Source: Thermomicrobiales bacterium (GTDB lineage Bacteria; Chloroflexota; Chloroflexia; Thermomicrobiales; UBA6265). Taken from it: 64,000 nucleotides of DNA. The stretch is from contig JAHBVL010000004.1 of NCBI GenBank assembly GCA_019637585.1, forward strand, positions 186,001 through 250,000, read 5' to 3'. Shown in pieces: positions 1 to 64,000 of the stretch. Every line of letters starts with the position of its first letter. Within the stretch, counting starts at the first letter, position 1. The position numbers were made by a program, and so were the translations under genes. The notes under the pieces were generated by a model. That model did no database searches. It was not told the origin of the DNA and worked only from the letters and a program-made list of their open reading frames with translations.

Positions 1-765
1 TTTCCCCAGTGGGCTGGCGACCGTCCGGTCGTTTCACCGCACCGCCGCGGGGCTGATGGCCGTCCAGAACGTGGCGATATGTGGCTCGAGTTTGCTGCCG
101 GCGCGTCCGCGGGATTCACCCCATACGCGAACGCGGCCGACGTGGTGCGCTTCGCCCAGTGGCATTTGCGCAATGGTCAGGGGCAGAACGGACAACAGCT
201 CCTCTCCTCGGCGTCCGTCGCCGCGATGCAGCATCCGCAGGTATCAAGTCTGCCCAGTGGCGCGCTGGACAACACCGGCTGGGGTATCGGTTGGGCGTTG
301 CATCAGTTTGGTCCGGAACGCGGACTCGGACACAATGGGGGTACGTCGGCGATGCTCCGCGTGCTCCCCGACCGGGACTTCGCCGTTGCCGTGCTGACGA
401 ATATCTCCGGCGGCGTCCGGATGGGTGGCGCGTTGACCGGCGAACTCATACTCGATCGTTTCGGCATTGCGCCAGCTCCCCTGCCCTCCTTCAGCAATGA
501 CGCGTCGAAGCAGGCGCGCGATCGGTGTGCCGGCGTCTATCGACACCTCGAGTACTCGGTGACGATCGAATCGCCGGAGGACGGTCTGATCTTGACCACC
601 GGATCTGCCGGTGAACGCGTCGAGCTGCATCCGGTTGGAGACGGCGCCTATGTTGGCCAATTCGCGGACCGGGGCTGGTCGCGCGTTGGCTTTGTCGGAC
701 AGAACGATCGGGAACAGCCCGACTATGTCCATACAGGTCTCCGCGCGTACCGGCGGGTGTCCTGA
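1..765 (+). CDS. Serine hydrolase, beta-lactamase/PBP-like fold (C-terminal part, 5' truncated)
   Basis: The frame is already open at base 1, so the start and the SxxK nucleophile motif lie outside the window; 254 residues remain. The visible part contains a GHNGGTSAM segment near base 330, which matches the third active-site motif (HxG in place of KTG) of class C beta-lactamase and D-aminopeptidase relatives. It is preceded by a typical helical stretch with W and G residues. The last ~85 residues look like the small beta-rich C-terminal domain seen in such hydrolases. The M19-like gene begins 24 bases after the stop on the same strand, so the two probably form an operon acting on peptides. 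Substrate cannot be told from this fragment. Confidence 0.75.
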   Translation, partial: FPQWAGDRPVVSPHRRGADGRPERGDMWLEFAAGASAGFTPYANAADVVRFAQWHLRNGQGQNGQQLLSSASVAAMQHPQVSSLPSGALDNTGWGIGWALHQFGPERGLGHNGGTSAMLRVLPDRDFAVAVLTNISGGVRMGGALTGELILDRFGIAPAPLPSFSNDASKQARDRCAGVYRHLEYSVTIESPEDGLILTTGSAGERVELHPVGDGAYVGQFADRGWSRVGFVGQNDREQPDYVHTGLRAYRRVS

Positions 766-789
766 CGATCACGAGGAGACGATTCGACC

Positions 790-1980
790 ATGGCCAAACG
801 ACCATCCCCTTCGCTCTCGAAAAAGGAAGCGCTTGCGCTCCATCATGACGCGCTGGTTATCGATTCGCAGCAGCCATTTGTGACCTCTGGCGTCGTGTTC
901 ACTCCCGGGATGAAGGAAGCATTGGACGAGCTCGCCGGAATGGGGCGGTCGCAATCGGAGATTTTCCAGGCGCTTGGCGACGTGCTGGCCAGAGAGGTCC
1001 AGACCTCAGCCGAAGCCAGGGAGATCTACCGCAGCAAGTGGAAGGACTCGGGAGTTACGGCGGCCTGCGGCACGCTCTCGGCCCTGGAGTCGTACGACAC
1101 CGCGTTCGAGCGCGCTGTGCGCGAGATCGCCAATTGCCAGGCGATCGTCGACGCGCTTCCGGACGATCTGATCGTTGCCCGCAACGCCGCGGACATCGAA
1201 CGCGCCCACACCGAGGGCAAACATGCGATCGTCATCGACTTCCAGAATTCAGTCGCTTTTGGCGATGTGCTCAGCCGCGTCGATCTCTTTCAGGGACTCG
1301 GTCTCCGCATGGTTCAGCTGACCTACAACTTGCAGAATCTGGTCGGAGCCGGTTGTACCGAAACCTACCAGAGCGGTTTGACCTACTTCGGCCGGGAGTT
1401 CGTGCAGAAGCTGAACGATGCCCGCGTGATCGTCGATGTCAGCCATTGCAGCGAACAGGTGGGGTGGGACGCCATGGAGGTTTCCTCCGCACCGGTGATC
1501 GTGTCTCATTCCTGCAGCAAGGCGGTGGTCTATCACGACCGGGGCAAGACGGATGAGCTGGCCCGGGCCATCGCGGAACAGGGTGGTTTCTTCGGTGTCG
1601 TGGTCGTACCGGGATTCGTCAAGGATTCACCTGGCGCCACACTGAAGGACTTCGTGCGCCATGTCGAGCACCTCGTGGATGTGTGCGGAATCGATCACGT
1701 CGGCGTCGGTACCGACAAGGGTGGCCCCGGACCGACCACCGGCACGATCATCCCATTCCCTGAGGAGCTTCCCTGGCTGGCGCCCGGCCAGTTCTCCTGG
1801 TCGGGATTCCGGACCGAGGAGCACCGCCTGACGGCCGACTACAACACGGAAGACTTCCAGGACTTCACCGACTGGCCAAACGTCACCGTCGCGCTTGCCG
1901 AAGCGGGATTCTCCGAAGACGAGCTGAGAAAGCTCCTGGGAGTGAATTTCCTGAGGGTGTTCCGGGATATTGTTGGATAG
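790..1980 (+). CDS. M19 (membrane/renal dipeptidase)-like hydrolase with altered metal site
   Basis: The 396-residue protein has the length and overall pattern of peptidase family M19, a TIM-barrel zinc dipeptidase. Conserved second-half motifs are present: DVSH (His219), VSHS (His240) and GVGTD (Asp309). The first-half metal site is changed. The usual DGHND motif reads DSQQP at residues 25-29, and the bridging Glu position reads Gln152 in IDFQNS. The enzyme may therefore bind one metal, or none, and dipeptidase activity is uncertain. A GAGGAG ribosome-binding site lies about 14 bases before the ATG. No signal peptide is visible, so it is likely cytoplasmic. It follows the serine hydrolase and converges on the importer operon. 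Confidence 0.75.
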   Translation: MAKRPSPSLSKKEALALHHDALVIDSQQPFVTSGVVFTPGMKEALDELAGMGRSQSEIFQALGDVLAREVQTSAEAREIYRSKWKDSGVTAACGTLSALESYDTAFERAVREIANCQAIVDALPDDLIVARNAADIERAHTEGKHAIVIDFQNSVAFGDVLSRVDLFQGLGLRMVQLTYNLQNLVGAGCTETYQSGLTYFGREFVQKLNDARVIVDVSHCSEQVGWDAMEVSSAPVIVSHSCSKAVVYHDRGKTDELARAIAEQGGFFGVVVVPGFVKDSPGATLKDFVRHVEHLVDVCGIDHVGVGTDKGGPGPTTGTIIPFPEELPWLAPGQFSWSGFRTEEHRLTADYNTEDFQDFTDWPNVTVALAEAGFSEDELRKLLGVNFLRVFRDIVG

Positions 1981-2065
1981 CGCGTCGCGCAGAAGTACTG
2001 GCCTCTCGAACAAGGCTCGTCATCCTGGGTCACCATGCCGGGCGCCGGCGCGGCATGAAAAGGAC

Positions 2066-2171
2066 CGTCATCCTGAGCGAAGCGAAGGAACTCCTGCCGC
2101 AGCAGTCTCCAGGGAGACGATGGTCGTGGCAGGAGACGACGGAGAGATTCTTCGCTCCGCTCAGAATGACG
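2066..2171. repeat. REP-like imperfect inverted repeat
   Basis: The left arm begins CGTCATCCTGAGCGAAGCG and the right arm ends with CGCTCAGAATGACG, so the ~106-base segment can fold into one long imperfect hairpin with a C-rich loop region. It sits in the gap between the convergent M19-like gene and the importer permease. Elements of similar design, with CGTCAT ends and a GGAGCGAAGCGG-type core, recur near 46.66 kb and 53.57 kb. It may help end transcription from both sides; that is inference. Confidence 0.6.
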
Positions 2172-2201
2172 ATGACCTGGGAGAGTGGGTCCGCATGATC
2201 G

Positions 2202-3143
2202 CTACTGGTCGGCGAATCCCGACGCCTTGAGCGATGGGTCCAGCTCCTCGCGAAGCCAGTCCCCGAGAAGATTCACGGACATCGCCGTCAGGAAAATGGC
2301 GGCGCCGGGAAATGCGCACACCCACCATCCGGTGGAGATGTAGGTGCGCCCTTCGGCAACCATGACGCCCCATGAGGGTATCTCCGGCGGGATGCCGAGT
2401 CCTAAGAAACTCAACGATGCCTCCGAGATGATCATGGCTGCGACCTGCAGACTGCCGACCACGATGATCTGGGTGGTCGCGTTGGGCAGGATGTGGCGAA
2501 ACATGATGCGTCCCGGTTTCACGCCGATCGCCTGCGCCGCTTCGACGAAATCCTGCTCGCGCAAACTGAGAACCTGGGCTCTGACCAGACGCGCGTAGTA
2601 GACCCAGCCGGTGATGCCGAGCACGATGATGACGTTGCGCATGCTCGGCCCCAGAACCGCCATGATCGCGATCGCCACGACCAGAACCGGCAGCGCATAT
2701 TGGATGTCAGTGACGGCCATGATGATGCTATCCAACCGGCCGCCCCGGAAACCGGCGATCAGACCCAGAGAGACGCCGATCAGCGCCTGGATGGTGACCG
2801 CCGAAAGACCGACGATCAGTGAGACCCTGGCGCCATAGATCAGCCGGCTCAGGAGATCGCGCCCCAGGGCATCGGTGCCAAGCGGGTGAGACCACGATCC
2901 CCCGTCGGACCAGGCCGGCGGCACCAGGCGAAGCGCCAGCGTCTGCCGGTCGGGATCGTGTGGCGCGATCACACCAGAAGCAACCGCGCACAATGTGACC
3001 ACGATCAACACGATTGCCGAGGCAAACGCCGGTTTGTTCCGGAGGAGAGATCGCAGCGTCTGGACCGCCGGATGGGGCCGGTCCCGCTGATTGATCTGGC
3101 CGAGCGTCACAATGGATGGCGTCCCGGCAGCGGACTGAGTCAT
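2202..3143 (-). CDS. Peptide/nickel-type ABC importer permease, DppC/OppC family
   Basis: This 313-residue inner-membrane permease has the DppC layout: a cytoplasmic N-terminus, one helix, a periplasmic loop with HPLGTDALGRD, then five helices containing the EAA loop (VEAAQAIGVKPGRIMFRHILPN) that docks the ATPase. The C-terminus has GLGIPPEIPSWG and the usual terminal helices. ATG at 3143 is preferred over the adjacent GTG at 3146 because GGGAG lies just upstream. It is the last gene of a five-gene minus-strand unit, 12 bases after the DppB-type permease. No DppD or DppF ATPase gene follows. Confidence 0.9.
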   Translation of the reverse strand: MTQSAAGTPSIVTLGQINQRDRPHPAVQTLRSLLRNKPAFASAIVLIVVTLCAVASGVIAPHDPDRQTLALRLVPPAWSDGGSWSHPLGTDALGRDLLSRLIYGARVSLIVGLSAVTIQALIGVSLGLIAGFRGGRLDSIIMAVTDIQYALPVLVVAIAIMAVLGPSMRNVIIVLGITGWVYYARLVRAQVLSLREQDFVEAAQAIGVKPGRIMFRHILPNATTQIIVVGSLQVAAMIISEASLSFLGLGIPPEIPSWGVMVAEGRTYISTGWWVCAFPGAAIFLTAMSVNLLGDWLREELDPSLKASGFADQ

Positions 3144-3155
3144 CACTCTCCCGAC

Positions 3156-4073
3156 CTACCGGTACCGCACGCGCGGGTCCAGATACATATAGGCGATGTC
3201 CACCAGGAAGTTGATGGCTACGATGATCGCCGCGACGAAAATGACAAACGATTGCAGCACGGGGATGTCCTGACCCCTGATCGCCTGAATCGCCAGCAAG
3301 CCCATCCCGGGATAACCGAAAACCGTCTCCGTGATGATCGAACCACCCATCAAGTAGCCGATCTGCAATCCCACGACGGTGATCACGGGAATCGCCGCGT
3401 TCTTCACCGCGTGCCTGAGCAAAACCTGCCGGCCGGCCAGCCCTTTGGCGCGCGCAGTGCGAATGTAGTCCCTGCTCAACACCTCGATGAGGCTCGATCG
3501 CAGCACCCGGGCGATCACGGCGGACGTATAGAGCCCAAGGGTGATGGCCGGCAGCACGAGATAGGACGGTCCTTTGTACCCCGAGGTGGGCAGCCATCCC
3601 AACCGAACGGGGAAAATCAGGATCGCCATGATGCCGAACCAGAATGTCGGCATCGACTGCCCGAACAGGATCATGACCATGCTGATGCGGTCGAACAACG
3701 AGTTCCGGTGCGTCGCGGCGATGACGCCAACCGGCAGCGCCACGGCCAGGGAAACCCCCACCGAGGCCGCCATGAGGCGCAAGGTCGCTGGTATCCGCTC
3801 CACAACGAGATCGAAAGCGGGGCGCTGGATTCGGTAGGAATACCCAAAGTCACCGGTCACCGCGCGCTTCAGGAAGATGACGTACTGCACCAGGATCGGG
3901 CGGTCGAAGCCCATGCGCTCCCTGACCTCCGCGACTTCGTCAGCGGTGGCGCCCTCGGGCACCATCAAGGCGGCCGGATCGCCGGTGAGATGCATGAGCA
4001 CGAAAACGATCAGCGACACCGCCAGCAGCACCAGGATGCCGCGGATCAATCGCTGAATCAGAAATGGCGCCAT
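3156..4073 (-). CDS. Peptide/nickel-type ABC importer permease, DppB/OppB family
   Basis: The 305-residue protein starts MAPFLIQRLIRG, the classic DppB N-terminal helix, and carries the EAA-type loop (YIRTARAKGLAGRQVLLRHAVKN) near residues 200-220. It ends with the family's YMYLDPRVRY tail. ATG at 4073 has GGAG seven bases upstream; a longer GTG start at 4097 has no such site, so the shorter form is chosen. It pairs with the downstream DppC-type permease to form the membrane channel for the binding protein encoded upstream. Confidence 0.9.
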   Translation of the reverse strand: MAPFLIQRLIRGILVLLAVSLIVFVLMHLTGDPAALMVPEGATADEVAEVRERMGFDRPILVQYVIFLKRAVTGDFGYSYRIQRPAFDLVVERIPATLRLMAASVGVSLAVALPVGVIAATHRNSLFDRISMVMILFGQSMPTFWFGIMAILIFPVRLGWLPTSGYKGPSYLVLPAITLGLYTSAVIARVLRSSLIEVLSRDYIRTARAKGLAGRQVLLRHAVKNAAIPVITVVGLQIGYLMGGSIITETVFGYPGMGLLAIQAIRGQDIPVLQSFVIFVAAIIVAINFLVDIAYMYLDPRVRYR

Positions 4074-4327
4074 CGACTCACTCCGGCCCTGGGCCACTCG
4101 TGGTTACTCATGAGACTCGGCCTTTCGGCGGGCGCAGGCGACAACCTGGTCGCACGAATCGTGCTGTTGCGGACAGCCGCATTTCGACAATGCGGCTGCC
4201 GTTCGCGACCGGATCAATAATGGCAGACATCACATCGGCCGTGGCGTGAAAGCGGCTCGCCGATGTTGAACACACCGGCCGGAACGCCGCTCCTGCTCCG
4301 CACCCGCTGCGAGCAGCAGGATTTTCC

Positions 4328-5911
4328 CTACTCCTGCTGCCATTCCATCTGGGGCACCCAGAGCCGCTCATCAGACTTGGGCGTCCATGCAAGGCTCCGG
4401 TTCACGCCGTAGATATCTTCCTGGTTGTACATGAAGATCCAGGGCGCGTCGTCGTGCAGATGGGCCATCAGCTCGTAGTACCGGGCCAGACGGCTCTCCT
4501 CGTCCAGGTCTCGCCGGGCGGCCCGAATCATCTCATCCGATTCAGGGGTGCTGTAGTACATCTCCCCCGCGCTTCCGGTTTCCAGGTGAGCGCCCAGAAC
4601 ACCATCGGCATCGAGCTGGGCCGAGCCATATCCGAGGAAATGGAGCCCGTCGAGCTCGTTTGCCAGGTACGCCGAGAAGAATTGCTGAAACTCGGCCGGC
4701 CGCACCTCGACACTGATGCCGACTTCCGCCAGTTGCCCGGCAATCGCCTGGCAGACCTCAACATCCTGAAGATATCGCCCGGACGGCGTATGCAGGGTCA
4801 GGTCGAGGCTCTCGACGCCCGCTTCGGCCAGGAGCTCCCGCGCGCGGTCAGGATCGTAGGGATATGGTTCGAGCTCGGGGTTGTGTCCGAACTCCGCAGG
4901 GCCGGATACCGACGCCATGGGGAATCCATGGCCGTCCAGAATGAACTGGACGATGGCCTCGACGTCCACCGCGTAGTTCATTGCCTGACGAACGCGCACA
5001 TCATCAAGGGGTGGTTGCGATGTGTTGATGCCGACGAAGATCGTGCGCACGCTGGGCACCGTCCGGATCTCTGTCCCCTCTTCTCCATCGACGACGGGGA
5101 TTTCGCTCGGTGGAACCAGGGTTGCCAGATCGATCTCACCGGCGCGAAGCGCCGCCACGCGGGTCGAAGCTTCGGGGATTGGCCGAAACTCGGCGGCCTT
5201 GATCGCCGGTGCGCCGCGCCAGTGCTCTTCGAAGGCCTCCAGCTGGATGTGCGTGTCCTTGACCCATTCGACGACCCGGAATGGTCCGGTTCCCACCGGA
5301 TTCAGCGCGAATGCCTCGCGCCCCATTTCCTGATAGGTCTTCGCCGGGAGGATGGAGACGAAACGGTTCGATCGCACCAGCGGAGCATAGGGCTCGGCGG
5401 TGATGATCCTCACGGTGTAGTCATCGGGAGCCTCGACACGCTCGATGCCTGCTGCTCCCAGATTGATCTTCTGCCGGCGTCCCTCATCCGGATCGAGAAT
5501 GACGTCGAAGCTGAATTTGACGTCATGGGCCGTCAGTTCCGAACCGTCATGGAAGAGCACGCCCTGGCGGATTTTGAACTCCCAGGTGAGGTCATCGATG
5601 TTGGTCCAGGATTCGGCCAGCGATGGGACGAACTGCAGATCATCATCGAGTTCGACCAGCTGGTCGAAGACATTCTGGAAGATCGATCTGGATGATGCGC
5701 TCGTATCATCTGGCGGATCGAACGTAGCGATATCGACTCCCTGGGCGATCGAAACGGATGGTGTTTCGCCATCGTCCTGGGCGAGCGCATGCTCTGATGC
5801 AGCGAATCCCAAGGTAGCGGCCGGCACTGCGGCAGCCCCATAGGAAAGAAGCCGGCGCCGTGACACTGCCGCCTGGCCCACCGGAGATTCGGTAAAGTCG
5901 GAAAGGGACAT
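4328..5911 (-). CDS. ABC importer substrate-binding protein, family 5 (peptide/nickel type), Tat-exported
   Basis: The 527-residue protein has an N-terminal twin-arginine signal (SRRRLLSYGAAAVPAATLG, residues ~18-36) ending near ALAQ, and then the family 5 pattern: DPPDDTSASSRSIFQNVFDQL, LAESW, a TWEFKIRQGVLFHDG motif, and GTGPFRVVEW. It should capture peptides or similar solutes outside the membrane and deliver them to the two permeases encoded just downstream on the minus strand. About 250 bases separate it from the DppB-type gene. Ligand is unknown. Neighbouring peptidase and amidohydrolase genes suggest peptide or amide substrates. Confidence 0.9.
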   Translation of the reverse strand: MSLSDFTESPVGQAAVSRRRLLSYGAAAVPAATLGFAASEHALAQDDGETPSVSIAQGVDIATFDPPDDTSASSRSIFQNVFDQLVELDDDLQFVPSLAESWTNIDDLTWEFKIRQGVLFHDGSELTAHDVKFSFDVILDPDEGRRQKINLGAAGIERVEAPDDYTVRIITAEPYAPLVRSNRFVSILPAKTYQEMGREAFALNPVGTGPFRVVEWVKDTHIQLEAFEEHWRGAPAIKAAEFRPIPEASTRVAALRAGEIDLATLVPPSEIPVVDGEEGTEIRTVPSVRTIFVGINTSQPPLDDVRVRQAMNYAVDVEAIVQFILDGHGFPMASVSGPAEFGHNPELEPYPYDPDRARELLAEAGVESLDLTLHTPSGRYLQDVEVCQAIAGQLAEVGISVEVRPAEFQQFFSAYLANELDGLHFLGYGSAQLDADGVLGAHLETGSAGEMYYSTPESDEMIRAARRDLDEESRLARYYELMAHLHDDAPWIFMYNQEDIYGVNRSLAWTPKSDERLWVPQMEWQQE

Positions 5912-6033
5912 CGCATCCTTCTTTCTCTAACGTACGACAGACATTTTCGAACAGTCGATACGCGGTGCGTTTGCTTCAAACTCGATGTGTTGCGGCTTGC
6001 CCAAACGCCGCAGGAATACCTCAGTTGCCTGAC

Positions 6034-7272
6034 CTACCGGGAGGTCAGGTTGTTCACCTGGATATCGCCTCCTTTCATCACCAATGAGACATGGCGGAGG
6101 GCGATGATGTCGGCCAGGGGATCGCCTTCGACCACCACCACATCCGCCAGCTTGCCGGTTTCCAGGGTCCCGAACTGGTCGTCCTTGCGGAGCGCGGCCG
6201 CCGCGTTGGACGTCGCGGTTTTGATAGCGTCCAGAGGGGCGAGTCCGTAACTGACCATGCGCTCCAGCTCATAGGCCAGATCCCCGAGCAGCCACCAGGA
6301 GCCGCCGGCGTCTGTGGCGGCCACAATCGGCACGCCGGCCTTGACCGCCATCTCAAATGACTCGCGATGCGGTCCGATTGCTCCTTGCCCCTTTCTCGCC
6401 ATGTAGCCGAAGGGGGACGAGGGGGATGCGTCCATACTGGCCAGACGGGCGTAGACCTCCAGCGTCGGAACGAGATAGGCCCTCGTTTCGAGCAGACGCT
6501 GGATGCAGGCGTCGTCGAGGATGATTCCGTGCTCGATCGTGTCGATGCCGGCATCGAGCGCCGCCAGCACACCACGCGGGTAGGTGGCGTGGGCGGCGGC
6601 GGTTTTGCCCTTGTTGTGCGCTTCTTCGGCGGCAACAGCCATTTCCGCCGAGGAGAGCTGGCTGTCGGTGATCTCTTCTCCGGGCGTTCCTGCGCCACCC
6701 GTGGCCATGACCTTGATGACGTCGGCGCCCAGCTTCAACTGCTCTCGCGCGATCTTCCGAACTTCGTCGACGCCGTCGGCTTCTTTGGACACCGTGCCGT
6801 ACCCATGACCGCCGGTCATCGTGATCGCCGATCCGGAGGCAAAGATTCGCGGTCCGCTCAGATCACCGTTGTCGATCGCCCGGCGCAGGGAGAAGATGCC
6901 GGCATGAGGCGACCCGACGTCACGCACCGCGGTCACACCCGACTCGGTGAGGCGGCGAATGTTCTCGAGCGCCTGAAGCAGTGACATCGTGATGGTGTCG
7001 ATGTCGGCGCCCATCTCGTTGCCGCGTCCGGCCAGCTTGCTGCCCCGATGCGTCCAGTGGATGACGTGGGTATGGGCGTCGATCATGCCTGGCATGATGG
7101 TGCGGCCCTTGACGTCAATGACTTCCCGAACGCCGGCCGGAATCTCCACTTCGCCCGCCGGTCCGACAGCCGCGATCCGGCCGTCGCGAATGACGAGGAC
7201 TCCCCGTTCGAGTACCGCGTCTGCGCCCTCGGCCGCAGTGATGACGCGACCCCCCTCGAGCACGATAGTCAT
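6034..7272 (-). CDS. Metal-dependent amidohydrolase (imidazolonepropionase/Xaa-Pro dipeptidase-like)
   Basis: The 412-residue protein has the amidohydrolase-superfamily layout: an N-terminal beta sandwich, then PGMIDAHTHV with the HxH metal motif near residue 65, a Lys candidate in VIKVMATGG, His ligands in AAHAT and IEHG, and a catalytic Asp in VAATDAGG. It resembles the group that includes imidazolonepropionase-like and prolidase-like cyclic-amide or dipeptide hydrolases. No signal peptide is seen. It lies between the M20 peptidase and the binding protein in the importer operon, which suggests it degrades the imported compound in the cytoplasm. Confidence 0.8.
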   Translation of the reverse strand: MTIVLEGGRVITAAEGADAVLERGVLVIRDGRIAAVGPAGEVEIPAGVREVIDVKGRTIMPGMIDAHTHVIHWTHRGSKLAGRGNEMGADIDTITMSLLQALENIRRLTESGVTAVRDVGSPHAGIFSLRRAIDNGDLSGPRIFASGSAITMTGGHGYGTVSKEADGVDEVRKIAREQLKLGADVIKVMATGGAGTPGEEITDSQLSSAEMAVAAEEAHNKGKTAAAHATYPRGVLAALDAGIDTIEHGIILDDACIQRLLETRAYLVPTLEVYARLASMDASPSSPFGYMARKGQGAIGPHRESFEMAVKAGVPIVAATDAGGSWWLLGDLAYELERMVSYGLAPLDAIKTATSNAAAALRKDDQFGTLETGKLADVVVVEGDPLADIIALRHVSLVMKGGDIQVNNLTSR

Positions 7273-7337
7273 AGTTTCGATTCCTTCCGGAAGAACTCCC
7301 GTGGTCGCCGATCGCGACTTGCCACATAAGAAAAGAG

Positions 7338-8723
7338 CTAGTGATTCACCATAGGCAACTGCTCGGATCCGACGATGACCCGGCTGATGTAGCGGATGCT
7401 GCGGAAGAGGTAATCGAGGGGAATGAACTCGTTCGGACCGTGATCGTTGGGCTGTGCGGGCGCCACGATCGAAATCTGCGCCGCGACGGCGCCGATTCGG
7501 GCGCCAATCCAGCTGCCCTGGCGTCCGTACCAGTGACCCCGAGGATAGACCACCGGAGCGACCTCGAGTGCGTCCCGTACTGTGTCGACCACCAGCGATG
7601 CCAGAGCGGAATCAGAGGGATGGAACGACGGTTCGGTTGATCCGAGCACAGTGATGCTGACGTCGCCGAATCCCTGCCGGTCGAAATGATGCCGAATCTT
7701 CGCTTCGATCTCGTTTGGCGTCTGTTTGTCTCGCAGACCGATGTAGAGCATCGCTCTGGCGTACGCCGGAAGAACCGCTCCGACGCCCTCGCCCACGTAG
7801 CCGCTCTGAATACCGCTCACCCCAACGATGGGCATGAGGTGGAGGGCTTCTGGCCCGCGTTTTCCACCCCGCCCTGGCAGGAATGAGAAAGCGCCCAGGG
7901 GTTCACGTTCGACTTCATCATTCCAGACGTGGCTTTTCAGCAGGGCACGGTCAGCGTCCGACACGGGAGACAGATTGTCGGAGAAACCCTCGATCGTGAT
8001 CTCCTCGTCCACTGACTTCAACGAGGCGAGAGCCCAGATCAACCGCCACGCCGCATTTGGCACGAGCGCTCCCCGGTTGGGGTGAATGTCACTCCGGGCC
8101 GTCCGCGTTTCGAGCTGGAGATAGAGCAACCCCCCGCCCCCGAAATTGATGATGGGGCGGCCGTCGGCCATGCTGTTGCCGTCGAAGGTGACGACGGCGT
8201 CCGCCTGAAGGAGGTGTCCATATCGCTCGAGTGCTTCCGGCATGCTCGGGCTGCCGATTTCCTCCTCGCCATCCAGGAGAACCTTCAGATTGAGGTCCAG
8301 CGGGATGCCCGATCCGATGACTGACTCGACTGCGGAGATGACGGCGGTGACGGGGCCCTTTGCGTCGCTGGCGCCCCGACCCCAGATCGTGTCGCCAGTC
8401 CTGTGGGCTTCGTACGGAGGGTGATCCCAATCATCCGCCGGTCCGGCGGGCTGGACATCGTAGTGGGTGGTTATGAGCAGTGTCGGTGCGCCGGGCCGTG
8501 ACTCCAGGCTCCCCAGCACGAGCGGGTTGCCTGTCGTCTCCAGGAGCTGCGATTCCAGACCAATGCGCTGCAGCTTGGAAACAAGGTATTCGGCGCACTC
8601 GCGAATCCCTTCGCCGGACGTGGAAACGCTTGGCAGGCGAATCAGCGTCTGGAGCTCGCCGGCGAACTCCTCGCTGTGGGCGTCGATGTACTCCTGAACC
8701 ACCGGAAAACGAACGTCCGTCAC
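7338..8723 (-). CDS. M20 family metallopeptidase (dipeptidase type)
   Basis: The 461-residue protein shows the di-zinc M20 motifs in order: TTHYDVQPAG (His and Asp ligands), WGRGASDAKGP (bridging Asp), DGEEEIGSP (catalytic and ligand Glu), DIHPN in the dimer domain, and a C-terminal DHGPNEFI ligand. It probably cleaves dipeptides or acylated amino acids in the cytoplasm. It is the first gene of the minus-strand operon that continues with the amidohydrolase and importer, so it should be expressed with uptake. A well-placed promoter lies about 140 bases upstream. Confidence 0.85.
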   Translation of the reverse strand: MTDVRFPVVQEYIDAHSEEFAGELQTLIRLPSVSTSGEGIRECAEYLVSKLQRIGLESQLLETTGNPLVLGSLESRPGAPTLLITTHYDVQPAGPADDWDHPPYEAHRTGDTIWGRGASDAKGPVTAVISAVESVIGSGIPLDLNLKVLLDGEEEIGSPSMPEALERYGHLLQADAVVTFDGNSMADGRPIINFGGGGLLYLQLETRTARSDIHPNRGALVPNAAWRLIWALASLKSVDEEITIEGFSDNLSPVSDADRALLKSHVWNDEVEREPLGAFSFLPGRGGKRGPEALHLMPIVGVSGIQSGYVGEGVGAVLPAYARAMLYIGLRDKQTPNEIEAKIRHHFDRQGFGDVSITVLGSTEPSFHPSDSALASLVVDTVRDALEVAPVVYPRGHWYGRQGSWIGARIGAVAAQISIVAPAQPNDHGPNEFIPLDYLFRSIRYISRVIVGSEQLPMVNH

Positions 8724-8864
8724 GAACCTGTTCCTTTTCTACTGTTGCCGTTCGAGCGTGTCCGGGTTGGAAAGCTGCTTGGTGTCATAGCCATGGAATG
8801 AACGCTTGTTTTCGACCGATGGCGAGACTGGACACATTTCCTAAAGAACGAGTCATTAAATAGG

Positions 8865-8892
8865 AGCATAACATAGAAGTTGCTAACGTCAA
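8865..8892 (-). promoter_or_regulatory. Predicted sigma70-type promoter of the peptide-import operon
   Basis: Read on the minus strand, TTGACG (8892-8887) is followed after 16 bases by TATGCT (8870-8865). This would start transcription near 8858 and leave a leader of about 135 bases before the M20 gene. The leader region 8724-8858 shows no obvious open frame or strong hairpin. The gap 8724-9087 otherwise holds only this promoter and the terminator of the next gene. Confidence 0.5.
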
Positions 8893-8986
8893 GTACCGCC
8901 ACGAGCGTTCTTTTCGTGATCTGGTTGTCGTGGATCTTGTGTGGATTTCCGGCGACCCGGCAACGCAATAGACGCGCAGGAGCGAC

Positions 8987-9017
8987 AAGAAAAGGCCCGG
9001 GATTCACTCCCGGGCCT
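8987..9017 (-). terminator. Rho-independent terminator after the orphan binding-protein gene
   Basis: A perfect 10-bp stem (AGGCCCGGGA / TCCCGGGCCT, 8993-9002 and 9008-9017) with a 5-base loop is followed on the minus strand by a T-rich run (TTTTCTTG). It lies 70 bases past the stop of the minus-strand binding protein and insulates it from the importer operon promoter. Confidence 0.8.
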
Positions 9018-9087
9018 CCGATCTTTCCGATCGATGCAGTATTTTGAGATGAAGGCGGTTTGGCTTTCGGCCGCCTCCTTCCCGGCG

Positions 9088-10707
9088 TTAGTCCTTCAGC
9101 CACCAGTTCCAGAACGGCACTGCCAGCTGAACCTGTGGCAGGAAGCCGCCGACCGAGGAGGACATCGCGGCGATCGATCCGAAGTCGCCGACTTTGACCA
9201 TGGGAATCTCGGTGTAGAAGTTGCTCTGGATTTGCTCCCAGTAGCCATAGCGGGTGTCGAAATCGGACTCGCTCCGCAGTTGATCGAAGGTGGCCGACGT
9301 CTCATCGGAACACCACCAGCCCGGCCAGGAGCAGAGCTGCAGCAACGAAAGCTGCGTCGGGTCGGAGGAGAAGGGATAGCTGGTGGGGAAGAGATCCCAC
9401 AGCGTTTCATCGCCGCGGCGCTCCACCAGCGTGGCCCAGTCGTACGTTTCGAACTCGACGGTGAAGCCGGCCTGCTCCAGTTGCTGCGCGGCCACGAGAC
9501 CGATGTTGTAGAGATACTGGTACTCGTGCGTCGACATGAATCGCAGCGGCGTGCCGTCGTATCCAGCTTCTTCCAGGTATTGCTTCGCCAGTTCCGGGTT
9601 GGCCTGGTTGTACCGTTCCTCGCCGATCGTCGAGTGCCAGGCGGTTTCCTGCAGCATGACGCCGGGATCGAGGCGATAGAACCCCTCACCATGGGCGGCT
9701 TGCAGAATCGGTTCGCTGGAAATCGCGGCCTGGATCGCTTCCCGGATTTTGAGATCGCCCGTCAGCGGCGAACGCCAGTTGATGACGATCACATCGATAT
9801 CGGACGGCGGCAGTGTTTCCACCACCAGCGACGCGTCGCCACTCAGCGCTCCATACTGGTCGGTTCCCACGGTCGACAGATAGTGGTAGTCGCCCGCCTG
9901 CAGACCCGCCACGCGCGATGCTTCGTCGGGAGCTGGAATGAACACGATTTCATCGAGGAACTGCTGTTTGTGCCCGCCATGTCCAATTGGTTCACCCTCG
10001 AGCGCTGAGTATTCCTCGAACCGCTCGTAGGTGACATGAATGTCGGGAACCCATTCGGCGAGTTTGTATGGGCCCGTGCCAATGAATCCTTCGGTCAATG
10101 GATCGGCGCCGGCGGCGTCGATCACCGACTTCGGATAGATGGCGCATCCCTGGTAGTTCTCGGCCAGCGAGGCGACGAACGTGCCGAATGGCTGCGTCAT
10201 CGTGAAATCAATGGTGTAGTCGTCGACGATGGTGATCGCTTCGGTCGCCGCGAGCAGCGCGCCGCCGTGGCCACTCATGCCGCCCCAACGCTCGATCGAA
10301 GCCACGACATCGGCAGCCTTCATCTCTTCGCCATTGTGGAAGAGCACACCCTGGCGGATCTTCAGGGTGTTGGTCAGACCGTCTTCGCTGACTTCGTGTG
10401 ATTCAGCCAGCATCGGGATGATGCGGAAGCCGTCGTCATAGGTGAACAGCGGCTCGTACATCACCCAGGTGACAAGCGAGACGATACCGGCTGTGGTCTG
10501 ATGCATGTCCAGCGTTGGCGGTTCGCCGGCGATCGCCACATTGAGCGAGCCTCCGACCACCGGCTCATCCTGGGCCAGCGCGCCGTCGATATTGAGCGCA
10601 GCGGCGGCCCCAGCGCCAAGCGCGGTTGCCTGCAGCAGCGTTCGCCGGGAAAGGGGAATGTCGGGGAATGGCGTAATCAGGGAATGTTCACTGGATCGCG
10701 TGGTCAT
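9088..10707 (-). CDS. ABC importer substrate-binding protein, family 5, Tat-exported (no permease partner nearby)
   Basis: The 539-residue protein opens MTTRSSEHSL and has a Tat signal (SRRTLLQATALGAGAAAALN) ending near GALAQ. The mature part has family 5 motifs: EPPTLDMHQTTAGI, LAESHEVSEDG, LKIRQGVLFHNGEEM and GTGPYKLAEWV. ATG at 10707 is chosen because GGAG lies six bases upstream; longer in-frame starts to 10818 lack the Tat geometry. It is a single-gene unit closed by a strong terminator and is divergent from the sugar isomerase-like gene. It may share the permeases encoded at 2.2-4.1 kb or use others elsewhere. Confidence 0.88.
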   Translation of the reverse strand: MTTRSSEHSLITPFPDIPLSRRTLLQATALGAGAAAALNIDGALAQDEPVVGGSLNVAIAGEPPTLDMHQTTAGIVSLVTWVMYEPLFTYDDGFRIIPMLAESHEVSEDGLTNTLKIRQGVLFHNGEEMKAADVVASIERWGGMSGHGGALLAATEAITIVDDYTIDFTMTQPFGTFVASLAENYQGCAIYPKSVIDAAGADPLTEGFIGTGPYKLAEWVPDIHVTYERFEEYSALEGEPIGHGGHKQQFLDEIVFIPAPDEASRVAGLQAGDYHYLSTVGTDQYGALSGDASLVVETLPPSDIDVIVINWRSPLTGDLKIREAIQAAISSEPILQAAHGEGFYRLDPGVMLQETAWHSTIGEERYNQANPELAKQYLEEAGYDGTPLRFMSTHEYQYLYNIGLVAAQQLEQAGFTVEFETYDWATLVERRGDETLWDLFPTSYPFSSDPTQLSLLQLCSWPGWWCSDETSATFDQLRSESDFDTRYGYWEQIQSNFYTEIPMVKVGDFGSIAAMSSSVGGFLPQVQLAVPFWNWWLKD

Positions 10708-10956
10708 GGGCTTCTCCATTGCGATGACCTGAGTCTCCAATTCGACCGGAATGAACTTCGCCGGAACCAGGCGGAAAGCGTCCTCTGCCGCCTGTGGGAA
10801 CACCTCCCTCATGTGCAATATCGTGCGAGTCAGGTGACGACGTTGGAGTCAACGCTAGCGCGATCATATCGGGGCGGTCCTTCGCGGTCAATTCGCTCCA
10901 TCTGTGCCGATACAATGACCGAAATGGGCATCCGGCCGAACAATGAGGGCATTGGC

Positions 10957-11712
10957 ATGAAGACTAGCATCGCCTGGTGGGGATTCGAGAACTGTGGTCT
11001 TTCGCCCGACGACCTGATCCGCGCGGCCGTCGAGCTCGGTTACGCCGGGTTCGAGTTCGCTCCGCCAGAGCAATGGGGGGCCATCCGCGATGCCGGGCTC
11101 GAGATCGTTGCCGATCGCGGACACCAGGGAATCGGCCGGGGACTCAACGATCTCTCACAGCACGCGCGTTGCGAATCGGAGCTGCTGGCCAGTATCGATC
11201 GCGCCGGCGAATGGCAGATTCCCGTGCTCGTCTGCTTCAGCGGCGAGCGTCGAGGCATCAGCGAGGAAGCCGGCGCCGTCAATACGGCAACGGCGCTCCG
11301 TCGCGTGGCGAAAGCGGCGGAAGACGCCGGCGTGCTCCTGGCGCTGGAGCTCCTCAACAGCAAGATCGACCATCCCGGGTATCAGTGCGATTCCACCCCC
11401 TGGGGCGTCCAGGTGATCGAATGGGTTGATTCGCCCGCGGTGAAGCTCCTCTACGACGTCTATCACATGCAGATCATGGAAGGTGACGTGATCCGAACGA
11501 TTCGGCAATCGCACCAGCATTTCGGCCATTACCACGTCGCCGGCAACCCCGGTCGCAACGAACCCGACGACTCGCAGGAACTCAACTATCCACCGGTCTA
11601 TCGAGCCATCGCCGCGACTGGATACCGTGGCTATGTTGGGATGGAGTTCATCCCTGCCGGCGATCCTGTCGAGGCGTTGCGGGCGGCACATGAGCAGCTG
11701 TCGCGTGCGTGA
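10957..11712 (+). CDS. Sugar phosphate isomerase/epimerase-like TIM barrel (hydroxypyruvate isomerase-like)
   Basis: The 251-residue protein begins MKTSIAWWGF and has the xylose-isomerase-like TIM-barrel signature of hydroxypyruvate isomerase relatives. Visible elements are the LALELLN strand (Glu ligand), YDVYHMQIMEGD (Asp/His ligands), HYHVAGNPGR and YVGMEFIP near the C-terminus. GAGGG sits seven bases before ATG 10957. A second in-frame ATG at 10924 lies just after a TACAAT box (10911-10916) and would give a near-leaderless 262-residue form. It is divergent from the binding protein. Substrate is unknown; a sugar or ketoacid isomerase is the best guess. Confidence 0.7.
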   Translation: MKTSIAWWGFENCGLSPDDLIRAAVELGYAGFEFAPPEQWGAIRDAGLEIVADRGHQGIGRGLNDLSQHARCESELLASIDRAGEWQIPVLVCFSGERRGISEEAGAVNTATALRRVAKAAEDAGVLLALELLNSKIDHPGYQCDSTPWGVQVIEWVDSPAVKLLYDVYHMQIMEGDVIRTIRQSHQHFGHYHVAGNPGRNEPDDSQELNYPPVYRAIAATGYRGYVGMEFIPAGDPVEALRAAHEQLSRA

Positions 11713-11790
11713 CGCATGTTCTGTAACCTGGACGCGGGAAGAGCCGCCAGCTCGTCCTTGCGCGAAAGGTCGCGTCTGCGTTGGCCATGT

Positions 11791-11825
11791 CAGACATTGT
11801 CTGCCCGCGCTCGTGGGGATAGACT
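11791..11825 (+). promoter_or_regulatory. Promoter of the toxin-antitoxin pair with overlapping palindrome
   Basis: TTGTCT (11797-11802) and TAGACT (11820-11825) are separated by 17 bases, placing the start of transcription at or beside the ATG at 11831, so the message would be nearly leaderless. The -35 box is inside the palindrome CAGAC-ATT-GTCTG (11791-11803), a plausible operator for the ribbon-helix-helix antitoxin encoded downstream. Autoregulation is inferred from family behaviour. Confidence 0.45.
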
Positions 11826-11830
11826 GATCA

Positions 11831-12142
11831 ATGGGCGAGACACCTCGAATCACCGCGCTGGAATGGGATTCCTGGAACAGCGTCCATGTCACAAAGCATG
11901 GTCTCGCACGTCGCGAGGCAGAAGAAGCGCTTTTTGGCGATCCTGTCGTTCGGGAAACATACAAGAATCGGTTTCAATTTATCGGGCCAACACAAGAAGG
12001 AAAGTTGGTTTCGGTAGTCGTGGGACCGAATCCGCACCTACCGGGAGTGTTCTACGTGTTTAGCGCACGCCCCGCGGACCGAAAGGAGCAGGCATACTAT
12101 GAGGCGACCCGAAACCAGTCCGATCCCGACGCCGACGGTTGA
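11831..12142 (+). CDS. BrnT-like toxin, type II toxin-antitoxin system
   Basis: The 103-residue protein has the BrnT pattern: LEWDSWNSVHVTKHGL near residue 10-25, then REAEEALFGDPV, a central strand pair, and FYVFSARPADRKEQAYYE near the end. BrnT toxins are small RNase-fold proteins that inhibit translation and are neutralised by BrnA. The gene lies toxin-first, and its last 44 bases overlap the start of the antitoxin gene, as expected for translational coupling. Sequence similarity is judged by eye only, so a related DUF4258-type protein is the alternative. Confidence 0.55.
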   Translation: MGETPRITALEWDSWNSVHVTKHGLARREAEEALFGDPVVRETYKNRFQFIGPTQEGKLVSVVVGPNPHLPGVFYVFSARPADRKEQAYYEATRNQSDPDADG

Positions 12143-12431
12143 TCTCGGCTATCCCACGGAGCAACACGGCAAGATTCCTGCATTCAACAACATCGAAGAA
12201 GAGGCTGAATTCTGGGACACTCATTCCTTCGTGGATTTTCTGGACGACTCCTGGGCGGTTGACAATCCTATCGATCCAGAACTTCGAAAAGAGCACCGAC
12301 TTACTGTGCGGCTCAGTGCCTCCGACAATCGGGAAATCGAGGCACGCGCCAAATCCCGTGGAATTGGCTCGTCCACTCTTGTCCGAATGTGGATTCGCGA
12401 ACGTCTCGACCAGGAGCGCAAGGCATCCTGA
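12099..12431 (+). CDS. BrnA/CopG-like antitoxin with ribbon-helix-helix domain
   Basis: The 110-residue protein carries the conserved EEAEFWDTHSFVDFLDD segment (residues ~34-50) typical of the CopG-type antitoxins paired with BrnT. A C-terminal ribbon-helix-helix follows: RLTVRLSASDNREIEARAKSRG and STLVRMWIRERL. AAAGGAG lies about ten bases before the ATG inside the toxin gene. The first ~30 residues are proline-rich and likely disordered. It should bind the toxin and repress the promoter at 11.8 kb. Confidence 0.6.
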   Translation: MRRPETSPIPTPTVDLGYPTEQHGKIPAFNNIEEEAEFWDTHSFVDFLDDSWAVDNPIDPELRKEHRLTVRLSASDNREIEARAKSRGIGSSTLVRMWIRERLDQERKAS

Positions 12432-12458
12432 ATTCTTGTAACGAGACGTGGGGCGCCC

Positions 12459-12734
12459 CTACGAATCAACGCCCCGGATCCGATCCCATGCCGAACGCCA
12501 GAGCGATTTTTGGCCCGCATTCGGATTCGGCCACTGCTGATCTTCTCGACGAATGCGGCTGGCCACGAGCATATACAGCGACCCGCCAACCAGAACAGCC
12601 GCGAGCACCCAGATGAGCCAGGTCGGACCGGTGTATTCGAGTCGTTCGCCGGTGATGATCTGCCAGACGAGCACCACCGCCGCCACGCCACAGAGCGCCA
12701 GGATCAGCACGCCGATTGGGTTGCTTCGAAACAT
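12459..12734 (-). CDS. Small two-helix membrane protein, function unknown
   Basis: The 91-residue product has two clear transmembrane helices (PIGVLILALCGVAAVVLVW and WLIWVLAAVLVGGSLYMLV) and a polar, positively charged C-terminal tail of about 35 residues. GAGGG lies nine bases before the ATG, supporting a real gene. It converges on the antitoxin gene and diverges from the guanidinium exporter. I do not recognise a family. Confidence 0.6.
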   Translation of the reverse strand: MFRSNPIGVLILALCGVAAVVLVWQIITGERLEYTGPTWLIWVLAAVLVGGSLYMLVASRIRREDQQWPNPNAGQKSLWRSAWDRIRGVDS

Positions 12735-12877
12735 CCAGGGAATCCCTCATTCACGCCTGATTTCCGGCCAGAATGCATCCAAGGATACTCGCCAGGCATC
12801 GACGCGACGGGCGGGGACGATTTCGGCGGTTTCCGGTTTGTCGCGTATGGCAGACTAGCGCCGTAGCCACGCGGCAC

Positions 12878-12920
12878 CCGGACGAGGTGCGCCGTACCCG
12901 GTCTGCGACAAGACGGCGTG
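12878..12920 (+). ncRNA. Guanidine-III riboswitch (ykkC-III class)
   Basis: The segment matches the ykkC-III aptamer closely as I remember it: CCGGACGAGGTGCGCCGT, then ACCCGGTC, a short variable TGC linker, and GACAAGACGGCG. The conserved blocks can form the two-helix pseudoknot in which the ACGGCG end pairs with CGCCGT. The aptamer ends four bases before the AGGAG ribosome-binding site (12924-12928) of the exporter gene, so guanidinium binding could free or mask translation initiation. The gene downstream is a SugE/Gdx exporter, the expected target. Confidence 0.88.
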
Positions 12921-12935
12921 AACAGGAGACGTGAG

Positions 12936-13250
12936 ATGGCCTGGGTGATCCTGGTCGTTTCCGGACTGCTCGAAGCTGTCTGGGCGACCGCGCTTGGCAG
13001 ATCGGAAGGGTTTTCCCGACCCTATCCCTCGATTGTGTTTGGCGTAGCCGTTGTGCTCAGCATGGTGGGGCTAGCCACCGCGATGCGCGCCATTCCCATC
13101 GGCACCGCCTATGCCGTTTGGGTTGGAATCGGCGCCGTCACGACCGTCGCCTACGCGATCTACGCTGGTACCGAATCGGCATCCCCACTCAAGATCATCT
13201 TCTTGCTCGGGATCATCGTTTGTGTCGTGGGATTGAAGTACGCCCATTGA
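12936..13250 (+). CDS. sugE: Guanidinium exporter, SMR family (Gdx/SugE)
   Basis: The 104-residue protein has the four helices of the small multidrug resistance family and the SugE/Gdx-specific features. These include MAWVILVVSGLLEAVWATALG with the essential Glu in helix 1, GFSR, GTAYAVWVGIGAV and ESASPLKI. Gdx proteins exchange guanidinium for protons across the inner membrane as antiparallel dimers. ATG at 12936 follows AGGAG by seven bases; a longer in-frame start at 12918 would overlap the riboswitch. The riboswitch upstream gives direct control by the transported ligand. Confidence 0.92.
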   Translation: MAWVILVVSGLLEAVWATALGRSEGFSRPYPSIVFGVAVVLSMVGLATAMRAIPIGTAYAVWVGIGAVTTVAYAIYAGTESASPLKIIFLLGIIVCVVGLKYAH

Positions 13251-13254
13251 GAAG

Positions 13255-13272
13255 ACCGGCCCGGGCCGGTCG
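13255..13272. terminator. Perfect 18-base palindrome between convergent genes
   Basis: GACCGGCCCGGGCCGGTC lies four bases after the exporter stop and 13 bases before the end of the opposite-strand secreted-protein gene. Its position suggests a shared bidirectional terminator hairpin, but there is no T-run on either side, so termination is only inferred. Confidence 0.35.
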
Positions 13273-13285
13273 ACGGGCGCACCGC

Positions 13286-14590
13286 TCAAACCTGAGGAGC
13301 GCGTTCCGTCGCTTCCTCTGCACCAGCAAAGGCAATGGCCAGAACCCAGACGGCCCTACTGGTCGAACCGGCGTTCATGAGCATCGTCCCGCCGGACTCG
13401 GTCGGAACGAGCAGCAAGGGAGGCGCCATGATTTGCCGATCTGGCGCCGCGAATTGCGTTGTGTCCGCTGTCTGGTTTGCAGAGTCGAAGATCGTGCATG
13501 ACGCAGTGCCATCCGTCGTGCAGACCACCAGCAACTCGGTCGTTGAGTCAATGGTCAGTCGCGCTCCGGGCAGGAGCTGTGCTTCGCCGAAGGATGTCGT
13601 CAAATCGCCGGCAATGCCCTGCAATAGCGTGCTGGCCAGGACGCTCGACGCGATTCGTGGGCCGGTCGTCTCCTTGGCGAACGATATCGAGGAGGAGCTG
13701 GCGATCGACATGCGGAGGGCGAGAGCTGGATCAGGCCCATTGTTCCGCAGACGGATCGTGCTTCCCGCTGGAACCAGAACCGAATCGAAGTGGTCGAGCG
13801 ACCATGTCCGGCCAGGAGGACCGACCGCGCCTCGCTGCGGCACGCCAAGCGACGAGAGTTCGATCTGCGATTCCTGGACATCGAAACGATGCGCCTGAAT
13901 CTCTCCGGAGAGGGTCCAGACGATCAGGGGAGCACTGCTCGGCGTGTAGGTGACAACGGCGCCAGGCTTGAATTCTTCCACAGTGACGGTGAGCGTCTCG
14001 TTTCCTCTGGAAAGGAGATCACCGAGCGTGATCGGCTGGGAGGGATTCAGCTGGAATAGCCCGTTCCAGTCTGCTTTTCGCTCGACAATCGCGCCGTCTG
14101 CGACACGGAACTCTTCCTGGCGCGGCCAGAGCGCGGCATTGGCGTCGACCTGCAATCCGAAGTGGGTGCTGTTCGACCTGGGCAGCACGGCTACCTGGGC
14201 CAGAACAGTCGTTCCTCTGGTGAAGATGGCGACTGGTTCGATTCGCATGTCCGGAGCGACGGAATGCACGAACGCGATGTGTTGCTCCAGCGTGAACTGC
14301 TCCGGAAGGTTCCCGGCGGACGTGTCGAGATCGAGGAGATCATCACTCACGACAGTGCGCAAGGCGGAAGGATCGCCGGTTGCCAGCATCGCATTCACGG
14401 CATGGTAGTAGCGACGCACCAGTGACGTGAGTCGCGGATCGGAATCCACGACGTTCACGTCAGACTGGCCGATCGTGGCCGAGGTCAACACGAGGAGAGA
14501 CGAGGCGACGGTCAGGACGAGCGCCAGAGCGATCAGCAGCGTTCGTTCGATGGATCGCGAATTCGATCGGTTCGGCCGCAGTTGGTTCAT
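13286..14590 (-). CDS. Secreted or membrane-anchored protein with beta-rich (cupin-like) segments, function unknown
   Basis: The 434-residue protein has a basic N-terminus and one hydrophobic signal or anchor (LLIALALVLTVASSLLVL, residues ~18-36), so it is probably outside the cytoplasm. Residues ~50-150 include a NTF2-like-looking stretch (LVRRYYHAVNAMLATGDPSALRTVVSDDLL). The second half has cupin-like motifs (VWTLSGEIQAHRF and VPAGSTIRLRNNGPDPAL). The last ~90 residues are beta-rich. No catalytic residues are evident. It lies just downstream of the LuxR-type regulator gene on the same strand. Confidence 0.65.
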   Translation of the reverse strand: MNQLRPNRSNSRSIERTLLIALALVLTVASSLLVLTSATIGQSDVNVVDSDPRLTSLVRRYYHAVNAMLATGDPSALRTVVSDDLLDLDTSAGNLPEQFTLEQHIAFVHSVAPDMRIEPVAIFTRGTTVLAQVAVLPRSNSTHFGLQVDANAALWPRQEEFRVADGAIVERKADWNGLFQLNPSQPITLGDLLSRGNETLTVTVEEFKPGAVVTYTPSSAPLIVWTLSGEIQAHRFDVQESQIELSSLGVPQRGAVGPPGRTWSLDHFDSVLVPAGSTIRLRNNGPDPALALRMSIASSSSISFAKETTGPRIASSVLASTLLQGIAGDLTTSFGEAQLLPGARLTIDSTTELLVVCTTDGTASCTIFDSANQTADTTQFAAPDRQIMAPPLLLVPTESGGTMLMNAGSTSRAVWVLAIAFAGAEEATERAPQV

Positions 14591-14668
14591 GAACGCAATG
14601 CTGCGCTTATCGATCGAGTGTGCGCATCGTCAGAAATGGGGAGATCCGACGAGCCTGGGCCGGAAGAC

Positions 14669-17050
14669 CTACCCCAATCCGTTGCGGACCGCCCATGCCG
14701 CGACGGCAGCGCGCGAGTCGAGATCGAGTTTGGCCAGGATGTTGCGGACGTGGCTGATCGCCGTGCTCTGGCTGATCATCAGGGCGTCGGCGATTTCCCG
14801 GTTCGATTTACCGGAGGCGAGCAGCTCGACCACGTCGACTTCGCGGCGAGTGAGTCCACCTGGGGCGGCGTCAGCGTTGAGCGTAGAGCGGCGGGCATCG
14901 CGGCCGAGTGAAACGAGCACTTCAACGCAGGCAAGTCGAGCCTGATCGAGGGTGAGCCGGTGGCCTGATTGCCAGGCGTCGCGGAATGCGTCCGGGCCGA
15001 GATGATCCGTCGCCGAACGAATTGCTGATTCGATGCTCGCGCGGCGCGCTGCGGACGGTACCTGACCGATGGCGGTCCGGAGTGCATCGGCGGCTCCGAG
15101 CAAACGAGCGCTCTCCGTCCAGCATTCGAGTCGCGCCGCGAGTGTTCCGGCCCCGGCCAGCGTATCGAGGAACCGCTCCTGGCTGAGGGTGTCGGGATAG
15201 AGGGAGAGACTCTCCTGATAGTGCCGGCACGCGGCCCCGCCATTCCCGCGCGCCGATTCCAGATCGCCAAGCATGTTGAGCGCCTGCAAAACGCCATAGG
15301 AGAAGCCGTTCTCGGCGAACAGAGCGCGGGCTTTGCCGAAAGAGGAAATCGCCAGCTCGTGATCGCCTGCGCTGATGGCATCCAGCCCTTCCCGGAACGA
15401 GACCCGGGCCAGGGAGGCCGGATTGCCGGATCGCAACGCGTGGACCTTCGCATTGGCGAACGCTCCCAGGGCGGGATCGAATTCCCCGCCGGCCAGAAGC
15501 GCGAAGCCCTGACAGGAGTAGGCAGAAGCAATGGCAACGTCGTTGCCGAGCGGCAGCCTGAGGCGGACCGCTTCTTCTCCCCATGCGGGAGAGGGGGCTG
15601 CTCCCAGATCAAGATCGAGCAACGTCAGCTTGACGAGACCCGTTGCTCGCGCCTCTGGATCGGATGCGTCCGGCATGGCCAGCGATTTCGCCAGCCAGTC
15701 TCTTCCTTCGAGTCGGTGACTCCGAAAAAACCAGAGCCCGCCCAGCGCTGCCGACAGGCGAAGCAGCCTGGCGCCATCCTGAACGCTCTCGAGCCAGTCG
15801 AGGGCGCTTCGCAGATTCGGCAGCTCAGCTTCCAGTAGATCGAGCGAGGATCGATGATGCGGCCCTCCCCAGATCGTTGCATCCAGCCGCTCCGCCAGCT
15901 CCACGTAGTAATCGGCGAGCGCCGAACGGGTCGCATTCAGCTCTCCCTGTGCCGTAAACCTGGCCATGCCGAACTCCCGCACCGGTTCGAGCATGCGGTA
16001 CCGCCCCTCGCGGCCGGAAGCCAGCAGCGGCTGGATCAGGCTCTGGTTCACCAGCGAGGTCAGATTGTCGTACGTGTGAGCTGTGTCGGTGTCGATCGCT
16101 TCGGCGGCGTCGAGGGTGAAGCCTCCGGCGAGGAGGGAGAGTCGCCGGAAAAGACCCTGCTCGCGATCCGATAGCAGGTCGTAGCTCCAACCGATCGCGT
16201 CCTCCATCGACCGCAGGCGAGGTGGCAGATCGGCGTGCCCATTCGTCAGAACGGGCATCCGGTGCTCCAGGCGATCGAGCAACGCTTCAGGCGTGAGGTG
16301 TTGCATGTGAGCCGCGGCCAGCTCGATCGCCAGGGGCAGTCCGTCCAATTGGCGACAGATGGCGGCAATCGCTGGCGCATTGCCCGATGTGAGGGAGAAG
16401 TCGTGCTGCTTCGAACGAGCGCGGTCGACAAACAGTCGCACCGAAGCGACCTGCTCCAGCCCTTCGGCTTCCGTCGTTTGAGCTGGATCCGGCACGTCCA
16501 GAGGATGGACGGCAACGATCTGCTCGCCGCTGAGGTTCAATCCGGCCCGGCTCGTAGTCAGAACGCAGAGCCATCGACAGGAAACGAGCCACTCGGCGAC
16601 AAGCGCCGCCGCCGCGAGGATGTGCTCGAAGTTGTCGAGCACGAGAAGCATCGATCGATCGCGGAGAAAAGCGGCGACAGACTCATCCGGTGTCTGACCG
16701 GCCACTTCGACCAGACCCAGAGCGGTGGCTACTGTTCTGGCGAAGTCGGCAGGGCGCTCCGTCGATCCCAGCGGGACCAGCACCACCCCATCCGCGAACT
16801 CGTCCGATGCCGCTTCCGCCGCTTCGATCGCCAGGCGTGTTTTACCGATTCCACCCGGCCCGGTCAGCGTGACCAGGCGGATGTCAGGGCGTTCGAGCAG
16901 ATCGCAGACGACTCGAAGCTCAGTGGAGCGGCCGACAAATGAGCTGAGTGATCGTGGCAGCTGCCGGGCCGGAGTTTGGGAGCGATGTGGAACGGAGCGA
17001 AGTGGCGGTCGCGGTTGTGTTTGTTCCACATCGATGGAGCTTCTGATCAT
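14669..17050 (-). CDS. Large LuxR-family regulator with NB-ARC/AAA-type ATPase and TPR-like region
   Basis: The 793-residue protein is built like the LAL-type or AfsR-like regulators. It has a P-loop (LTGPGGIGKTRLA) near residue 65, a Walker B-like LVLDNFEH near 145, the GLPLAIELAA motif of NB-ARC ATPases near 240, and helical repeats from ~380 to 700. A C-terminal LuxR helix-turn-helix follows (LTRREVDVVELLASGKSNREIADAL). It should sense a signal through the ATPase/repeat part and switch transcription. It lies after the MMPL transporter gene on the same strand, which may be a target or partner. Confidence 0.85.
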   Translation of the reverse strand: MIRSSIDVEQTQPRPPLRSVPHRSQTPARQLPRSLSSFVGRSTELRVVCDLLERPDIRLVTLTGPGGIGKTRLAIEAAEAASDEFADGVVLVPLGSTERPADFARTVATALGLVEVAGQTPDESVAAFLRDRSMLLVLDNFEHILAAAALVAEWLVSCRWLCVLTTSRAGLNLSGEQIVAVHPLDVPDPAQTTEAEGLEQVASVRLFVDRARSKQHDFSLTSGNAPAIAAICRQLDGLPLAIELAAAHMQHLTPEALLDRLEHRMPVLTNGHADLPPRLRSMEDAIGWSYDLLSDREQGLFRRLSLLAGGFTLDAAEAIDTDTAHTYDNLTSLVNQSLIQPLLASGREGRYRMLEPVREFGMARFTAQGELNATRSALADYYVELAERLDATIWGGPHHRSSLDLLEAELPNLRSALDWLESVQDGARLLRLSAALGGLWFFRSHRLEGRDWLAKSLAMPDASDPEARATGLVKLTLLDLDLGAAPSPAWGEEAVRLRLPLGNDVAIASAYSCQGFALLAGGEFDPALGAFANAKVHALRSGNPASLARVSFREGLDAISAGDHELAISSFGKARALFAENGFSYGVLQALNMLGDLESARGNGGAACRHYQESLSLYPDTLSQERFLDTLAGAGTLAARLECWTESARLLGAADALRTAIGQVPSAARRASIESAIRSATDHLGPDAFRDAWQSGHRLTLDQARLACVEVLVSLGRDARRSTLNADAAPGGLTRREVDVVELLASGKSNREIADALMISQSTAISHVRNILAKLDLDSRAAVAAWAVRNGLG

Positions 17051-17159
17051 GGCGATGCCATTTCATGAGGCTTATGTCTGGACAACTGAAGAATGACAGC
17101 CAGAGCATGCGCGGTCAAGCGGTCAATGAGAATCCGGCTCGATCATCCAGATGGCGCTC

Positions 17160-17185
17160 GGGGCGTGCCATTTGCGACACGCCCC
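17160..17185. terminator. Hairpin between the MMPL and LuxR-type genes
   Basis: GGGGCGTG and CACGCCCC form an 8-bp stem around a 10-base loop in the 161-base gap between the two minus-strand genes. There is no T-run, so this could reduce read-through from the transporter gene or simply structure the leader of the regulator gene. Confidence 0.3.
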
Positions 17186-17211
17186 GCGGAGCAATGAACC
17201 AAGCGAACGAT

Positions 17212-19455
17212 CTAGTCGTCGCCGCTGGTGCTCGTTGCCTGGAAGACCGGCACCGGCAGCTCCGGCATGCGGACCTTGCCCTCGATCTGCAGGTTCGGCA
17301 ACCAGTGAAGCGCCTTCGGCAGATACCAGTTGCGGTCGCCCAGCAGCGCCATGCTCGCAGGGACGAGCACCGACCGGACGACAGTGGCGTCCAGGAAGAC
17401 CGCCACGGCGAGACCGAAACCGACCTGCTGCATCATCACCAGACGTCCGGTCGCGAATCCGGAGAAAACCGCCACCATGATCAACGCCGCGCCGGTAATC
17501 AGCCTGGCCGTCGACTGGAGCCCGTAGGCGACCGATTCGGTGTTGTTCTTCGTCACGTCATAGTGCTCGCGAATCCGGCTCAGCAAGAAGACGTGGTAGT
17601 CCATGCTCAGACCGAAGAGAACGCTGAACAGGAAGAGCGGCAACCAGGTCTCGATCGTCGGAGTCTGTTGGAAACCGAGCAGATCGGCGCCATAACCCTT
17701 CTGGAAAACCAGCACGATGGCGCCATATGCCGCTCCGACACTGAGCAGGTTCATGATGATCGCCTTGATCGGCACGATCAACGACCGGAAGGCGACAGTC
17801 AGCACCACGAAACTCAAACCCAGGACGAAGGCGAAGACCAACGGCATGTAAGTGTCGGTGATCTCCTTGAAGTCGACGTTGAATGCCGTCGTTCCGGTCA
17901 CGTAGACATCATTCGCCCGGGAGCCGAACGCCTGCGGAATCAGCTCGTTGCGCAGGAGATCGATGTCGGCATAAGCCTCCTGCCCATCGGGCGCGACGTT
18001 GGTCGGGAAGCTGAGCAGCGAGTGATCGCCTGCCTCGTTCGACTCGACCATCACGCCACCAAACTGGCCCGTTGCGGCGATTGCCTTCTGCAGATCCTCG
18101 ATGCCCTGGGCAATCGCCGGGTCGGAGAGATCTCCATCGACCACGACTTCGACGGGCGAGATCATCCCGGCAGAGAAGTCGCTGCTCAGGATGTCGAACG
18201 CAGCCCGGGTGTCTGTCCCCTCAGGCAGCGACGACACGCCGGCAGAGCCCTTGTTCATATCGAAATAGGGCAGCGCGAGCGCGACCAGGAGGGTGGTTGC
18301 CAGCACCAGACTGGCCAGCGGATGGGACATGACGGTGTTCGACAGGCGTCCCCAGACACCCTTGGCTTCAGCATGGTTCACTGGTTTGGCATCGACCTTC
18401 CGGCGACGCGGGAACTCGATCTTGTCACCGAGCAGCGAGAGCATGGCGGGCAGGAGGGTGACACTGGCGAAGACCGCCACGATCACCACCGTCGTTGCGC
18501 CGATACCGAGGCTGCGGAAGGTTGTTTCGGGGACCAGAAGCATGCCCATCAGCGCCAGGACAACAGTCGCCCCGGAGAAGAGCACGGCTTTGCTGGCCGT
18601 GGCGCCGGCGATTTCGATTGCGTGAATCTTGGCGTGACCGCGCTGCCGCTCTTCGCGATAGCGGGAGATGATGAAGAGCGCGTAGTCGACTCCAACAGCC
18701 AGCCCGATCATGAAGATCATGTTCACGATGAAGAAGGAGAGATCCATCATCCGGCCGACGATCGAAGCCAGACCAAGCGCCACGAAAATCGAGAGGAAGC
18801 CGACGATGATCGGCAATCCGGCCGCCACGAGGGTGCCGAGCACCGCGATCAGAATCACGATGGCCACTGCCAGACCGATCATTTCGCCCCGGGCAAGATC
18901 CTCCTCGGCGATGGTGTTGAACTCATCTGCCAGGGTGACGTCGCCAACGGCCAGCACCTCGAAACCGTCGGCGGATGCTGACGCGTGCTGCAATGCGGCT
19001 CGATAGTCGGCGACCCGCTCTTCCGCTTCGGAGAGATCGCCCTGCATCGTGACCAGCAGAACGGTGGCATGCCGGTCTGCCGAGACCAATGCGGCATTCG
19101 ACGTGTCGTACCAGGTGGCCACGCTCTCGATCATGTCGGGCTGGCCGGTCAGCTCGGCGACGATGCCGCTGACTACGGCTTCGAACTCGGCATCATCGAC
19201 GGTCGACGTTTCCGAGCGCACGACGATTGTCTCGGAGACGGTGTCTCCGTTTCGCAACCGCTCTTCGATGAGATCGGCGCCTTTTTGCGATTCCGGGTTG
19301 GCCAGAAATGCGCCTTCGGTTGTCAGCGCATCGTTGAGACTCGACGCCGACATCGCCGCGCCGACGAGGAGCACGACCCAGAGAAGCAGTGTTCTCCACG
19401 GGTGGAGTGCACTGAGGCGGGAAACACCCGCCGTGGACAATAGTGAACGGTTCAT
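17212..19455 (-). CDS. MMPL/RND-superfamily membrane exporter
   Basis: The 747-residue protein has two halves, each with one helix, a large extracytoplasmic domain and five further helices. This is the 12-helix layout of MMPL transporters that move lipids or hydrophobic compounds. Typical motifs are GVDYALFIISRYREE in the first half and GLSMDYHVFLLSRIREHYD in the second, containing the charged residues of the proton path. The start at 19455 is chosen because it opens MNRSLLSTAGV directly before the first helix, with GGGAG 11 bases upstream; longer in-frame starts to 19560 add non-conserved sequence. Substrate is unknown. Confidence 0.88.
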   Translation of the reverse strand: MNRSLLSTAGVSRLSALHPWRTLLLWVVLLVGAAMSASSLNDALTTEGAFLANPESQKGADLIEERLRNGDTVSETIVVRSETSTVDDAEFEAVVSGIVAELTGQPDMIESVATWYDTSNAALVSADRHATVLLVTMQGDLSEAEERVADYRAALQHASASADGFEVLAVGDVTLADEFNTIAEEDLARGEMIGLAVAIVILIAVLGTLVAAGLPIIVGFLSIFVALGLASIVGRMMDLSFFIVNMIFMIGLAVGVDYALFIISRYREERQRGHAKIHAIEIAGATASKAVLFSGATVVLALMGMLLVPETTFRSLGIGATTVVIVAVFASVTLLPAMLSLLGDKIEFPRRRKVDAKPVNHAEAKGVWGRLSNTVMSHPLASLVLATTLLVALALPYFDMNKGSAGVSSLPEGTDTRAAFDILSSDFSAGMISPVEVVVDGDLSDPAIAQGIEDLQKAIAATGQFGGVMVESNEAGDHSLLSFPTNVAPDGQEAYADIDLLRNELIPQAFGSRANDVYVTGTTAFNVDFKEITDTYMPLVFAFVLGLSFVVLTVAFRSLIVPIKAIIMNLLSVGAAYGAIVLVFQKGYGADLLGFQQTPTIETWLPLFLFSVLFGLSMDYHVFLLSRIREHYDVTKNNTESVAYGLQSTARLITGAALIMVAVFSGFATGRLVMMQQVGFGLAVAVFLDATVVRSVLVPASMALLGDRNWYLPKALHWLPNLQIEGKVRMPELPVPVFQATSTSGDD

Positions 19456-19859
19456 ATGCGTTATCACTCCCGAACCATTAGCGTCTGGCTGTGCTGTATC
19501 CAATTCAGCAAACCGCCAGACTTGAAAACCGATCCATTCGACAACCACCCGGGCTCCCATCTCCGGTTCGAATCAATTGCCGTTCCAGGCTCTTCAGGAC
19601 GCCTGGACGTCCCGAACCTTCCCTATTCTGGCCCTGGTCAACGCTGTGGGCATCGGTCGAATGCCACATTTCTGTCAGAAGGGCGGAATTGGAGGTACTT
19701 AGAGTGACGTAGTTGGGGGTGGGGAGACACCGAGCGAAGCGGACGACGCGGGAGGGGGAAAGCGCCATGAATGGCGAGGCTACGCGTCACCATTGGGGCG
19801 AGTGATTTGAACGGTGTGGTAGTCTCACGCGCGGACATGTTCTGGAGGAATCCGCCACC
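19456..19859. other. Divergent intergenic region with a short REP-like hairpin
   Basis: This 404-base gap separates the divergent MMPL and ABC-exporter genes. It holds no convincing gene. At 19759-19790 a segment with a CGCCAT-GA-ATGGCG hairpin followed by AGGCTACGC recurs, slightly changed, at 53.70 kb. The GGAGG site for the downstream ABC ATPase is at the right end. Promoters for both genes must lie here but no clear pair of boxes stands out. Confidence 0.5.
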
Positions 19860-20873
19860 GTGACCGCTGCAATCCAAACCGACAACGAAATCATCAGAGC
19901 CGAAGGACTGGTCAAACGATACGGCGGCAATCTGGCGGTCAATGGCGTCGATCTGACAGTCTACGCCGGCGAGATCTTCGGTATTCTCGGTCCGAATGGA
20001 GCGGGGAAGACAACCACCCTGGAGATGATCGAAGGGTTGCGGCAACCAGACGCCGGTTCCATCGTCGTCGCGGGCATGGACAGCGCTTCTCATAGCGCCA
20101 GCATTCGGTCGCAGATCGGCGTGCAGCTCCAGACGACAGCGCTCTTCGACTATCTCACCGCGGGAGAGCTCATTCAGCTCTTCGCCAGTTTGTACGAAAC
20201 GCCCGATCCGGCGGGACGGGTCGAACGCCTCCTCGGCCGGGTTGGTCTGCTGGAAAAGAAGAACTCTCGGGTCGATCAGATGTCCGGCGGACAGCAGCAG
20301 CGACTGTCGATCGCGCTTGGTCTGGTCAACGATCCCAAGGTTGCATTTCTCGACGAACCGACCACCGGGCTCGACCCCGCCGCCCGGCGCGACCTCTGGG
20401 AAACGGTGCGGGAGATTCGGGATGCGGGAACGACCGTCGTGCTGACAACACATTATATGGAAGAAGCAGAGTATCTCTGCGACCGGGTGGCCATCATGGA
20501 TGGTGGCCGGATCATCGCCCTCGACACGCCGCGGGCGTTAATCCGGAGTCTGGGCGCGTCAGCGACGATCAGCGCGAACATGGAAGGGCGCGTTCCGGAC
20601 GAACGTGTGCTGGCCTCCCTCCAGGATGTGGTGACTGTCCGGGTACGTGACAATGCCATCGATCTGGGAACGACCAACGTTCAGGCGTCACTGGTGGCGC
20701 TGCTCGACCTGGCCAGCCGGGAGTCGATCACGCTGACCGATTTGCGGTCGAGCCAGCCCACGCTCGAAGATGTCTTCCTGGCCCTGACCGGCCGGAGTTT
20801 CGAACCAGATACGGGCGACAACGGAGAGGCTGCCGACCCAGCGCCGGGCCGCTCGCGCCGGCGACGACGCTAG
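19860..20873 (+). CDS. ABC exporter ATP-binding protein (DrrA/ABC-2 type)
   Basis: The 337-residue protein has all ABC ATPase motifs: Walker A GPNGAGKTT near residue 47, Q-loop VQLQTTALFDYLT, signature SGGQQQRL near residue 142, Walker B VAFLDEP and an H-loop TTHYMEEAE. The C-terminal ~100 residues match the DrrA-type extension. A GTG start follows a GGAGG site. It pairs with the ABC-2 permease 18 bases downstream to form a drug, peptide or lipid exporter. Its position before the PqqD-like/cysteine-rich protein genes makes it a candidate exporter for their products, but that link is only positional. Confidence 0.92.
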   Translation: MTAAIQTDNEIIRAEGLVKRYGGNLAVNGVDLTVYAGEIFGILGPNGAGKTTTLEMIEGLRQPDAGSIVVAGMDSASHSASIRSQIGVQLQTTALFDYLTAGELIQLFASLYETPDPAGRVERLLGRVGLLEKKNSRVDQMSGGQQQRLSIALGLVNDPKVAFLDEPTTGLDPAARRDLWETVREIRDAGTTVVLTTHYMEEAEYLCDRVAIMDGGRIIALDTPRALIRSLGASATISANMEGRVPDERVLASLQDVVTVRVRDNAIDLGTTNVQASLVALLDLASRESITLTDLRSSQPTLEDVFLALTGRSFEPDTGDNGEAADPAPGRSRRRRR

Positions 20874-20891
20874 ATCGGCGAAAACGACACG

Positions 20892-21959
20892 ATGCAACCA
20901 TTTCTCGCCATGATCGTGGCAAATCTGAAGATGACGGCCCGCAATCGTACCGCCCTCTTCTGGAATCTGGTCTTCCCGGCGATCTTCATTCTGATTTTCG
21001 GGGCGGTGTTCAGCAACGACCAGATCGATGTGAAGGTCGGCGTTGCCGGGGAGCAGTCGGCATTTTCGGACGGCGTCATCGAGTCACTCCGGTCGAACGA
21101 CATCTTCACCGTTGAAGCGGGCGGAACGGCCGAGGATGAGATCGCCGCTCTGGAGGAGAGCGACCGCGACATCGTGCTGATCTTCGGTGCGCCCGGCGCA
21201 TCCGGAACGCCGGCGATGGACCTCTACTACGATGAAACCGCGGGGCCGAACAGCAGCATCGGCATCAGCGCCGTCCAGCAAACGCTGCTCTCCGTGGCGC
21301 AGAGCGAGAATCCGCTCGATGTCACGGTCCAGCCGGTGACGGGCGCGGACATCACGTTCATGGATTTCTTCCTGCCCGGCATTCTGGCCATGGCGATCAT
21401 GAATTCCGGGGTGATCGGATTGTCGACCTCATTCGTCACCTATCGCGAACGAGGCATTTTGCGCCGCATCAAGGTGACGCCGTTCGCCCTGAAGAGCTTC
21501 ATCGGCGCCAGGGTCGTGTCGCAGCTGATCGTCGCAGTGCCACAGGCGTTGATCCTGATTGCCATTGCCTGGCTCTTTTTCGACTTCCATCTGCGCGGCA
21601 ATCCGCTGGTGATCTTGCTGGCGATTGTGTTGGGCTCGCTGGCGTTCCTAGCGGTCGGATTTGCCGTATCGAGCATCGCGAGGAATGTCGAAACCGCGGC
21701 CAGCTACTCGAATCTGATCACCTTCCCGATGCTCTTCCTGTCCGGCGTCTTCTTCTCGCTCGACAATGCCCCCTCCTGGCTCCAGCCGATTACCAGAGTG
21801 CTTCCCCTCAGCTACCTTGTCGATGCCCTCCGCGAACCCATGACCCGAAGCAATGGCATCGGCGCCATCTGGACCGACCTGCTCGTGCTCGTAGCCACCT
21901 TCGTCGTGGCCATGGTCATTGCCGTTCGGTTCTTCAAGTGGGAGTCGAGGACGGCGTAA
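20892..21959 (+). CDS. ABC-2 type exporter permease
   Basis: The 355-residue protein has an N-terminal helix (ALFWNLVFPAIFILIFGAVF), a ~140-residue extracytoplasmic loop, then five helices starting at FFLPGILAMAIMNSGVIGLS. It has the ABC-2 hallmark RERGILRRIKVTPF coupling helix and FPMLFLSGVFF. It is translationally close to its ATPase gene. The substrate cannot be told from sequence. Confidence 0.9.
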   Translation: MQPFLAMIVANLKMTARNRTALFWNLVFPAIFILIFGAVFSNDQIDVKVGVAGEQSAFSDGVIESLRSNDIFTVEAGGTAEDEIAALEESDRDIVLIFGAPGASGTPAMDLYYDETAGPNSSIGISAVQQTLLSVAQSENPLDVTVQPVTGADITFMDFFLPGILAMAIMNSGVIGLSTSFVTYRERGILRRIKVTPFALKSFIGARVVSQLIVAVPQALILIAIAWLFFDFHLRGNPLVILLAIVLGSLAFLAVGFAVSSIARNVETAASYSNLITFPMLFLSGVFFSLDNAPSWLQPITRVLPLSYLVDALREPMTRSNGIGAIWTDLLVLVATFVVAMVIAVRFFKWESRTA

Positions 21960-21971
21960 GTGCTCAACGCC

Positions 21972-21999
21972 GGCAGTCGGCAGCCAGCAGTCGGCAGTC
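21972..21999. repeat. Heptamer array A (GGCAGTC units)
   Basis: Four near-identical heptamers (GGCAGTC, GGCAGCC, AGCAGTC, GGCAGTC) lie just after the permease stop. They have the opposite orientation to array B at 22.95 kb, so the two arrays bracket the minus-strand PqqD-like gene. Confidence 0.7.
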
Positions 22000-22082
22000 A
22001 GTTCCGAAGAGACCTTGGGGTCGAGGATCAAGGCGTGGAATCGCCGGAGTGGATGTGGGATCCGGTGCCGCGACGCTTCCGT

Positions 22083-22751
22083 CTACTTGCACGAGAATGG
22101 CACCACCACAGTGATGCTGCCGTATGTGACGTTTACCGATTGGCCACTGGCAATGCAGATATCGGCAGGCAGTCCTTGTTGCGAGCAATGGTCCCGCAAT
22201 GAGTTCCAGCTCGGATTGGCTGGATACCCCAAAGCCGCATGAAGCCGATTCGCGCATTCGGGCACGATCTGTCCACCGTTGGCGCAGCAATTCGTCGTGC
22301 ATTGCCCGCTGTACGAGCATCCCGTCTGAGCGGATGCGGATGTCGGCAACGTAACTGATTGCACCATGGGAGCGATCAGCGCGCCGAGAGTTCCAGCCAC
22401 CGCCGTTTTCAGTACGCCCCTTCTCGTAACTGCCTGAGATACGAAACTCTCGCAGGATACAAGGAGCCCGGCTTCCGCCAGTTCCGCGATCGCCAGCTCC
22501 ACGATCTCCGCGGGCAGAATTGATCCAGATCTGCGCATTTCCTCGCTGATGGACCGGGGTGTACGAGAGCCGTCGCAGAGCTGCCAGACCGCATATGCCG
22601 GCTTGTTCAGCGTGTGATACGTGAGACGTTCGTGATCGAGCAGGACGATTTCGCCGTCGCCGATCTCGGTTGCCGAGAAGTGCTCGATACCGCGAGCAGC
22701 GGGGACTGGTGTATCGGCCCAGCACAGCTCGATTTCCTGTTCCGATCCCAT
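22083..22751 (-). CDS. PqqD-like domain fused to Tat-like segment and cysteine-rich tail (paralogue 1)
   Basis: The 222-residue protein has three parts. Residues ~15-105 look like a PqqD/RRE-type winged fold (VPAARGIEHF, EIVLLDHERLTYHTLNKPAYAVWQLCDG, LAEAGLL). Residues 109-141 are TRRGVLK followed by a hydrophobic stretch ending SASAQ, exactly like a twin-arginine signal but placed internally. Residues 145-222 hold eight cysteines including a CC pair. ATG at 22751 has AGGG six bases upstream and lies downstream of a strong promoter; a longer frame upstream only reads through the heptamer repeats. A paralogue is encoded at 24.6 kb. Function is unknown. A peptide or small protein matured with an attached recognition domain is one idea. 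Confidence 0.75.
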   Translation of the reverse strand: MGSEQEIELCWADTPVPAARGIEHFSATEIGDGEIVLLDHERLTYHTLNKPAYAVWQLCDGSRTPRSISEEMRRSGSILPAEIVELAIAELAEAGLLVSCESFVSQAVTRRGVLKTAVAGTLGALIAPMVQSVTLPTSASAQTGCSYSGQCTTNCCANGGQIVPECANRLHAALGYPANPSWNSLRDHCSQQGLPADICIASGQSVNVTYGSITVVVPFSCK

Positions 22752-22835
22752 TCTTCGCCCTATCTCCAAGAGTGGTCCTGCCAACTCAGGTAAGGCATCG
22801 ATCCGGGAAATCCTGTCCCAAAATGCCGTCCGCAG

Positions 22836-22864
22836 ATGATAGAGCGCGTCCCTGACAGTGACAA
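22836..22864 (-). promoter_or_regulatory. Predicted promoter of PqqD-like gene 1
   Basis: On the minus strand, TTGTCA (22864-22859) and TATCAT (22841-22836) are separated by 17 bases. Transcription would begin near 22829, about 78 bases before the chosen ATG. This rules out protein starts inside the repeat array further upstream. Confidence 0.6.
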
Positions 22865-22872
22865 GGATTGCA

Positions 22873-22948
22873 CTAGGCGGAGGGGCGAAAAGGCGGAAGG
22901 GCGGAAAGGGAGCCTGCAACGCAACGAGGTAGGGATTATGCTCTGTCC
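22873..22948. repeat. Octamer array and spacer, left half of compound inverted repeat
   Basis: About five octamers of type AGGCGRAR (22873-22912) lead into a spacer ending ATGCTCTGTCC directly before heptamer array B. The reverse complement of this block aligns with 23551-23647, including an exact GGACAGAGC. This is the outer left arm around the VOC gene. Confidence 0.6.
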
Positions 22949-23025
22949 GACTGCCGACTGCCGACTGCCGACTGCCGACTGCCGACTGCCGACTGCCGAC
23001 TGCCGACTGCCGACTGCCGACTGCC
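22949..23025. repeat. Heptamer array B: eleven perfect GACTGCC units
   Basis: Eleven uninterrupted, identical copies of GACTGCC fill 77 bases in the divergent gap between PqqD-like gene 1 and the VOC gene. There are no spacers, so this is a microsatellite-like array and not a CRISPR. Perfect identity suggests recent expansion. It lies 19 bases before the VOC ATG and could affect its expression. Confidence 0.95.
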
Positions 23026-23043
23026 GTGAAAGGACCGTGCTCA

Positions 23044-23448
23044 ATGCCCCGTCTTGTCCACGTTGGAATAGCCGCCACCGATCTCGATGCCACGGTCCGT
23101 TTCTGGCGCGACGGGTTGGGTCTCGAGGTGGTTCAGGAGATTCCGGGGTGTGTCGATCTGACCGACGGCCACCACAACTTCCGGCTCTTTCCCCATCAGC
23201 TTGGCCCGCGCCCGGCGCACGTTGGCGGACTCTCTTCCTATTTACATGTCGGCGTCTATGTGCCCGACCTGGCCGGGGCCGTCCGGCGGTTCGAAGCGCT
23301 GGGGCACCCGATCATCTGGGATGGCGTCGATCATGGTCACCCGCCGATCCCTGGGGTGATGCCATCGAAATCGTTCAAAGTGGAAGATCCGGACGGTATT
23401 GTGGTGGATGTCACGGCAAGCGATGACCAGTGGCCGGGGGTGTCGTAG
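23044..23448 (+). CDS. VOC superfamily (glyoxalase/dioxygenase-like) protein
   Basis: The 134-residue protein has one complete vicinal-oxygen-chelate module pair. It starts MPRLVHVGIAATDLDATVRFWRDGLGLEV, and the second half begins YLHVGVYVPDLAGAVRRFEALG and ends with VEDPDGIVVDVT. His5 or so, the central His and the final Asp/Glu region are the expected metal positions. ATG 23044 follows AAAGGA by nine bases; a GTG at 23026 is possible but begins in repeat sequence. It sits alone inside inverted repeat arrays. Substrate is unknown. Confidence 0.85.
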   Translation: MPRLVHVGIAATDLDATVRFWRDGLGLEVVQEIPGCVDLTDGHHNFRLFPHQLGPRPAHVGGLSSYLHVGVYVPDLAGAVRRFEALGHPIIWDGVDHGHPPIPGVMPSKSFKVEDPDGIVVDVTASDDQWPGVS

Positions 23449-23467
23449 CAGGCAGCGGGCGGCAGGC

Positions 23468-23647
23468 AGCAGTCGGCAGTCGGCAGTCGGCAGTCAGCCG
23501 GACGGAACCGCAGGCGTAGTTCGGGCACTCGTGGCCCGGCGTTGGCAGTGGGACAGAGCGTAAGCTCAGCCCCTCGGCCTTGCCGACTCTCCTCTCCGCC
23601 TCTCCGCCGTTTCGCCTTTTCGCCTTCCCGCCTTCCCGCCTCTCTCC
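23468..23647. repeat. Heptamer array C plus octamer array, right half of compound inverted repeat
   Basis: Four GGCAGTC-type heptamers (23468-23495) lie just after the VOC stop in the opposite orientation to array B. Further right, GGACAGAGC (23551-23559) and about eight octamers of type YYYCGCCT (23584-23647) mirror the left arm. The block ends shortly before the HPr-kinase-like gene. Confidence 0.7.
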
Positions 23648-23681
23648 CAATGCCTATACTCCCCTCCGGAGGCATAACAGG

Positions 23682-24494
23682 ATGCAGCGAGAAGCAATGG
23701 CCGCGTTGGTCACTCGCAGTTGCGGGTTGTCCATCCGTGCTTCCTCTACGGACATGGATCTCCTCGCGGAGGCGGTTCCCTGGTTACCGGAAGGCTGGCT
23801 CGCTGACGATGCCGTGACCGAACCTGACCGGCACTATCACCTTCGCGTCGAGGAACCGCCCCACACTCCCGGACTGCTCGAATATGTGATCGACGTTGAT
23901 GGCGCCGAACACCGGCGCCATGCCGATTTCGGCATCTTCTGCGATCTGCTGGAAAACGATCTCCACCACTATATCGCCACATACACCCGCGGTCCGAACT
24001 TCGTCCATGCCGGTGTCGCAGTCTGGAGCGGCAAGGCCATCGTCATTCCCGGTCGGTCGTTCGCCGGGAAATCGACCCTCACCGAAGCGCTCCTGCAGGC
24101 TGGCGCCACCTATTACTCCGACGACTACGCTCCCATCGACGAGGCAGGTTTGGTTCACCCGTTTCCCAGGCACCTCAGGTTGCGAAACCGGGGCGACCGC
24201 CTGACCCAGAACCGGGTCGATCCGGCCGGCGAAGGATGGCCGATTGGGGATATCGCGGTGCCGGTCGGCATCGTGGCGGCACTCCGGTTCGACAGAGAAC
24301 AAGGCTGGAGCGTGGAGCAGACCAGCCGGGGCGCAGGGGTACTGGCGCTGCTGAAAAACACCGTCGCGGCGCGGGAGCGTCCGGTCGACTCGATGGCAGT
24401 CATGGCCCGGGCCGTCGAGCAGGCGATCGTGCTGGAAGGGACGCGAGGTGAGGCTGCGGAGGCGGCTGAACGTCTGCTTGCGCTACTCAATTGA
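23682..24494 (+). CDS. HPr kinase-like (HprK C-terminal fold) protein
   Basis: The 270-residue protein has a P-loop GRSFAGKST (Gly124-Lys130-Ser131) followed by ATYYSDDYAPID with a DD pair at 147-148. This is the arrangement of HPr kinase/phosphorylase relatives found beside PqqD-like proteins in peptide and polysaccharide clusters. The N-terminal ~100 residues are specific to this branch. It lacks the full HprK length and its N-terminal domain. ATG 23682 has GGAGG nine bases upstream; longer starts read through octamer repeats. Between two PqqD-like/Cys-rich genes it may phosphorylate one of them, or a shared target; this is inference from known kinase-PqqD pairs. Confidence 0.7.
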   Translation: MQREAMAALVTRSCGLSIRASSTDMDLLAEAVPWLPEGWLADDAVTEPDRHYHLRVEEPPHTPGLLEYVIDVDGAEHRRHADFGIFCDLLENDLHHYIATYTRGPNFVHAGVAVWSGKAIVIPGRSFAGKSTLTEALLQAGATYYSDDYAPIDEAGLVHPFPRHLRLRNRGDRLTQNRVDPAGEGWPIGDIAVPVGIVAALRFDREQGWSVEQTSRGAGVLALLKNTVAARERPVDSMAVMARAVEQAIVLEGTRGEAAEAAERLLALLN

Positions 24495-24522
24495 GCAGAC
24501 TTGGCCTAGTGTTTTCTCGTTC

Positions 24523-24552
24523 TTGCGTCACCTCCTCGATTCACCCTATCAT
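24523..24552 (+). promoter_or_regulatory. Possible promoter of PqqD-like gene 2
   Basis: TTGCGT (24523-24528) and TATCAT (24547-24552) are 18 bases apart, about 95 bases before the gene. The -10 box is identical to that of paralogue 1, hinting at shared control. The -35 box is weak. Confidence 0.35.
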
Positions 24553-24644
24553 CCTGACATCGCACCACTGAAGTACTCGCTGCCGGCGTTCCCGTCAGGC
24601 GCTGCCGCGAGTCGGGATTTCGTGACCTGAATTGGGAGGTTCAT

Positions 24645-25223
24645 GTGTTTGAGGGACCAGTTCCCGCAGCGAGAAGTCTTGACGAGTTCAACGTCGCTAC
24701 TCTGCCGTCAGGCGATGTTGTGCTGTTCGATAGCGCTCGACTTACGTATCACACCCTCACCGATGAAGCGTTTGCGATCTGGCTCAAGTGCGATGGAAAG
24801 TCAGGTTTTGCCGATATCAGCACAGTCTTGACCGTTGAAGGACCTCGTGCGGCTCCCTCTTCCGTTGAGTATCGCGTTCTGGAGTTGTATGAGGCAGGTC
24901 TTCTTGAAGTCAGCGTTCCATTGTCAGATTCCGGAATACTCACCAGAAAGCAGGTACTAAGAACGCTCCTGGCGACTGTCGTCGGCGGTTTGATTGTGCC
25001 CTCGGTATCGTCAATCACCGCTCCGGTCGCTGCTGAGAGCATGACGCTTTGCTTGGGAACATGGCCGTACGCGATCGGGCTCTGCAACACATACAAAGAG
25101 TGCTCTGATCAGTGCGTTCCACACTGTGCTCCGATGATTCCCGACATCCTGCAATGCTCGGATTTGGTCGGAACTACAGGGCAAGACGATTGCTGCCTCT
25201 GTACGTGTCGACCAGCCGACTAG
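24645..25223 (+). CDS. PqqD-like domain fused to membrane segment and cysteine-rich tail (paralogue 2)
   Basis: The 192-residue protein repeats the plan of the gene at 22.1 kb: GPVPAAR, VVLFDSARLTYHTLTDEAFAIWLKCDG and LYEAGLL (PqqD-like, residues ~5-92). TRKQVLRTLL then leads into a hydrophobic stretch ending APVAAE (101-131), followed by ten cysteines in the last 57 residues including CCLCTC. The RR of paralogue 1 is RK here, so Tat export would be weaker. A GTG start is supported by GGGAGG five bases upstream and by alignment of the N-termini; the nearby out-of-frame ATG gives a short spurious frame. A counted 60-base line is 52% G+C, low for this window. Confidence 0.75.
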   Translation: MFEGPVPAARSLDEFNVATLPSGDVVLFDSARLTYHTLTDEAFAIWLKCDGKSGFADISTVLTVEGPRAAPSSVEYRVLELYEAGLLEVSVPLSDSGILTRKQVLRTLLATVVGGLIVPSVSSITAPVAAESMTLCLGTWPYAIGLCNTYKECSDQCVPHCAPMIPDILQCSDLVGTTGQDDCCLCTCRPAD

Positions 25224-25363
25224 AGTTCGTCTGGTTGCATTGGCTCATCTTGTTCACCGTTGGCCGAAGACACCGACGTGTTTTGCCCATTGACTTCAAG
25301 ACGCTACCCGCATAGTCTGACGACCTTGACCGGTGATCCTGAGTTCACAAAGCGAGTCGTCCT

Positions 25364-26362
25364 GTGTCCACCGCATCGAGCCTCAACGTCGTCATCGCGA
25401 TCTGGCAAGCGGTTGATGCCTTTCATCAGGCATTGACGACCCCTGCCAACTACCGCATAGCGGCGACGCAACGTGACGAAGACGTCGTGCCACTGCTCGA
25501 CGGCGCGCATGTGTTGATCGCGGGACGGTTCTCTCCCGCTATGGCTGCGGCATCGAGCGATCTCGTGCTCATCCAGACACCGGGCGCCGGCACGAATGCG
25601 ATCGATTTCCCGACGGTGCCGGCTCGTACCGCGGTCTGCAATGTCTATGGCCATGAGCGCGGTATTGCCGAGTATGTCTTCACTACCATGGCCATGTTGA
25701 CCCGCGACTACATTGGCATGAACCAGCGCATCCGAACCGGCGACTGGGCCGACTATCTTGGTCCGCCGCTCCCCGAACTTCAGGGGAAAACGCTTGCCAT
25801 CGTCGGGCTGGGCCGCATCGGATCGGAGGTGGCGCGTTGGGGCCAATTTCTGGGTATGCGGGTGGTAGCCGCGACCCGGACGCCCGACCCCGCCAAAGCT
25901 CGCGATCTGGGGATCGAGTCGATCGTGCCGATCGATGCGCTGCACGGCATTTTGCCCAGTGCTGACTACGTGGTCGTCTGCGCTCCCCTGACGCCGGACA
26001 GCGCCGGTTTGATCGGCGAGCGTGAATTCACTCAGATGAAACCCGCAGCGTTCCTTATCAATGTCGGTCGAGGGGAATTGGTCGCGGAGCACGACCTGTT
26101 CGTCGCGCTTCGCGACAGAACGATCGCTGGCGCGGCGATCGACGTCTGGTATCGCTACCCCGATGGCGCGCAAACTGTGCTGCCATCCGAGTTGCCGTTT
26201 CATGAGCTGCCAAATGTGATCATGACGCCTCACATTGCGGGCGCCACCGACGCAACCTTTGGCTATCGCTGGCGCTTCATCAACGACAACATCCACCGGG
26301 TTCGCGACGGCGAACCACTCCAGAATGTGGTCAAACCGGCCGCAGAAGAAGGCAGTTTGTAA
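25364..26362 (+). CDS. D-isomer-specific 2-hydroxyacid dehydrogenase family protein
   Basis: The 332-residue protein has the NAD-binding motif VGLGRIGSEVARWG near residue 150, PLTPDSAGLIG, INVGRGELV with the catalytic Arg near residue 232, and a catalytic His in MTPHIAGAT near 287. These are standard for phosphoglycerate- and D-lactate-dehydrogenase relatives. It starts with GTG. It is the first gene of a plus-strand set with an amidohydrolase and a peptide-type importer, so it probably acts on a breakdown product of the imported compound. No exact substrate can be assigned. Confidence 0.85.
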   Translation: MSTASSLNVVIAIWQAVDAFHQALTTPANYRIAATQRDEDVVPLLDGAHVLIAGRFSPAMAAASSDLVLIQTPGAGTNAIDFPTVPARTAVCNVYGHERGIAEYVFTTMAMLTRDYIGMNQRIRTGDWADYLGPPLPELQGKTLAIVGLGRIGSEVARWGQFLGMRVVAATRTPDPAKARDLGIESIVPIDALHGILPSADYVVVCAPLTPDSAGLIGEREFTQMKPAAFLINVGRGELVAEHDLFVALRDRTIAGAAIDVWYRYPDGAQTVLPSELPFHELPNVIMTPHIAGATDATFGYRWRFINDNIHRVRDGEPLQNVVKPAAEEGSL

Positions 26363-26515
26363 CCGATTGACAGGTCCATGTAAGCGCCATACCATGGCCG
26401 CACGTTCCGCGCGATCAATGGGATGAGATTTCTAGCGGCAGTCTGATGGGTCGCTTCGACAGACGCGCCGCACGTACGTCAGCCGGCAACTGGAGAGTGA
26501 GATGGGTTCAGCATC

Positions 26516-27397
26516 ATGATCGTCGACGTCCACACGCATGCACCGCGACTCAAGGAACCCGTTGCCGCCGAGGATGATGTCGTCAACGCGCTCTGGCGGC
26601 CGGACAAGGCGAAATCGATCAGACCCAGCTGGCCGGACTACTTCGATGCCATGACCGCGGTAGACAAGGCGATTGTGTTCAACATCGCCTGGGATCCGCG
26701 GGAGGAGTTTGTCGATATCGGCGGTGGCCAGTTTCCAGCGCCTGGGGTCAACGACGTAACCGCGGAGCTGGTACGGGCGATGCCGGAAAAACTCTACGGT
26801 TTCCTGTCAGTGCATCCTCACGCTTCCGATGTCATGGAGGAAATCGAGCGCGCTACCCAGGATCTGGGTCTGGTCGGCATCAAGCTCGGTCCGAACTACC
26901 AGAACTTCGATCCAGTCGGACCGGAAGCCTTTGCCGTCTACCAGCGAGCAGAGGAGCTGGGTCTACCGATGCTCTTTCACCAGGGGACCTCTCCCGTCCG
27001 GTTCGCGGATCTCGATTTTGCTCATCCGCGCCACATGGACCGCATCGCCACAGCATTTCCCAACCTGAGAATCGTCATGGCCCACATTGGCCATCCGTGG
27101 CAGATCGACTGCATCGTGGTCATCCGCAAGCATCCGAATGTCTATGCCGATATCTCGGCCAATTTCTACCGCCCCTGGTCGTACTACAACGCATTTCGCC
27201 TGGCAACGGAATGGGGAGTCCTGCACAAGCTCCTCTTCGGATCGGATTTTCCGGTGGCCACGCCGCAGGAGACGATGGACGCACTCTGGCACGTGAACGA
27301 CATCACCGCCGGCACCGCGTTGCCGCAGGTGCCCATCGACGAGCTGGAGAAGATCTTGCACCGCAACAGTCTGGAGCTGCTTGGCCTGGAGGGGTGA
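26516..27397 (+). CDS. Amidohydrolase family 2 (TIM-barrel, decarboxylase-like) protein
   Basis: The 293-residue protein begins MIVDVHTHAPRL with the HxH metal motif, has MAHIGHPW (His ligand) near residue 185 and LFGSDFP (Asp ligand) near residue 243. This matches the amidohydrolase-2 family that includes ACMSD-like decarboxylases and lactone or amide hydrolases. It is 154 bases after the dehydrogenase and 130 bases before the binding protein on the same strand. Confidence 0.82.
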   Translation: MIVDVHTHAPRLKEPVAAEDDVVNALWRPDKAKSIRPSWPDYFDAMTAVDKAIVFNIAWDPREEFVDIGGGQFPAPGVNDVTAELVRAMPEKLYGFLSVHPHASDVMEEIERATQDLGLVGIKLGPNYQNFDPVGPEAFAVYQRAEELGLPMLFHQGTSPVRFADLDFAHPRHMDRIATAFPNLRIVMAHIGHPWQIDCIVVIRKHPNVYADISANFYRPWSYYNAFRLATEWGVLHKLLFGSDFPVATPQETMDALWHVNDITAGTALPQVPIDELEKILHRNSLELLGLEG

Positions 27398-27526
27398 GCC
27401 GGGTCAATTGACGGTCGCGCGCCGTCGCACGATCGCTGCGACAATGCCGCTGCCCCTACGAAGTGGCTGGACACATGGCCCGAGCAATGTCTGTTTCGGG
27501 AGATTCGGAGAGAAGGAGGATCATCA

Positions 27527-29116
27527 ATGTCCCGGCGCGCTGAATCGAACCTCGTCAGATTGAGTAAGTTGGAGCTGGACCGGCGCACACTCTTCCGCGG
27601 GGCGATGGCGGCTGGGGCCACCCTGCCAATCGCGACCAACCTGGTCACCGGAAGCACGGTCTATGCCCAGGAAGATGGCGGAACGCTCATCTTCAACAAT
27701 GCGAACAACCCGGCCGGTCTCGATCCCCATATCACGGGATCGGTGGTTTCCTGGTATGTGCTGGACAATGTCTTCGATCGATTGCTTCGCCTGGACAAAG
27801 AAACCAGCGAACCTGCTCCCTCCCTGGCCGAGTCGTACGAGGTCTCTGACGACGGACTCGTCTACACCTTCAAACTCCGAGCGGGCGTCAGGTTCCAGAA
27901 TGGCCGCGAGCTCACATCCGAGGATGTGAAGTACAGCTTCGAGCGAATTCTGAATCCCGACGTTCCGGCTGTGGCCAAGGGCTATTTCGTCGATCTCGCT
28001 TCCATTGAAACCCCTGATGCGTCGACCGTGGTGCTGAACTACAGCCAGCCCTTTGCGCCGCTGCTGCTCGCACTCTGCCGCCTGGAAACGTCGATTGTGC
28101 CGAAGGAAGAGGTCGAGAACACCGAGAACTGGGAAGTCATGCCGTCCGGCTCGGGGCCATTCAAGATCGAGAGCAACGTCAAGGACCAGGCAATCGTTCT
28201 GGTGCGCAACGACGACTACTGGGAGGAAGGGCTGCCGATTCTGGCCCGGGTCGAGCATCGCATCATCCCCCAGCCCGAAACCGCCGTGGCCAATATCCGC
28301 ACCGGCGAAATTCATGCCACCGAAGTAGGCGCCAAGGACTATGAGGGTCTGAGCGGCGAAGAGGGCTTCAGCGTGGAGCTGCTGACGTCGTCGAACTGGC
28401 CGCATCTCTCGATGAACACGCAGGTCGCGCCATTCGACAACCTGCAGGTGCGCCAGGCGATTCGCGTCGGATTCAATCGCGATGACATCATGCAGGCGGC
28501 GTTCTACAACACCGGCATGATCAGCAACGTGCATTTGCCCGAGGGCAACCCATTCCGCGCCGAAGTCGAAGGTTGGGGCTACGATCCGGATCTGGCCCGC
28601 GAACTCCTCGCCGAAGCCGGCTATGCCGATGGATTCTCGACCAAGATGCGCATCATCAGTGGTGTGCCGTGGGCTCTGGCCGCCGCCCAGATCGTTCAGG
28701 CCTATCTCGCGGAGCTGGGCATCCAGATGGAGATCGAGCAGATCGAGTCGACAACCTGGTTCAGCGAAGTCTTCACCAACAGCGAATTCGAAATGTCGAT
28801 GGTCGCGCACACCAGCAAGGTCGACCCCGACCTGTCGATGTTCGACATTCTCCATTCAGGAGAACTCGGCACAAAGAACTACACCCGGTTCGACGATCCG
28901 GAGATGAACGATCTGCTCGACCGGGGCCGGATCGCAACCGACGCCGACGAGCGGAAGGAAATCTACGCGCAAGCGCAGAAGGTCTTCGTGGAGCGGTCCG
29001 GGTATGTCGTTCTGAACCTGCAGCGTATTGCCTGGGCGCTCAGGGATGAGGTGGAGAACTTCACCGTCATTCCGTGGTCGGAATTGCGCTGGAAAGACAC
29101 CTCGCTGGCTTCCTAG
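27527..29116 (+). CDS. ABC importer substrate-binding protein, family 5, Tat-exported
   Basis: The 529-residue protein has the signal DRRTLFRGAMAAGATLP (residues ~18-35) ending near VYAQ, and family 5 motifs GLDPHITGSVVSWYVLDNVFDRL, LAESYEVSDDGLVYTFKLRAGVRFQNG and GSGPFKIES. A strong GGAGG site precedes the ATG. It is followed by DppB- and DppC-type permease genes and forms the import system of this operon. It is the third family 5 binding protein in the window. Confidence 0.92.
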   Translation: MSRRAESNLVRLSKLELDRRTLFRGAMAAGATLPIATNLVTGSTVYAQEDGGTLIFNNANNPAGLDPHITGSVVSWYVLDNVFDRLLRLDKETSEPAPSLAESYEVSDDGLVYTFKLRAGVRFQNGRELTSEDVKYSFERILNPDVPAVAKGYFVDLASIETPDASTVVLNYSQPFAPLLLALCRLETSIVPKEEVENTENWEVMPSGSGPFKIESNVKDQAIVLVRNDDYWEEGLPILARVEHRIIPQPETAVANIRTGEIHATEVGAKDYEGLSGEEGFSVELLTSSNWPHLSMNTQVAPFDNLQVRQAIRVGFNRDDIMQAAFYNTGMISNVHLPEGNPFRAEVEGWGYDPDLARELLAEAGYADGFSTKMRIISGVPWALAAAQIVQAYLAELGIQMEIEQIESTTWFSEVFTNSEFEMSMVAHTSKVDPDLSMFDILHSGELGTKNYTRFDDPEMNDLLDRGRIATDADERKEIYAQAQKVFVERSGYVVLNLQRIAWALRDEVENFTVIPWSELRWKDTSLAS

Positions 29117-29164
29117 CTTCGGAGTTTTCTCTGGTGACGGACGACGGTCGATGAGGAGCAACGC

Positions 29165-30109
29165 GTGATCGCGTATCTGATACGGCGCCTCCTGCATTCG
29201 ATCGTCGTCGTCGCCGGCGTGGCGACGATCGCGTTTGCCCTGCTCCACTTCATTCCAGGTGATCCGGTCGATGCCATCCTTGGCGTCGAATCGACCCCGG
29301 CCGCGCGCGAAGCGCTCCGTCATGACCTGGGACTCGATCGCCCCTTGCTGACCCAGTACGTCGCCTGGTGGGGAGAAGTCCTGCGCGGCGATCTGGGGGA
29401 ATCGGTGATGACGGGCCAATCGGTTTCCCAGCTGATTCGCCAGCGGTTGCCGACCACCATTCCGCTCGCGGTGCTTTCGATGAGCATCGCCTTGGCAATT
29501 GCGGTGCCGGCGGGCATTCTCTCGGCGATCAAGCGCAATACGTGGGTCGACGGACTGGTCTCCATGATCGCGTTTGCCGGACTTTCGCTTCCCGGCTTCT
29601 GGCTGGGCGCTCTGCTCATCCTGGGATTCTCGGTGCATTGGCGGATCTTTCCGCCAGGTGGGTATGTCAGCGTCTTTCAAGACCCCATCGATGGGTTGCG
29701 GCATCTCGTGCTGCCCGCCATCGCGCTCGGAACGACCTTTGCCGCCGTGCTGACGCGCATGATCCGGTCGAGTCTGCTCGAAGTTCTGGGCAAGGACTAC
29801 ATCCGCACCGCCCGGGCGAAAGGCCAGGTCGAGCGTCGCATCCTCATTCGCCATGCGCTCCGGAATGCGCTGATCCCGGCGGTGACGATCATCGGCGTTC
29901 AGGCCGGTTTTCTGCTGAGCGGCGCGCTAGTCATCGAGCAGATTTTCTCGTTGCCGGGGATCGGCAGATTGACGGTCCAGGCCGTTTTCGACCGCGACTT
30001 CCCCTTGCTGCAAGGGTGCATCATCGTTATTGCGCTCATCTTTGTCGTCGCCAATCTGATCACCGATTTGATTTACGTCTATCTGGATCCTCGCATCAGC
30101 TATCAGTGA
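29165..30109 (+). CDS. Peptide-type ABC importer permease, DppB/OppB family
   Basis: This 314-residue permease starts with GTG (MIAYLIRRLLHSIVVVAG) after a GAGGAG site and has the DppB loop YIRTARAKGQVERRILIRHALRN and the terminal YVYLDPRISYQ. It overlaps the next gene by one base (TGATG), so the two permeases are translationally coupled. Confidence 0.92.
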   Translation: MIAYLIRRLLHSIVVVAGVATIAFALLHFIPGDPVDAILGVESTPAAREALRHDLGLDRPLLTQYVAWWGEVLRGDLGESVMTGQSVSQLIRQRLPTTIPLAVLSMSIALAIAVPAGILSAIKRNTWVDGLVSMIAFAGLSLPGFWLGALLILGFSVHWRIFPPGGYVSVFQDPIDGLRHLVLPAIALGTTFAAVLTRMIRSSLLEVLGKDYIRTARAKGQVERRILIRHALRNALIPAVTIIGVQAGFLLSGALVIEQIFSLPGIGRLTVQAVFDRDFPLLQGCIIVIALIFVVANLITDLIYVYLDPRISYQ

Positions 30110-31035
30110 TGGGTTCCTGCGTGTCCTCGACAGAAGCGGCAACAACGAACAATCCCGGCGCGAGCGCGTTTGGCTCGGCGTCCCTTGAGGCGCCGCGATT
30201 CTCGCGCGCTCGCGCCGCTTTCCGGCGTTTGCGCCGCAATCGCCTGGCCACGGCGGGTCTGTTCGTGTTGCTGGCCGCGGTGTTCGTCGCGATCTTCGCG
30301 CCGGTCATCGCTCCCTTCAATCCCCGGGCGATTTCGGTGATGAACGCGCTGAACGGTCCCAACTCCACCAATCTCATGGGCACCGACAACCTCGGTCGCG
30401 ATCTCTTCAGCAGAGTGCTCTATGGCATTCGCATGTCGATCATGATCGCGGTGATCTCGATCGGCGTCGCTTCCCTGATCGGCGTCGTTCTTGGGCTGAT
30501 CAGCGGTTTCTTTGGCGGCAGGACCGACGAGATCATCATGCGAGGCATGGATATCCTCTACGCCTTCCCCGATCTCCTCCTGGCGCTAGCGCTTATCGCC
30601 ACCTTCGGTACGGGGCTCACGGGTCTCATCGTGGCCATCGCCATCGGCCGGGTACCGGGTTTCGCGCGCATCACCCGCGCGACAGTCCTCTCCGTCCGGG
30701 AGAATGAGTATGTCGAGGCCGCGAGGACTATTGGCATGCGAGATTCGCGGATCATCCTTCGGCACATCCTGCCGAACGGCATTGCGCCGATCATCGTGAT
30801 GATGAGCATCAGTCTGGCGTTGGCCATTTTGGTGGAAGCAAGCCTGAGTTTTCTCGGCCTGGGAATTCAGCCACCCACACCAAGTCTGGGCGGACTGCTC
30901 AAGGAAGCGCTTGGATTCATGGAAACCGCCCCCTGGATGGCCATCTTTCCGGGCCTGACCATTGCGCTCATCATCTTTTCCCTGAATCTGCTCGGGGATG
31001 GGTTGCGAGACGTGCTTGATCCGAACCTGAAGTAG
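30109..31035 (+). CDS. Peptide-type ABC importer permease, DppC/OppC family
   Basis: The 308-residue protein has a ~40-residue cytoplasmic lead, the first helix (LATAGLFVLLAAVFVAIFAP), NLMGTDNLGRDLFSR in the periplasmic loop, and the ATPase-contact loop YVEAARTIGMRDSRIILRHILPN. GLGIQPPTPSLG and the last helices follow. It ends the operon. The ATPases expected next are missing, as in the first importer set. Confidence 0.92.
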   Translation: MGSCVSSTEAATTNNPGASAFGSASLEAPRFSRARAAFRRLRRNRLATAGLFVLLAAVFVAIFAPVIAPFNPRAISVMNALNGPNSTNLMGTDNLGRDLFSRVLYGIRMSIMIAVISIGVASLIGVVLGLISGFFGGRTDEIIMRGMDILYAFPDLLLALALIATFGTGLTGLIVAIAIGRVPGFARITRATVLSVRENEYVEAARTIGMRDSRIILRHILPNGIAPIIVMMSISLALAILVEASLSFLGLGIQPPTPSLGGLLKEALGFMETAPWMAIFPGLTIALIIFSLNLLGDGLRDVLDPNLK

Positions 31036-31326
31036 CACTGAATCGCCCGAGGCGCTGGCGTTCAACTAGCTAGTGTCGAGAAAGGGACCCGGCGCGACCG
31101 TGCGTCTAGCGGGGGCTGTTTCCGGCCTCACCAAGCCACGCACCTTTGAGGCTTCGCCGTCAGTCACGCACGCAATCATCGAGGGGCAGTGTCAGTTGAC
31201 GTTGAGCACCAGACCCACGCTTTCGTCTCAAGTGGCTCATTGATGTGATTAAATGGACAATAGAGAGAACGGGAATTGGGACAAGCCTCGAGAGTCTGCG
31301 CGGAAGACGCTCAGAAGGGGTGTGTG

Positions 31327-32517
31327 GTGAGCCATTCCAGATTGATTCGGCTGGGGTTAGCGCTCGTGGTCCTGGGCCTCGCTTCACTCCCGGCGACGCA
31401 ATTTGTCTCATCTGATGACTATAGCGTCTCGTGCACCCAGAATCAGACATCGACCTCCTCGACCATTCACTGCACATCCACCTTCGGCGGCACGACAGAG
31501 ACATACTCGATCACGTGCCGCACGTCTTCTTCGGGAAGCTACGGCGTCACATGCTCCGACAGTAGATCGTCAACAGGAGCTTCCGGCAGCAGCAGACCAG
31601 CCATTCCTCCCGGAAGCGACTTTCCAGTGGTCGTACACACCCCATATGTGGTCGCAACGGGGCGCGCAATAGCGAGCCCGGTCGCACCACCCACAGCAAC
31701 GGTCACCGACGGCACCTTCGATACCGTGCTTGAACCAGTGGACGATCCGATGGTTCACGCTGACGACGTGTCGGCATACCTCAGGACCGTCGGGGTGTAC
31801 ATCGACATCGTGACCGAGGCGTCGATGCATTCCGCAGCGGGCGCGAGTGACTCGTTGTCCCTGGAGAACCTTGCCCAGATCGCGTCCCTCTTTTCGGTAA
31901 TGGAGGTCATCTACCCTCTGCTTCAGGACCTTGAACCACCGACAATCCTTATGTCTGCACATTTGGTGCTGTTGGAGTCAGTCGGTATGCTCGCGAGCAA
32001 CGGTGAGCGGTGCCGTGGTGCGATCATGCAGATGAACTCGTCCGTGGTCTCAAGTTGCACTGATCTCATCGAGAACAGCACCGAACTACTTCGCATGTTT
32101 ACTAGCACGGTGGCTGACGCCATGACCGCCGAGTCGTCCTCGACCCTGGACGGGTTGGACGATGCGCAGGGTGATGCGGCCGGTGCTTCCATTGCGGCAC
32201 GAACACCGTCGCCGAGTTCGGGAGGGACCGCGTCCACTTCCGCAACTGCCGACTTCACCATCGAAATGCACGACATCTTCTTCGATCCCGACGAGTTGAC
32301 CATTCCTGCGAACCTGGACATCACGATCCTGCTCGACAACTCGGGCGCCGCCGCCGAGCACAGCTTTGTGAACTCCGCTCTCGGGATCGACGAGGAACTC
32401 GATCCGGGTGAGACGCGGATCATTGCTGTGAACGTTCCGGCAGGCAACTACGACATCATCTGCGACATTCCTGGCCATAGGGAGGCCGGGATGACGATGA
32501 CGCTGGTAGCGACTTAG
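31327..32517 (+). CDS. Secreted protein with C-terminal cupredoxin (type I copper) domain
   Basis: The 396-residue protein has an N-terminal signal (LIRLGLALVVLGLASLPATQ), a Ser/Thr/Cys-rich segment (four-plus cysteines in the first 80 residues), a helical middle (residues ~135-270) and a Ser/Ala/Pro linker. The C-terminal ~95 residues form a cupredoxin with likely copper ligands His345, Cys379, His384 and Met389 (AEHSFV and ICDIPGHREAGM). The GTG start has AAGGGG six bases upstream. It may carry electrons or bind copper outside the cell. The next gene, 13 bases on, is also secreted. Confidence 0.75.
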   Translation: MSHSRLIRLGLALVVLGLASLPATQFVSSDDYSVSCTQNQTSTSSTIHCTSTFGGTTETYSITCRTSSSGSYGVTCSDSRSSTGASGSSRPAIPPGSDFPVVVHTPYVVATGRAIASPVAPPTATVTDGTFDTVLEPVDDPMVHADDVSAYLRTVGVYIDIVTEASMHSAAGASDSLSLENLAQIASLFSVMEVIYPLLQDLEPPTILMSAHLVLLESVGMLASNGERCRGAIMQMNSSVVSSCTDLIENSTELLRMFTSTVADAMTAESSSTLDGLDDAQGDAAGASIAARTPSPSSGGTASTSATADFTIEMHDIFFDPDELTIPANLDITILLDNSGAAAEHSFVNSALGIDEELDPGETRIIAVNVPAGNYDIICDIPGHREAGMTMTLVAT

Positions 32518-32530
32518 GAGTCCGATCCCC

Positions 32531-33061
32531 ATGAAAACACTCGGCATCGCGATCTCGATCGCAGCCATCCTGGTGGTGGGCATCACCTTCTTCTCACCCA
32601 CCACAGGCCAGGACCGGACATCAGAGCGACTCACAGAACTCGAGACGCGGGTTACAGCCCTGGAGACTCTGGTCGCCAGCGAGAGTGATCCCATAGACGC
32701 AGCTGCCGCGGCAGCTCACACTCTGACAGGAACCTTTCTGCTTTACGGCGGTCCAGATGGCATTGATCTCATTTATGGTCCAGGCAAGCAAACGTGCATC
32801 GGCGAAGGCGGGTACGCCGACATTCACGAGGGCGCGTCTGTTCGTGTTACCAACGAAGCTGGCGTGGTCATCGCGGTTGGCTCACTCGGAGCCGGCGAGT
32901 CTCCTTCGCTATGGCAGTGCCAGTTTGCGTTCGAGGTTAGCAAGGTGCCACAGGCGGCGTTCTACACCATCGAGGTTTCGCACAGAGGTGGCCTGACCTA
33001 CTCATGGGAAGAGCTCGAACATGCCGACTGGCAAGTGGAGCTCTTTCTTGGAGATGGCTAG
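32531..33061 (+). CDS. Secreted coiled-coil plus beta domain protein, function unknown
   Basis: The 176-residue protein has a signal peptide (LGIAISIAAILVVGITFFSP), a short heptad coiled coil (ERLTELETRVTALETLVASE) and a beta-rich domain of ~105 residues. That domain includes GTFLLYGG, GYADIHEGASVRVTNEAGVVIAVG, two cysteines and FYTIEVSHRGGLTYS. This architecture is common in uncharacterised exported proteins of Gram-positive-like bacteria. GGAG precedes the ATG. Its stop overlaps the GTG of the next gene by one base. Confidence 0.65.
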   Translation: MKTLGIAISIAAILVVGITFFSPTTGQDRTSERLTELETRVTALETLVASESDPIDAAAAAAHTLTGTFLLYGGPDGIDLIYGPGKQTCIGEGGYADIHEGASVRVTNEAGVVIAVGSLGAGESPSLWQCQFAFEVSKVPQAAFYTIEVSHRGGLTYSWEELEHADWQVELFLGDG

Positions 33062-33951
33062 TGGGTGAATCCGATCTCACATCTGACGACTGGGAGAGTC
33101 TTATCGTAGAGGCGATGGATCGGCGCCCCGAGCCTCCAGAAATCGAGTACGTCGCCAAAAAACCATCTCAACCGAAGACCTGGATGGATCCTCTTCGAGC
33201 AGCGCTCCAGGACGCGACCACTTGCTGGATTAAGGCAAGTCGAACGGGGCCGCCTTTTTCCTCCTTGGTGGATCAGCTGAAAGCTCGGTCGGTTGTCAAC
33301 GAGCAGATTGCCGGACGCCTCGGTGAACTCCTAGGCGCGCCCACTCCTTCCGTGCTGATCGTTCGCGTGTCTCCAAATCGCGTCCGTCAGGAACTCAATG
33401 GGAGGATCTGGGCCGGGCTCCATCATGCGTCGAAACACGTGGAGAGTCTGCTGGACCGGGAATACAAGGCAGCGGACACGAAGAAGTGGAGAACCACCGC
33501 CCCAGACGCGAACTATCCGAGATTTGCGGCCCTAGCCGTTCTTTACGGCTGGACGTCATGTGCCGGCGACCATCAGTTCCACTTCGAAGGCACAGATAAG
33601 AAACGCGTATGGTCGATCGACAATGGAATGCTTCTGGGAAACGGCAAGGTCAAAGTGGGCGATGATCCGGACTCAAAGTGGTGGCCGGACTGGGACCTCA
33701 ATTCCCTCTCCGCACGACCACCGGCGTCGCTCGATCAGATGATTCAGCGCAATGTACCATTCAGCAACAACGACGTCCGTGATGTCGTGTCGAGACTTGA
33801 GATGATATCCCCGCAGCAAATCGCATCTGTAGTGGCGGCTGTGCCCGACGACTGGTACATCAGCTGTCGGGAGCGCATTGGATTGGCGCAATACCTGCAT
33901 GAGCGTCGCCAAACCTTGGTGGAGCAGTACCTGACGAAAGGAGAATCGTGA
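33061..33951 (+). CDS. HipA-like kinase-fold protein (HipA_2 type), partner of the DUF3037-like gene
   Basis: The 296-residue protein resembles the HipA_2 group by its ordered motifs: ARSVVNEQIAGRLGELLGAPTPS near residue 80-100, then AALAVLYGWTSCAGDHQFHF where HipA-like proteins have their catalytic DxxxxN-type loop, and WSIDNGMLL where the metal-binding Asp is expected. It is a by-eye match, and the catalytic loop is not a clear DRHxxN. The start GTG overlaps the previous stop by one base and its own stop overlaps the next ATG, so the two genes are coupled. Confidence 0.5.
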   Translation: MGESDLTSDDWESLIVEAMDRRPEPPEIEYVAKKPSQPKTWMDPLRAALQDATTCWIKASRTGPPFSSLVDQLKARSVVNEQIAGRLGELLGAPTPSVLIVRVSPNRVRQELNGRIWAGLHHASKHVESLLDREYKAADTKKWRTTAPDANYPRFAALAVLYGWTSCAGDHQFHFEGTDKKRVWSIDNGMLLGNGKVKVGDDPDSKWWPDWDLNSLSARPPASLDQMIQRNVPFSNNDVRDVVSRLEMISPQQIASVVAAVPDDWYISCRERIGLAQYLHERRQTLVEQYLTKGES

Positions 33952-34814
33952 TGGGCTGCTACTTCTCTCTCGTTCAGTTGTTCAGCGACAACCTCTCGGA
34001 CGACCACATAACGATAGGCATGATTGCCGTCAATGACGATGACTCATCGGCCGCCGCGCGGTTTGTCGGCGACTGGAGCCGGGCTTCGAGTTTCTCTGAC
34101 ATCCCCACGACACACATCAAGACAGTAATCGGGGGGATTGAGAGCCGATTTTGGGATGAGAGTGCATTGTTCACCTCCGCTGTCACGTTGGACCAGCTCA
34201 AAGAGATGATCGGGAGTTATCACAATGCCATTCGTCTGACCTCGCCGGAGCATGTGGAGAGGTCGGCCGAGGATTGGGTCACTCATTTCGCGCATCAGTT
34301 CATTCGCGATCTTGATGCACGCCGGAGGCGACGGCCCAGCAGCACGCAACCCCAGGTGGCCGACACCTCACGAAAGCTGCTCAAAGAGTTATTGCACCGG
34401 CGCTTTCAGTTGAGATCGGCTGAGAGGGTGGTAGATGAGTGGGAACTCGTGAGTACGTACAAGACCCCTCGGTCAATTGACGCTGCAGTTCGGAACGGCA
34501 GGCTCCACTTTGGAGCGGTAGCGCTTTCTCTAGATCACCCTGCTGCGGAGGCTCAATCAAACGTAGATCGCGCATTCACACGAATGTATGACCTCAAAAC
34601 CGCACTTCCAGATATTCCGCTGATCGGGGTGACCGACATCGTAAGCAACGCCCAGCACGATCCCGAGAGGCGCCACGAAGACCAGATCCAACTTGCGCAC
34701 CGTTTCTCGGACCTTGGCCTTGCGCTGATTGAGGTGTCCGACGAGGCGCGGATCGAACGAGAGCTTGAAAAGGTCATGACTCCCGAGATTCTGCAGTCCT
34801 TGGCCGCTGATTAG
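33951..34814 (+). CDS. DUF3037-like protein
   Basis: The 287-residue protein opens MGCYFSLVQLFSDNLSDDHITIGMIAV, which fits the start of DUF3037 proteins, a family usually encoded beside HipA_2-type kinases. The middle is polar with a RRRRR stretch near residue 123, and the C-terminal half has mixed alpha/beta character. AAGGAG precedes the ATG and the start overlaps the previous stop. A role as partner or inhibitor of the kinase-like protein is inferred from this pairing. G+C is visibly lower than in flanking operons (53% in one counted 60-base line). Confidence 0.5.
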   Translation: MGCYFSLVQLFSDNLSDDHITIGMIAVNDDDSSAAARFVGDWSRASSFSDIPTTHIKTVIGGIESRFWDESALFTSAVTLDQLKEMIGSYHNAIRLTSPEHVERSAEDWVTHFAHQFIRDLDARRRRRPSSTQPQVADTSRKLLKELLHRRFQLRSAERVVDEWELVSTYKTPRSIDAAVRNGRLHFGAVALSLDHPAAEAQSNVDRAFTRMYDLKTALPDIPLIGVTDIVSNAQHDPERRHEDQIQLAHRFSDLGLALIEVSDEARIERELEKVMTPEILQSLAAD

Positions 34815-35158
34815 ATCAAGTCACGTAGGGTGCTGTTTCAGAGTGAGGTTAACGATCATCCGGGCGCACCTTTCTCCGCCCCCGACATGTCTCACAATCC
34901 CACGCCGCACGCTCGACTCCGCGACATACGGGCAAGGATCAGGCCCCGGAATCCCTCGCCGGCGCTTCGTGGCGTTGGGCTTTGGCGCCGGCCGCAATAG
35001 GTCCTGCCAGCAGTCCAACCGGGCCCGCGCGGGCTTCCGCGATTTGCGAGAGGCGATCACCGCACTGCGGCTCCTTGGCGCAAGTGTCGAAACACCGGAT
35101 CGCTGGATGATGGATCGCTGTTTGCCCAGTATTTGTGAGGGTGTGTTCGTCTTATGGG
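34815..35158. other. Intergenic region without a recognised gene
   Basis: Between the DUF3037-like gene and tRNA-Leu there are 344 bases. Open frames here run across the tRNA or lack start signals and show no family features. I see no strong hairpin, promoter pair or repeat. The tRNA's 3' side faces this gap, so it may contain its transcription end. Confidence 0.5.
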
Positions 35159-35241
<83 letters not shown>

Positions 35242-35341
35242 GGGCGGCAGTAGTGTAATCCAGCGCAGACGCCCTCCTCCGGGTCTCCTCGCGGTCGAGT
35301 ACGCTTCTCCGGCTATTCGCATCCAATCAGGAGCTCCGATC

Positions 35342-36700
35342 GTGCATCACTTCGTTCCTTCTGCCGATGTCACCTCCGAAGTCACCGAAATTCTGCAGGC
35401 ATTGATCCGGTTCGACACCACCAATCCACCCGGCAACGAGAACCTGGCCGCTACCTGGATCATCGAACTGCTGCGTTCGTATGGCATCGATGCGGAACTG
35501 CTGGAAGGGGTGCCCGGGCGTGGCAATGTGGTCGCCCGGTTGCGCGCAGAGCATCCGAAACACCGGCCGCTCCTCCTGATGGGACATGTCGACGTCGTTG
35601 GAGTCGAGCGGGAGCAATGGACCCACGATCCTTTCGGTGGCGAGATCGACGACGGGTTCATCTGGGGACGTGGCGCTCTCGACATGAAGGGGCAGGTGGC
35701 GGCCGAGCTCGTCGCGTTCATTGATGCGCACCGGCGAGATCTTCCCCTCGATCGGGATCTCATCCTGATGGCGACGGCAGACGAAGAAGTGGGCACCGGG
35801 GAGTGCGGCATCGGTTGGCTGGCCGAGCATCACTTCGACAAGATCGACGCTGAGTACGCCATCAACGAAGGAGGCGGCAACCAGTTCGACCTCCTTGGCC
35901 AGCGTTTTCTCACCTGCGCGGTCGGCGAAAAGGGTGGAGATCGCCTCCGCCTCACGTTTCGGGGCCAGCCGGGTCATGCGTCCGTGCCACTCCCCGATAC
36001 AGCGATGAGCAGGCTCGGTCGCGCGCTGGTTCAGCTCGCCGAGCGACGGGGACCGGTCATCCTCAAAGACACGGCGCGAACCATGCTCTCGACGATCGCC
36101 GCCACGCTGCCCGAACCACACGCGGCGGCATTTCGGACCTTCCTGGCTGCTCCGTCGTGGGAGCATGCCGATGCGCTGCCAACCGAGGGAGACTTCCGTT
36201 TGGAAGTGAATGCGATTCTCACCAACACTGCGGTCCCCACCATCGTCCATGGCGGACATCAGATCAATGTCATCCCATCGGAAGTCGTTCTCGATGTCGA
36301 TGGGCGCATCCTGCCGGGCGAGGATCCGGCCAGCTTCCGCGCCGAGATTCAGGCGCTGGTTGGCGAGGACGTGCTTGTAGAGCCTGTTTCCGGATATCCC
36401 GGGCTGGAAGCGTCGCCGCAATCGTCACTTTTCGATGCGCTCGGCGCCACAGCCAGCGAGATGCTGCCCGATGTCCAGCTCATCCCCGTGCTGATGACCG
36501 GCGCCACAGACGCCGGGCTCATTCCGGCGGTGCGGGCGTACGGCATCTTCCCGCTGCGGACATTCGAGCGGCAGGAGCTCTACAACAGCCTTGTGCACGG
36601 TCACGATGAGCGGATCGCCATCGACGATCTCGCCTTTGGCGCCGAGTTCTACATCCGTTTGGTCGAACGGTTCTGTGCCGGTGGAGACGGTTTGGGCTGA
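35342..36700 (+). CDS. M20/M25/M40 family metallohydrolase (ArgE/DapE/ACY1-like)
   Basis: The 452-residue protein has GHVDVVG, WGRGALDMKG, TADEEVGTGECG and a C-terminal HGHDERIAIDD, giving the complete di-zinc ligand set and catalytic Glu. The dimerisation domain spans residues ~195-330 with RGQPGHAS. It deacylates or cleaves amino-acid derivatives in the cytoplasm. The GTG start has AGGAG eight bases upstream. No operon partner follows; repeats begin four bases after its stop. Confidence 0.88.
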   Translation: MHHFVPSADVTSEVTEILQALIRFDTTNPPGNENLAATWIIELLRSYGIDAELLEGVPGRGNVVARLRAEHPKHRPLLLMGHVDVVGVEREQWTHDPFGGEIDDGFIWGRGALDMKGQVAAELVAFIDAHRRDLPLDRDLILMATADEEVGTGECGIGWLAEHHFDKIDAEYAINEGGGNQFDLLGQRFLTCAVGEKGGDRLRLTFRGQPGHASVPLPDTAMSRLGRALVQLAERRGPVILKDTARTMLSTIAATLPEPHAAAFRTFLAAPSWEHADALPTEGDFRLEVNAILTNTAVPTIVHGGHQINVIPSEVVLDVDGRILPGEDPASFRAEIQALVGEDVLVEPVSGYPGLEASPQSSLFDALGATASEMLPDVQLIPVLMTGATDAGLIPAVRAYGIFPLRTFERQELYNSLVHGHDERIAIDDLAFGAEFYIRLVERFCAGGDGLG

Positions 36701-36704
36701 ACCC

Positions 36705-37483
36705 GATCCGAAGGCTGAAGCCATCGGCTAAGACGCCTCGTTGAGGCAGAGGAGTCGGCTGCTGAACGCTGTCGTCGCCCAGGATGGTTCAGCGACCTAT
36801 CCAGCTGCGAAGCTGATCTCTGGCAGTGATCTCGCAATGGCGACCGAGGGGTGTTAGCCTCCGGTTTTCAACCGGTGGTTTCGGGCAGGACAAGGACGCG
36901 GGGCCCGAACCCGGTCCGAAGGCTGAAGCCGTCGGCCAAGACGCCTCATTGAGGCTGAGGAACGGGTTGCTGAGCCCTGTCGTCGCCCAGGATAGCTCAG
37001 CGACCTATCCAGCTGCGAAGCTGATCCCTGGCAGCGATCTCGCAATGGCGACTGAGGGGTGTTAGCCTCCGGTTTTCAACCGGAGGCTTCGGGCAGGACA
37101 AAACAGCAGGCCCGAACCCGATCCGAAGGCTGAAGCCGTCGGCTAAGACGCCTCATTGAGGCAGAGGAACGGGTTGCTGAGCCCTGTCATCGCCCAGGAT
37201 CGCTCAGTGAAACCATCCACCCGAGATGGTGAAATCAGACAGTGATTTCCTTGTCGCGACTGAGGAGTGTTAGCTACCGGTTTTCAACCGGTGGTTTCGG
37301 GCTCGATCCGAAGGCTGAAGCCGTCGGCTAAGACGCCTCGTTGAAGCTGAGGAACGGGTCGCTGAGCCCTGTCGTCGCCTAGGATGGCTCAGTGACCGAC
37401 CCAGCTGCGAAGCTGGTCCGTGGCAGCGATCTCGCATTAGTGGCCGAGGCGTCCTGGCCACCGATTTTCAACCGGTGGTTTCG
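36705..37483. repeat. Four tandem copies of a ~180-bp hairpin repeat (left flank of the transposase)
   Basis: Copies lie at 36705-36890, 36913-37098, 37120-37302 and 37305-37483. Each runs from GATCCGAAGGCTGAAGCC through GCCTC-GTT-GAGGC to CCGGTT-TTC-AACCGG. Between them is a third hairpin that exists in two forms: CAGCT-GCGA-AGCTG in copies 1, 2 and 4, and CACC-CGAGAT-GGTG in copy 3. Both arms change together, which points to selection on base pairing. The last copy ends about 75 bases before the transposase start. Confidence 0.9.
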
Positions 37484-37559
37484 ATTTCGCGGATACTATG
37501 GTTTCTTCGCCGAGGCTGCTGCCTCATGGGGAACCATCCAGCGACCAAGGGAAAGCGCG

Positions 37560-38024
37560 ATGTCATACTGGAGAACCTACTTCCACTTGGTCTGGACGAC
37601 AAAGAACCGGCATCCGCTCATCGTGCCACCGCGCGACGAGCTTCTCCAGCAAGGGATGCGCGTCGTGGCCCGCGACCATGGGGCATATGTTCATGCCGTT
37701 GGCATGGTGTCCGATCACATTCATGTCGCAGTATCGATCCCGCCGACGGTCAGCGTCTCGGAGTTCGTTCGTAAAGCCAAGGGATCCACGGCGGCGTATC
37801 TGAACAGGACGGAGCAATCGGTTGCGCTAGGATGGTTCGGGTGGCAATCAGAGTTTGGAGTCTTCACATTTGCTGAAGACTTGCTGCCTACCATTGTTGG
37901 ATACGTGCTGAATCAGGAACACCATCATCGCGTCAATGACCTCGTTCCTGAGTATGAGAGGCTCGGCCCTATCAGCGGGCAAGCAGTCCGAGACGCTGGT
38001 CCGAAGGCCGAGGCCACCGGCTAA
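37560..38024 (+). CDS. REP-associated tyrosine transposase-like protein (IS200/IS605 TnpA superfamily)
   Basis: The 154-residue protein begins MSYWRTYFHLVWTTKNRHPL, has the HUH motif DHIHVAV (His53, His55) and the nucleophile region YVLNQEHHHR with Tyr115 followed by NQ. The latter is characteristic of RAYT-type Y1 transposases and not of classic IS200. These enzymes nick single-stranded DNA at hairpins. The last ~15 residues and the TAA stop are read from the next repeat copy, so the gene ends inside its own flanking repeat. Intact motifs suggest it is functional. No accessory TnpB is present. Confidence 0.88.
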   Translation: MSYWRTYFHLVWTTKNRHPLIVPPRDELLQQGMRVVARDHGAYVHAVGMVSDHIHVAVSIPPTVSVSEFVRKAKGSTAAYLNRTEQSVALGWFGWQSEFGVFTFAEDLLPTIVGYVLNQEHHHRVNDLVPEYERLGPISGQAVRDAGPKAEATG

Positions 38025-38360
38025 GACGCCTCATAGAGGCAGAGGAGTCGGTTGCTGAACGCTGTCGTCGCCCAGGATGGCCCAGTGAACCATCCACCCG
38101 AGATGGTGAAATTGGGCAGTGATTTCCTTGTCGCGACTGAGGAGTGTTAGCCACCGGTTTTCAACCGGAGGACTCTGGGCTCGATCCGAAGGCTGAAGCC
38201 ATCGGCTAAGACGCCTCGTTGCACGCAGGGGAGCGGGTTGCTGAACCCTGTCGTCGCGCAGGATGGCTCAGCGGGCTATCCATCCGAGATGGTGAAATTG
38301 GGCAGCGATTTCCTTGTCGTGACTGAGGAGTGTTAGCCACCGGTTTTCAACCGGTGGTTC
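37998..38360. repeat. Two more copies of the ~180-bp hairpin repeat (right flank of the transposase)
   Basis: Copies at 37998-38180 and 38183-38360 are in the same orientation as the four on the left. Both carry the CACC/GGTG form of the central hairpin. The first overlaps the end of the transposase gene. The second stops at the end of the oppositely oriented FAD oxidoreductase gene. Variants in the GAGGC arm are GCCTC-ATA-GAGGC in the first and a broken GCCTCGTTGCACGC in the second. Confidence 0.9.
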
Positions 38361-38361
38361 T

Positions 38362-39510
38362 CTAGATGACGTTGTGTTCCTGCGCAAGGTCGCCTTCAGC
38401 AAACCGCGTCGGCCGAAACTCGGAGATGTCGACGGTTTTGGCCTCGCCATCGACGATCAATTCGGCCATGCAGGCGCCGATTGCCGGACCCTGCATGAAG
38501 CCGTGCCCGCTGAATCCGGCCGCGACGGCCAATCCCTCGACATCTCCGGTGAATCCGAGCACGGGGTTGTCGTCCGGGGTGACTTCATAGAACCCGGCCC
38601 AGCCGTTGAGAATGCTGGCCGCTTCGAAGGCCGGGCACCGCTCGACCAGCGCCTCGACCGTTGTGCCCATCCACTCTTCGTCGACCGTTTTCTCGAAGGT
38701 GCTCGGCTCGTCCCGGTTGCCCATACCAAAGAGGAAGCCACCGCTTTCGGGGTGGAAGTAGAGACCGCTGGTGAAGTCGATGGTCATCGGGAGGGATGTG
38801 GGGAGGACATCGAACGGTTCGGTGACGAAGCTCATTCGCCGGTAGGGATCGACTGGAATCTCGACGCCGGCCAGAGCACCGGTCTGCCGGGTCTGGGGAC
38901 CGGTGCAAAGAATGACCAGCGGAGCCGAGATCGAACCGGACGCAGTCGTGACTCCCGTGATCCTGCCGCCAGACTGATCGAGACCGGTGACCGGTTCACC
39001 TTCCACAATAGCCACGCCGCGGGCGCGGGCGGCTTTGGCGTACCCGATCGTCGCGGCGTAGGTGTCGACCCACCCGTCCTCCGGGCAGAATGTGCCGCCG
39101 TAGATGTCGTCGAGAAGGATGTGCGGGTTGAGTTCCCGGATGTCGTCGGGCGTCACCCATCGAGATGGCACGCCGAGCCGCTGCTGCATGGACAGATTGC
39201 GCTCGAAGACCTCGCGATCGGACTCTCGATTCAAAAGGAAGAGATAGCCTTGCTGGCGGAGCGAGATGTCCTGACCGAACGTTTCGGCAAAGTGCTCCCA
39301 GACCCGCACACTCCAGGTCGCCAGACGGACGTTCGTTTCGGTCGAGAACTGCTGCCGGATGCCTCCTGCGGCATCGGCGGTCGCGCCCCGGCCGATCTCG
39401 TCGCGTTCGAGGACGACGATATCCTTCACGCCACGTTCGGCCAGCGAATAGGCGATGGCGCACCCCATGATGCCGGCGCCCACGATGACGACTTCTGCAG
39501 TTTGCTTCAC
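38362..39510 (-). CDS. FAD-dependent oxidoreductase, DAO family (glycine/sarcosine oxidase-like)
   Basis: The 382-residue protein has an N-terminal Rossmann motif VIVGAGIMGCAIAYSLAERG followed by VLERDEIGRGATADAAGGI, the FAD-binding pattern of the D-amino-acid oxidase family. LVILCTGPQT is the second nucleotide motif, and the C-terminal AAGFSGHGFMQGPAIG is also typical. The GTG start at 39510 has AAGGA eight bases upstream; longer starts to 39735 lack family sequence. It likely oxidises an amine such as an N-methyl amino acid. It is divergent from the acyl-ACP-synthetase-like gene. Confidence 0.85.
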   Translation of the reverse strand: MKQTAEVVIVGAGIMGCAIAYSLAERGVKDIVVLERDEIGRGATADAAGGIRQQFSTETNVRLATWSVRVWEHFAETFGQDISLRQQGYLFLLNRESDREVFERNLSMQQRLGVPSRWVTPDDIRELNPHILLDDIYGGTFCPEDGWVDTYAATIGYAKAARARGVAIVEGEPVTGLDQSGGRITGVTTASGSISAPLVILCTGPQTRQTGALAGVEIPVDPYRRMSFVTEPFDVLPTSLPMTIDFTSGLYFHPESGGFLFGMGNRDEPSTFEKTVDEEWMGTTVEALVERCPAFEAASILNGWAGFYEVTPDDNPVLGFTGDVEGLAVAAGFSGHGFMQGPAIGACMAELIVDGEAKTVDISEFRPTRFAEGDLAQEHNVI

Positions 39511-39713
39511 GGCGGATTTCCTTATGACAATAGATATCGTATGACCGATTCGGAGCAGTCGGCCAACAGGGAGATTATCGTCGCCAACGACCGCTCGGCG
39601 CGAATCGGCCCGACGGGTCGAGTCCCCACATGTACAACCGATCGCCCGGCGTCGCATAATCCGGCAAACACAACGGTTGGAGACGGCACGCGCACCGGCG
39701 ACTGGATGCTGGC

Positions 39714-41357
39714 ATGACAGAGTCTGATCGGACAATCGACGAGCAGGTTTCGCTGGTACGGCTGACGCTGGAGGCGTGTCGCCGGAGAAGTAAGGATCTC
39801 AAGCTCGCCGACTCCACCGGCGCCGAGTTGACGGGTGAGATGACCTTGATCCGGGCGTTTGCCCTCCGGCAGGTGCTCCGTCGCGACATCCTGGCCAGGG
39901 ACGAGGTGCATGTCGGCGTACTGATGCCGCCGACGGTTGCGGGCGCTGTCGTCAATCTGGCGCTCACGCTCGATCGGCGCGTACCGGTCAATCTCAACTA
40001 CGTCCTGTCGGCAGGCGGGTTGAAACAGAGTATCGAGCTGGCTGGCATCACCCACGTCATTACCAGTCGCAAGGTAATGGAGCGCCTCGGTCTGGAAATC
40101 GACGCCAATGTCGTCCTTCTGGAAGACATCCCCCCGAAAGTGACGCGCCGCGACAAAGCGGTCGCCGGATTTCTGGGGAAGGTGGCGCCAGTTCCCGTTA
40201 TCGAACGATTGCTCGGGCTCTCCAGCGTGTCAGCGGACGACACATTCGCGATTCTCTTCACATCCGGCGCAACCGGTGAACCGAAAGGGGTTGTTCTCTC
40301 GCATCGCAACGTTGGCTCCAATTGCCTGGCAATCACCAACCGCTTTGCGATCGAGCGTGAGGATGTACTGGTCGGCGTTCTTCCCTTCTTTCACGCCTTT
40401 GGCCTGACGGTCACCCTCTGGATGCCGCTGATTTCCGATGCGGCGGCCGTTTATCACACTAGTCCGCTGGAACCGGACGCGATCGCCACCCTTACGCACA
40501 AATACGAGGCGACCATCCTCCTGGCCACCCCTACCCTGCTTCGCCTCTACGCCAATCAAATTCCGCGGCCGGCGTTTGCCTCACTGACAACCGTGGCGAC
40601 TGGCGCCGAGCGCCTGCCGCCCCGGATCGCCGACCAATTCGAGGAGACGTTCGGGCTGCGGCCATTTGAGGGATATGGGGTGACGGAAACCTCTCCGGCC
40701 ATTGCGTTCAACGTTCCTCCCCAGCGATGGCATGGTCATGGTCCTGCTCCCATTCGGGAAGGCACGGTCGGTAAACCGATCCCGGGCGTCGAGATCAGGG
40801 TCGTGGACCGGGAAAGTGGCGAGGTTCTTCTGGCCGGGAAGGAAGGGCTTCTCCATGTCTCCGGGCCGAATGTGATGCGGGGTTATCTGCACCGGCCCGA
40901 GCTGACAGCTCGCGTGCTTCGGGACGGTTGGTACAACACCGGCGATGTCGTGATCGTCGACGAGGAGGGTTTCATCACGATTACCGGCCGGGAGAGCCAG
41001 TTCTCCAAGGTCGCCGGCGAAACCGTTCCCCATCTCCTCATCGAGGAGAAGATCGCCGAAGTGCTCAGCGCCGCTGGAGCGGAGAACACTCATGCCGCAG
41101 TCACAGCGGTCCCCGACGCCCGCCGTGGCGAACGGATCGTCGTCGTCCACCAACCGTTGTCGATGACGCCGGGAGATGTCGTCCAGGGATTGCGTCGAGC
41201 CGGACTGCCCGCGCTCTACATTCCATCTCCCGACAGCTTTCTCGAAGTCGCGGAGATCCCGATGCTGGGTTCGGGGAAAGTCGATCTTCGCGCGCTCCGG
41301 CATCTCGCCGAAGGGGCGTACGACGAGAATGGCAAACGGCAACGCACGCTTGCCTGA
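39714..41357 (+). CDS. AMP-forming acyl-[ACP]/acyl-CoA synthetase, similar to the synthetase half of Aas
   Basis: The 547-residue protein has the adenylate-forming motifs FTSGATGEPKGVVLSH near residue 183, LPFFHAFGLTV, EGYGVTETSP near residue 318 and GWYNTGD near 404. The order and wording (for example PVNLNYVLSAGGLKQSI and MLGSGKVDLRAL) match the acyl-ACP synthetase domain of Aas, which recycles lysophospholipids, rather than medium-chain acyl-CoA ligases. The acyltransferase half of Aas is absent. The gene starts before the opposite FAD gene's long frame ends, but its own ATG is clear of the chosen FAD start. Confidence 0.78.
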   Translation: MTESDRTIDEQVSLVRLTLEACRRRSKDLKLADSTGAELTGEMTLIRAFALRQVLRRDILARDEVHVGVLMPPTVAGAVVNLALTLDRRVPVNLNYVLSAGGLKQSIELAGITHVITSRKVMERLGLEIDANVVLLEDIPPKVTRRDKAVAGFLGKVAPVPVIERLLGLSSVSADDTFAILFTSGATGEPKGVVLSHRNVGSNCLAITNRFAIEREDVLVGVLPFFHAFGLTVTLWMPLISDAAAVYHTSPLEPDAIATLTHKYEATILLATPTLLRLYANQIPRPAFASLTTVATGAERLPPRIADQFEETFGLRPFEGYGVTETSPAIAFNVPPQRWHGHGPAPIREGTVGKPIPGVEIRVVDRESGEVLLAGKEGLLHVSGPNVMRGYLHRPELTARVLRDGWYNTGDVVIVDEEGFITITGRESQFSKVAGETVPHLLIEEKIAEVLSAAGAENTHAAVTAVPDARRGERIVVVHQPLSMTPGDVVQGLRRAGLPALYIPSPDSFLEVAEIPMLGSGKVDLRALRHLAEGAYDENGKRQRTLA

Positions 41358-41459
41358 TCCCTGCGAAATGGGCATCACCCGCCATGCGGCGTGCGACAAT
41401 AGCGAAACATGCGCTCGGATATTCCGGGCGCGCAATCGTTCGATGAATGAATCGTCGCT

Positions 41460-42005
41460 ATGGCTGAGCTGACCCCACCCGATACCAACCTGGACATCGA
41501 GGAAGCTGGTGTCGCTGCGTCGACCGGGCCGACCGATGCTGAGGAAGTCGAGCCGGTCGAAACGCGTTCTCATGCGGCATGCACGGTGGTCAATGACGCC
41601 GTCGAGCTGGCCAGAGTTCGCGGCAATGCCTTGATGACGACTGACGACCTCTTTGCTGCGATGGTTTCGACCGATTGTGCGGTGTCCAGACTTCTGGCTG
41701 GGCTGGAGATGAATGGCGAGGGCCTGGCCGACCAGCTGGCGTTCATTCTGGGCCGCGCTCCGGCCGAGCCCTCGCACGCAGTACCGGGTTTATCACCACG
41801 CGTCGAACGGGTGATGGAGCGCGCCAGCATCGAAGCAGGCAATGCGAAGGCAAGCGAAGTCTCCACCCTGCATCTTCTGGCGGCGCTCCTCAGGGAGAAA
41901 TCAGGCGTCTCCTGTCTGCTGCTGGAAACCCCTGGTTTGGGACTGGAGCCGGTCGGCGCCGCGTTGAACAAGGCACTACGAGAAGGGATGATCGATCCTT
42001 CGTGA
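41460..42005 (+). CDS. Stand-alone Clp-N (ClpA/ClpC N-terminal) domain protein
   Basis: The 181-residue protein has an acidic, disordered ~40-residue lead and then two helical repeats of the Clp N-domain: ACTVVNDAVELARVRGNALMTTDDLFAAMV and VERVMERASIEAGNAKASEVSTLHLLAALL. Clp N-domains recognise substrates or adaptors for AAA+ unfoldases. No ATPase domain is present. It could be an adaptor or decoy for ClpC, or a ClpS-independent recognition module. Its end overlaps the phosphatase gene by four bases. Confidence 0.75.
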   Translation: MAELTPPDTNLDIEEAGVAASTGPTDAEEVEPVETRSHAACTVVNDAVELARVRGNALMTTDDLFAAMVSTDCAVSRLLAGLEMNGEGLADQLAFILGRAPAEPSHAVPGLSPRVERVMERASIEAGNAKASEVSTLHLLAALLREKSGVSCLLLETPGLGLEPVGAALNKALREGMIDPS

Positions 42006-43156
42006 ACATTTTCCGCCGATTCCCCTTCCTCGTTGTTCTGGCGCTCATCTTCATTCCAGTCAGTCTCCTGGTGGCGACAACTGCCGCGGACCGGTTGGGC
42101 TATTGCGTCAACGATGTCTTGCCGGGCGAGCCTGGACTCAATACCGGCGCGTATGTCCAGAATGTCAGCAGCAACGAGGCGACGGTTCTGTGGCGCACGG
42201 CGGCGGCTCGCGAAGGAGTCCTGGAGCTCACCGATCCATCGGGAGAAACCGAGCGTTTTCAGCTCGAGAGCGCCAAAATCCAGCGTGTTGAACTGACGGA
42301 CCTCGAGCCGGGAGCCACCTATACGTGGAAAGTCGAATCAGGCACTGAAACACACGAGGGGTCGTTCACCACCGCTCCCGAAGCAGATGGCGTGGTGCGG
42401 TTTGCCGCGATAGGGGACAGCGGCACGGGCAGCCTCGCTCAGTACGAAATCGCTGCCCAGCTCGTAGCCAACGATCCGGATGCCGTCCTCCACACGGGTG
42501 ATGTCGTCTATCGACGTGGCGCCCTTTGTCACTATGGACCGCGCTACTTCGCTCCCTATGCCGACCTGATCGCCACGACACCGGTTTTCCCGGTGCTCGG
42601 CAACCATGATGTGATGGCGCACAACGGCCGGGCCTGGTTCGAGACCTTCGCGATTCCCGAGAATGGGGCGGAAGGCTACTACTCGTTCGACTACGGACCA
42701 GCGCATGTTGTTGCGCTCAACACTGAACTCTACGATGGCGGGAGCGAGGCGGAGATCGCCGCCCAAAAAGCCTGGCTCGAAGCGGATCTGGCCGCGACCG
42801 ACCGGCCGTGGACCATCGTGGTCCTGCACAAGCCTCCCTACTCCTCGACCAGTGGCAAGGAGAGCACGGCTGTCCGCGATGATCTGGCGCCGGTGTTTGC
42901 CGAGTATGCCGTCGATCTCGTGCTCGCCGGACATGCCCACAACTACGAGAGAACCGTTCCAATCGACGGCGTCACCTACATCGTCACCGGCGGCGGCGGA
43001 GCCGATCTCTACGACATCAAGGCTGGCGAATTGACCGCCGTCGCTGAAAAGCGGCACCACCTGGTGCTGCTCGACATCACGCCAGAGCGCATGGCGATTT
43101 CCGCAATCGACCGGGATGGCGAGGTCTTCGACTCGGTCGAATTGACTAGTTCCTGA
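42002..43156 (+). CDS. Purple acid phosphatase-like metallophosphoesterase with N-terminal Fn3 domain, exported or anchored
   Basis: The 384-residue protein has an N-terminal membrane segment (FLVVLALIFIPVSLLVAT), a ~85-residue fibronectin-III-like domain (NVSSNEATVLWRTA, LEPGATYTWKV), and a metallophosphatase core. Core motifs are GDSGTGS, HTGDVVYRRG, GNHDVM, VLHKPPYSS and GHAHNYER. A GTG start overlaps the Clp-N stop (GTGA), so translation is coupled. It should hydrolyse phosphate esters outside the membrane. Confidence 0.88.
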   Translation: MNIFRRFPFLVVLALIFIPVSLLVATTAADRLGYCVNDVLPGEPGLNTGAYVQNVSSNEATVLWRTAAAREGVLELTDPSGETERFQLESAKIQRVELTDLEPGATYTWKVESGTETHEGSFTTAPEADGVVRFAAIGDSGTGSLAQYEIAAQLVANDPDAVLHTGDVVYRRGALCHYGPRYFAPYADLIATTPVFPVLGNHDVMAHNGRAWFETFAIPENGAEGYYSFDYGPAHVVALNTELYDGGSEAEIAAQKAWLEADLAATDRPWTIVVLHKPPYSSTSGKESTAVRDDLAPVFAEYAVDLVLAGHAHNYERTVPIDGVTYIVTGGGGADLYDIKAGELTAVAEKRHHLVLLDITPERMAISAIDRDGEVFDSVELTSS

Positions 43157-43193
43157 TCCTCCGGCCCTCAATCCGCAATGAAGAAGTGAAGCC

Positions 43194-43592
43194 ATGGCCA
43201 AGCGACCTCTAAGCGAATATGCCAATGAGCTGGACGCGATCGTTTCGGACCTGGCGCCAGCGCAGCTGCGAATTTCCTTTGATGGATTGAGCGATACGCT
43301 TTACATCGATCTTCACGAGCGGGCCAACCAGACGACAAATGTCTATGTATCGGATGGATGGATGTATCGAGTGGATCGAGAGTCCGACGAAGTGCGCGGG
43401 CTGCAGATCGACAACGTTCTCGCGCATGCCATCGATGTCTACCCCGTTCTTGGCCGCCTGCTGCTCATCGCGGATGATCTGGACGACTATCCGGAGCTGA
43501 CTCCTATCGAGCGCTCTCTGAAATCATGGTCGATCGAGCACTCTCGCGAAGCGCTGGCGGAACTCCCTGAACTTCTTGCCACAGGTGACTAA
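43194..43592 (+). CDS. Conserved-type hypothetical protein (DUF2283-like segment)
   Basis: The 132-residue soluble protein has DTLYIDLHERANQTTNVYVSDGWMYRVDRESDEVRGLQI, which resembles the beta-meander of DUF2283-type proteins, followed by an alpha-helical acidic tail. GAAGAAGTGAAG lies before the ATG. It is 37 bases after the phosphatase gene and may share its transcript. I cannot assign a function. Confidence 0.5.
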   Translation: MAKRPLSEYANELDAIVSDLAPAQLRISFDGLSDTLYIDLHERANQTTNVYVSDGWMYRVDRESDEVRGLQIDNVLAHAIDVYPVLGRLLLIADDLDDYPELTPIERSLKSWSIEHSREALAELPELLATGD

Positions 43593-43603
43593 AAGACGAC
43601 ATA

Positions 43604-43722
43604 ACCACAGTCGCTGTGGTAAGCTTCCCCGGCGATTGCGATGGTTTTCCATCCCGGGATTTCCCTGACAAGCGACATTGTGATCGTTTCCACATGAGTT
43701 GGGTGTGCCGCTCCCGCGGCAC
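43604..43722 (+). other. Leader region of the DEAD-box helicase with two stable hairpins
   Basis: Two hairpins sit in the 216-base gap before the helicase gene: ACCACAG-TCG-CTGTGGT at 43604-43620 and GTGCCGC-TCCC-GCGGCAC at 43705-43722. Neither has a T-run. RNA helicase genes are often regulated through structured leaders, so these may be a regulatory 5' UTR; alternatively the first may end the upstream transcript. Confidence 0.4.
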
Positions 43723-43808
43723 GATGCACGTGTTCGAGCGCCCCTCACGGTCCTGGATGGGTTTGGGCCGATTTGGCGCTCAACCTATCGACAAAAGGAC
43801 CAGAAAGA

Positions 43809-46088
43809 ATGGCAGCACGAACTGGCGCGGCCGAACCGCGCCCGGAAATAGACATGCAAATCGAAGAAGAGGCAGCAGCGCTCCTGGCTGAAGCGGGCTT
43901 GGTGGTGGAGACTCCGCCGGCCGCGAAAAAGCCGCGGGCCAAGAAAGCAGCAGCCGAAGGCGAAGCCGCCACAGTGCCTGCTCCCAAGCGAACGCGCACC
44001 AAGAATGTCTCGCTGGAGGCGATGGAAACGGAAGACGAGGTCGTCGCCCCTCCTGCGGCACGGAAGTCCCGCAAGAAGGCGGAAGCGCCGCAGCCGGAAG
44101 CGGTAATCGAAGCCGCGCCCGAAGAAGCGCCTGTTCGCCGTACCCGCAAACCGCGCGCCGAAGCAGCGTCGATCGGCGAACCACCGGTGGCGGTTCAGCC
44201 CGAGCCAGTCAGCGAACCGGCAGAGAGCGTATCCGTTGACAGTGAGCCGGCCGAAGAGGAACCAGCCGCCGGCCCCACATTCGCCAGCCTCGGCCTGAGC
44301 GAAGCGATCCTGAAAAGCGTCAAGGATGTCGGCTACGAAGCCCCCTCCCCTATTCAGGAGATCACCATTCCGGCATTGCTGCGCGGGGTCGATGTGATCG
44401 CCCAGGCGCAAACGGGTTCCGGAAAGACGGCCGCATTTGGTCTGCCGATCATCGAGAAGATGGATGGCCGGGACCGGCACGTGCAGTCGCTCATTCTCAC
44501 CCCAACACGTGAGTTGGCGATTCAGGTCGCCGAAGCGCTGCACAAGTATGGGAAGCACAAGCATATCGAGACGTTGCCGATCTATGGGGGGCAACCCTAC
44601 GAGCGGCAGTTCCGGGGGTTGCAGCGCGGTCCGCAGATCGTGGTCGGCACTCCCGGCCGGGTGATGGACCACATGCGCCGGGGCACCCTCAATCTCGACC
44701 ACATCCGCTTTTTCGTTCTCGACGAAGCGGATGAGATGCTCGATATGGGTTTCATCGAAGATATCGAATGGGTGCTCGAGCACGCGCCGGAAGAGCGGCA
44801 AACCGCCCTCTTCTCCGCGACGATGCCGCCGCGCATCGTCGATCTCTCTCACCGCTATCTGAACGAACCCGAACGGCTGGTTGTGCCCGGCAAGCAGATG
44901 ACCGTGCCGGCGACGCGCCAGACCTACTATGAGGTGCCGCGCAGCCGGAAGATCGATGCGCTGACCCGGATTCTCGATGCCGAAACGCCGCCCCTGACCA
45001 TGATCTTCTGTCGCACCAAGCATGGTGTGGACGAGCTGGGCGAAGCGTTGATGGCTCGTGGTTTTGGCGCGGAGACGCTGCACGGCGATCTCTCGCAGGC
45101 CCAGCGTGACCGGGTGATGAAGCGGTTCCGCAGCGGCCAGGCTGACATTCTTGTGGCGACTGATGTGGCCGCCCGGGGCATCGATGTCGACAACGTCTCG
45201 CACGTCTTCAACTTCGACATCCCGGAGAGTCCGGAAGCGTATGTGCACCGAATCGGCCGGACCGGCCGCGCCGGTAAGGCGGGTGAAGCGATCACGCTCG
45301 TGACGCCGAAGGAAGTCCGCTGGTTGCGACAGATCGAGCGGATCATCAAGGCACGCATCGAGGCGCGCCGCTTGCCCACCGCCGCCGATGTCGCCGATCG
45401 CCGCCGGGAAGCCTTGCGGATGCAGATCGTCGAAGTGCTGGAAACCGAAGAGGGGTATGGCGCCTATCTCGACACGATCAGCAGTCTGGCCGAAGAGCAC
45501 GATCTGGCGGAAGTCGCCGCGGCGCTTCTGAAGCTGTATGCGGATGAAACCGGACGCGGCATCTCGACCGATCAGAAAGATGATGATCTGGCCATCCTGA
45601 CCGCCGCATCCGGGGGACGGGGCGAACAGGGAATGGTGCGGCTCTTCCTGAATATCGGCCGGAACTTCGGTGTTCGGCCGCAGGATATCGTCGGCGCCAT
45701 CGCCAACGAAGCAGGGATCCCCGGCCGGGCCATCGGCGCCATCGACATTCTCGATACCTACAGCTTCGTCGATGTGCCGAATCAGTTTGCCGATCAGGTG
45801 ATCGAGGCTTTGCGCCGGAGTGGCATCAAGGGACGGCCGGTCAATGCCGAGCGTGCCCAGGGCGAAATGCCCCGCACCGGCCGGTTCGAGGAAGGACGGC
45901 CACCCCGCCGCGATGCCGGCAATCGGGGTGGTGGTCGTCCACCGCAGGGTGGCTATCGGCGCTCCGGACCGGGCGGTGAGCGGCAGGGTGGTGGTTACTC
46001 GCGGGATTCACGCGGCCCCTCCAACTACCAGGGACAGCGCCGCCCAGGTGGCGGGGGCGGTGGTGGTAACCGCCGCTCGGACTGGTAG
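43809..46088 (+). CDS. deaD: DEAD-box ATP-dependent RNA helicase (DeaD/CshA type) with long N- and C-terminal extensions
   Basis: The 759-residue protein has a ~150-residue Ala/Glu/Lys/Pro-rich extension with AT-hook-like RRTRKPRAE. The two RecA domains follow: Q-motif GYEAPSPIQ, AQTGSGKT near residue 200, PTRELA, GTPGR, DEAD near 305, SAT, and HRIGRTGRAG near 480. After that comes a DbpA-like RNA-binding domain (MVRLFLNIGRNFGVRPQDIVGAI) and an Arg/Gly-rich tail (RRPGGGGGGGNRRS). It unwinds RNA in ribosome assembly or cold adaptation. The ATG has AAAGGA nine bases upstream. Confidence 0.93.
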   Translation: MAARTGAAEPRPEIDMQIEEEAAALLAEAGLVVETPPAAKKPRAKKAAAEGEAATVPAPKRTRTKNVSLEAMETEDEVVAPPAARKSRKKAEAPQPEAVIEAAPEEAPVRRTRKPRAEAASIGEPPVAVQPEPVSEPAESVSVDSEPAEEEPAAGPTFASLGLSEAILKSVKDVGYEAPSPIQEITIPALLRGVDVIAQAQTGSGKTAAFGLPIIEKMDGRDRHVQSLILTPTRELAIQVAEALHKYGKHKHIETLPIYGGQPYERQFRGLQRGPQIVVGTPGRVMDHMRRGTLNLDHIRFFVLDEADEMLDMGFIEDIEWVLEHAPEERQTALFSATMPPRIVDLSHRYLNEPERLVVPGKQMTVPATRQTYYEVPRSRKIDALTRILDAETPPLTMIFCRTKHGVDELGEALMARGFGAETLHGDLSQAQRDRVMKRFRSGQADILVATDVAARGIDVDNVSHVFNFDIPESPEAYVHRIGRTGRAGKAGEAITLVTPKEVRWLRQIERIIKARIEARRLPTAADVADRRREALRMQIVEVLETEEGYGAYLDTISSLAEEHDLAEVAAALLKLYADETGRGISTDQKDDDLAILTAASGGRGEQGMVRLFLNIGRNFGVRPQDIVGAIANEAGIPGRAIGAIDILDTYSFVDVPNQFADQVIEALRRSGIKGRPVNAERAQGEMPRTGRFEEGRPPRRDAGNRGGGRPPQGGYRRSGPGGERQGGGYSRDSRGPSNYQGQRRPGGGGGGGNRRSDW

Positions 46089-46106
46089 TCAGAACGCCTT
46101 CTCCTG

Positions 46107-46613
46107 GTGCGACGCCTGACCCATCTGGCAGTTGCGACCCTGGGAGTCATGCCGCTGGCGGTCGACCATGCGTGGCCGGCTGCCAGCGGTATCGTCTTGC
46201 TGGGGATGGCGGGAGCGGTCGTTCCGGACTACCTCGATCTCCGTTCCGATCTGCGCGGCGTCCTTACTCATCGGGGGCTGTCGCACAGCGTGCTGATCGC
46301 GGGGTTGAGCATCGCGCTGGTCTGGGTGCTGCTTGGGGCATTGAGCCGTCTGGACGATCCTGCCTGGGCGCTCGATTCCGGCTTGATCGCGCCGCTGACC
46401 GCCGCATTCGCCATCGGCGTCGTCTCTCATTTGATTCTGGATGCCTGTACGCCGCGCGGTCTTCGTCCTCTCCTCCCCTTGTCGCAATGGCGGCTCTGGT
46501 TACTGCCCAAACCGTTCCGGATTGGCACCGGTGGCAGACTCGACAACATGATCGGTCTCGCCGCGTTCGGTGGTGCGGTGGCGGTGGTCGTTCTGAGTGT
46601 CGCTTCCTCCTGA
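46107..46613 (+). CDS. Membrane-bound metal-dependent hydrolase family protein (YdjM-like)
   Basis: The 168-residue integral membrane protein has the YdjM/DUF457 signature: HLAVATLGVMPL at the N-terminus, GAVVPDYLDLRSD, THRGLSHSVL with clustered histidines, and VVSHLILDACTPRGLRPLLPLS. Four or more hydrophobic segments are visible. It starts with GTG, 18 bases after the helicase gene. Members are presumed zinc hydrolases in the membrane; the substrate is unknown. Confidence 0.8.
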   Translation: MRRLTHLAVATLGVMPLAVDHAWPAASGIVLLGMAGAVVPDYLDLRSDLRGVLTHRGLSHSVLIAGLSIALVWVLLGALSRLDDPAWALDSGLIAPLTAAFAIGVVSHLILDACTPRGLRPLLPLSQWRLWLLPKPFRIGTGGRLDNMIGLAAFGGAVAVVVLSVASS

Positions 46614-46655
46614 TCCACTGCCATGAAAAAGGCTCTGTTCGAGCAGAACAGTCGT

Positions 46656-46775
46656 CGTCATTCCGACCGGAGCGAAGCGGAGTGGAGGAATCTCTCGTTC
46701 GGGTCCGGCAACGCTGCACATGAGTGCGCGGCCAAACGCGAACGAGAGATCCCTCGACTTCGCTCGGGAAGACCG
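46656..46775. repeat. REP-like imperfect inverted repeat
   Basis: CGTCATTCCGACCGGAGCGAAGCGG on the left and CCTCGACTTCGCTCGGGAAGACCG on the right, with internal complementary CTCTCGTTCG / CGAACGAGAG, form a ~120-base hairpin. The same design recurs at 53574-53691 with CTCTC/GAGAG arms. It sits in the gap before folC. Confidence 0.6.
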
Positions 46776-46895
46776 TGAGTGGCTTGACAGCCTCTGCTTC
46801 CGCATCGTCCGCGTGGGGCTGCTCCGTGTCATTATTCGCGGTTGGCACGGTCTGTGATTTTGCGGGTATCGCGTGGTGCGGTGGAGACGGAAACG

Positions 46896-48275
46896 GTGGC
46901 TCACGACTCAGCGTCAGAGAAGCGAAATGATGCGGAATCCGATTGGCAGGCGTATCTCGACGCCGTCGAGTTGACGCACCGCCTGATCGACGCCGGCTCA
47001 CTGCGTACACCGAACCGGGATGCAGCAGCCGAGCGGGCCCGGCATCGCATGGATCGCCTGCGGAGCCTCCTCGCGGCTCTGGTGAATCCACATCAGCGCA
47101 TACCGCTGATCCACATCGCGGGAACGTCGGGCAAGGGGTCGACCGCCGCGGCGATCGCCGCGGGACTCTCGGCCGCTGGGTATCGCACGGGACTGCACAC
47201 CTCTCCCTACCTGCAATCCGCAACGGAAAATCTGCGCCTCGACGATCTGTTGATCGGCGGTCGTGCGTTCGCCACTTCTGTCCATGACGTCTACCGGGCT
47301 GCCGAGCACGACGCTGCATTCGAGAACCAGCCGGTCAGCTACGGCGAACTCTGGATGGCGCTGACGCTCCACTGGTTCGCGATCGCCGGAGCCGATGTGG
47401 CGGTGGTCGAAACAGGGGCTGGCGGACGTTTCGATCTCTCCAACGTGATCGATCCGGTCCTAAGCGTTATCACGACGATCGGGCTCGATCACACCGAAAC
47501 ACTCGGACCGACGCTGGCCGATATCGCCTGGCACAAGGCCGGCATCATCAAGCCAGGCGTACCGGTCGTGACCGGCGTGCGGGATGCCGAATCGCTCGAC
47601 ATCATCGTTCGGGAAGCGCAACAAACCGGATCGCGTCTGGTGCTGCCCGATTGGCACGATCAGCGGGACTACACGCCGAATCTGCCCGGTTCGCTCTACC
47701 AGTCGGCGAATGCCGCGGTGGCCGCCGCTTCCTTGCACGAGCTGAACCGGCTCGGCTTCACCCTGCCGGAAACGGCGATCGTCGATGGCGTCGCGGATGC
47801 TCGCTTGCCGGGACGATTCGAAACGGTGCAGCAGACACCCCACATCCTCCTCGACGGCGCCCACAATCCACAGAAAATGGCCGCATTCGCCAGCACGTTG
47901 GCCAAGTTCCGCCTCCCCGAGGGAGCCAGAAGAACCGTCGTATTCGGCGCGTTGGAGGCGAAGTCGCACGGGGAAATGCTTGGTTCGCTCCAGCCGCTGG
48001 CGAACCGGTTTGTGCTGACCTCTCCCCAGGTCTATGGCAAGCAGGGAGCCGATCCAAATGCGCTGGCGGCGGAGCTCCGTTCGACCGGTTTCGCTGGAGA
48101 CGTGCTGGTCGCCGAAACGCCGGACCGGGCGATCGACCTGGCGCTGCAGGGAACAGAAACCGGCGACGAAATTGCCGTCACCGGTTCGATGTACCTGATT
48201 GGGAATATTCGGGAGCGGTGGTATACCACCCGGGCGATCGTCGAACAGCAGACCTCCTGGCCTGCCGGAGCCTAG
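46896..48275 (+). CDS. folC: Folylpolyglutamate synthase/dihydrofolate synthase
   Basis: The 459-residue protein has the Mur-ligase-like P-loop HIAGTSGKGSTAAAIAAGL, TGLHTSPYLQSATENLRLDD, VVETGAGGRFDLSNV, TTIGLDHTETLGPTLADIAWHKAGIIKPGVPVV and LLDGAHNPQKMAAF. All are hallmarks of FolC, which adds glutamate to (dihydro)folate in the cytoplasm. Several GTG/TTG starts are possible; GTG 46896 is preferred because GGAG lies nine bases upstream. Its last codons overlap the opposite small membrane protein gene by four bases. Confidence 0.93.
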   Translation: MAHDSASEKRNDAESDWQAYLDAVELTHRLIDAGSLRTPNRDAAAERARHRMDRLRSLLAALVNPHQRIPLIHIAGTSGKGSTAAAIAAGLSAAGYRTGLHTSPYLQSATENLRLDDLLIGGRAFATSVHDVYRAAEHDAAFENQPVSYGELWMALTLHWFAIAGADVAVVETGAGGRFDLSNVIDPVLSVITTIGLDHTETLGPTLADIAWHKAGIIKPGVPVVTGVRDAESLDIIVREAQQTGSRLVLPDWHDQRDYTPNLPGSLYQSANAAVAAASLHELNRLGFTLPETAIVDGVADARLPGRFETVQQTPHILLDGAHNPQKMAAFASTLAKFRLPEGARRTVVFGALEAKSHGEMLGSLQPLANRFVLTSPQVYGKQGADPNALAAELRSTGFAGDVLVAETPDRAIDLALQGTETGDEIAVTGSMYLIGNIRERWYTTRAIVEQQTSWPAGA

Positions 48276-48460
48276 TGCCCCTCGCTCGACCGGTACCAGA
48301 ATCCGCCGACAACCGCAGCCACGACGCCGCCCGCCATCAGGAGATAGGAGAGGTCTCGGGCATCCTGATGGACCTCATACGTCGAAGTCGAGATGCCGAG
48401 GAAGGCGAATCCCACAGCCGCCGCCGTGACGCCTACCGCAACCAGAATTCTGGCGATCAT
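48272..48460 (-). CDS. Small two-helix membrane protein, function unknown
   Basis: The 62-residue product has two hydrophobic helices (ILVAVGVTAAAVGFAFLG and LSYLLMAGGVVAAVVGGFWY) with a short polar loop. AGGGG lies 11 bases and AAGGA directly before the ATG. It is tail-to-tail with folC and lies downstream of the NADH dehydrogenase gene on the same strand. No family recognised. Confidence 0.5.
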   Translation of the reverse strand: MIARILVAVGVTAAAVGFAFLGISTSTYEVHQDARDLSYLLMAGGVVAAVVGGFWYRSSEGH

Positions 48461-48543
48461 TCCTTCAGTACCCCTATCCTGGCCGGCCGGATATCGACCG
48501 AACTGCTTTCCTGCGCAAGCCTACCGGAAAGTGGCCGCGCCGT

Positions 48544-49824
48544 CTACGTTTTCTGCTCCGACTGAGCCGAGATGTCGCTGCGGGTGATCAATCTTGCTCC
48601 CCGGTTGAAGGTCAGATAGGACCACGCCCACTGCAACATCACCGTGAGGCGATTGCGGAAGCCGATCAGGAAATAGATGTGAATCCAGAGCCAGGCCGAC
48701 CACGCCAGGAAACCGGTGAGGTGCCGGCCACGGATGTCGGCGACGGCCCGGTTCCGGCCAATTGTGGCCAGGTTCCCCTTGTCGTGATAGTGGAAGGGCT
48801 CCAGCGGTTCGCCGTCGATCGCGTGCCGGATGTTTTTGGCCGCCTGCGTTCCGCCCTGAATGGCCACCTGCGCGACACCGGGGAGTGGTTTGCCATCTGG
48901 CCCCTGAAGCGACGCGAGATCTCCCGCAACGAAGACATTCGGCAGCCCGGGGACGGTCAGGTCGGGATTGACCAGCACGCGTCCCGCCCGGTCGGTCGGC
49001 ACACCGAGCATGGCGCCAACTGGCGACGCTTTCACGCCGGCTGCCCAGAGCACGGTGGCTGCGGGGACGAACTTGCCACCGACGACCACACCGTCGGCAG
49101 TCACCTCTTCCACGGGTTGCCCGGTGCGGACCTGCACGCCCAGGCTGTTCAGGTATCTGGTCGCGGTTCTGGAAAGGTCCTCGGGAAATGTCTGCAGAAT
49201 GCGCTGTCCGGCTTCGAAGAGATAGATATGCGCCCAGGTGGGATCGATCTGGTCGAATTCCCGGGCCAGCGTTTGACGGGAAATCTCCCCCAGCGCACCG
49301 GCCAGCTCGGCGCCGGTCGGCCCACCCCCCACGACGACGAAGGTCAGCAGCTTCTGGCGGACTTCTTCGTCGGTTTCCTGCTCGGCCATCTCGAACGCCA
49401 CCAGAATCCGGCGCCGGATGCCGACCGCGTCATCGATGCTCTTCAACCCTGGCGCCACGGCAGCCCACTCGTCGTGACCAAAATAGGCATCCTGGGAGCC
49501 GGTCGCCACGATCAGGTAGTCATAGGAAATGGTTGACTTGCCGGCCTGAACCTGCCGTGTTTCGGTGTCGATAGCGGTGACGTCCGCCATCAGCACGAGT
49601 TTGACGTTGTCCTGATTGCGGAAGATGGCGCGAACGGGCTGGGCGATGTCGGCGGGAGAAAGAGACGCGGTTGCGACCTGATAGAGCAAGGGTTGAAAGA
49701 GGTGGTGGTTTTGCCGGTCGATGATGGTGATGTCGACGCGCGCTTTCTTGAGCGCTCTCGCGGCATTGATACCGGCGAATCCGGCGCCGATGATGACGAC
49801 CGATGGCCGTGTCTGTTGTGTCAT
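48544..49824 (-). CDS. ndh: Type II NADH dehydrogenase (NDH-2)
   Basis: The 426-residue protein has two Rossmann motifs, VVIIGAGFAGINAARAL (FAD) and VVVGGGPTGAELAGAL (NADH) near residue 168. It also has NHHLFQPLLYQVATASL, VLWAAGVKASP and FVAGDLASL with the FAD-contacting Asp, and a C-terminal membrane-associating helix (FLAWSAWLWIHIYFLIGFRNRL). It transfers electrons from NADH to quinone at the inner membrane without proton pumping. It is the last gene of a three-gene minus-strand run. Confidence 0.92.
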   Translation of the reverse strand: MTQQTRPSVVIIGAGFAGINAARALKKARVDITIIDRQNHHLFQPLLYQVATASLSPADIAQPVRAIFRNQDNVKLVLMADVTAIDTETRQVQAGKSTISYDYLIVATGSQDAYFGHDEWAAVAPGLKSIDDAVGIRRRILVAFEMAEQETDEEVRQKLLTFVVVGGGPTGAELAGALGEISRQTLAREFDQIDPTWAHIYLFEAGQRILQTFPEDLSRTATRYLNSLGVQVRTGQPVEEVTADGVVVGGKFVPAATVLWAAGVKASPVGAMLGVPTDRAGRVLVNPDLTVPGLPNVFVAGDLASLQGPDGKPLPGVAQVAIQGGTQAAKNIRHAIDGEPLEPFHYHDKGNLATIGRNRAVADIRGRHLTGFLAWSAWLWIHIYFLIGFRNRLTVMLQWAWSYLTFNRGARLITRSDISAQSEQKT

Positions 49825-49839
49825 AACTCATCCCCTCCG

Positions 49840-50136
49840 CTAATACGGGATGATTTCCGTTTCGATCTCGCCGACCACCCCCATCTCGACGTTGCGCTCG
49901 ACGAACGCGATCGCCTTGGCCAGCATTTCCTGGACATGAGCCTGGTTGTTGCTGACGCAGACGATGGCGATCGTGGCCGCGCGCATGTCATCGAGATCGG
50001 CTATTTCGGCAACCGAAATATTGAATGTGTTGCGCATTCGCGTGGTCAGCGACTTGACCACACCCCGCTTCTGCTTGAGCGACGTCGTCCCCTCCAGGTA
50101 GAGGGTGACTTGCGCGACGCCGATCGATGCGCTCAT
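49840..50136 (-). CDS. DUF503 (YlxP-like) protein
   Basis: The 98-residue protein matches DUF503: IGVAQVTLYLEGTTSLKQKRGVVKSLTTRMRNTFNISVAEI, then VCVSNNQAHVQEMLAKAIAFVE and a final GEIETEIIPY. Family members are small ferredoxin-fold proteins often encoded next to rbfA and infB; here it is outside that context. It lies between ndh and an uncharacterised gene, one base after the latter. Confidence 0.85.
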   Translation of the reverse strand: MSASIGVAQVTLYLEGTTSLKQKRGVVKSLTTRMRNTFNISVAEIADLDDMRAATIAIVCVSNNQAHVQEMLAKAIAFVERNVEMGVVGEIETEIIPY

Positions 50137-50137
50137 C

Positions 50138-50581
50138 TCATCCCGTCCGGGTGACCATCAACCGGATGCGTTGTCCCTCCGCTGACCAGGACCACTGCAG
50201 CCCGTGGTCGGACGCGAGCGCCTCCGGGACATTCAGGTAGGGCATGGCCAGCGTGGTGTCGACGAGGAGCTCGATCCCCAGCTCCCGTTTCGGAAAACCG
50301 GAAATCGTCGCCTCCGCCACATCCTCTCCCATCTTGACGCTGAGCACTTCGGCGCCGAACGATTTGTAGTTCGTCAGCATCGCGTCCAGGAAGTCCGCGG
50401 CCGAAAGAGAAAGCTCCTGATCCCAGGAGTTCGCAAAAACCCTGCCAATGGAGCTGGCCCACGCTTCCACCGGTACGCCACTCTCGTGCAGGAATGCGGC
50501 GGTGGCCATCACCAGCGCCTGAGCATTCGCCCGGGAGAGATCGAGAAGTTCCTCGCAACTGTCGTTTTCGTGATTTGGCAA
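50138..50581 (-). CDS. Conserved-type hypothetical protein, start uncertain
   Basis: The ~147-residue soluble protein has an alpha-helical N-terminal half (CEELLDLSRANAQALVMATAAFLHESGVPVEAW) and a beta-rich C-terminal half (EATISGFPKRELGIELLVDTT and WSWSAEGQRIRLMVTRTG). A TTG start at 50581 with GAGGG eight bases upstream is the best available. The frame stays open upstream only through a heptamer array, which is unlikely to be coding. It is directly joined to the DUF503 gene. No family recognised. Confidence 0.5.
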   Translation of the reverse strand: MPNHENDSCEELLDLSRANAQALVMATAAFLHESGVPVEAWASSIGRVFANSWDQELSLSAADFLDAMLTNYKSFGAEVLSVKMGEDVAEATISGFPKRELGIELLVDTTLAMPYLNVPEALASDHGLQWSWSAEGQRIRLMVTRTG

Positions 50582-50637
50582 ACGCGGTGCCCTCAGTGTG
50601 ACGAGCGGCTCAATGACGATGATTCTACTTCGCGCTC

Positions 50638-50679
50638 CCGACTGCGGACGCCGGGCTTCGGACTGCGGACCTCGGACTT
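50638..50679. repeat. Heptamer array D (CGGACNN units)
   Basis: Six consecutive heptamers, CCGACTG, CGGACGC, CGGGCTT, CGGACTG, CGGACCT and CGGACTT, end eight bases before the aspartokinase promoter. Their reverse complements fit NNGYCCG, the form found at 53503-53558, so the two arrays bracket the lysC-asd genes in opposite orientation. Confidence 0.75.
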
Positions 50680-50686
50680 CTCCCGG

Positions 50687-50715
50687 TTGCACCCCGCGCC
50701 ATCCCCCGCTATAGT
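50687..50715 (+). promoter_or_regulatory. Sigma70-type promoter of the aspartokinase transcript
   Basis: TTGCAC (50687-50692) and TATAGT (50710-50715) are separated by exactly 17 bases. Transcription should begin around 50722, only a few bases before the leader-peptide ATG at 50725, so the leader is almost leaderless. Confidence 0.7.
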
Positions 50716-50724
50716 GACTCCGAT

Positions 50725-50829
50725 ATGAACGCGACCTGTGCAGCGACCACCCGAATCGGCTCGACCGGCATCATGACTACCATCATGATTACCAAGCGCG
50801 TGCCTGTCGGGGCCCGGGTGAGTGCATAG
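50725..50829 (+). CDS. Leader peptide of the aspartokinase gene (Thr/Ile/Met-rich attenuator peptide)
   Basis: This 34-codon frame contains seven Thr, four Ile and three Met codons (including the start), concentrated in Ile-Met-Thr-Thr-Ile-Met-Ile-Thr-Lys at codons 16-24. All of these residues are end products of the aspartate pathway that the next gene opens. The stop is 33 bases before a strong terminator. This is the layout of thrL-type transcription attenuation, in which ribosome stalling on scarce tRNAs would prevent terminator formation. There is no Shine-Dalgarno sequence, consistent with a near-leaderless start. Confidence 0.7.
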   Translation: MNATCAATTRIGSTGIMTTIMITKRVPVGARVSA

Positions 50830-50862
50830 CGAGAGCGAAGAAGCACAAACGGCGGCAACGAC

Positions 50863-50895
50863 AGGCGGGAGCGAAAAGCTCCCGCCTCTTTTGTT
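50863..50895 (+). terminator. Intrinsic terminator/attenuator before aspartokinase
   Basis: AGGCGGGAGC-GAAAA-GCTCCCGCCT forms a perfect 10-bp stem, followed by CTTTTGTT. Flanking GGCAAC and GTTGCC can extend the pairing. It lies between the leader peptide and the aspartokinase start, so it must be bypassed for expression. A competing hairpin GCCTC...GAGGC (50897-50914) overlaps its 3' side and the ribosome-binding region. Confidence 0.8.
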
Positions 50896-50927
50896 GCCTC
50901 CTGGCGAAGAGGCGGAGACAACGATCG

Positions 50928-52373
50928 ATGATCGTTCTGAAATTCGGTGGCACATCAGTCGGCAATTTGGAACGCGTGCGCAATGCCGCGGCGATCATCG
51001 AGAGTCAGCCCATGCCACGCGCGGCTGTTGTCAGCGCGGCCAGCGGCGTGACCAATCTGCTCCTCGACGCGGCCAGCAAAGCCGCGTCTTCTGATTTCAG
51101 CGGGATGGAAGCAGTTCTCGCCGAGATCGAGGGAAAGCATTTCGCCGTCATCGATGGCATCGATTCTCCTGAAGAGCGCCGCGGCGCCCGGGATGTCGTC
51201 GATCGCTTGCATGCCGAGCTGCGCGACAGTCTCGGCCAGGCTTCCGAATCGCGAATGGTGCCTGGCGCGTTGTCCGACCGCATTGTCTCCATCGGCGAAC
51301 GCGCGATGAGCGCGATTATGGCTGCGACCTTGCGCGATCGCGGCACCCCGGCGGTCCATCTCTTTGCCAACGAGGTCATCGCCACCGACGATCGGCATGG
51401 CAATGCCCGGCCCGACCGGGATCGCACCCGGGAACAGGCGGACGCTGTCGTGCGGCCCCACCTGGAAGCCGGAGCGACCGTTGTGATGACCGGATTCATC
51501 GGTGGGGCGCCCGACGGTTCGATCACCACCCTGGGGCGGGGTGGTTCCGACTACAGCGCCACCCTCCTTGGCGCCGCGCTGATGGCGGACGAAGTGCAGA
51601 TCTGGACCGATGTTCCCGGTGTGCTCTCCGCCGACCCCCGTCAGGTCAAGCATGCCCGGGTAGTGCCGCAGATCAGTTTCGATGAAGCGCAGGAGCTGGC
51701 CCATTTTGGCGCCAAGGTGCTCCATCCGCGCACGATTCGCCCTGCGGTCGCCGTCGACATCCCCGTTCGTATTCTGTCGACATTCGCGCCAAACGAACCG
51801 GGCACCCTCGTCACCCGCGAGTGGTCCGGCAAGCATCTGAAAGCGGTCACGGCGATGCGCAATCTTCAGTTGCTGACGGTCGATGTGCCGGAGCTGGAAG
51901 ATCTCTCCGGAGCGGCGGCCCGGGTTTTTGGCACGCTCTACGAGGATCGAGTCGAGGTGGTGCTCGTGTCGCAGGCGTCGTCCCGGCGTCGGATGACTTA
52001 CCTGATCGATGGCGCCAGCTCGGGTGGGTGCGAACCGGTGCTGGATCGCCTCGCCGACTCTTTGCAGAACTTCGATGCCGTGATCAACTGCACGCCCGAC
52101 GTGGCGATTGTCGCGGCGGTCGGGCATGGAGCGGCCGAGCAGCCAAAGGCGCTGGCACAGCTGCTGGCGGCGTTGGGCAGAGCGGGGGTGACGGTGCTGG
52201 CGTCGAGCCAGCAGACCTCCAATGCCGCGCTGGTTGCCGCGATTCCGGCCCAGGATGCCGACAAAGCGGTGGAGGCGGTGCACACCGAGTTCATCCGGCC
52301 GCTTTCTGAAAATGGGGGATCGCGCCGGCGCCGGCGCGCTGATCTGATGGGTGAATCCGTTCGTGTGGGGTAG
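50928..52373 (+). CDS. lysC: Aspartokinase
   Basis: The 481-residue protein begins MIVLKFGGTSVGNLERV, the aspartokinase signature, and contains GFIGGAPDGSITTLGRGGSDYSATLLGAALMADEVQIWTDVPGVLSADPR near residues 190-235. Two C-terminal ACT-domain regions (from ~320 to 460) should sense amino acids. It phosphorylates aspartate at the head of Lys, Thr, Met and Ile synthesis. The ribosome-binding region GAGGCGGAGAC overlaps a hairpin. The asd gene follows after 62 bases. Leader peptide and terminator upstream indicate attenuation on top of feedback control. Confidence 0.93.
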   Translation: MIVLKFGGTSVGNLERVRNAAAIIESQPMPRAAVVSAASGVTNLLLDAASKAASSDFSGMEAVLAEIEGKHFAVIDGIDSPEERRGARDVVDRLHAELRDSLGQASESRMVPGALSDRIVSIGERAMSAIMAATLRDRGTPAVHLFANEVIATDDRHGNARPDRDRTREQADAVVRPHLEAGATVVMTGFIGGAPDGSITTLGRGGSDYSATLLGAALMADEVQIWTDVPGVLSADPRQVKHARVVPQISFDEAQELAHFGAKVLHPRTIRPAVAVDIPVRILSTFAPNEPGTLVTREWSGKHLKAVTAMRNLQLLTVDVPELEDLSGAAARVFGTLYEDRVEVVLVSQASSRRRMTYLIDGASSGGCEPVLDRLADSLQNFDAVINCTPDVAIVAAVGHGAAEQPKALAQLLAALGRAGVTVLASSQQTSNAALVAAIPAQDADKAVEAVHTEFIRPLSENGGSRRRRRADLMGESVRVG

Positions 52374-52435
52374 ACAATCGCCAGTTCTCGGGTCGAACCG
52401 GGAACGGCATCGACCAAGGAAAGGTTTGACGAATC

Positions 52436-53494
52436 GTGAGCAGTGACAAGCGCATCCCGGTAGCAGTTCTCGGAGCCACGGGGAGTGTTGGGCAACGGTT
52501 TGTCCAGCTTCTGGAAAACCACCCCTGGTTCCGGGTCGCCGAGCTGGTCGCCTCGGAGCGATCAGTGGGCAAGACCTACCGGGAAGCGACCGACTGGCGG
52601 CTCGATGCCTTCATGCCGGCGGAAGCGGCCGATCTGCCGATCAAAGACTATGGCGATCCCATTGCCAGCCCGGTCGCGTTTTCGGCATTGCCCGGCGAAG
52701 TCGCCAGCGAGATCGAGCAACGCCTGGCCCGGGAGGGTCATGCCGTGCTCTCCAACACCTCCACTCATCGCATGGAGCCTGACATTCCCCTGCTGATTCC
52801 GGAGGTGAACGCCGATCACGTCCGGGCCATCGAGGTGCAGAAGGCTGGCCGGGGGTGGTCGGGTTTCATTGCCACGAATCCGAACTGCTCCGCCATTCAC
52901 ATGGTGCTGACGCTCAAACCTCTTCTGGATGCGTTCGGCATCGATGCGGTGATGGTCACGACGATGCAGGCCGTTTCCGGCGCCGGATATCCAGGGGTGG
53001 CGTCGCTCGACGCGATCGACAATGTCGTGCCATTCATTCGCACGGAAGAAGAGAAAATGGCCGAGGAAACGCAAAAGCTCCTCGGCGGCTGGGACGGCGA
53101 GTTCCGGCCAGCGCCGGTGGTGGTCAGCGCCCAGTGCAACCGGGTCTCGGTCCGGGATGGCCACACCGAATGCGTCTCCATCAGACTCGGACAGAATGCG
53201 TCGCCCGACGAGGTGGCCGACGCGATGCGGTCGTTCGCGGGCAGGCCGCAGGAGCTGGGACTTCCCAGCGCGCCGAAACGGCCCATCGTGGTTCGCGATG
53301 AGCCGAACCGCCCGCAGGCGATCCTCGACCGAAACACCGAGAACGGTATGGCGTCGGTGGTTGGCCGCATCCGTCCCTGCCCGATTCTGGGAGTCAAGTA
53401 TGTGCTTCTCGGGCACAATACGATCCGCGGCGCCGCCGGTGCGAGCATCCTCAATGCCGAGTTGTTCAAGGTCGAGGGGTTGCTGCCGGTGTGA
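52436..53494 (+). CDS. asd: Aspartate-semialdehyde dehydrogenase (archaeal/fungal-like branch)
   Basis: The 352-residue protein has the NADP motif VLGATGSVGQRFVQLLENHPWF, LVASERSVGK, the nucleophile motif ATNPNCSAIHM near residue 144, and QAVSGAGYPG. A His/Arg-bearing CNRVSVRDGHTECVSI near residue 240 completes the active site. The branch with TNPNCS and these spacings is the one shared by archaea, yeast and some bacteria rather than E. coli Asd. It reduces aspartyl phosphate made by the upstream kinase. GTG start; AAGGAAAGG lies upstream. Confidence 0.92.
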   Translation: MSSDKRIPVAVLGATGSVGQRFVQLLENHPWFRVAELVASERSVGKTYREATDWRLDAFMPAEAADLPIKDYGDPIASPVAFSALPGEVASEIEQRLAREGHAVLSNTSTHRMEPDIPLLIPEVNADHVRAIEVQKAGRGWSGFIATNPNCSAIHMVLTLKPLLDAFGIDAVMVTTMQAVSGAGYPGVASLDAIDNVVPFIRTEEEKMAEETQKLLGGWDGEFRPAPVVVSAQCNRVSVRDGHTECVSIRLGQNASPDEVADAMRSFAGRPQELGLPSAPKRPIVVRDEPNRPQAILDRNTENGMASVVGRIRPCPILGVKYVLLGHNTIRGAAGASILNAELFKVEGLLPV

Positions 53495-53502
53495 GGTGGC
53501 CG

Positions 53503-53558
53503 GCGTCCGGAGTCCGAAGCCCGGAGGCCGGAGTCCGTAGCCCGAGGTCCGGAGTCCG
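53503..53558. repeat. Heptamer array E (NNGYCCG units)
   Basis: Eight consecutive heptamers (GCGTCCG, GAGTCCG, AAGCCCG, GAGGCCG, GAGTCCG, TAGCCCG, AGGTCCG, GAGTCCG) begin eight bases after the asd stop. They are the reverse orientation of array D upstream of lysC. Confidence 0.75.
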
Positions 53559-53573
53559 GAGCGCTGCGCTCAC

Positions 53574-53726
53574 CGTCATCCCGACCGGAGCGTAGCGGAG
53601 TGGAGGGATCTCTCCGCCAGGTCTGGCGACGCTGCAAAAGAGCAGATGCCCGACGCGAACGAGAGATCCCTCGACCCTGCTCGGGATGACGATCGGAAAG
53701 CGCCGTAAATGGCGAGGCTACGCAGC
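53574..53726. repeat. REP-like inverted repeat followed by a short hairpin element
   Basis: CGTCATCCCGACCGGAGCG at the left pairs imperfectly with CTGCTCGGGATGACG at 53691, and GGGATCTCTC pairs with GAGAGATCCC inside it. Directly after it, 53696-53726 repeats the AAAGCGCC-TAAATGGCGAGGCTACGC element seen at 19.76 kb. The remainder of the gap to 53.82 kb shows only the ribosome-binding site of the next gene. Confidence 0.6.
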
Positions 53727-53819
53727 GTTTTCGTGCCGCGCCGGCCTAGGTGCCCGGGATGACGATTGCCTTCATGGGCGATGGTATGGATGCTCTTCGA
53801 GAAGTGAAATGAGGATAGG

Positions 53820-54992
53820 GTGACCGGCAACGAACGGCAAATCGAGACTCTGGTCATCCATGGCGACGACGGGGTCGAACAGACTCACGATGTCGCTCCT
53901 CCCCTCCATCTCACGTCGACCTTCACCGCGGACTCGGCGACCGAGTTTGCGTCGATGGCTACCGAACCGCGGCACGACTCATACTACACCCGGTATGGCA
54001 ACCCGACCGTGGCCCGCGCCGAGCAGCTGATCGCCAGACTGGAAGGTGCGGAAGCGGCGTTGCTGGCGTCGACCGGGATGGGGGCGATTTCGACGACGGT
54101 TCTCGGATTGGTCGGACATGGTGACCACATCGTTGCCCAGCAGAACCACTACATGGGCACCAGCAAACTGCTGAGTGAGCTTCTTCCCCGCCTGGGTGTC
54201 GACGCGACCCTGGTCGACCAAACGGATGTCGGCGCATTCGAAGCGGCAATCACACCGCGCACCCGATTGATCGCGGTGGAGAGTCCGGCCAACCCGACGA
54301 TGCAACTCACCGATCTGGGGGCTATTGCCTCCATCGCCAGGGCACGCGGCATTCTGACCCTGGCGGACAACACATTTGCCTCACCGATCAACCAAAGACC
54401 ACTCGAGCTGGGGATCGATCTCTCGGTTCACGCCGGCACCAAGTATCTCGGCGGGCATCACGATCTTCTCGCAGGCGTTGTTTGCGGCAGCAAGGCGTTG
54501 ATCGGCAAAATATGGGAAAGCGCCATCGTGCTCGGCGCCACCGCCAGTCCATTCGACGCGTGGCTCCTGATTCGGGGCCTGCGCACCTTGCCCCTGCGGG
54601 TGCGGCAGCACAACGACACGGCCCAGGTGGTGGCCGCATTCCTCGAGGGCCACCCGGCGGTCGAATCGGTTTTTTATCCGGGGCTGGATTCCCATCCGCA
54701 GCATGCGCTGGCCAGGCGGCAGATGACCGGATTCGGCGGTGTGCTCAGCTTTGGCGTTTCCGGAGGCTATGCGGCCGCCCAGGCGTTCATGGCCCGGCTC
54801 GAGCTGGTGCAACAAGCGGTCAGCCTGGGTGGATTCGAATCGCTGGCCGTCCACGCCGCCGCCATGTGGGAGGGAACGCTGGGTGACGCTGGCGCTGTTG
54901 CCGCCGGTGTGCAACCCAACCTGATCCGCCTGTCGGTCGGACTCGAACACCCGGACGACCTGCTCGTCGATCTCGAGCGGGCGCTCGCCTGA
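53820..54992 (+). CDS. PLP-dependent trans-sulfuration enzyme (cystathionine gamma-synthase/lyase or O-acylhomoserine sulfhydrylase)
   Basis: The 390-residue protein has ETLVIHGDDG, TRYGNPTVARAEQLIARLEGAEAALLASTGMGAIS, LTLADNTFASPINQRPLELGIDLSVHAGTKYLGGHHDLLAG with the PLP-binding Lys in the last segment, and the C-terminal FGGVLSFGV and QPNLIRLSVGLEHPDDL. This is the Cys/Met metabolism family. Its position after lysC and asd suggests Met synthesis from activated homoserine, but lyase activity cannot be excluded. A GTG start follows GAGGATAGG. It ends one base before the opposite ThyX-like gene. Confidence 0.88.
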   Translation: MTGNERQIETLVIHGDDGVEQTHDVAPPLHLTSTFTADSATEFASMATEPRHDSYYTRYGNPTVARAEQLIARLEGAEAALLASTGMGAISTTVLGLVGHGDHIVAQQNHYMGTSKLLSELLPRLGVDATLVDQTDVGAFEAAITPRTRLIAVESPANPTMQLTDLGAIASIARARGILTLADNTFASPINQRPLELGIDLSVHAGTKYLGGHHDLLAGVVCGSKALIGKIWESAIVLGATASPFDAWLLIRGLRTLPLRVRQHNDTAQVVAAFLEGHPAVESVFYPGLDSHPQHALARRQMTGFGGVLSFGVSGGYAAAQAFMARLELVQQAVSLGGFESLAVHAAAMWEGTLGDAGAVAAGVQPNLIRLSVGLEHPDDLLVDLERALA

Positions 54993-54993
54993 C

Positions 54994-56736
54994 CTACATC
55001 ACCCGTCGTTCGACAATTGTGTCAAAGGTGTAGTTGCGCCACACTGGCACGCCGCAGAAGCGCTCCCCTTCCGGGCAGACTGGCGTCGTGCCGGCGCGCG
55101 ACCTGATGACGCACGGGGGGCCGTCGACATACTTGCCGATCTCCGGCAGGGCGGCCCGAACCTGCGCCACCTCTTCCTGCGCGGTTTCGAAGATCTCCCG
55201 TTGCGCATCGAAGCAGAGGCGCTTCACCCATTTCCAGAAGTAGGTCAGCAGCGAACCGGTTTCGTAGAACCGCACCCGGTGGCTGTTCGGCAGGAGATAG
55301 AGCACCGATTCAGGGGTGGCGCCCATGGACAGGAGCTGGTTCTTGGCGTCCCACATGGCCCGGATGGTTGCGTCGTACTCCGCCGCCGCTCTGGCGTTGC
55401 GGGCGATTGCCCAGGGAACGATGACGTCAGGGTCCTGCCGCAGGTGGGAGAGCAGCACCGGGCTCGACGACTGGGTGCCCCGGTGTCGCTGATTCTGCGC
55501 ATCCTCCGCTCCACTGATCCGCTTCTGGAAGGTGAAGGTGACGTGATTGAGCGACTGCATCAGTTTGGAGTTCATGGCCAGGTAGAGCGGGTGTCCCAGA
55601 TAGGGGTTTTTCGACCCGTCCAGCACCTGGCTGATGGCGTCGCTGTCGGACATCTCCTCCGAGGTGACGCCGAGCACGGTGCGAACGGCGTCGGACAGGA
55701 GTTCTTCGGCGTGCGGATTGACCTGAACGAGGCGGCTGCGTCCTTCCCCGAGCGTTTCGTCGAATTCGTCCAGCGCCGCTTCGGACGCCCCCTGATGCGC
55801 TCGCCATGTGGTGAGTGCCCGCGCTTCCAGCGAATCCCCCGCTCCTACCGCACGGAGATCGAGCGGGTACTCCTTCGAGCCGAGGAAGTAGGGATCGATG
55901 GCCAGAACCTCATCGACCATCCGGTTGACGATGTAGCGAACCTCGGCGGGCGCGTCCGGCTGGTTGGCCAGCACGTAGTAGCGCAGCAAGGTCAACCCGC
56001 TGACGGTGTGATAGAGATGAGTCCCGGTGGCCAGCGGCAGCACGTACCGGGCCACTTCCTGCGATCGTTTCTGGACAGCATCTTCGAAACGCTTGACCGC
56101 CTCAGGAGACTTCGCTTTGGCCCGCGCCGGGAAAAGACGGGCGTAGTCCTCGCTGAAATCCTCACTCAGGATCGAGACCAGCCGCCGGTACCCCTCGATA
56201 CTCCGGGCGATCGCTTTCTCGTACAGTTCCTGACCGCCATCCGGCAGCTTCGGCACGGCCATCGATGCACCGGTGACTTCGCGATACCGCTGCGACACCT
56301 GTTCCGAGTTGTAGTGCGGATGCGAGTGGAAAAAGGACCAGATCGCCAGCCGGGAGACGTTGTCCAGGACGAAGACGAATGTGGCGTGCTGAAAAGTGGT
56401 GTGATGACCGGCGGCAAAGAGATCGGCATAGAGACGAAGGGCGCGATCGCGCCGTTTGGCCCGGTCGGCCAGCTTTTCCTCGCTCAGTCCCGGGTCGGGA
56501 TCGTCATAGACGAGCTTGACGACATTCTCCACCTTGGCGGGTTTCGCGCCGTAGCAAGACCATGCAGCCGCGATCGCCAGCGCAAATGGGTGGCTCGCCG
56601 ATTCCTCTCGCAGGAGGGTGACTCTGGGAGGCGCCGAAGCGAGCGGCGAGCTGGAGGAGGCGCCGTCCGGAACACCGGGGATGATTTCCAATGGAGCAGG
56701 AGTGGCAAACTCCCGGACGATCTGCGATTCAGCCAT
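54994..56736 (-). CDS. Duplicated, divergent FAD-dependent thymidylate synthase (ThyX)-like protein
   Basis: The 580-residue protein is over twice the usual ThyX length. The first half has HHTTFQHATFVFVLDNVSRLAIWSFF and then SHPHYNSEQVSQRY (residues 138-151), matching the ThyX motif RHRxxSxNExSxRY in frame but keeping only the middle His, the last Ser and RY. The second half has LPNSHRVRFYETGSLLTYFWKWVKRLCFDAQREI, matching the ThyX C-terminal FAD/dUMP region, and ends with a cysteine-bearing tail (PPCVIRS, CPEG, CGVP). Such long versions occur in some deep-branching bacteria. Whether it still methylates dUMP is open. ATG 56736 is the probable start. Confidence 0.7.
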   Translation of the reverse strand: MAESQIVREFATPAPLEIIPGVPDGASSSSPLASAPPRVTLLREESASHPFALAIAAAWSCYGAKPAKVENVVKLVYDDPDPGLSEEKLADRAKRRDRALRLYADLFAAGHHTTFQHATFVFVLDNVSRLAIWSFFHSHPHYNSEQVSQRYREVTGASMAVPKLPDGGQELYEKAIARSIEGYRRLVSILSEDFSEDYARLFPARAKAKSPEAVKRFEDAVQKRSQEVARYVLPLATGTHLYHTVSGLTLLRYYVLANQPDAPAEVRYIVNRMVDEVLAIDPYFLGSKEYPLDLRAVGAGDSLEARALTTWRAHQGASEAALDEFDETLGEGRSRLVQVNPHAEELLSDAVRTVLGVTSEEMSDSDAISQVLDGSKNPYLGHPLYLAMNSKLMQSLNHVTFTFQKRISGAEDAQNQRHRGTQSSSPVLLSHLRQDPDVIVPWAIARNARAAAEYDATIRAMWDAKNQLLSMGATPESVLYLLPNSHRVRFYETGSLLTYFWKWVKRLCFDAQREIFETAQEEVAQVRAALPEIGKYVDGPPCVIRSRAGTTPVCPEGERFCGVPVWRNYTFDTIVERRVM

Positions 56737-56818
56737 GCTGGGCAACAACCTCGTGACGCGCCATATCTTTCGCCGCACATTGTGGCACGTCCGGCACTTC
56801 GCGGCGTGCGATTTGGGT

Positions 56819-58435
56819 TTAGCGATCGCCGGCCGCGGGCTGACTCGCCACGCCAGCGGGGCGTCCGACTTCGATTGTCCTGGCCTTTGGATTGCGGATC
56901 AGAAGCGCCGCCAGCGCAGCGACGCCGCAGGTAATCGCTGCGGCAAGGAAGGTCGAATGGACGGCGAGGACGAATGCCTCGCGAAGCGCGTCGAAAACCG
57001 GGACGATTTGATCGGACGGCAGTTCGTCGCGAATCTCGAGAAAGAGATTCTGCTGGGCCAGGCGGGAGACGTGCCCGACCAAACCGGGATCGAGATCGGT
57101 CTTGGGCAGTTCCTGCTCAGAGTAGAACCCGATCCGGTTTTGCAGCCACGAACCGAGAATGGCGATGCCCAACACCTGACCGATGTTGCGCATGGTGTTG
57201 AGGATCCCCGAAGCGCTCCCCGCGATGCGGGGTGGGACGTCGCGCATGGCTGCCGCGGTCATCGGGGCGAAGGTGAATCCCATGCCGGCGCCGGTGACCA
57301 GCAAGGCCGGCAGGAGCGACCGGGGTGTGGTGTCGTCGTGGATGAGCGACCGGAGATAGACCAGGCCGATCGTCATCACGGTGGTGCCGAAGAACAAAAT
57401 CCAGCGCGGACCAATCCGGTCGACCAGCTTGCCGGATACCGGCGCCGCCACCATCAGAACCGCGGACATCGGCGCCATGGTCAGCCCGGCTTTGATCGGC
57501 GAATAGCCGAGCGCCTGCTGCAGGAAGAGGGTCATGGGGAAGAAGATGCCCAGCATGCCGAACGAGATGATCGTGGCGATGATGTTCCCGACCGTGAAGT
57601 TGCGAATCCGGAAGAGCTCCAGTTTGACGATCGGATCGTCGACCCGGGTTTCCCACCAGACGAAGAGGGTCAGCAGCACCGCGCTGATGGCGAAGGCGCC
57701 GAGGATCTCGACGCTGGTCCAGCCCAGCTGATTTCCTTCGATACAGGCGTAGACGAGCGCGAAGATGCCCAGTCCGGAGAGGAGCACACCGCCCCAGTCG
57801 ATTTTGCCCGAGGCGAGCGGGTCGGTCGATTCGGGAACGATTCTCCAGATCAGGTAGAGCGAGGCTATCCCGACCGGGAGATTGATCAGGAAGATCCATT
57901 CCCAGGCGTAGTGAGTGACGATGAAGCCCCCGACGATCGGGCCGAGAATCGCGCCGGCCGCCACCACACTCCCCCACATCCCCATGGCGGCGCCCCGCTT
58001 TTCCGGCGGGAAGGTGACCGAGACGAGCGAGAGGGATTGCGGCATCATGAATGCGCCACCGATCCCCTGCAGAACCCGCGCCGCGATCAGGACATTCACC
58101 CCCGAGACATCGATCTGATCGCCAATCCATGCCGATGCGGCGCAAAGCAGGGAGGCAAAGGTGAACAGCGCCATGCCGACCATGAAGAGCCGCTTGCGGC
58201 CGAAGACATCGCCAAGGCGGCCAAAACTGAGCAACAGCACGGCATAGGCCAGAATGTAGGAATCGAGAATCCACTGAATCTGGGTCAGGCTGGCGCCGAG
58301 GTCGTCCTTGATCTTCACCTGGGCGACATTGACGATGGTCGTGTCCAGAAGAAGCATGAACACCGCCAGGCAGAGGACGGAGAGGATGACCCAGGGGTTC
58401 TTCTCTTGCGTGGGGTGGGAAGACGAGTTAGTCAC
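56819..58435 (-). CDS. MFS drug-efflux transporter, DHA2 (EmrB/QacA) family
   Basis: The 538-residue protein has 14 predicted helices and the DHA2 motifs: LDTTIVNVAQVKIKDDLGAS in helix 1, LSFGRLGDVFGRKRLFMVGM (motif A), VLQGIGGAFMMPQSLSLV, and GPIVGGFIVTHYAWEWIFLINLPVG (motif C). It exports drugs or metabolites using the proton gradient. GTG 58435 with GAGG upstream is preferred over an ATG at 58480. The MarR-type gene lies just upstream on the same strand and is the likely regulator. Confidence 0.9.
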   Translation of the reverse strand: MTNSSSHPTQEKNPWVILSVLCLAVFMLLLDTTIVNVAQVKIKDDLGASLTQIQWILDSYILAYAVLLLSFGRLGDVFGRKRLFMVGMALFTFASLLCAASAWIGDQIDVSGVNVLIAARVLQGIGGAFMMPQSLSLVSVTFPPEKRGAAMGMWGSVVAAGAILGPIVGGFIVTHYAWEWIFLINLPVGIASLYLIWRIVPESTDPLASGKIDWGGVLLSGLGIFALVYACIEGNQLGWTSVEILGAFAISAVLLTLFVWWETRVDDPIVKLELFRIRNFTVGNIIATIISFGMLGIFFPMTLFLQQALGYSPIKAGLTMAPMSAVLMVAAPVSGKLVDRIGPRWILFFGTTVMTIGLVYLRSLIHDDTTPRSLLPALLVTGAGMGFTFAPMTAAAMRDVPPRIAGSASGILNTMRNIGQVLGIAILGSWLQNRIGFYSEQELPKTDLDPGLVGHVSRLAQQNLFLEIRDELPSDQIVPVFDALREAFVLAVHSTFLAAAITCGVAALAALLIRNPKARTIEVGRPAGVASQPAAGDR

Positions 58436-58513
58436 AGTGAAGCTACCTCTTCGCGTGAAGCGCCCTGCCGCAGTCGTCATGGCGACACGAGGGTGCAGTC
58501 TACGACGTTCGTG

Positions 58514-58954
58514 TCAGGTTGACTCGGAAGCACCGGCGGCCGCGGCCAGGGCTCGCAGCGCTTTGAGGAAAATGGCGTGTTCTTCCGGTTCGAGCTGATC
58601 GAGCGCGGCCCGCACCTGGGCGCGGCGCTGATCGTGGATCTGGTGGGCGTGGTCGAGCGCTGCCGGCGTGAGGCTGACGATGGCGCGGCGGCGGTCGGCG
58701 GGGTCAGTGGTTCTGCTCACCAGCCCCTGCTCTGCCAGCCGGTCGATCAACTCCGATGCGGCCGGCATACCGATACCCAGGCCCGCGGCGAACTCACCGA
58801 TCGTCAGGTCGCCACTGTGATAGAGCTGTGTCACCGCTCTGCTCTGCGCCCGGCTGAGGGGGGACAATCCACCGCCCGGAGGCGATGCGGCAAACGCCCG
58901 GCCAATCCGAGGCAGAATCTCGATCGCTTCCTCGATGATGGCGATGTCCTGCAT
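58514..58954 (-). CDS. MarR-family transcriptional regulator
   Basis: The 146-residue protein has the MarR winged-helix pattern: LSRAQSRAVTQLYHSGDLTIGEFAAGLGIGMPAASELIDRLAEQGLVSRTTDPADRRRAIVSLTPAA, with dimerising helices at both ends. GAGGAAGCGAC precedes the ATG. It likely represses itself and the DHA2 efflux gene 79 bases downstream, releasing them on binding a phenolic or drug-like ligand. The ligand is unknown. Confidence 0.9.
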   Translation of the reverse strand: MQDIAIIEEAIEILPRIGRAFAASPPGGGLSPLSRAQSRAVTQLYHSGDLTIGEFAAGLGIGMPAASELIDRLAEQGLVSRTTDPADRRRAIVSLTPAALDHAHQIHDQRRAQVRAALDQLEPEEHAIFLKALRALAAAAGASEST

Positions 58955-59060
58955 GTCGCTTCCTCGGCCAGACGATACTTCGGATGTCGAACAATAGCGC
59001 GCTCATGCAGTTCCGTGCAATCGAGGAGCAATCCCGGTGCGATCGCTACGTACTCATCTA

Positions 59061-59165
59061 CCTCGTAGATGCAGACCCCCGTGTCTGCCGGTTCATGGGA
59101 GACGTAGGCGATGAATCGCCGCGAACCCCATGGGATTGCAGACACGGGGGTCTGCGGCTACGGGG
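59061..59165. repeat. Nested long inverted repeat (possible MITE or structured RNA)
   Basis: Arms 59061-59088 and 59138-59165 are complementary over 28 bases with one mismatch, including GCAGACCCCCGTGTCTGC and its exact complement. Inside lie CATGGG/CCCATG and a central GGCGAT-GA-ATCGCC hairpin, so the whole 105 bases can fold into one branched rod. The 478-base gap 58955-59432 contains no convincing gene; the rest of it looks featureless apart from the ends of neighbouring genes. Confidence 0.75.
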
Positions 59166-59432
59166 TGATTTCGTTTCTATGAACCGCTGAGGACCAGGTT
59201 CACGGGGCATTGGCTACAGGCAGACGGGCAAATGTGGCCAATGGAATGGACTACAATCAGCGTCGAGGCACCTTTCCACGACGCACCATCTGTTGATTCC
59301 GGAATGCACACATCCGGATCGCATCCGTAACACATTCAGCCGGTGTCTCGTATATGCATAAAGGAACGGTTCACCAGATGCTCCGGGCGCGATCATTCTG
59401 AAGGAAACCGCACCCGAGATCGGACATCAGCA

Positions 59433-60947
59433 ATGCACCCATGGAGCGCCGGTCCGGCATCGCGTCAGACGACCACTCCATCTCGCTTCGTATCCACCGG
59501 ACATGTGCCCGGATGTCTGGTCGCGCTTGCCCTGCTGGCGGCGCTGCTCCTGCCGCTGGCGCCGGAGCGCGTCCTGGCGGCCGACCAGTGGCAATCGGCT
59601 TCGACCGATGCACTAACCGTGATGATGGAACCCAACGAGCGGCTCGCGGTCAGCTCATTTCTCGATGCCTACGGTCATTTTGCGGAAACGGCGATCGACG
59701 AGATCTCGCTGGTGCTCGATATCGAGAGCGCCGGCCGCCCGATCCTCATTCAGGTCTTCGCCCGGGAGCAGCTCTACGACGACGCCATCGCCGCTTTGCC
59801 GCGGGCGAACGAATCTAACGATGTGCTGGCGTTTGCCGATGCCGAACACGCAACGGTGCTGATCCCGCTGAGCCGTTTTATCGCGCTGCCGACGCAGGAT
59901 GCCGAAAACCAGCTGCGCCACGCGATCGCCCACATCCTGATCGGCCAGGCCTCGGAGTTCAACATCCCAGCCGGTTTCGATGAAGGCTTCGCGCGTTATG
60001 TCGAACGAGCGCGACAGCCCACCCTGGCCCGGTACGCATCGATCGTGCAGAGCGCCTACCGGGACAGTTCGCTGGCGTCGTGGTCGAACATGAATCGCAC
60101 TGTGCCACTCGACGACCAGGAGCTGGTCGAGGCCCAGGCATACGCCTCCGTTGGCTACCTCCTCCAGTCGTACGGGCTGGATGCGTTTCAGACCTTCGTG
60201 ACAGAGCTGCAAACGACGGCCACCTGGCGCGACGCGATGAATCTCGCCTATGCGCCCTTCGATTCCGACGATCTCGAACGCCAGTGGCGCGACGATATCC
60301 CTCTTTGGGCGCAGGGCGACTGGAAATGGAATCTGGTGGCGGGGTTCGATCTGCAACCCGCCCGCGATCTCCTGGCGCGCGGTAATTTCGAAGGGGCGTC
60401 GAACGCGCTGCTGGTGTCAGAACAACTTCTCAGCGAGATCGACGATCCGGAATGGGCAGCGGAAGTCACCGAGCTCAAGGATCTGGCGCGAATCGGCAGT
60501 CTGGCCGAAGCCAAGATGAAGGAAACGCAACAGGCCCTCGAGAATTTCGCCTATGACCGAGCCTTTGCCGCCATCGAACAGGCCGCCGACCAGTACAACC
60601 AGCTGCCGGCCGATCTGCGGCCCACTGACCTGATCGCGCAATACCGGGAGAGGGCCATTACCGGCATCGGGGCGATGGAGGATCTGGAGGTCGCTCGTAT
60701 ACAGGCGGGAGCCTGGAGCGATTACCCCGATGCGCGAGCCGCGGCGATCGATTCCGCTTCCGGCTTCGCGGCGCTGGGGGATGCCGAAGGGCACCAGGAC
60801 GCTCGTATGCTGGTCAGCCAGATGGATGCGACCCAGCGGCAGCTCGTGCTTCTTCTGGCCACCCTGGCGCTCCTGACGCTCGTCTGGCTGGTCCTCTGGC
60901 TCCTCTATCGCCCGTCTCCCGTACTGCGATGGGACGGGCAGGACTGA
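59433..60947 (+). CDS. Membrane-anchored MA-like (gluzincin-fold) protein with degenerate zinc motif
   Basis: The 504-residue protein has a signal peptide (VALALLAALLLPLAPERVLAA), then a peptidase-MA-like region with LRHAIAHILIG (His163, His167) followed by GFDEGFARYVE (Glu184). The spacing is that of HExxH...E zinc peptidases, but the catalytic Glu of HExxH is Ala164. A helical repeat region (residues ~330-460) precedes a C-terminal transmembrane helix (LVLLLATLALLTLVWLVLWLL). It probably binds but does not cleave. Three bases separate its stop from the next gene, which it probably serves. Confidence 0.65.
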   Translation: MHPWSAGPASRQTTTPSRFVSTGHVPGCLVALALLAALLLPLAPERVLAADQWQSASTDALTVMMEPNERLAVSSFLDAYGHFAETAIDEISLVLDIESAGRPILIQVFAREQLYDDAIAALPRANESNDVLAFADAEHATVLIPLSRFIALPTQDAENQLRHAIAHILIGQASEFNIPAGFDEGFARYVERARQPTLARYASIVQSAYRDSSLASWSNMNRTVPLDDQELVEAQAYASVGYLLQSYGLDAFQTFVTELQTTATWRDAMNLAYAPFDSDDLERQWRDDIPLWAQGDWKWNLVAGFDLQPARDLLARGNFEGASNALLVSEQLLSEIDDPEWAAEVTELKDLARIGSLAEAKMKETQQALENFAYDRAFAAIEQAADQYNQLPADLRPTDLIAQYRERAITGIGAMEDLEVARIQAGAWSDYPDARAAAIDSASGFAALGDAEGHQDARMLVSQMDATQRQLVLLLATLALLTLVWLVLWLLYRPSPVLRWDGQD

Positions 60948-60950
60948 GCC

Positions 60951-62936
60951 ATGGCTTCCCGACTTCCCCTTCCCACCCTCCCCACGGTCGACCGAGTCAG
61001 ACTCGAACATGGCGCCAGAAGGCATTGGCGTGCGCTCGCTGCAGCGCGGCCGTCAAGCCGGCGGGAGTGGAAGCTCGCGCTCTGGCAGCTGGTCTTTTTC
61101 CCGTACTGGTTCTGGTCGGATCTGCCCAAACCCCTGTTGCCGGAGAAGGATCTGCCGCTGCCTATGGGCGGACCGGCAGGAGAGCATGTCAAGTCGCGGT
61201 TCCGGGCCATCGCCCGCCGTACCTGGCTGCAGCGGACGTTGACCATCCTGGCTCGTACCCTGGTGCTGACCATCCTTGTGGCCGCACTCTGGCAATGCGT
61301 GGAGCTCTTTGGTGGGCCGGAAGTCCGCTTCGCCACGGTCCCGTGGGTGGGGCTCGTGCTCCTTTTGCCAGCGCTGATGCTGATTGCCACATCGCGGCCA
61401 TCCAACGCCCAGGTGGCCCGGATGCTCGATCGATCGTTCGCGCTGCAGGAGCGCATGGTCACGTCGTTGATCAACATCGGTCACGACATTCCCGCCAAGG
61501 GCACCCGCGCTGGTTTGCGCTATCTGCAGGTGGCCGATGCCGCCAATGCGCTGACCGCCATTCGCAATCACCACGCTTTTCGGATCATGCCCCCGGTCAG
61601 AGAGCTGGTGCTGGCCATCATTTTCGCCCTGGCGCTGGCATCGCTCTACTTTCTGCGAGGGGGCGGCGGTGAGGTTCCTCCCCTGCAACCGGCCATCGTT
61701 CCCGAGTTCATTCCCGCCGCGCAACGATATGTCAGCGGACCAGAAGCCGACCTGCCATCGAGCGCATTGAGTGACGACGGTCTTTCGGAGCAGCAGCTTC
61801 AGGAGCTGGCCGAGCAATCGAACGCTATCCGGCAAGACCTGATGACCCTGGCCGGCGCTCTCGAGGATCACGCGCTGACCCGGTCGGCTGCGGAAGCGAT
61901 CGCCCAGGGGGAATACGCCGAAGCGGTTCAAGAGCTGCGGCAGGTGGCGGCGGAGGCCGACGAGCTGTCGCAGGGTGAACGCGACAGTCTGGCGACCGAT
62001 CTGGGAGATGCCGCGGCATCGATGTCGCAGGAGGGCCAGGGGCTTTCCGCGGCCGCAGAGAGCGCCGCTGGTGGTCTCCGCGAAGGGGGCTCCGCCGCCG
62101 AAGAAGGAATGCTCGATGTCGCCGACGCTGTCGAGCAGTCAGTTGCTCAGCTGCAATCGAACGACTCGGTCGGCCAATCGCTGGATCAGTCATCCGAGCA
62201 GGGTGGCGGGCAAGCGTCTTCCCAGCAATCGCAGGCAACGGGTCAACCGCAATCGCTCTTCGACGATCAAACCACCGGGCAGGAGAACGCGTCGAGCGAG
62301 AACGGCAACCAGCAGGATTCGGGTAATCCCGAAACGGCCGATCAGCAGTTTTCGTCTCAGGCTGGCTCGGGCGCGGAAGCTGGGGCCGGGACGGATCAGG
62401 AGGGATCCGGCGGAGCCGCCGAGCAGAGTCAGAGCGACGGATCATCCGGTGGAGCATCCCAGGCGTCATCGGAGGACGCAACCTCCGGCGGTGGTGCGCC
62501 AGAGGGTGATTCGGCGCCGAACAGCGGACCGGGCGAGAGCGGGGCGGCCCAGGAAGCGAGCAGCGGTGATGACGCGAGCGACGGCACCTCGTCCGATTCG
62601 GCGTCGGATGGTGGCACATCCGGTTCCACCGGCAACGAGCAGCTTCCCGATCCTGCTGCACCGAATGTGAGCGAGAGCGAGGTCGATCCATCGGGTGCAG
62701 GTGGCGCTGCCGTCACTCCCGGGGGCGTTGTGGTGCTCAACCGGTCGCCGCAGGGCCAGGCAGTGCCGTTGCAGGGATCGGGCAATCAGTCGAATCTGGG
62801 CGGGGGCGGTGGTGTGGCCTCGGGCAGCGGCAGTTCGGCGCAGGGAAATGTCGCGGCTCCCGGTCCAGACAGCAACCACGTGCCGCCCGAGTATCGGGCG
62901 ATCGTCGAAGCCTATTTCTCCTCTGGCAATGAGTAG
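60951..62936 (+). CDS. Large membrane protein with Gln/Ser/Gly-rich tail, in DUF58 cluster
   Basis: The 661-residue protein has a short cytoplasmic lead, two or three transmembrane helices (LTILARTLVLTILVAALWQC, WVGLVLLLPALMLIA, LVLAIIFALALASLYFL), then a helical acidic region (QELAEQSNAIRQDLMTLAGALED). A low-complexity segment from ~390 to 640 is dominated by Ser, Gly, Gln and Asp. The tail suggests a flexible extracellular or periplasmic part. It lies between the MA-like protein and a DUF58 protein and likely acts with them at the membrane. The plan resembles DUF4175-like proteins of MoxR clusters, but I cannot name a family firmly. Confidence 0.6.
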   Translation: MASRLPLPTLPTVDRVRLEHGARRHWRALAAARPSSRREWKLALWQLVFFPYWFWSDLPKPLLPEKDLPLPMGGPAGEHVKSRFRAIARRTWLQRTLTILARTLVLTILVAALWQCVELFGGPEVRFATVPWVGLVLLLPALMLIATSRPSNAQVARMLDRSFALQERMVTSLINIGHDIPAKGTRAGLRYLQVADAANALTAIRNHHAFRIMPPVRELVLAIIFALALASLYFLRGGGGEVPPLQPAIVPEFIPAAQRYVSGPEADLPSSALSDDGLSEQQLQELAEQSNAIRQDLMTLAGALEDHALTRSAAEAIAQGEYAEAVQELRQVAAEADELSQGERDSLATDLGDAAASMSQEGQGLSAAAESAAGGLREGGSAAEEGMLDVADAVEQSVAQLQSNDSVGQSLDQSSEQGGGQASSQQSQATGQPQSLFDDQTTGQENASSENGNQQDSGNPETADQQFSSQAGSGAEAGAGTDQEGSGGAAEQSQSDGSSGGASQASSEDATSGGGAPEGDSAPNSGPGESGAAQEASSGDDASDGTSSDSASDGGTSGSTGNEQLPDPAAPNVSESEVDPSGAGGAAVTPGGVVVLNRSPQGQAVPLQGSGNQSNLGGGGGVASGSGSSAQGNVAAPGPDSNHVPPEYRAIVEAYFSSGNE

Positions 62937-62942
62937 CTTGTG

Positions 62943-63950
62943 ATGCGTTGGCCCGCCTTCTTCGATCAGTTCACAAGCAGAGCGCCCGGAACCGGGGCCG
63001 GCAGATCGCTGGACGTGCCAACAGAGAGTGACGCGCTCTTCGACGAAGCGCTGCTCGAACGGCTGCGTCGCCTGATTCTGCTGTCGCGCAGCGCCGTTTC
63101 CCAGGGAATCACCGGAGAGCACCGGTCGCGCCGCAAGGGAGCATCCCCCGAGTTCGCAGATTTCAAGAACTATGCGCAGGGAGACGACTTTCGCCGGATC
63201 GACTGGAATATCTACAGCCGTCTCGACGCGCTCTTCATTCGGTTGAGCGAGGTGACGACCGAACTGACGGTCCACATCCTGATCGATGCCAGTCGATCGA
63301 TGGACTGGCGCAGCTCGGACGGACACCCATCCAAATTCGCCTACGCTCGCCGGTTGGCCGGGTCACTGGCGTATGTATCCCTCTGGCATTTCGACCGGGT
63401 TGTCGTCACGCCATTCAGCAATGGGCTCGGAACGTCGTTTGGGCCGGTGCAGGGACGGGCGCACATTCAGGCCGCGCTGCACTACCTGGAGGGGATGCGA
63501 TCGGCGGGAGAAACCGACCTGCTCGACGCCGTGCAGCGCTATGTCAGCGCGCGGCGCCACCCCAGTTTGCTGGTCGTGATCTCAGACCTCCTTTCCGGCG
63601 AGCCGGAATCGCTGCGGGAGGCCATCCGCCATGCCCGCACCCGCGGATGGCAGGTCTCGGTCATTCATATCGTCGACGCAGCCGAGCTGGCTCCCGGTGG
63701 CGTGCTCTTCCCGGATAGCGAGCGCGGCACGCTGACCATCGATCTCATCGATCTGGAGGATGGCGGCAGATTGCGCCTTGCGGCGGACGATGCCGTCATC
63801 GAGCGTTATCAAGACGCCGTCGACCGGTGGAAAAGCAGCATCGAACAGATCTGTGCCAGCGAACAGGCGGACTATGTGTTGTTGCAGACCGATTGGCCGT
63901 TCGAGCAGGTCGTTTTGCAGCGGCTCTACGAGACTGGTCTGGTGGCATGA
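62943..63950 (+). CDS. DUF58 domain protein (MoxR-associated)
   Basis: The 335-residue protein has SRSAVSQGITGEHRSRRKGASPEFADFKNYAQGDDFRRIDWNIYSRLDALFIR, the DUF58 hallmark, followed by a VWA-like domain with DASRSMDW (MIDAS-like) and VVISDLLSG. DUF58 proteins work with MoxR AAA+ ATPases and VWA proteins in assembly of membrane or metallo-enzymes. ATG 62943 and GTG 62940 are both possible. Its stop overlaps the next ATG (ATGA). Confidence 0.88.
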   Translation: MRWPAFFDQFTSRAPGTGAGRSLDVPTESDALFDEALLERLRRLILLSRSAVSQGITGEHRSRRKGASPEFADFKNYAQGDDFRRIDWNIYSRLDALFIRLSEVTTELTVHILIDASRSMDWRSSDGHPSKFAYARRLAGSLAYVSLWHFDRVVVTPFSNGLGTSFGPVQGRAHIQAALHYLEGMRSAGETDLLDAVQRYVSARRHPSLLVVISDLLSGEPESLREAIRHARTRGWQVSVIHIVDAAELAPGGVLFPDSERGTLTIDLIDLEDGGRLRLAADDAVIERYQDAVDRWKSSIEQICASEQADYVLLQTDWPFEQVVLQRLYETGLVA

Positions 63951-64000
63951 GTCTCCTTGCGCCCATCGGACTCGTGGCGCTCATCGGGTTGCCGCTGATC
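63947..64000 (+). CDS. BatA/VWA-type membrane protein (N-terminus only)
   Basis: Only 18 residues are inside the window: MSLLAPIGLVALIGLPLI. A short hydrophobic start of this type, directly after a DUF58 gene and overlapping it by four bases, is typical of BatA-like proteins with an N-terminal helix and a von Willebrand domain. The rest is needed to confirm this. Confidence 0.45.
   Translation, partial: MSLLAPIGLVALIGLPLI

Follow-up and report, generated by a model that had tools for sequence, protein, structure and literature searches.

The thrABC operon of Escherichia coli is controlled by the thrL attenuator, represented in Rfam by the Thr_leader family, in which the leader peptide is rich in threonine and isoleucine codons. 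The principle of attenuation is textbook knowledge, and Corynebacterium and Streptomyces provide earlier examples of leader peptides with a leaderless start. In Corynebacterium glutamicum, the transcript of ilvL, the leader of the ilvBNC operon, starts one nucleotide from the leader start codon, and its regulation is described by a three-hairpin model of terminator, antiterminator and anti-antiterminator (PMC11857589). In Streptomyces lividans, a leaderless start is found in the leader peptides leuL, trpL, ilvL, thrL located before thrS, and metL, and no clear terminator was found there for thrL and metL (PMC8079986). No relevant open-access paper on leader-peptide attenuation in Chloroflexi or Thermomicrobium was found.

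The locus considered here precedes the lysC and asd genes in a window of 64,000 nucleotides (the whole stretch of DNA that was analysed) from a bacterium of the order Thermomicrobiales. It very probably acts as a ribosome-mediated transcription attenuator of the lysC-asd operon. A preliminary description had proposed a thrL-like attenuator before a monofunctional lysC and asd, and this proposal is strengthened by the conservation of the frame, the terminator and a covarying antiterminator. The element resembles E. coli thrL in its Thr/Ile-rich leader peptide, its terminator and the control of the first step of the aspartate pathway, whereas its target, a monofunctional lysC with asd or asd alone, and its predicted leaderless start are different. 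It is like ilvL of C. glutamicum in its predicted start geometry, in the three-hairpin model proposed for it and in having control codons for more than one amino acid, but ilvL belongs to a branched-chain operon, carries Val/Leu/Ile codons and differs in lineage and sequence. The S. lividans leader peptides, the threonine and methionine ones included, have the leaderless start that is predicted here and differ in their target genes. Convergence with thrL is likelier than descent, because the phylum is distant. In the open-access literature, no earlier description was found of an attenuator in Thermomicrobiales with lysC-asd or asd alone as its target.

All elements of the locus lie on the forward strand, and the promoter, 34-codon frame, terminator and lysC-asd unit hold, on re-reading, as they were first described. 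The −35 hexamer TTGCAC (50687–50692) and the −10 hexamer TATAGT (50710–50715) are separated by a 17-nt spacer, and the ATG at 50725 is placed 9 nt past the −10 hexamer. The leader peptide frame of 34 codons (50725–50829; MNATCAATTRIGSTGIMTTIMITKRVPVGARVSA) is predicted to be leaderless or to have a 5′ UTR of a few nucleotides. Its control codons, Ile-Met-Thr-Thr-Ile-Met-Ile-Thr-Lys, occupy positions 50770–50796, and they form the putative P1 hairpin (50770–50789; ATCATGA/TCATGAT). The intrinsic terminator with its T-run (50863–50895) consists of a hairpin at 50863–50887 with 10 pairs, 8 of them G-C, a loop of 5 and the tail CTTTTGTTG. The fold of the leader RNA is better by 3.6 sd than those of shuffled versions, and within the 64-kb window only this short frame combines a −35/−10 pair, a near-leaderless start and a terminator. 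Downstream, lysC (50928–52373) encodes an aspartate kinase of 481 aa without a homoserine dehydrogenase domain, followed by asd (52436–53494), encoding an aspartate-semialdehyde dehydrogenase. The Asd protein is of the TIGR00978 (asd_EA) type, matching that model far better than asd_B, the model usual for bacteria. Short intergenic repeats of the GGACTGCGGACC / GGAGTCCGGAG type lie on both sides of the operon (50636–50680 and 53496–53560), and similar degenerate repeats occur upstream of lysC in the relatives L002 and L030.

Conservation was followed in the family of the window, f1, in which the lysC upstream region could be read in 22 genomes. A promoter, a Thr/Ile-rich leader and a terminator precede lysC in 22/22 of them, an arrangement shared too consistently to be due to chance. 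Relatives without a conserved frame or terminator, which the preliminary description had named as the observation speaking against it, were looked for, and both features were present in every one of these genomes. The leaders are mostly 33–40 codons long, the start codon lies 170–187 nt from the T-run in 20/22, and in 19/22 the stop codon follows at 21 or 24 nt from where segment 2, the 5′ half of the antiterminator, begins. By comparison, the frame, codon content, terminator, antiterminator pairing, P1 and promoter geometry thus appear as conserved features. In L010 (1292–1462), the loss of 1 nt from a G run close to the end of the leader removes the stop codon, so that the frame would cross the terminator; this is possibly an assembly error.

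A conserved, structured 5′ leader with a terminator would also be expected if a metabolite riboswitch or a tRNA-binding T-box terminated the transcript and the frame were incidental. Such an explanation is very improbable: what is conserved is the fixed position of the start codon relative to the promoter, codon identity and the reading frame, segment 2 lying a multiple of 3 nt from the start codon in 21/25 sequences. Moreover, no Rfam riboswitch aptamer, T-box or leader family, Thr_leader included, matched the leader region of the window (E up to 5) or 15 relatives (at gathering), and the element as it occurs across the order matches no RNA family in Rfam.

The proposed switch is based on a sequence at the end of the leader, CCTGCCGGTCCG or a variant of it, and its complement CGGATCGGCAGG, which stands ahead of the terminator. 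The general form of this antiterminator pairing is CCTGCCG:CGGCAGG. A search for a competing antiterminator had been suggested from the window alone, and the covarying pairing CCTGTCG:CGACAGG is present there, between segment 2 (50802–50809; GCCTGTCG) and segment 3 (50859–50866; CGACAGGC). Segment 3 overlaps the 5′ arm of the terminator by 4 nt, and therefore the two structures are mutually exclusive. Variants of the two segments change jointly, as CCCGCCG:CGGCGGG in L013, CCTGCCGTCGTGG with CCACGACGAGCAGG in L012 and CCCACCGGCTT:AAGCCGGTGGG in L030. Segment 2 paired at −24.8 kcal/mol with its own segment 3 and at −19.8 kcal/mol with those of other genomes (0/20000 permutations), and at −23.9 versus −18.1 when only distinct pairs were considered (0/20000), in permutations that treat the genomes without regard to their relatedness. 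In the alignment, 87% of the antiterminator cells are paired, with double changes at 5 pairs, compared to 21–41% in slid controls. The terminator (89% of cells paired) and P1 (73%) jointly contain 12 doubly changed pairs, a result seen in 0/500 shuffles; in P1, the loop of which is ATTAC, ATGAC or ACTAC, double changes occur at 7/9 pairs. Such compensatory changes support both the antiterminator and the control-codon hairpin. A possible protector pairing of segment 1 (50762–50770; CGACCGGCA) with segment 2, through ACCGGCA, was read from the sequence of the window and is weakly supported across relatives (own versus swapped, p about 0.02).

The same pairings bear on the proposal that the frame encodes a functional small protein, located ahead of lysC by chance, and that an ordinary terminator ends its own transcript. 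The frame is indeed conserved together with its start, stop and terminator. The peptide, however, varies widely outside its Thr/Ile residues and its Pro-Ala-Gly end, and this end is dictated by the RNA of segment 2. The L011 leader reads through segment 2 in a different frame, yet the pairing of the segment is kept. With a terminator and an antiterminator that exclude each other and covary, a small protein of this kind is scarcely credible, and attenuation of lysC-asd by the leader is the preferred reading.

From the sequences we infer a transcription start, translation of the leader, ribosome stalling and a direction of response, which can be arranged as follows. RNA polymerase would start at or beside the leader AUG, and a ribosome would load on the 5′ end of the RNA without a Shine-Dalgarno sequence and trail the polymerase. 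When charged tRNA-Thr or tRNA-Ile is scarce, the ribosome would stall in the Thr/Ile/Met run at 50770–50796 and melt P1, leaving segment 2 free to pair with segment 3. As segment 3 holds part of the 5′ arm of the terminator, such pairing would let transcription enter lysC-asd. When threonine and isoleucine are plentiful, the ribosome would reach the stop codon, which lies 24 nt from where segment 2 begins, and mask the 3′ part of this segment; the terminator could then form and lysC-asd would be turned down. This scheme was modelled crudely, with the ribosome represented as an unpaired mask and folding taken at equilibrium, and the antiterminator probability was about 1.0 for a ribosome stalled at a codon for Thr or Ile. 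With the ribosome moved to the stop codon, the median was 0.35, but in the window the value fell only to 0.72. In the same model the antiterminator also forms at equilibrium without any ribosome. The drop caused by a ribosome at the stop codon is, within the model, in the direction expected of attenuation.

The amino acids sensed were considered through the codon content of the leader core, defined as the 16 codons before segment 2, against the codon shares in lysC and asd. Thr codons make up 28% of the core (background 4.6%), Ile 24% (4.9%), Met 10% (2.3%), Lys 1.7% (2.3%) and Leu 0.6% (8.5%). Thr codons occur in each of the 46 leaders tabulated, and Ile codons in all f1, f2, f4 and f5 leaders and in only 8/16 f3 leaders. 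With threonine in every leader and isoleucine in most, threonine would be the constant signal and isoleucine the second one. Met codons are frequent but variable, being found in 19/22 whole f1 leaders and missing from the core in 6/22. The initial suggestion that the leader senses every end product of the aspartate family is not supported as a whole: sensing of threonine and isoleucine is supported by codon enrichment and sensing of methionine is possible, whereas sensing of lysine is not supported, its codons being at background, about 2%. A narrower interpretation, to which we give a minor though real share of probability, is that the attenuator responds mainly to threonine and the Ile and Met codons are incidental, for example kept by the pairing of P1. 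The universal Thr codons, the half of the f3 leaders without Ile and the constraint that P1 also places on Ile/Thr codons are in its favor, but isoleucine contributes almost a quarter of the core codons and is never missing in the other four families.

The promoter was left out by a consensus scanner, TTGCAC being a 3/6 match to TTGACA. In relatives, its conserved form is TTGC-17-TATAGT: TTGC is kept in nearly all of them, and a TATAGT/TATGAT-like −10 hexamer is present in 22/22 family genomes. The pattern TTGC-N18-20-TATNNT-N5-9-ATG occurs 2 times in the 3.9-Mb genome, versus 0 for the reversed-pattern control. The gap between the −10 hexamer and the start codon, 9 nt in the window, is 6–7 nt in nearly all f1 relatives. 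Such a 5′ end is too short for a Shine-Dalgarno sequence, and hence the f1 leaders are predicted to be leaderless or nearly so, with transcription beginning at or within a few nucleotides of the AUG. This agrees with the earlier deduction from the geometry of the window promoter, which is kept across f1. In f2 and f3, the 5′ UTR is longer, about 40–70 nt in the leaders that were read, and the predicted leaderless form is thus a feature of f1 and of one f4 genome. If the prediction is true, the f1 ribosome would load on the nascent 5′ AUG and couple to RNA polymerase at once. The occurrence of both forms, one predicted to be leaderless and one with a 40–70 nt 5′ UTR, on related elements of one order offers a natural comparison for studying the influence of Shine-Dalgarno-independent initiation on the coupling of transcription and translation.

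Beyond f1, the position of the element changes. No such leader was found at lysC in f2 and f3, and a covariance model built from the lysC leaders (R1) finds the element before asd in the families without it at lysC. A Thr-rich leader, an antiterminator-like complement and a terminator precede asd in 5/5 f2 genomes and, as judged by eye, in 17 genomes of f3. In both families lysC is not linked to asd, and the element stands before asd alone. In f4 and f5, it precedes lysC-asd. The element therefore goes with asd. The asd upstream regions in four other families of the class contained no such element, and R1, within its reach, returned nothing convincing beyond the order in 158 genomes of the class and 400 of the phylum. 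Tentatively, and with less than even confidence, we propose a lineage-specific, order-wide attenuator tied to asd, which would integrate threonine, isoleucine and, in some genera, methionine, and would be leaderless in f1. Apart from this proposal, the element offers a clearly delimited candidate regulatory RNA, open to experimental testing, at the first steps of the aspartate pathway, which leads to the synthesis of threonine, isoleucine, methionine and lysine.

Weak R1 matches in L079, L084 and L136 were rejected as chance, representing terminators behind coding ends and repetitive codons. In the f2 genomes L080, L086 and L087, hom (homoserine dehydrogenase) is the divergent neighbour of the attenuated asd. 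In the genome of the window, no clear Thr/Ile leader was found upstream of hom or ilvB. The ilvB upstream region (L137) contains a TTGACA-like promoter, a CATTAT with an ATG about 6 nt behind it, and a frame of about 45 codons with a terminator, without a clear Ile/Val/Leu run; it is perhaps a second near-leaderless leader. Upstream of trpE on the reverse strand of the same genome (L141), GGGTGGTACCGCGGCA...TCCGTCCCTTCAGGGACGGGGGTTTTTTG precedes the trp genes and resembles the antiterminator and terminator of a T-box; Rfam at gathering made no T-box call on it. A Guanidine-III riboswitch aptamer is located at 12855–12922 (63.5 bits).
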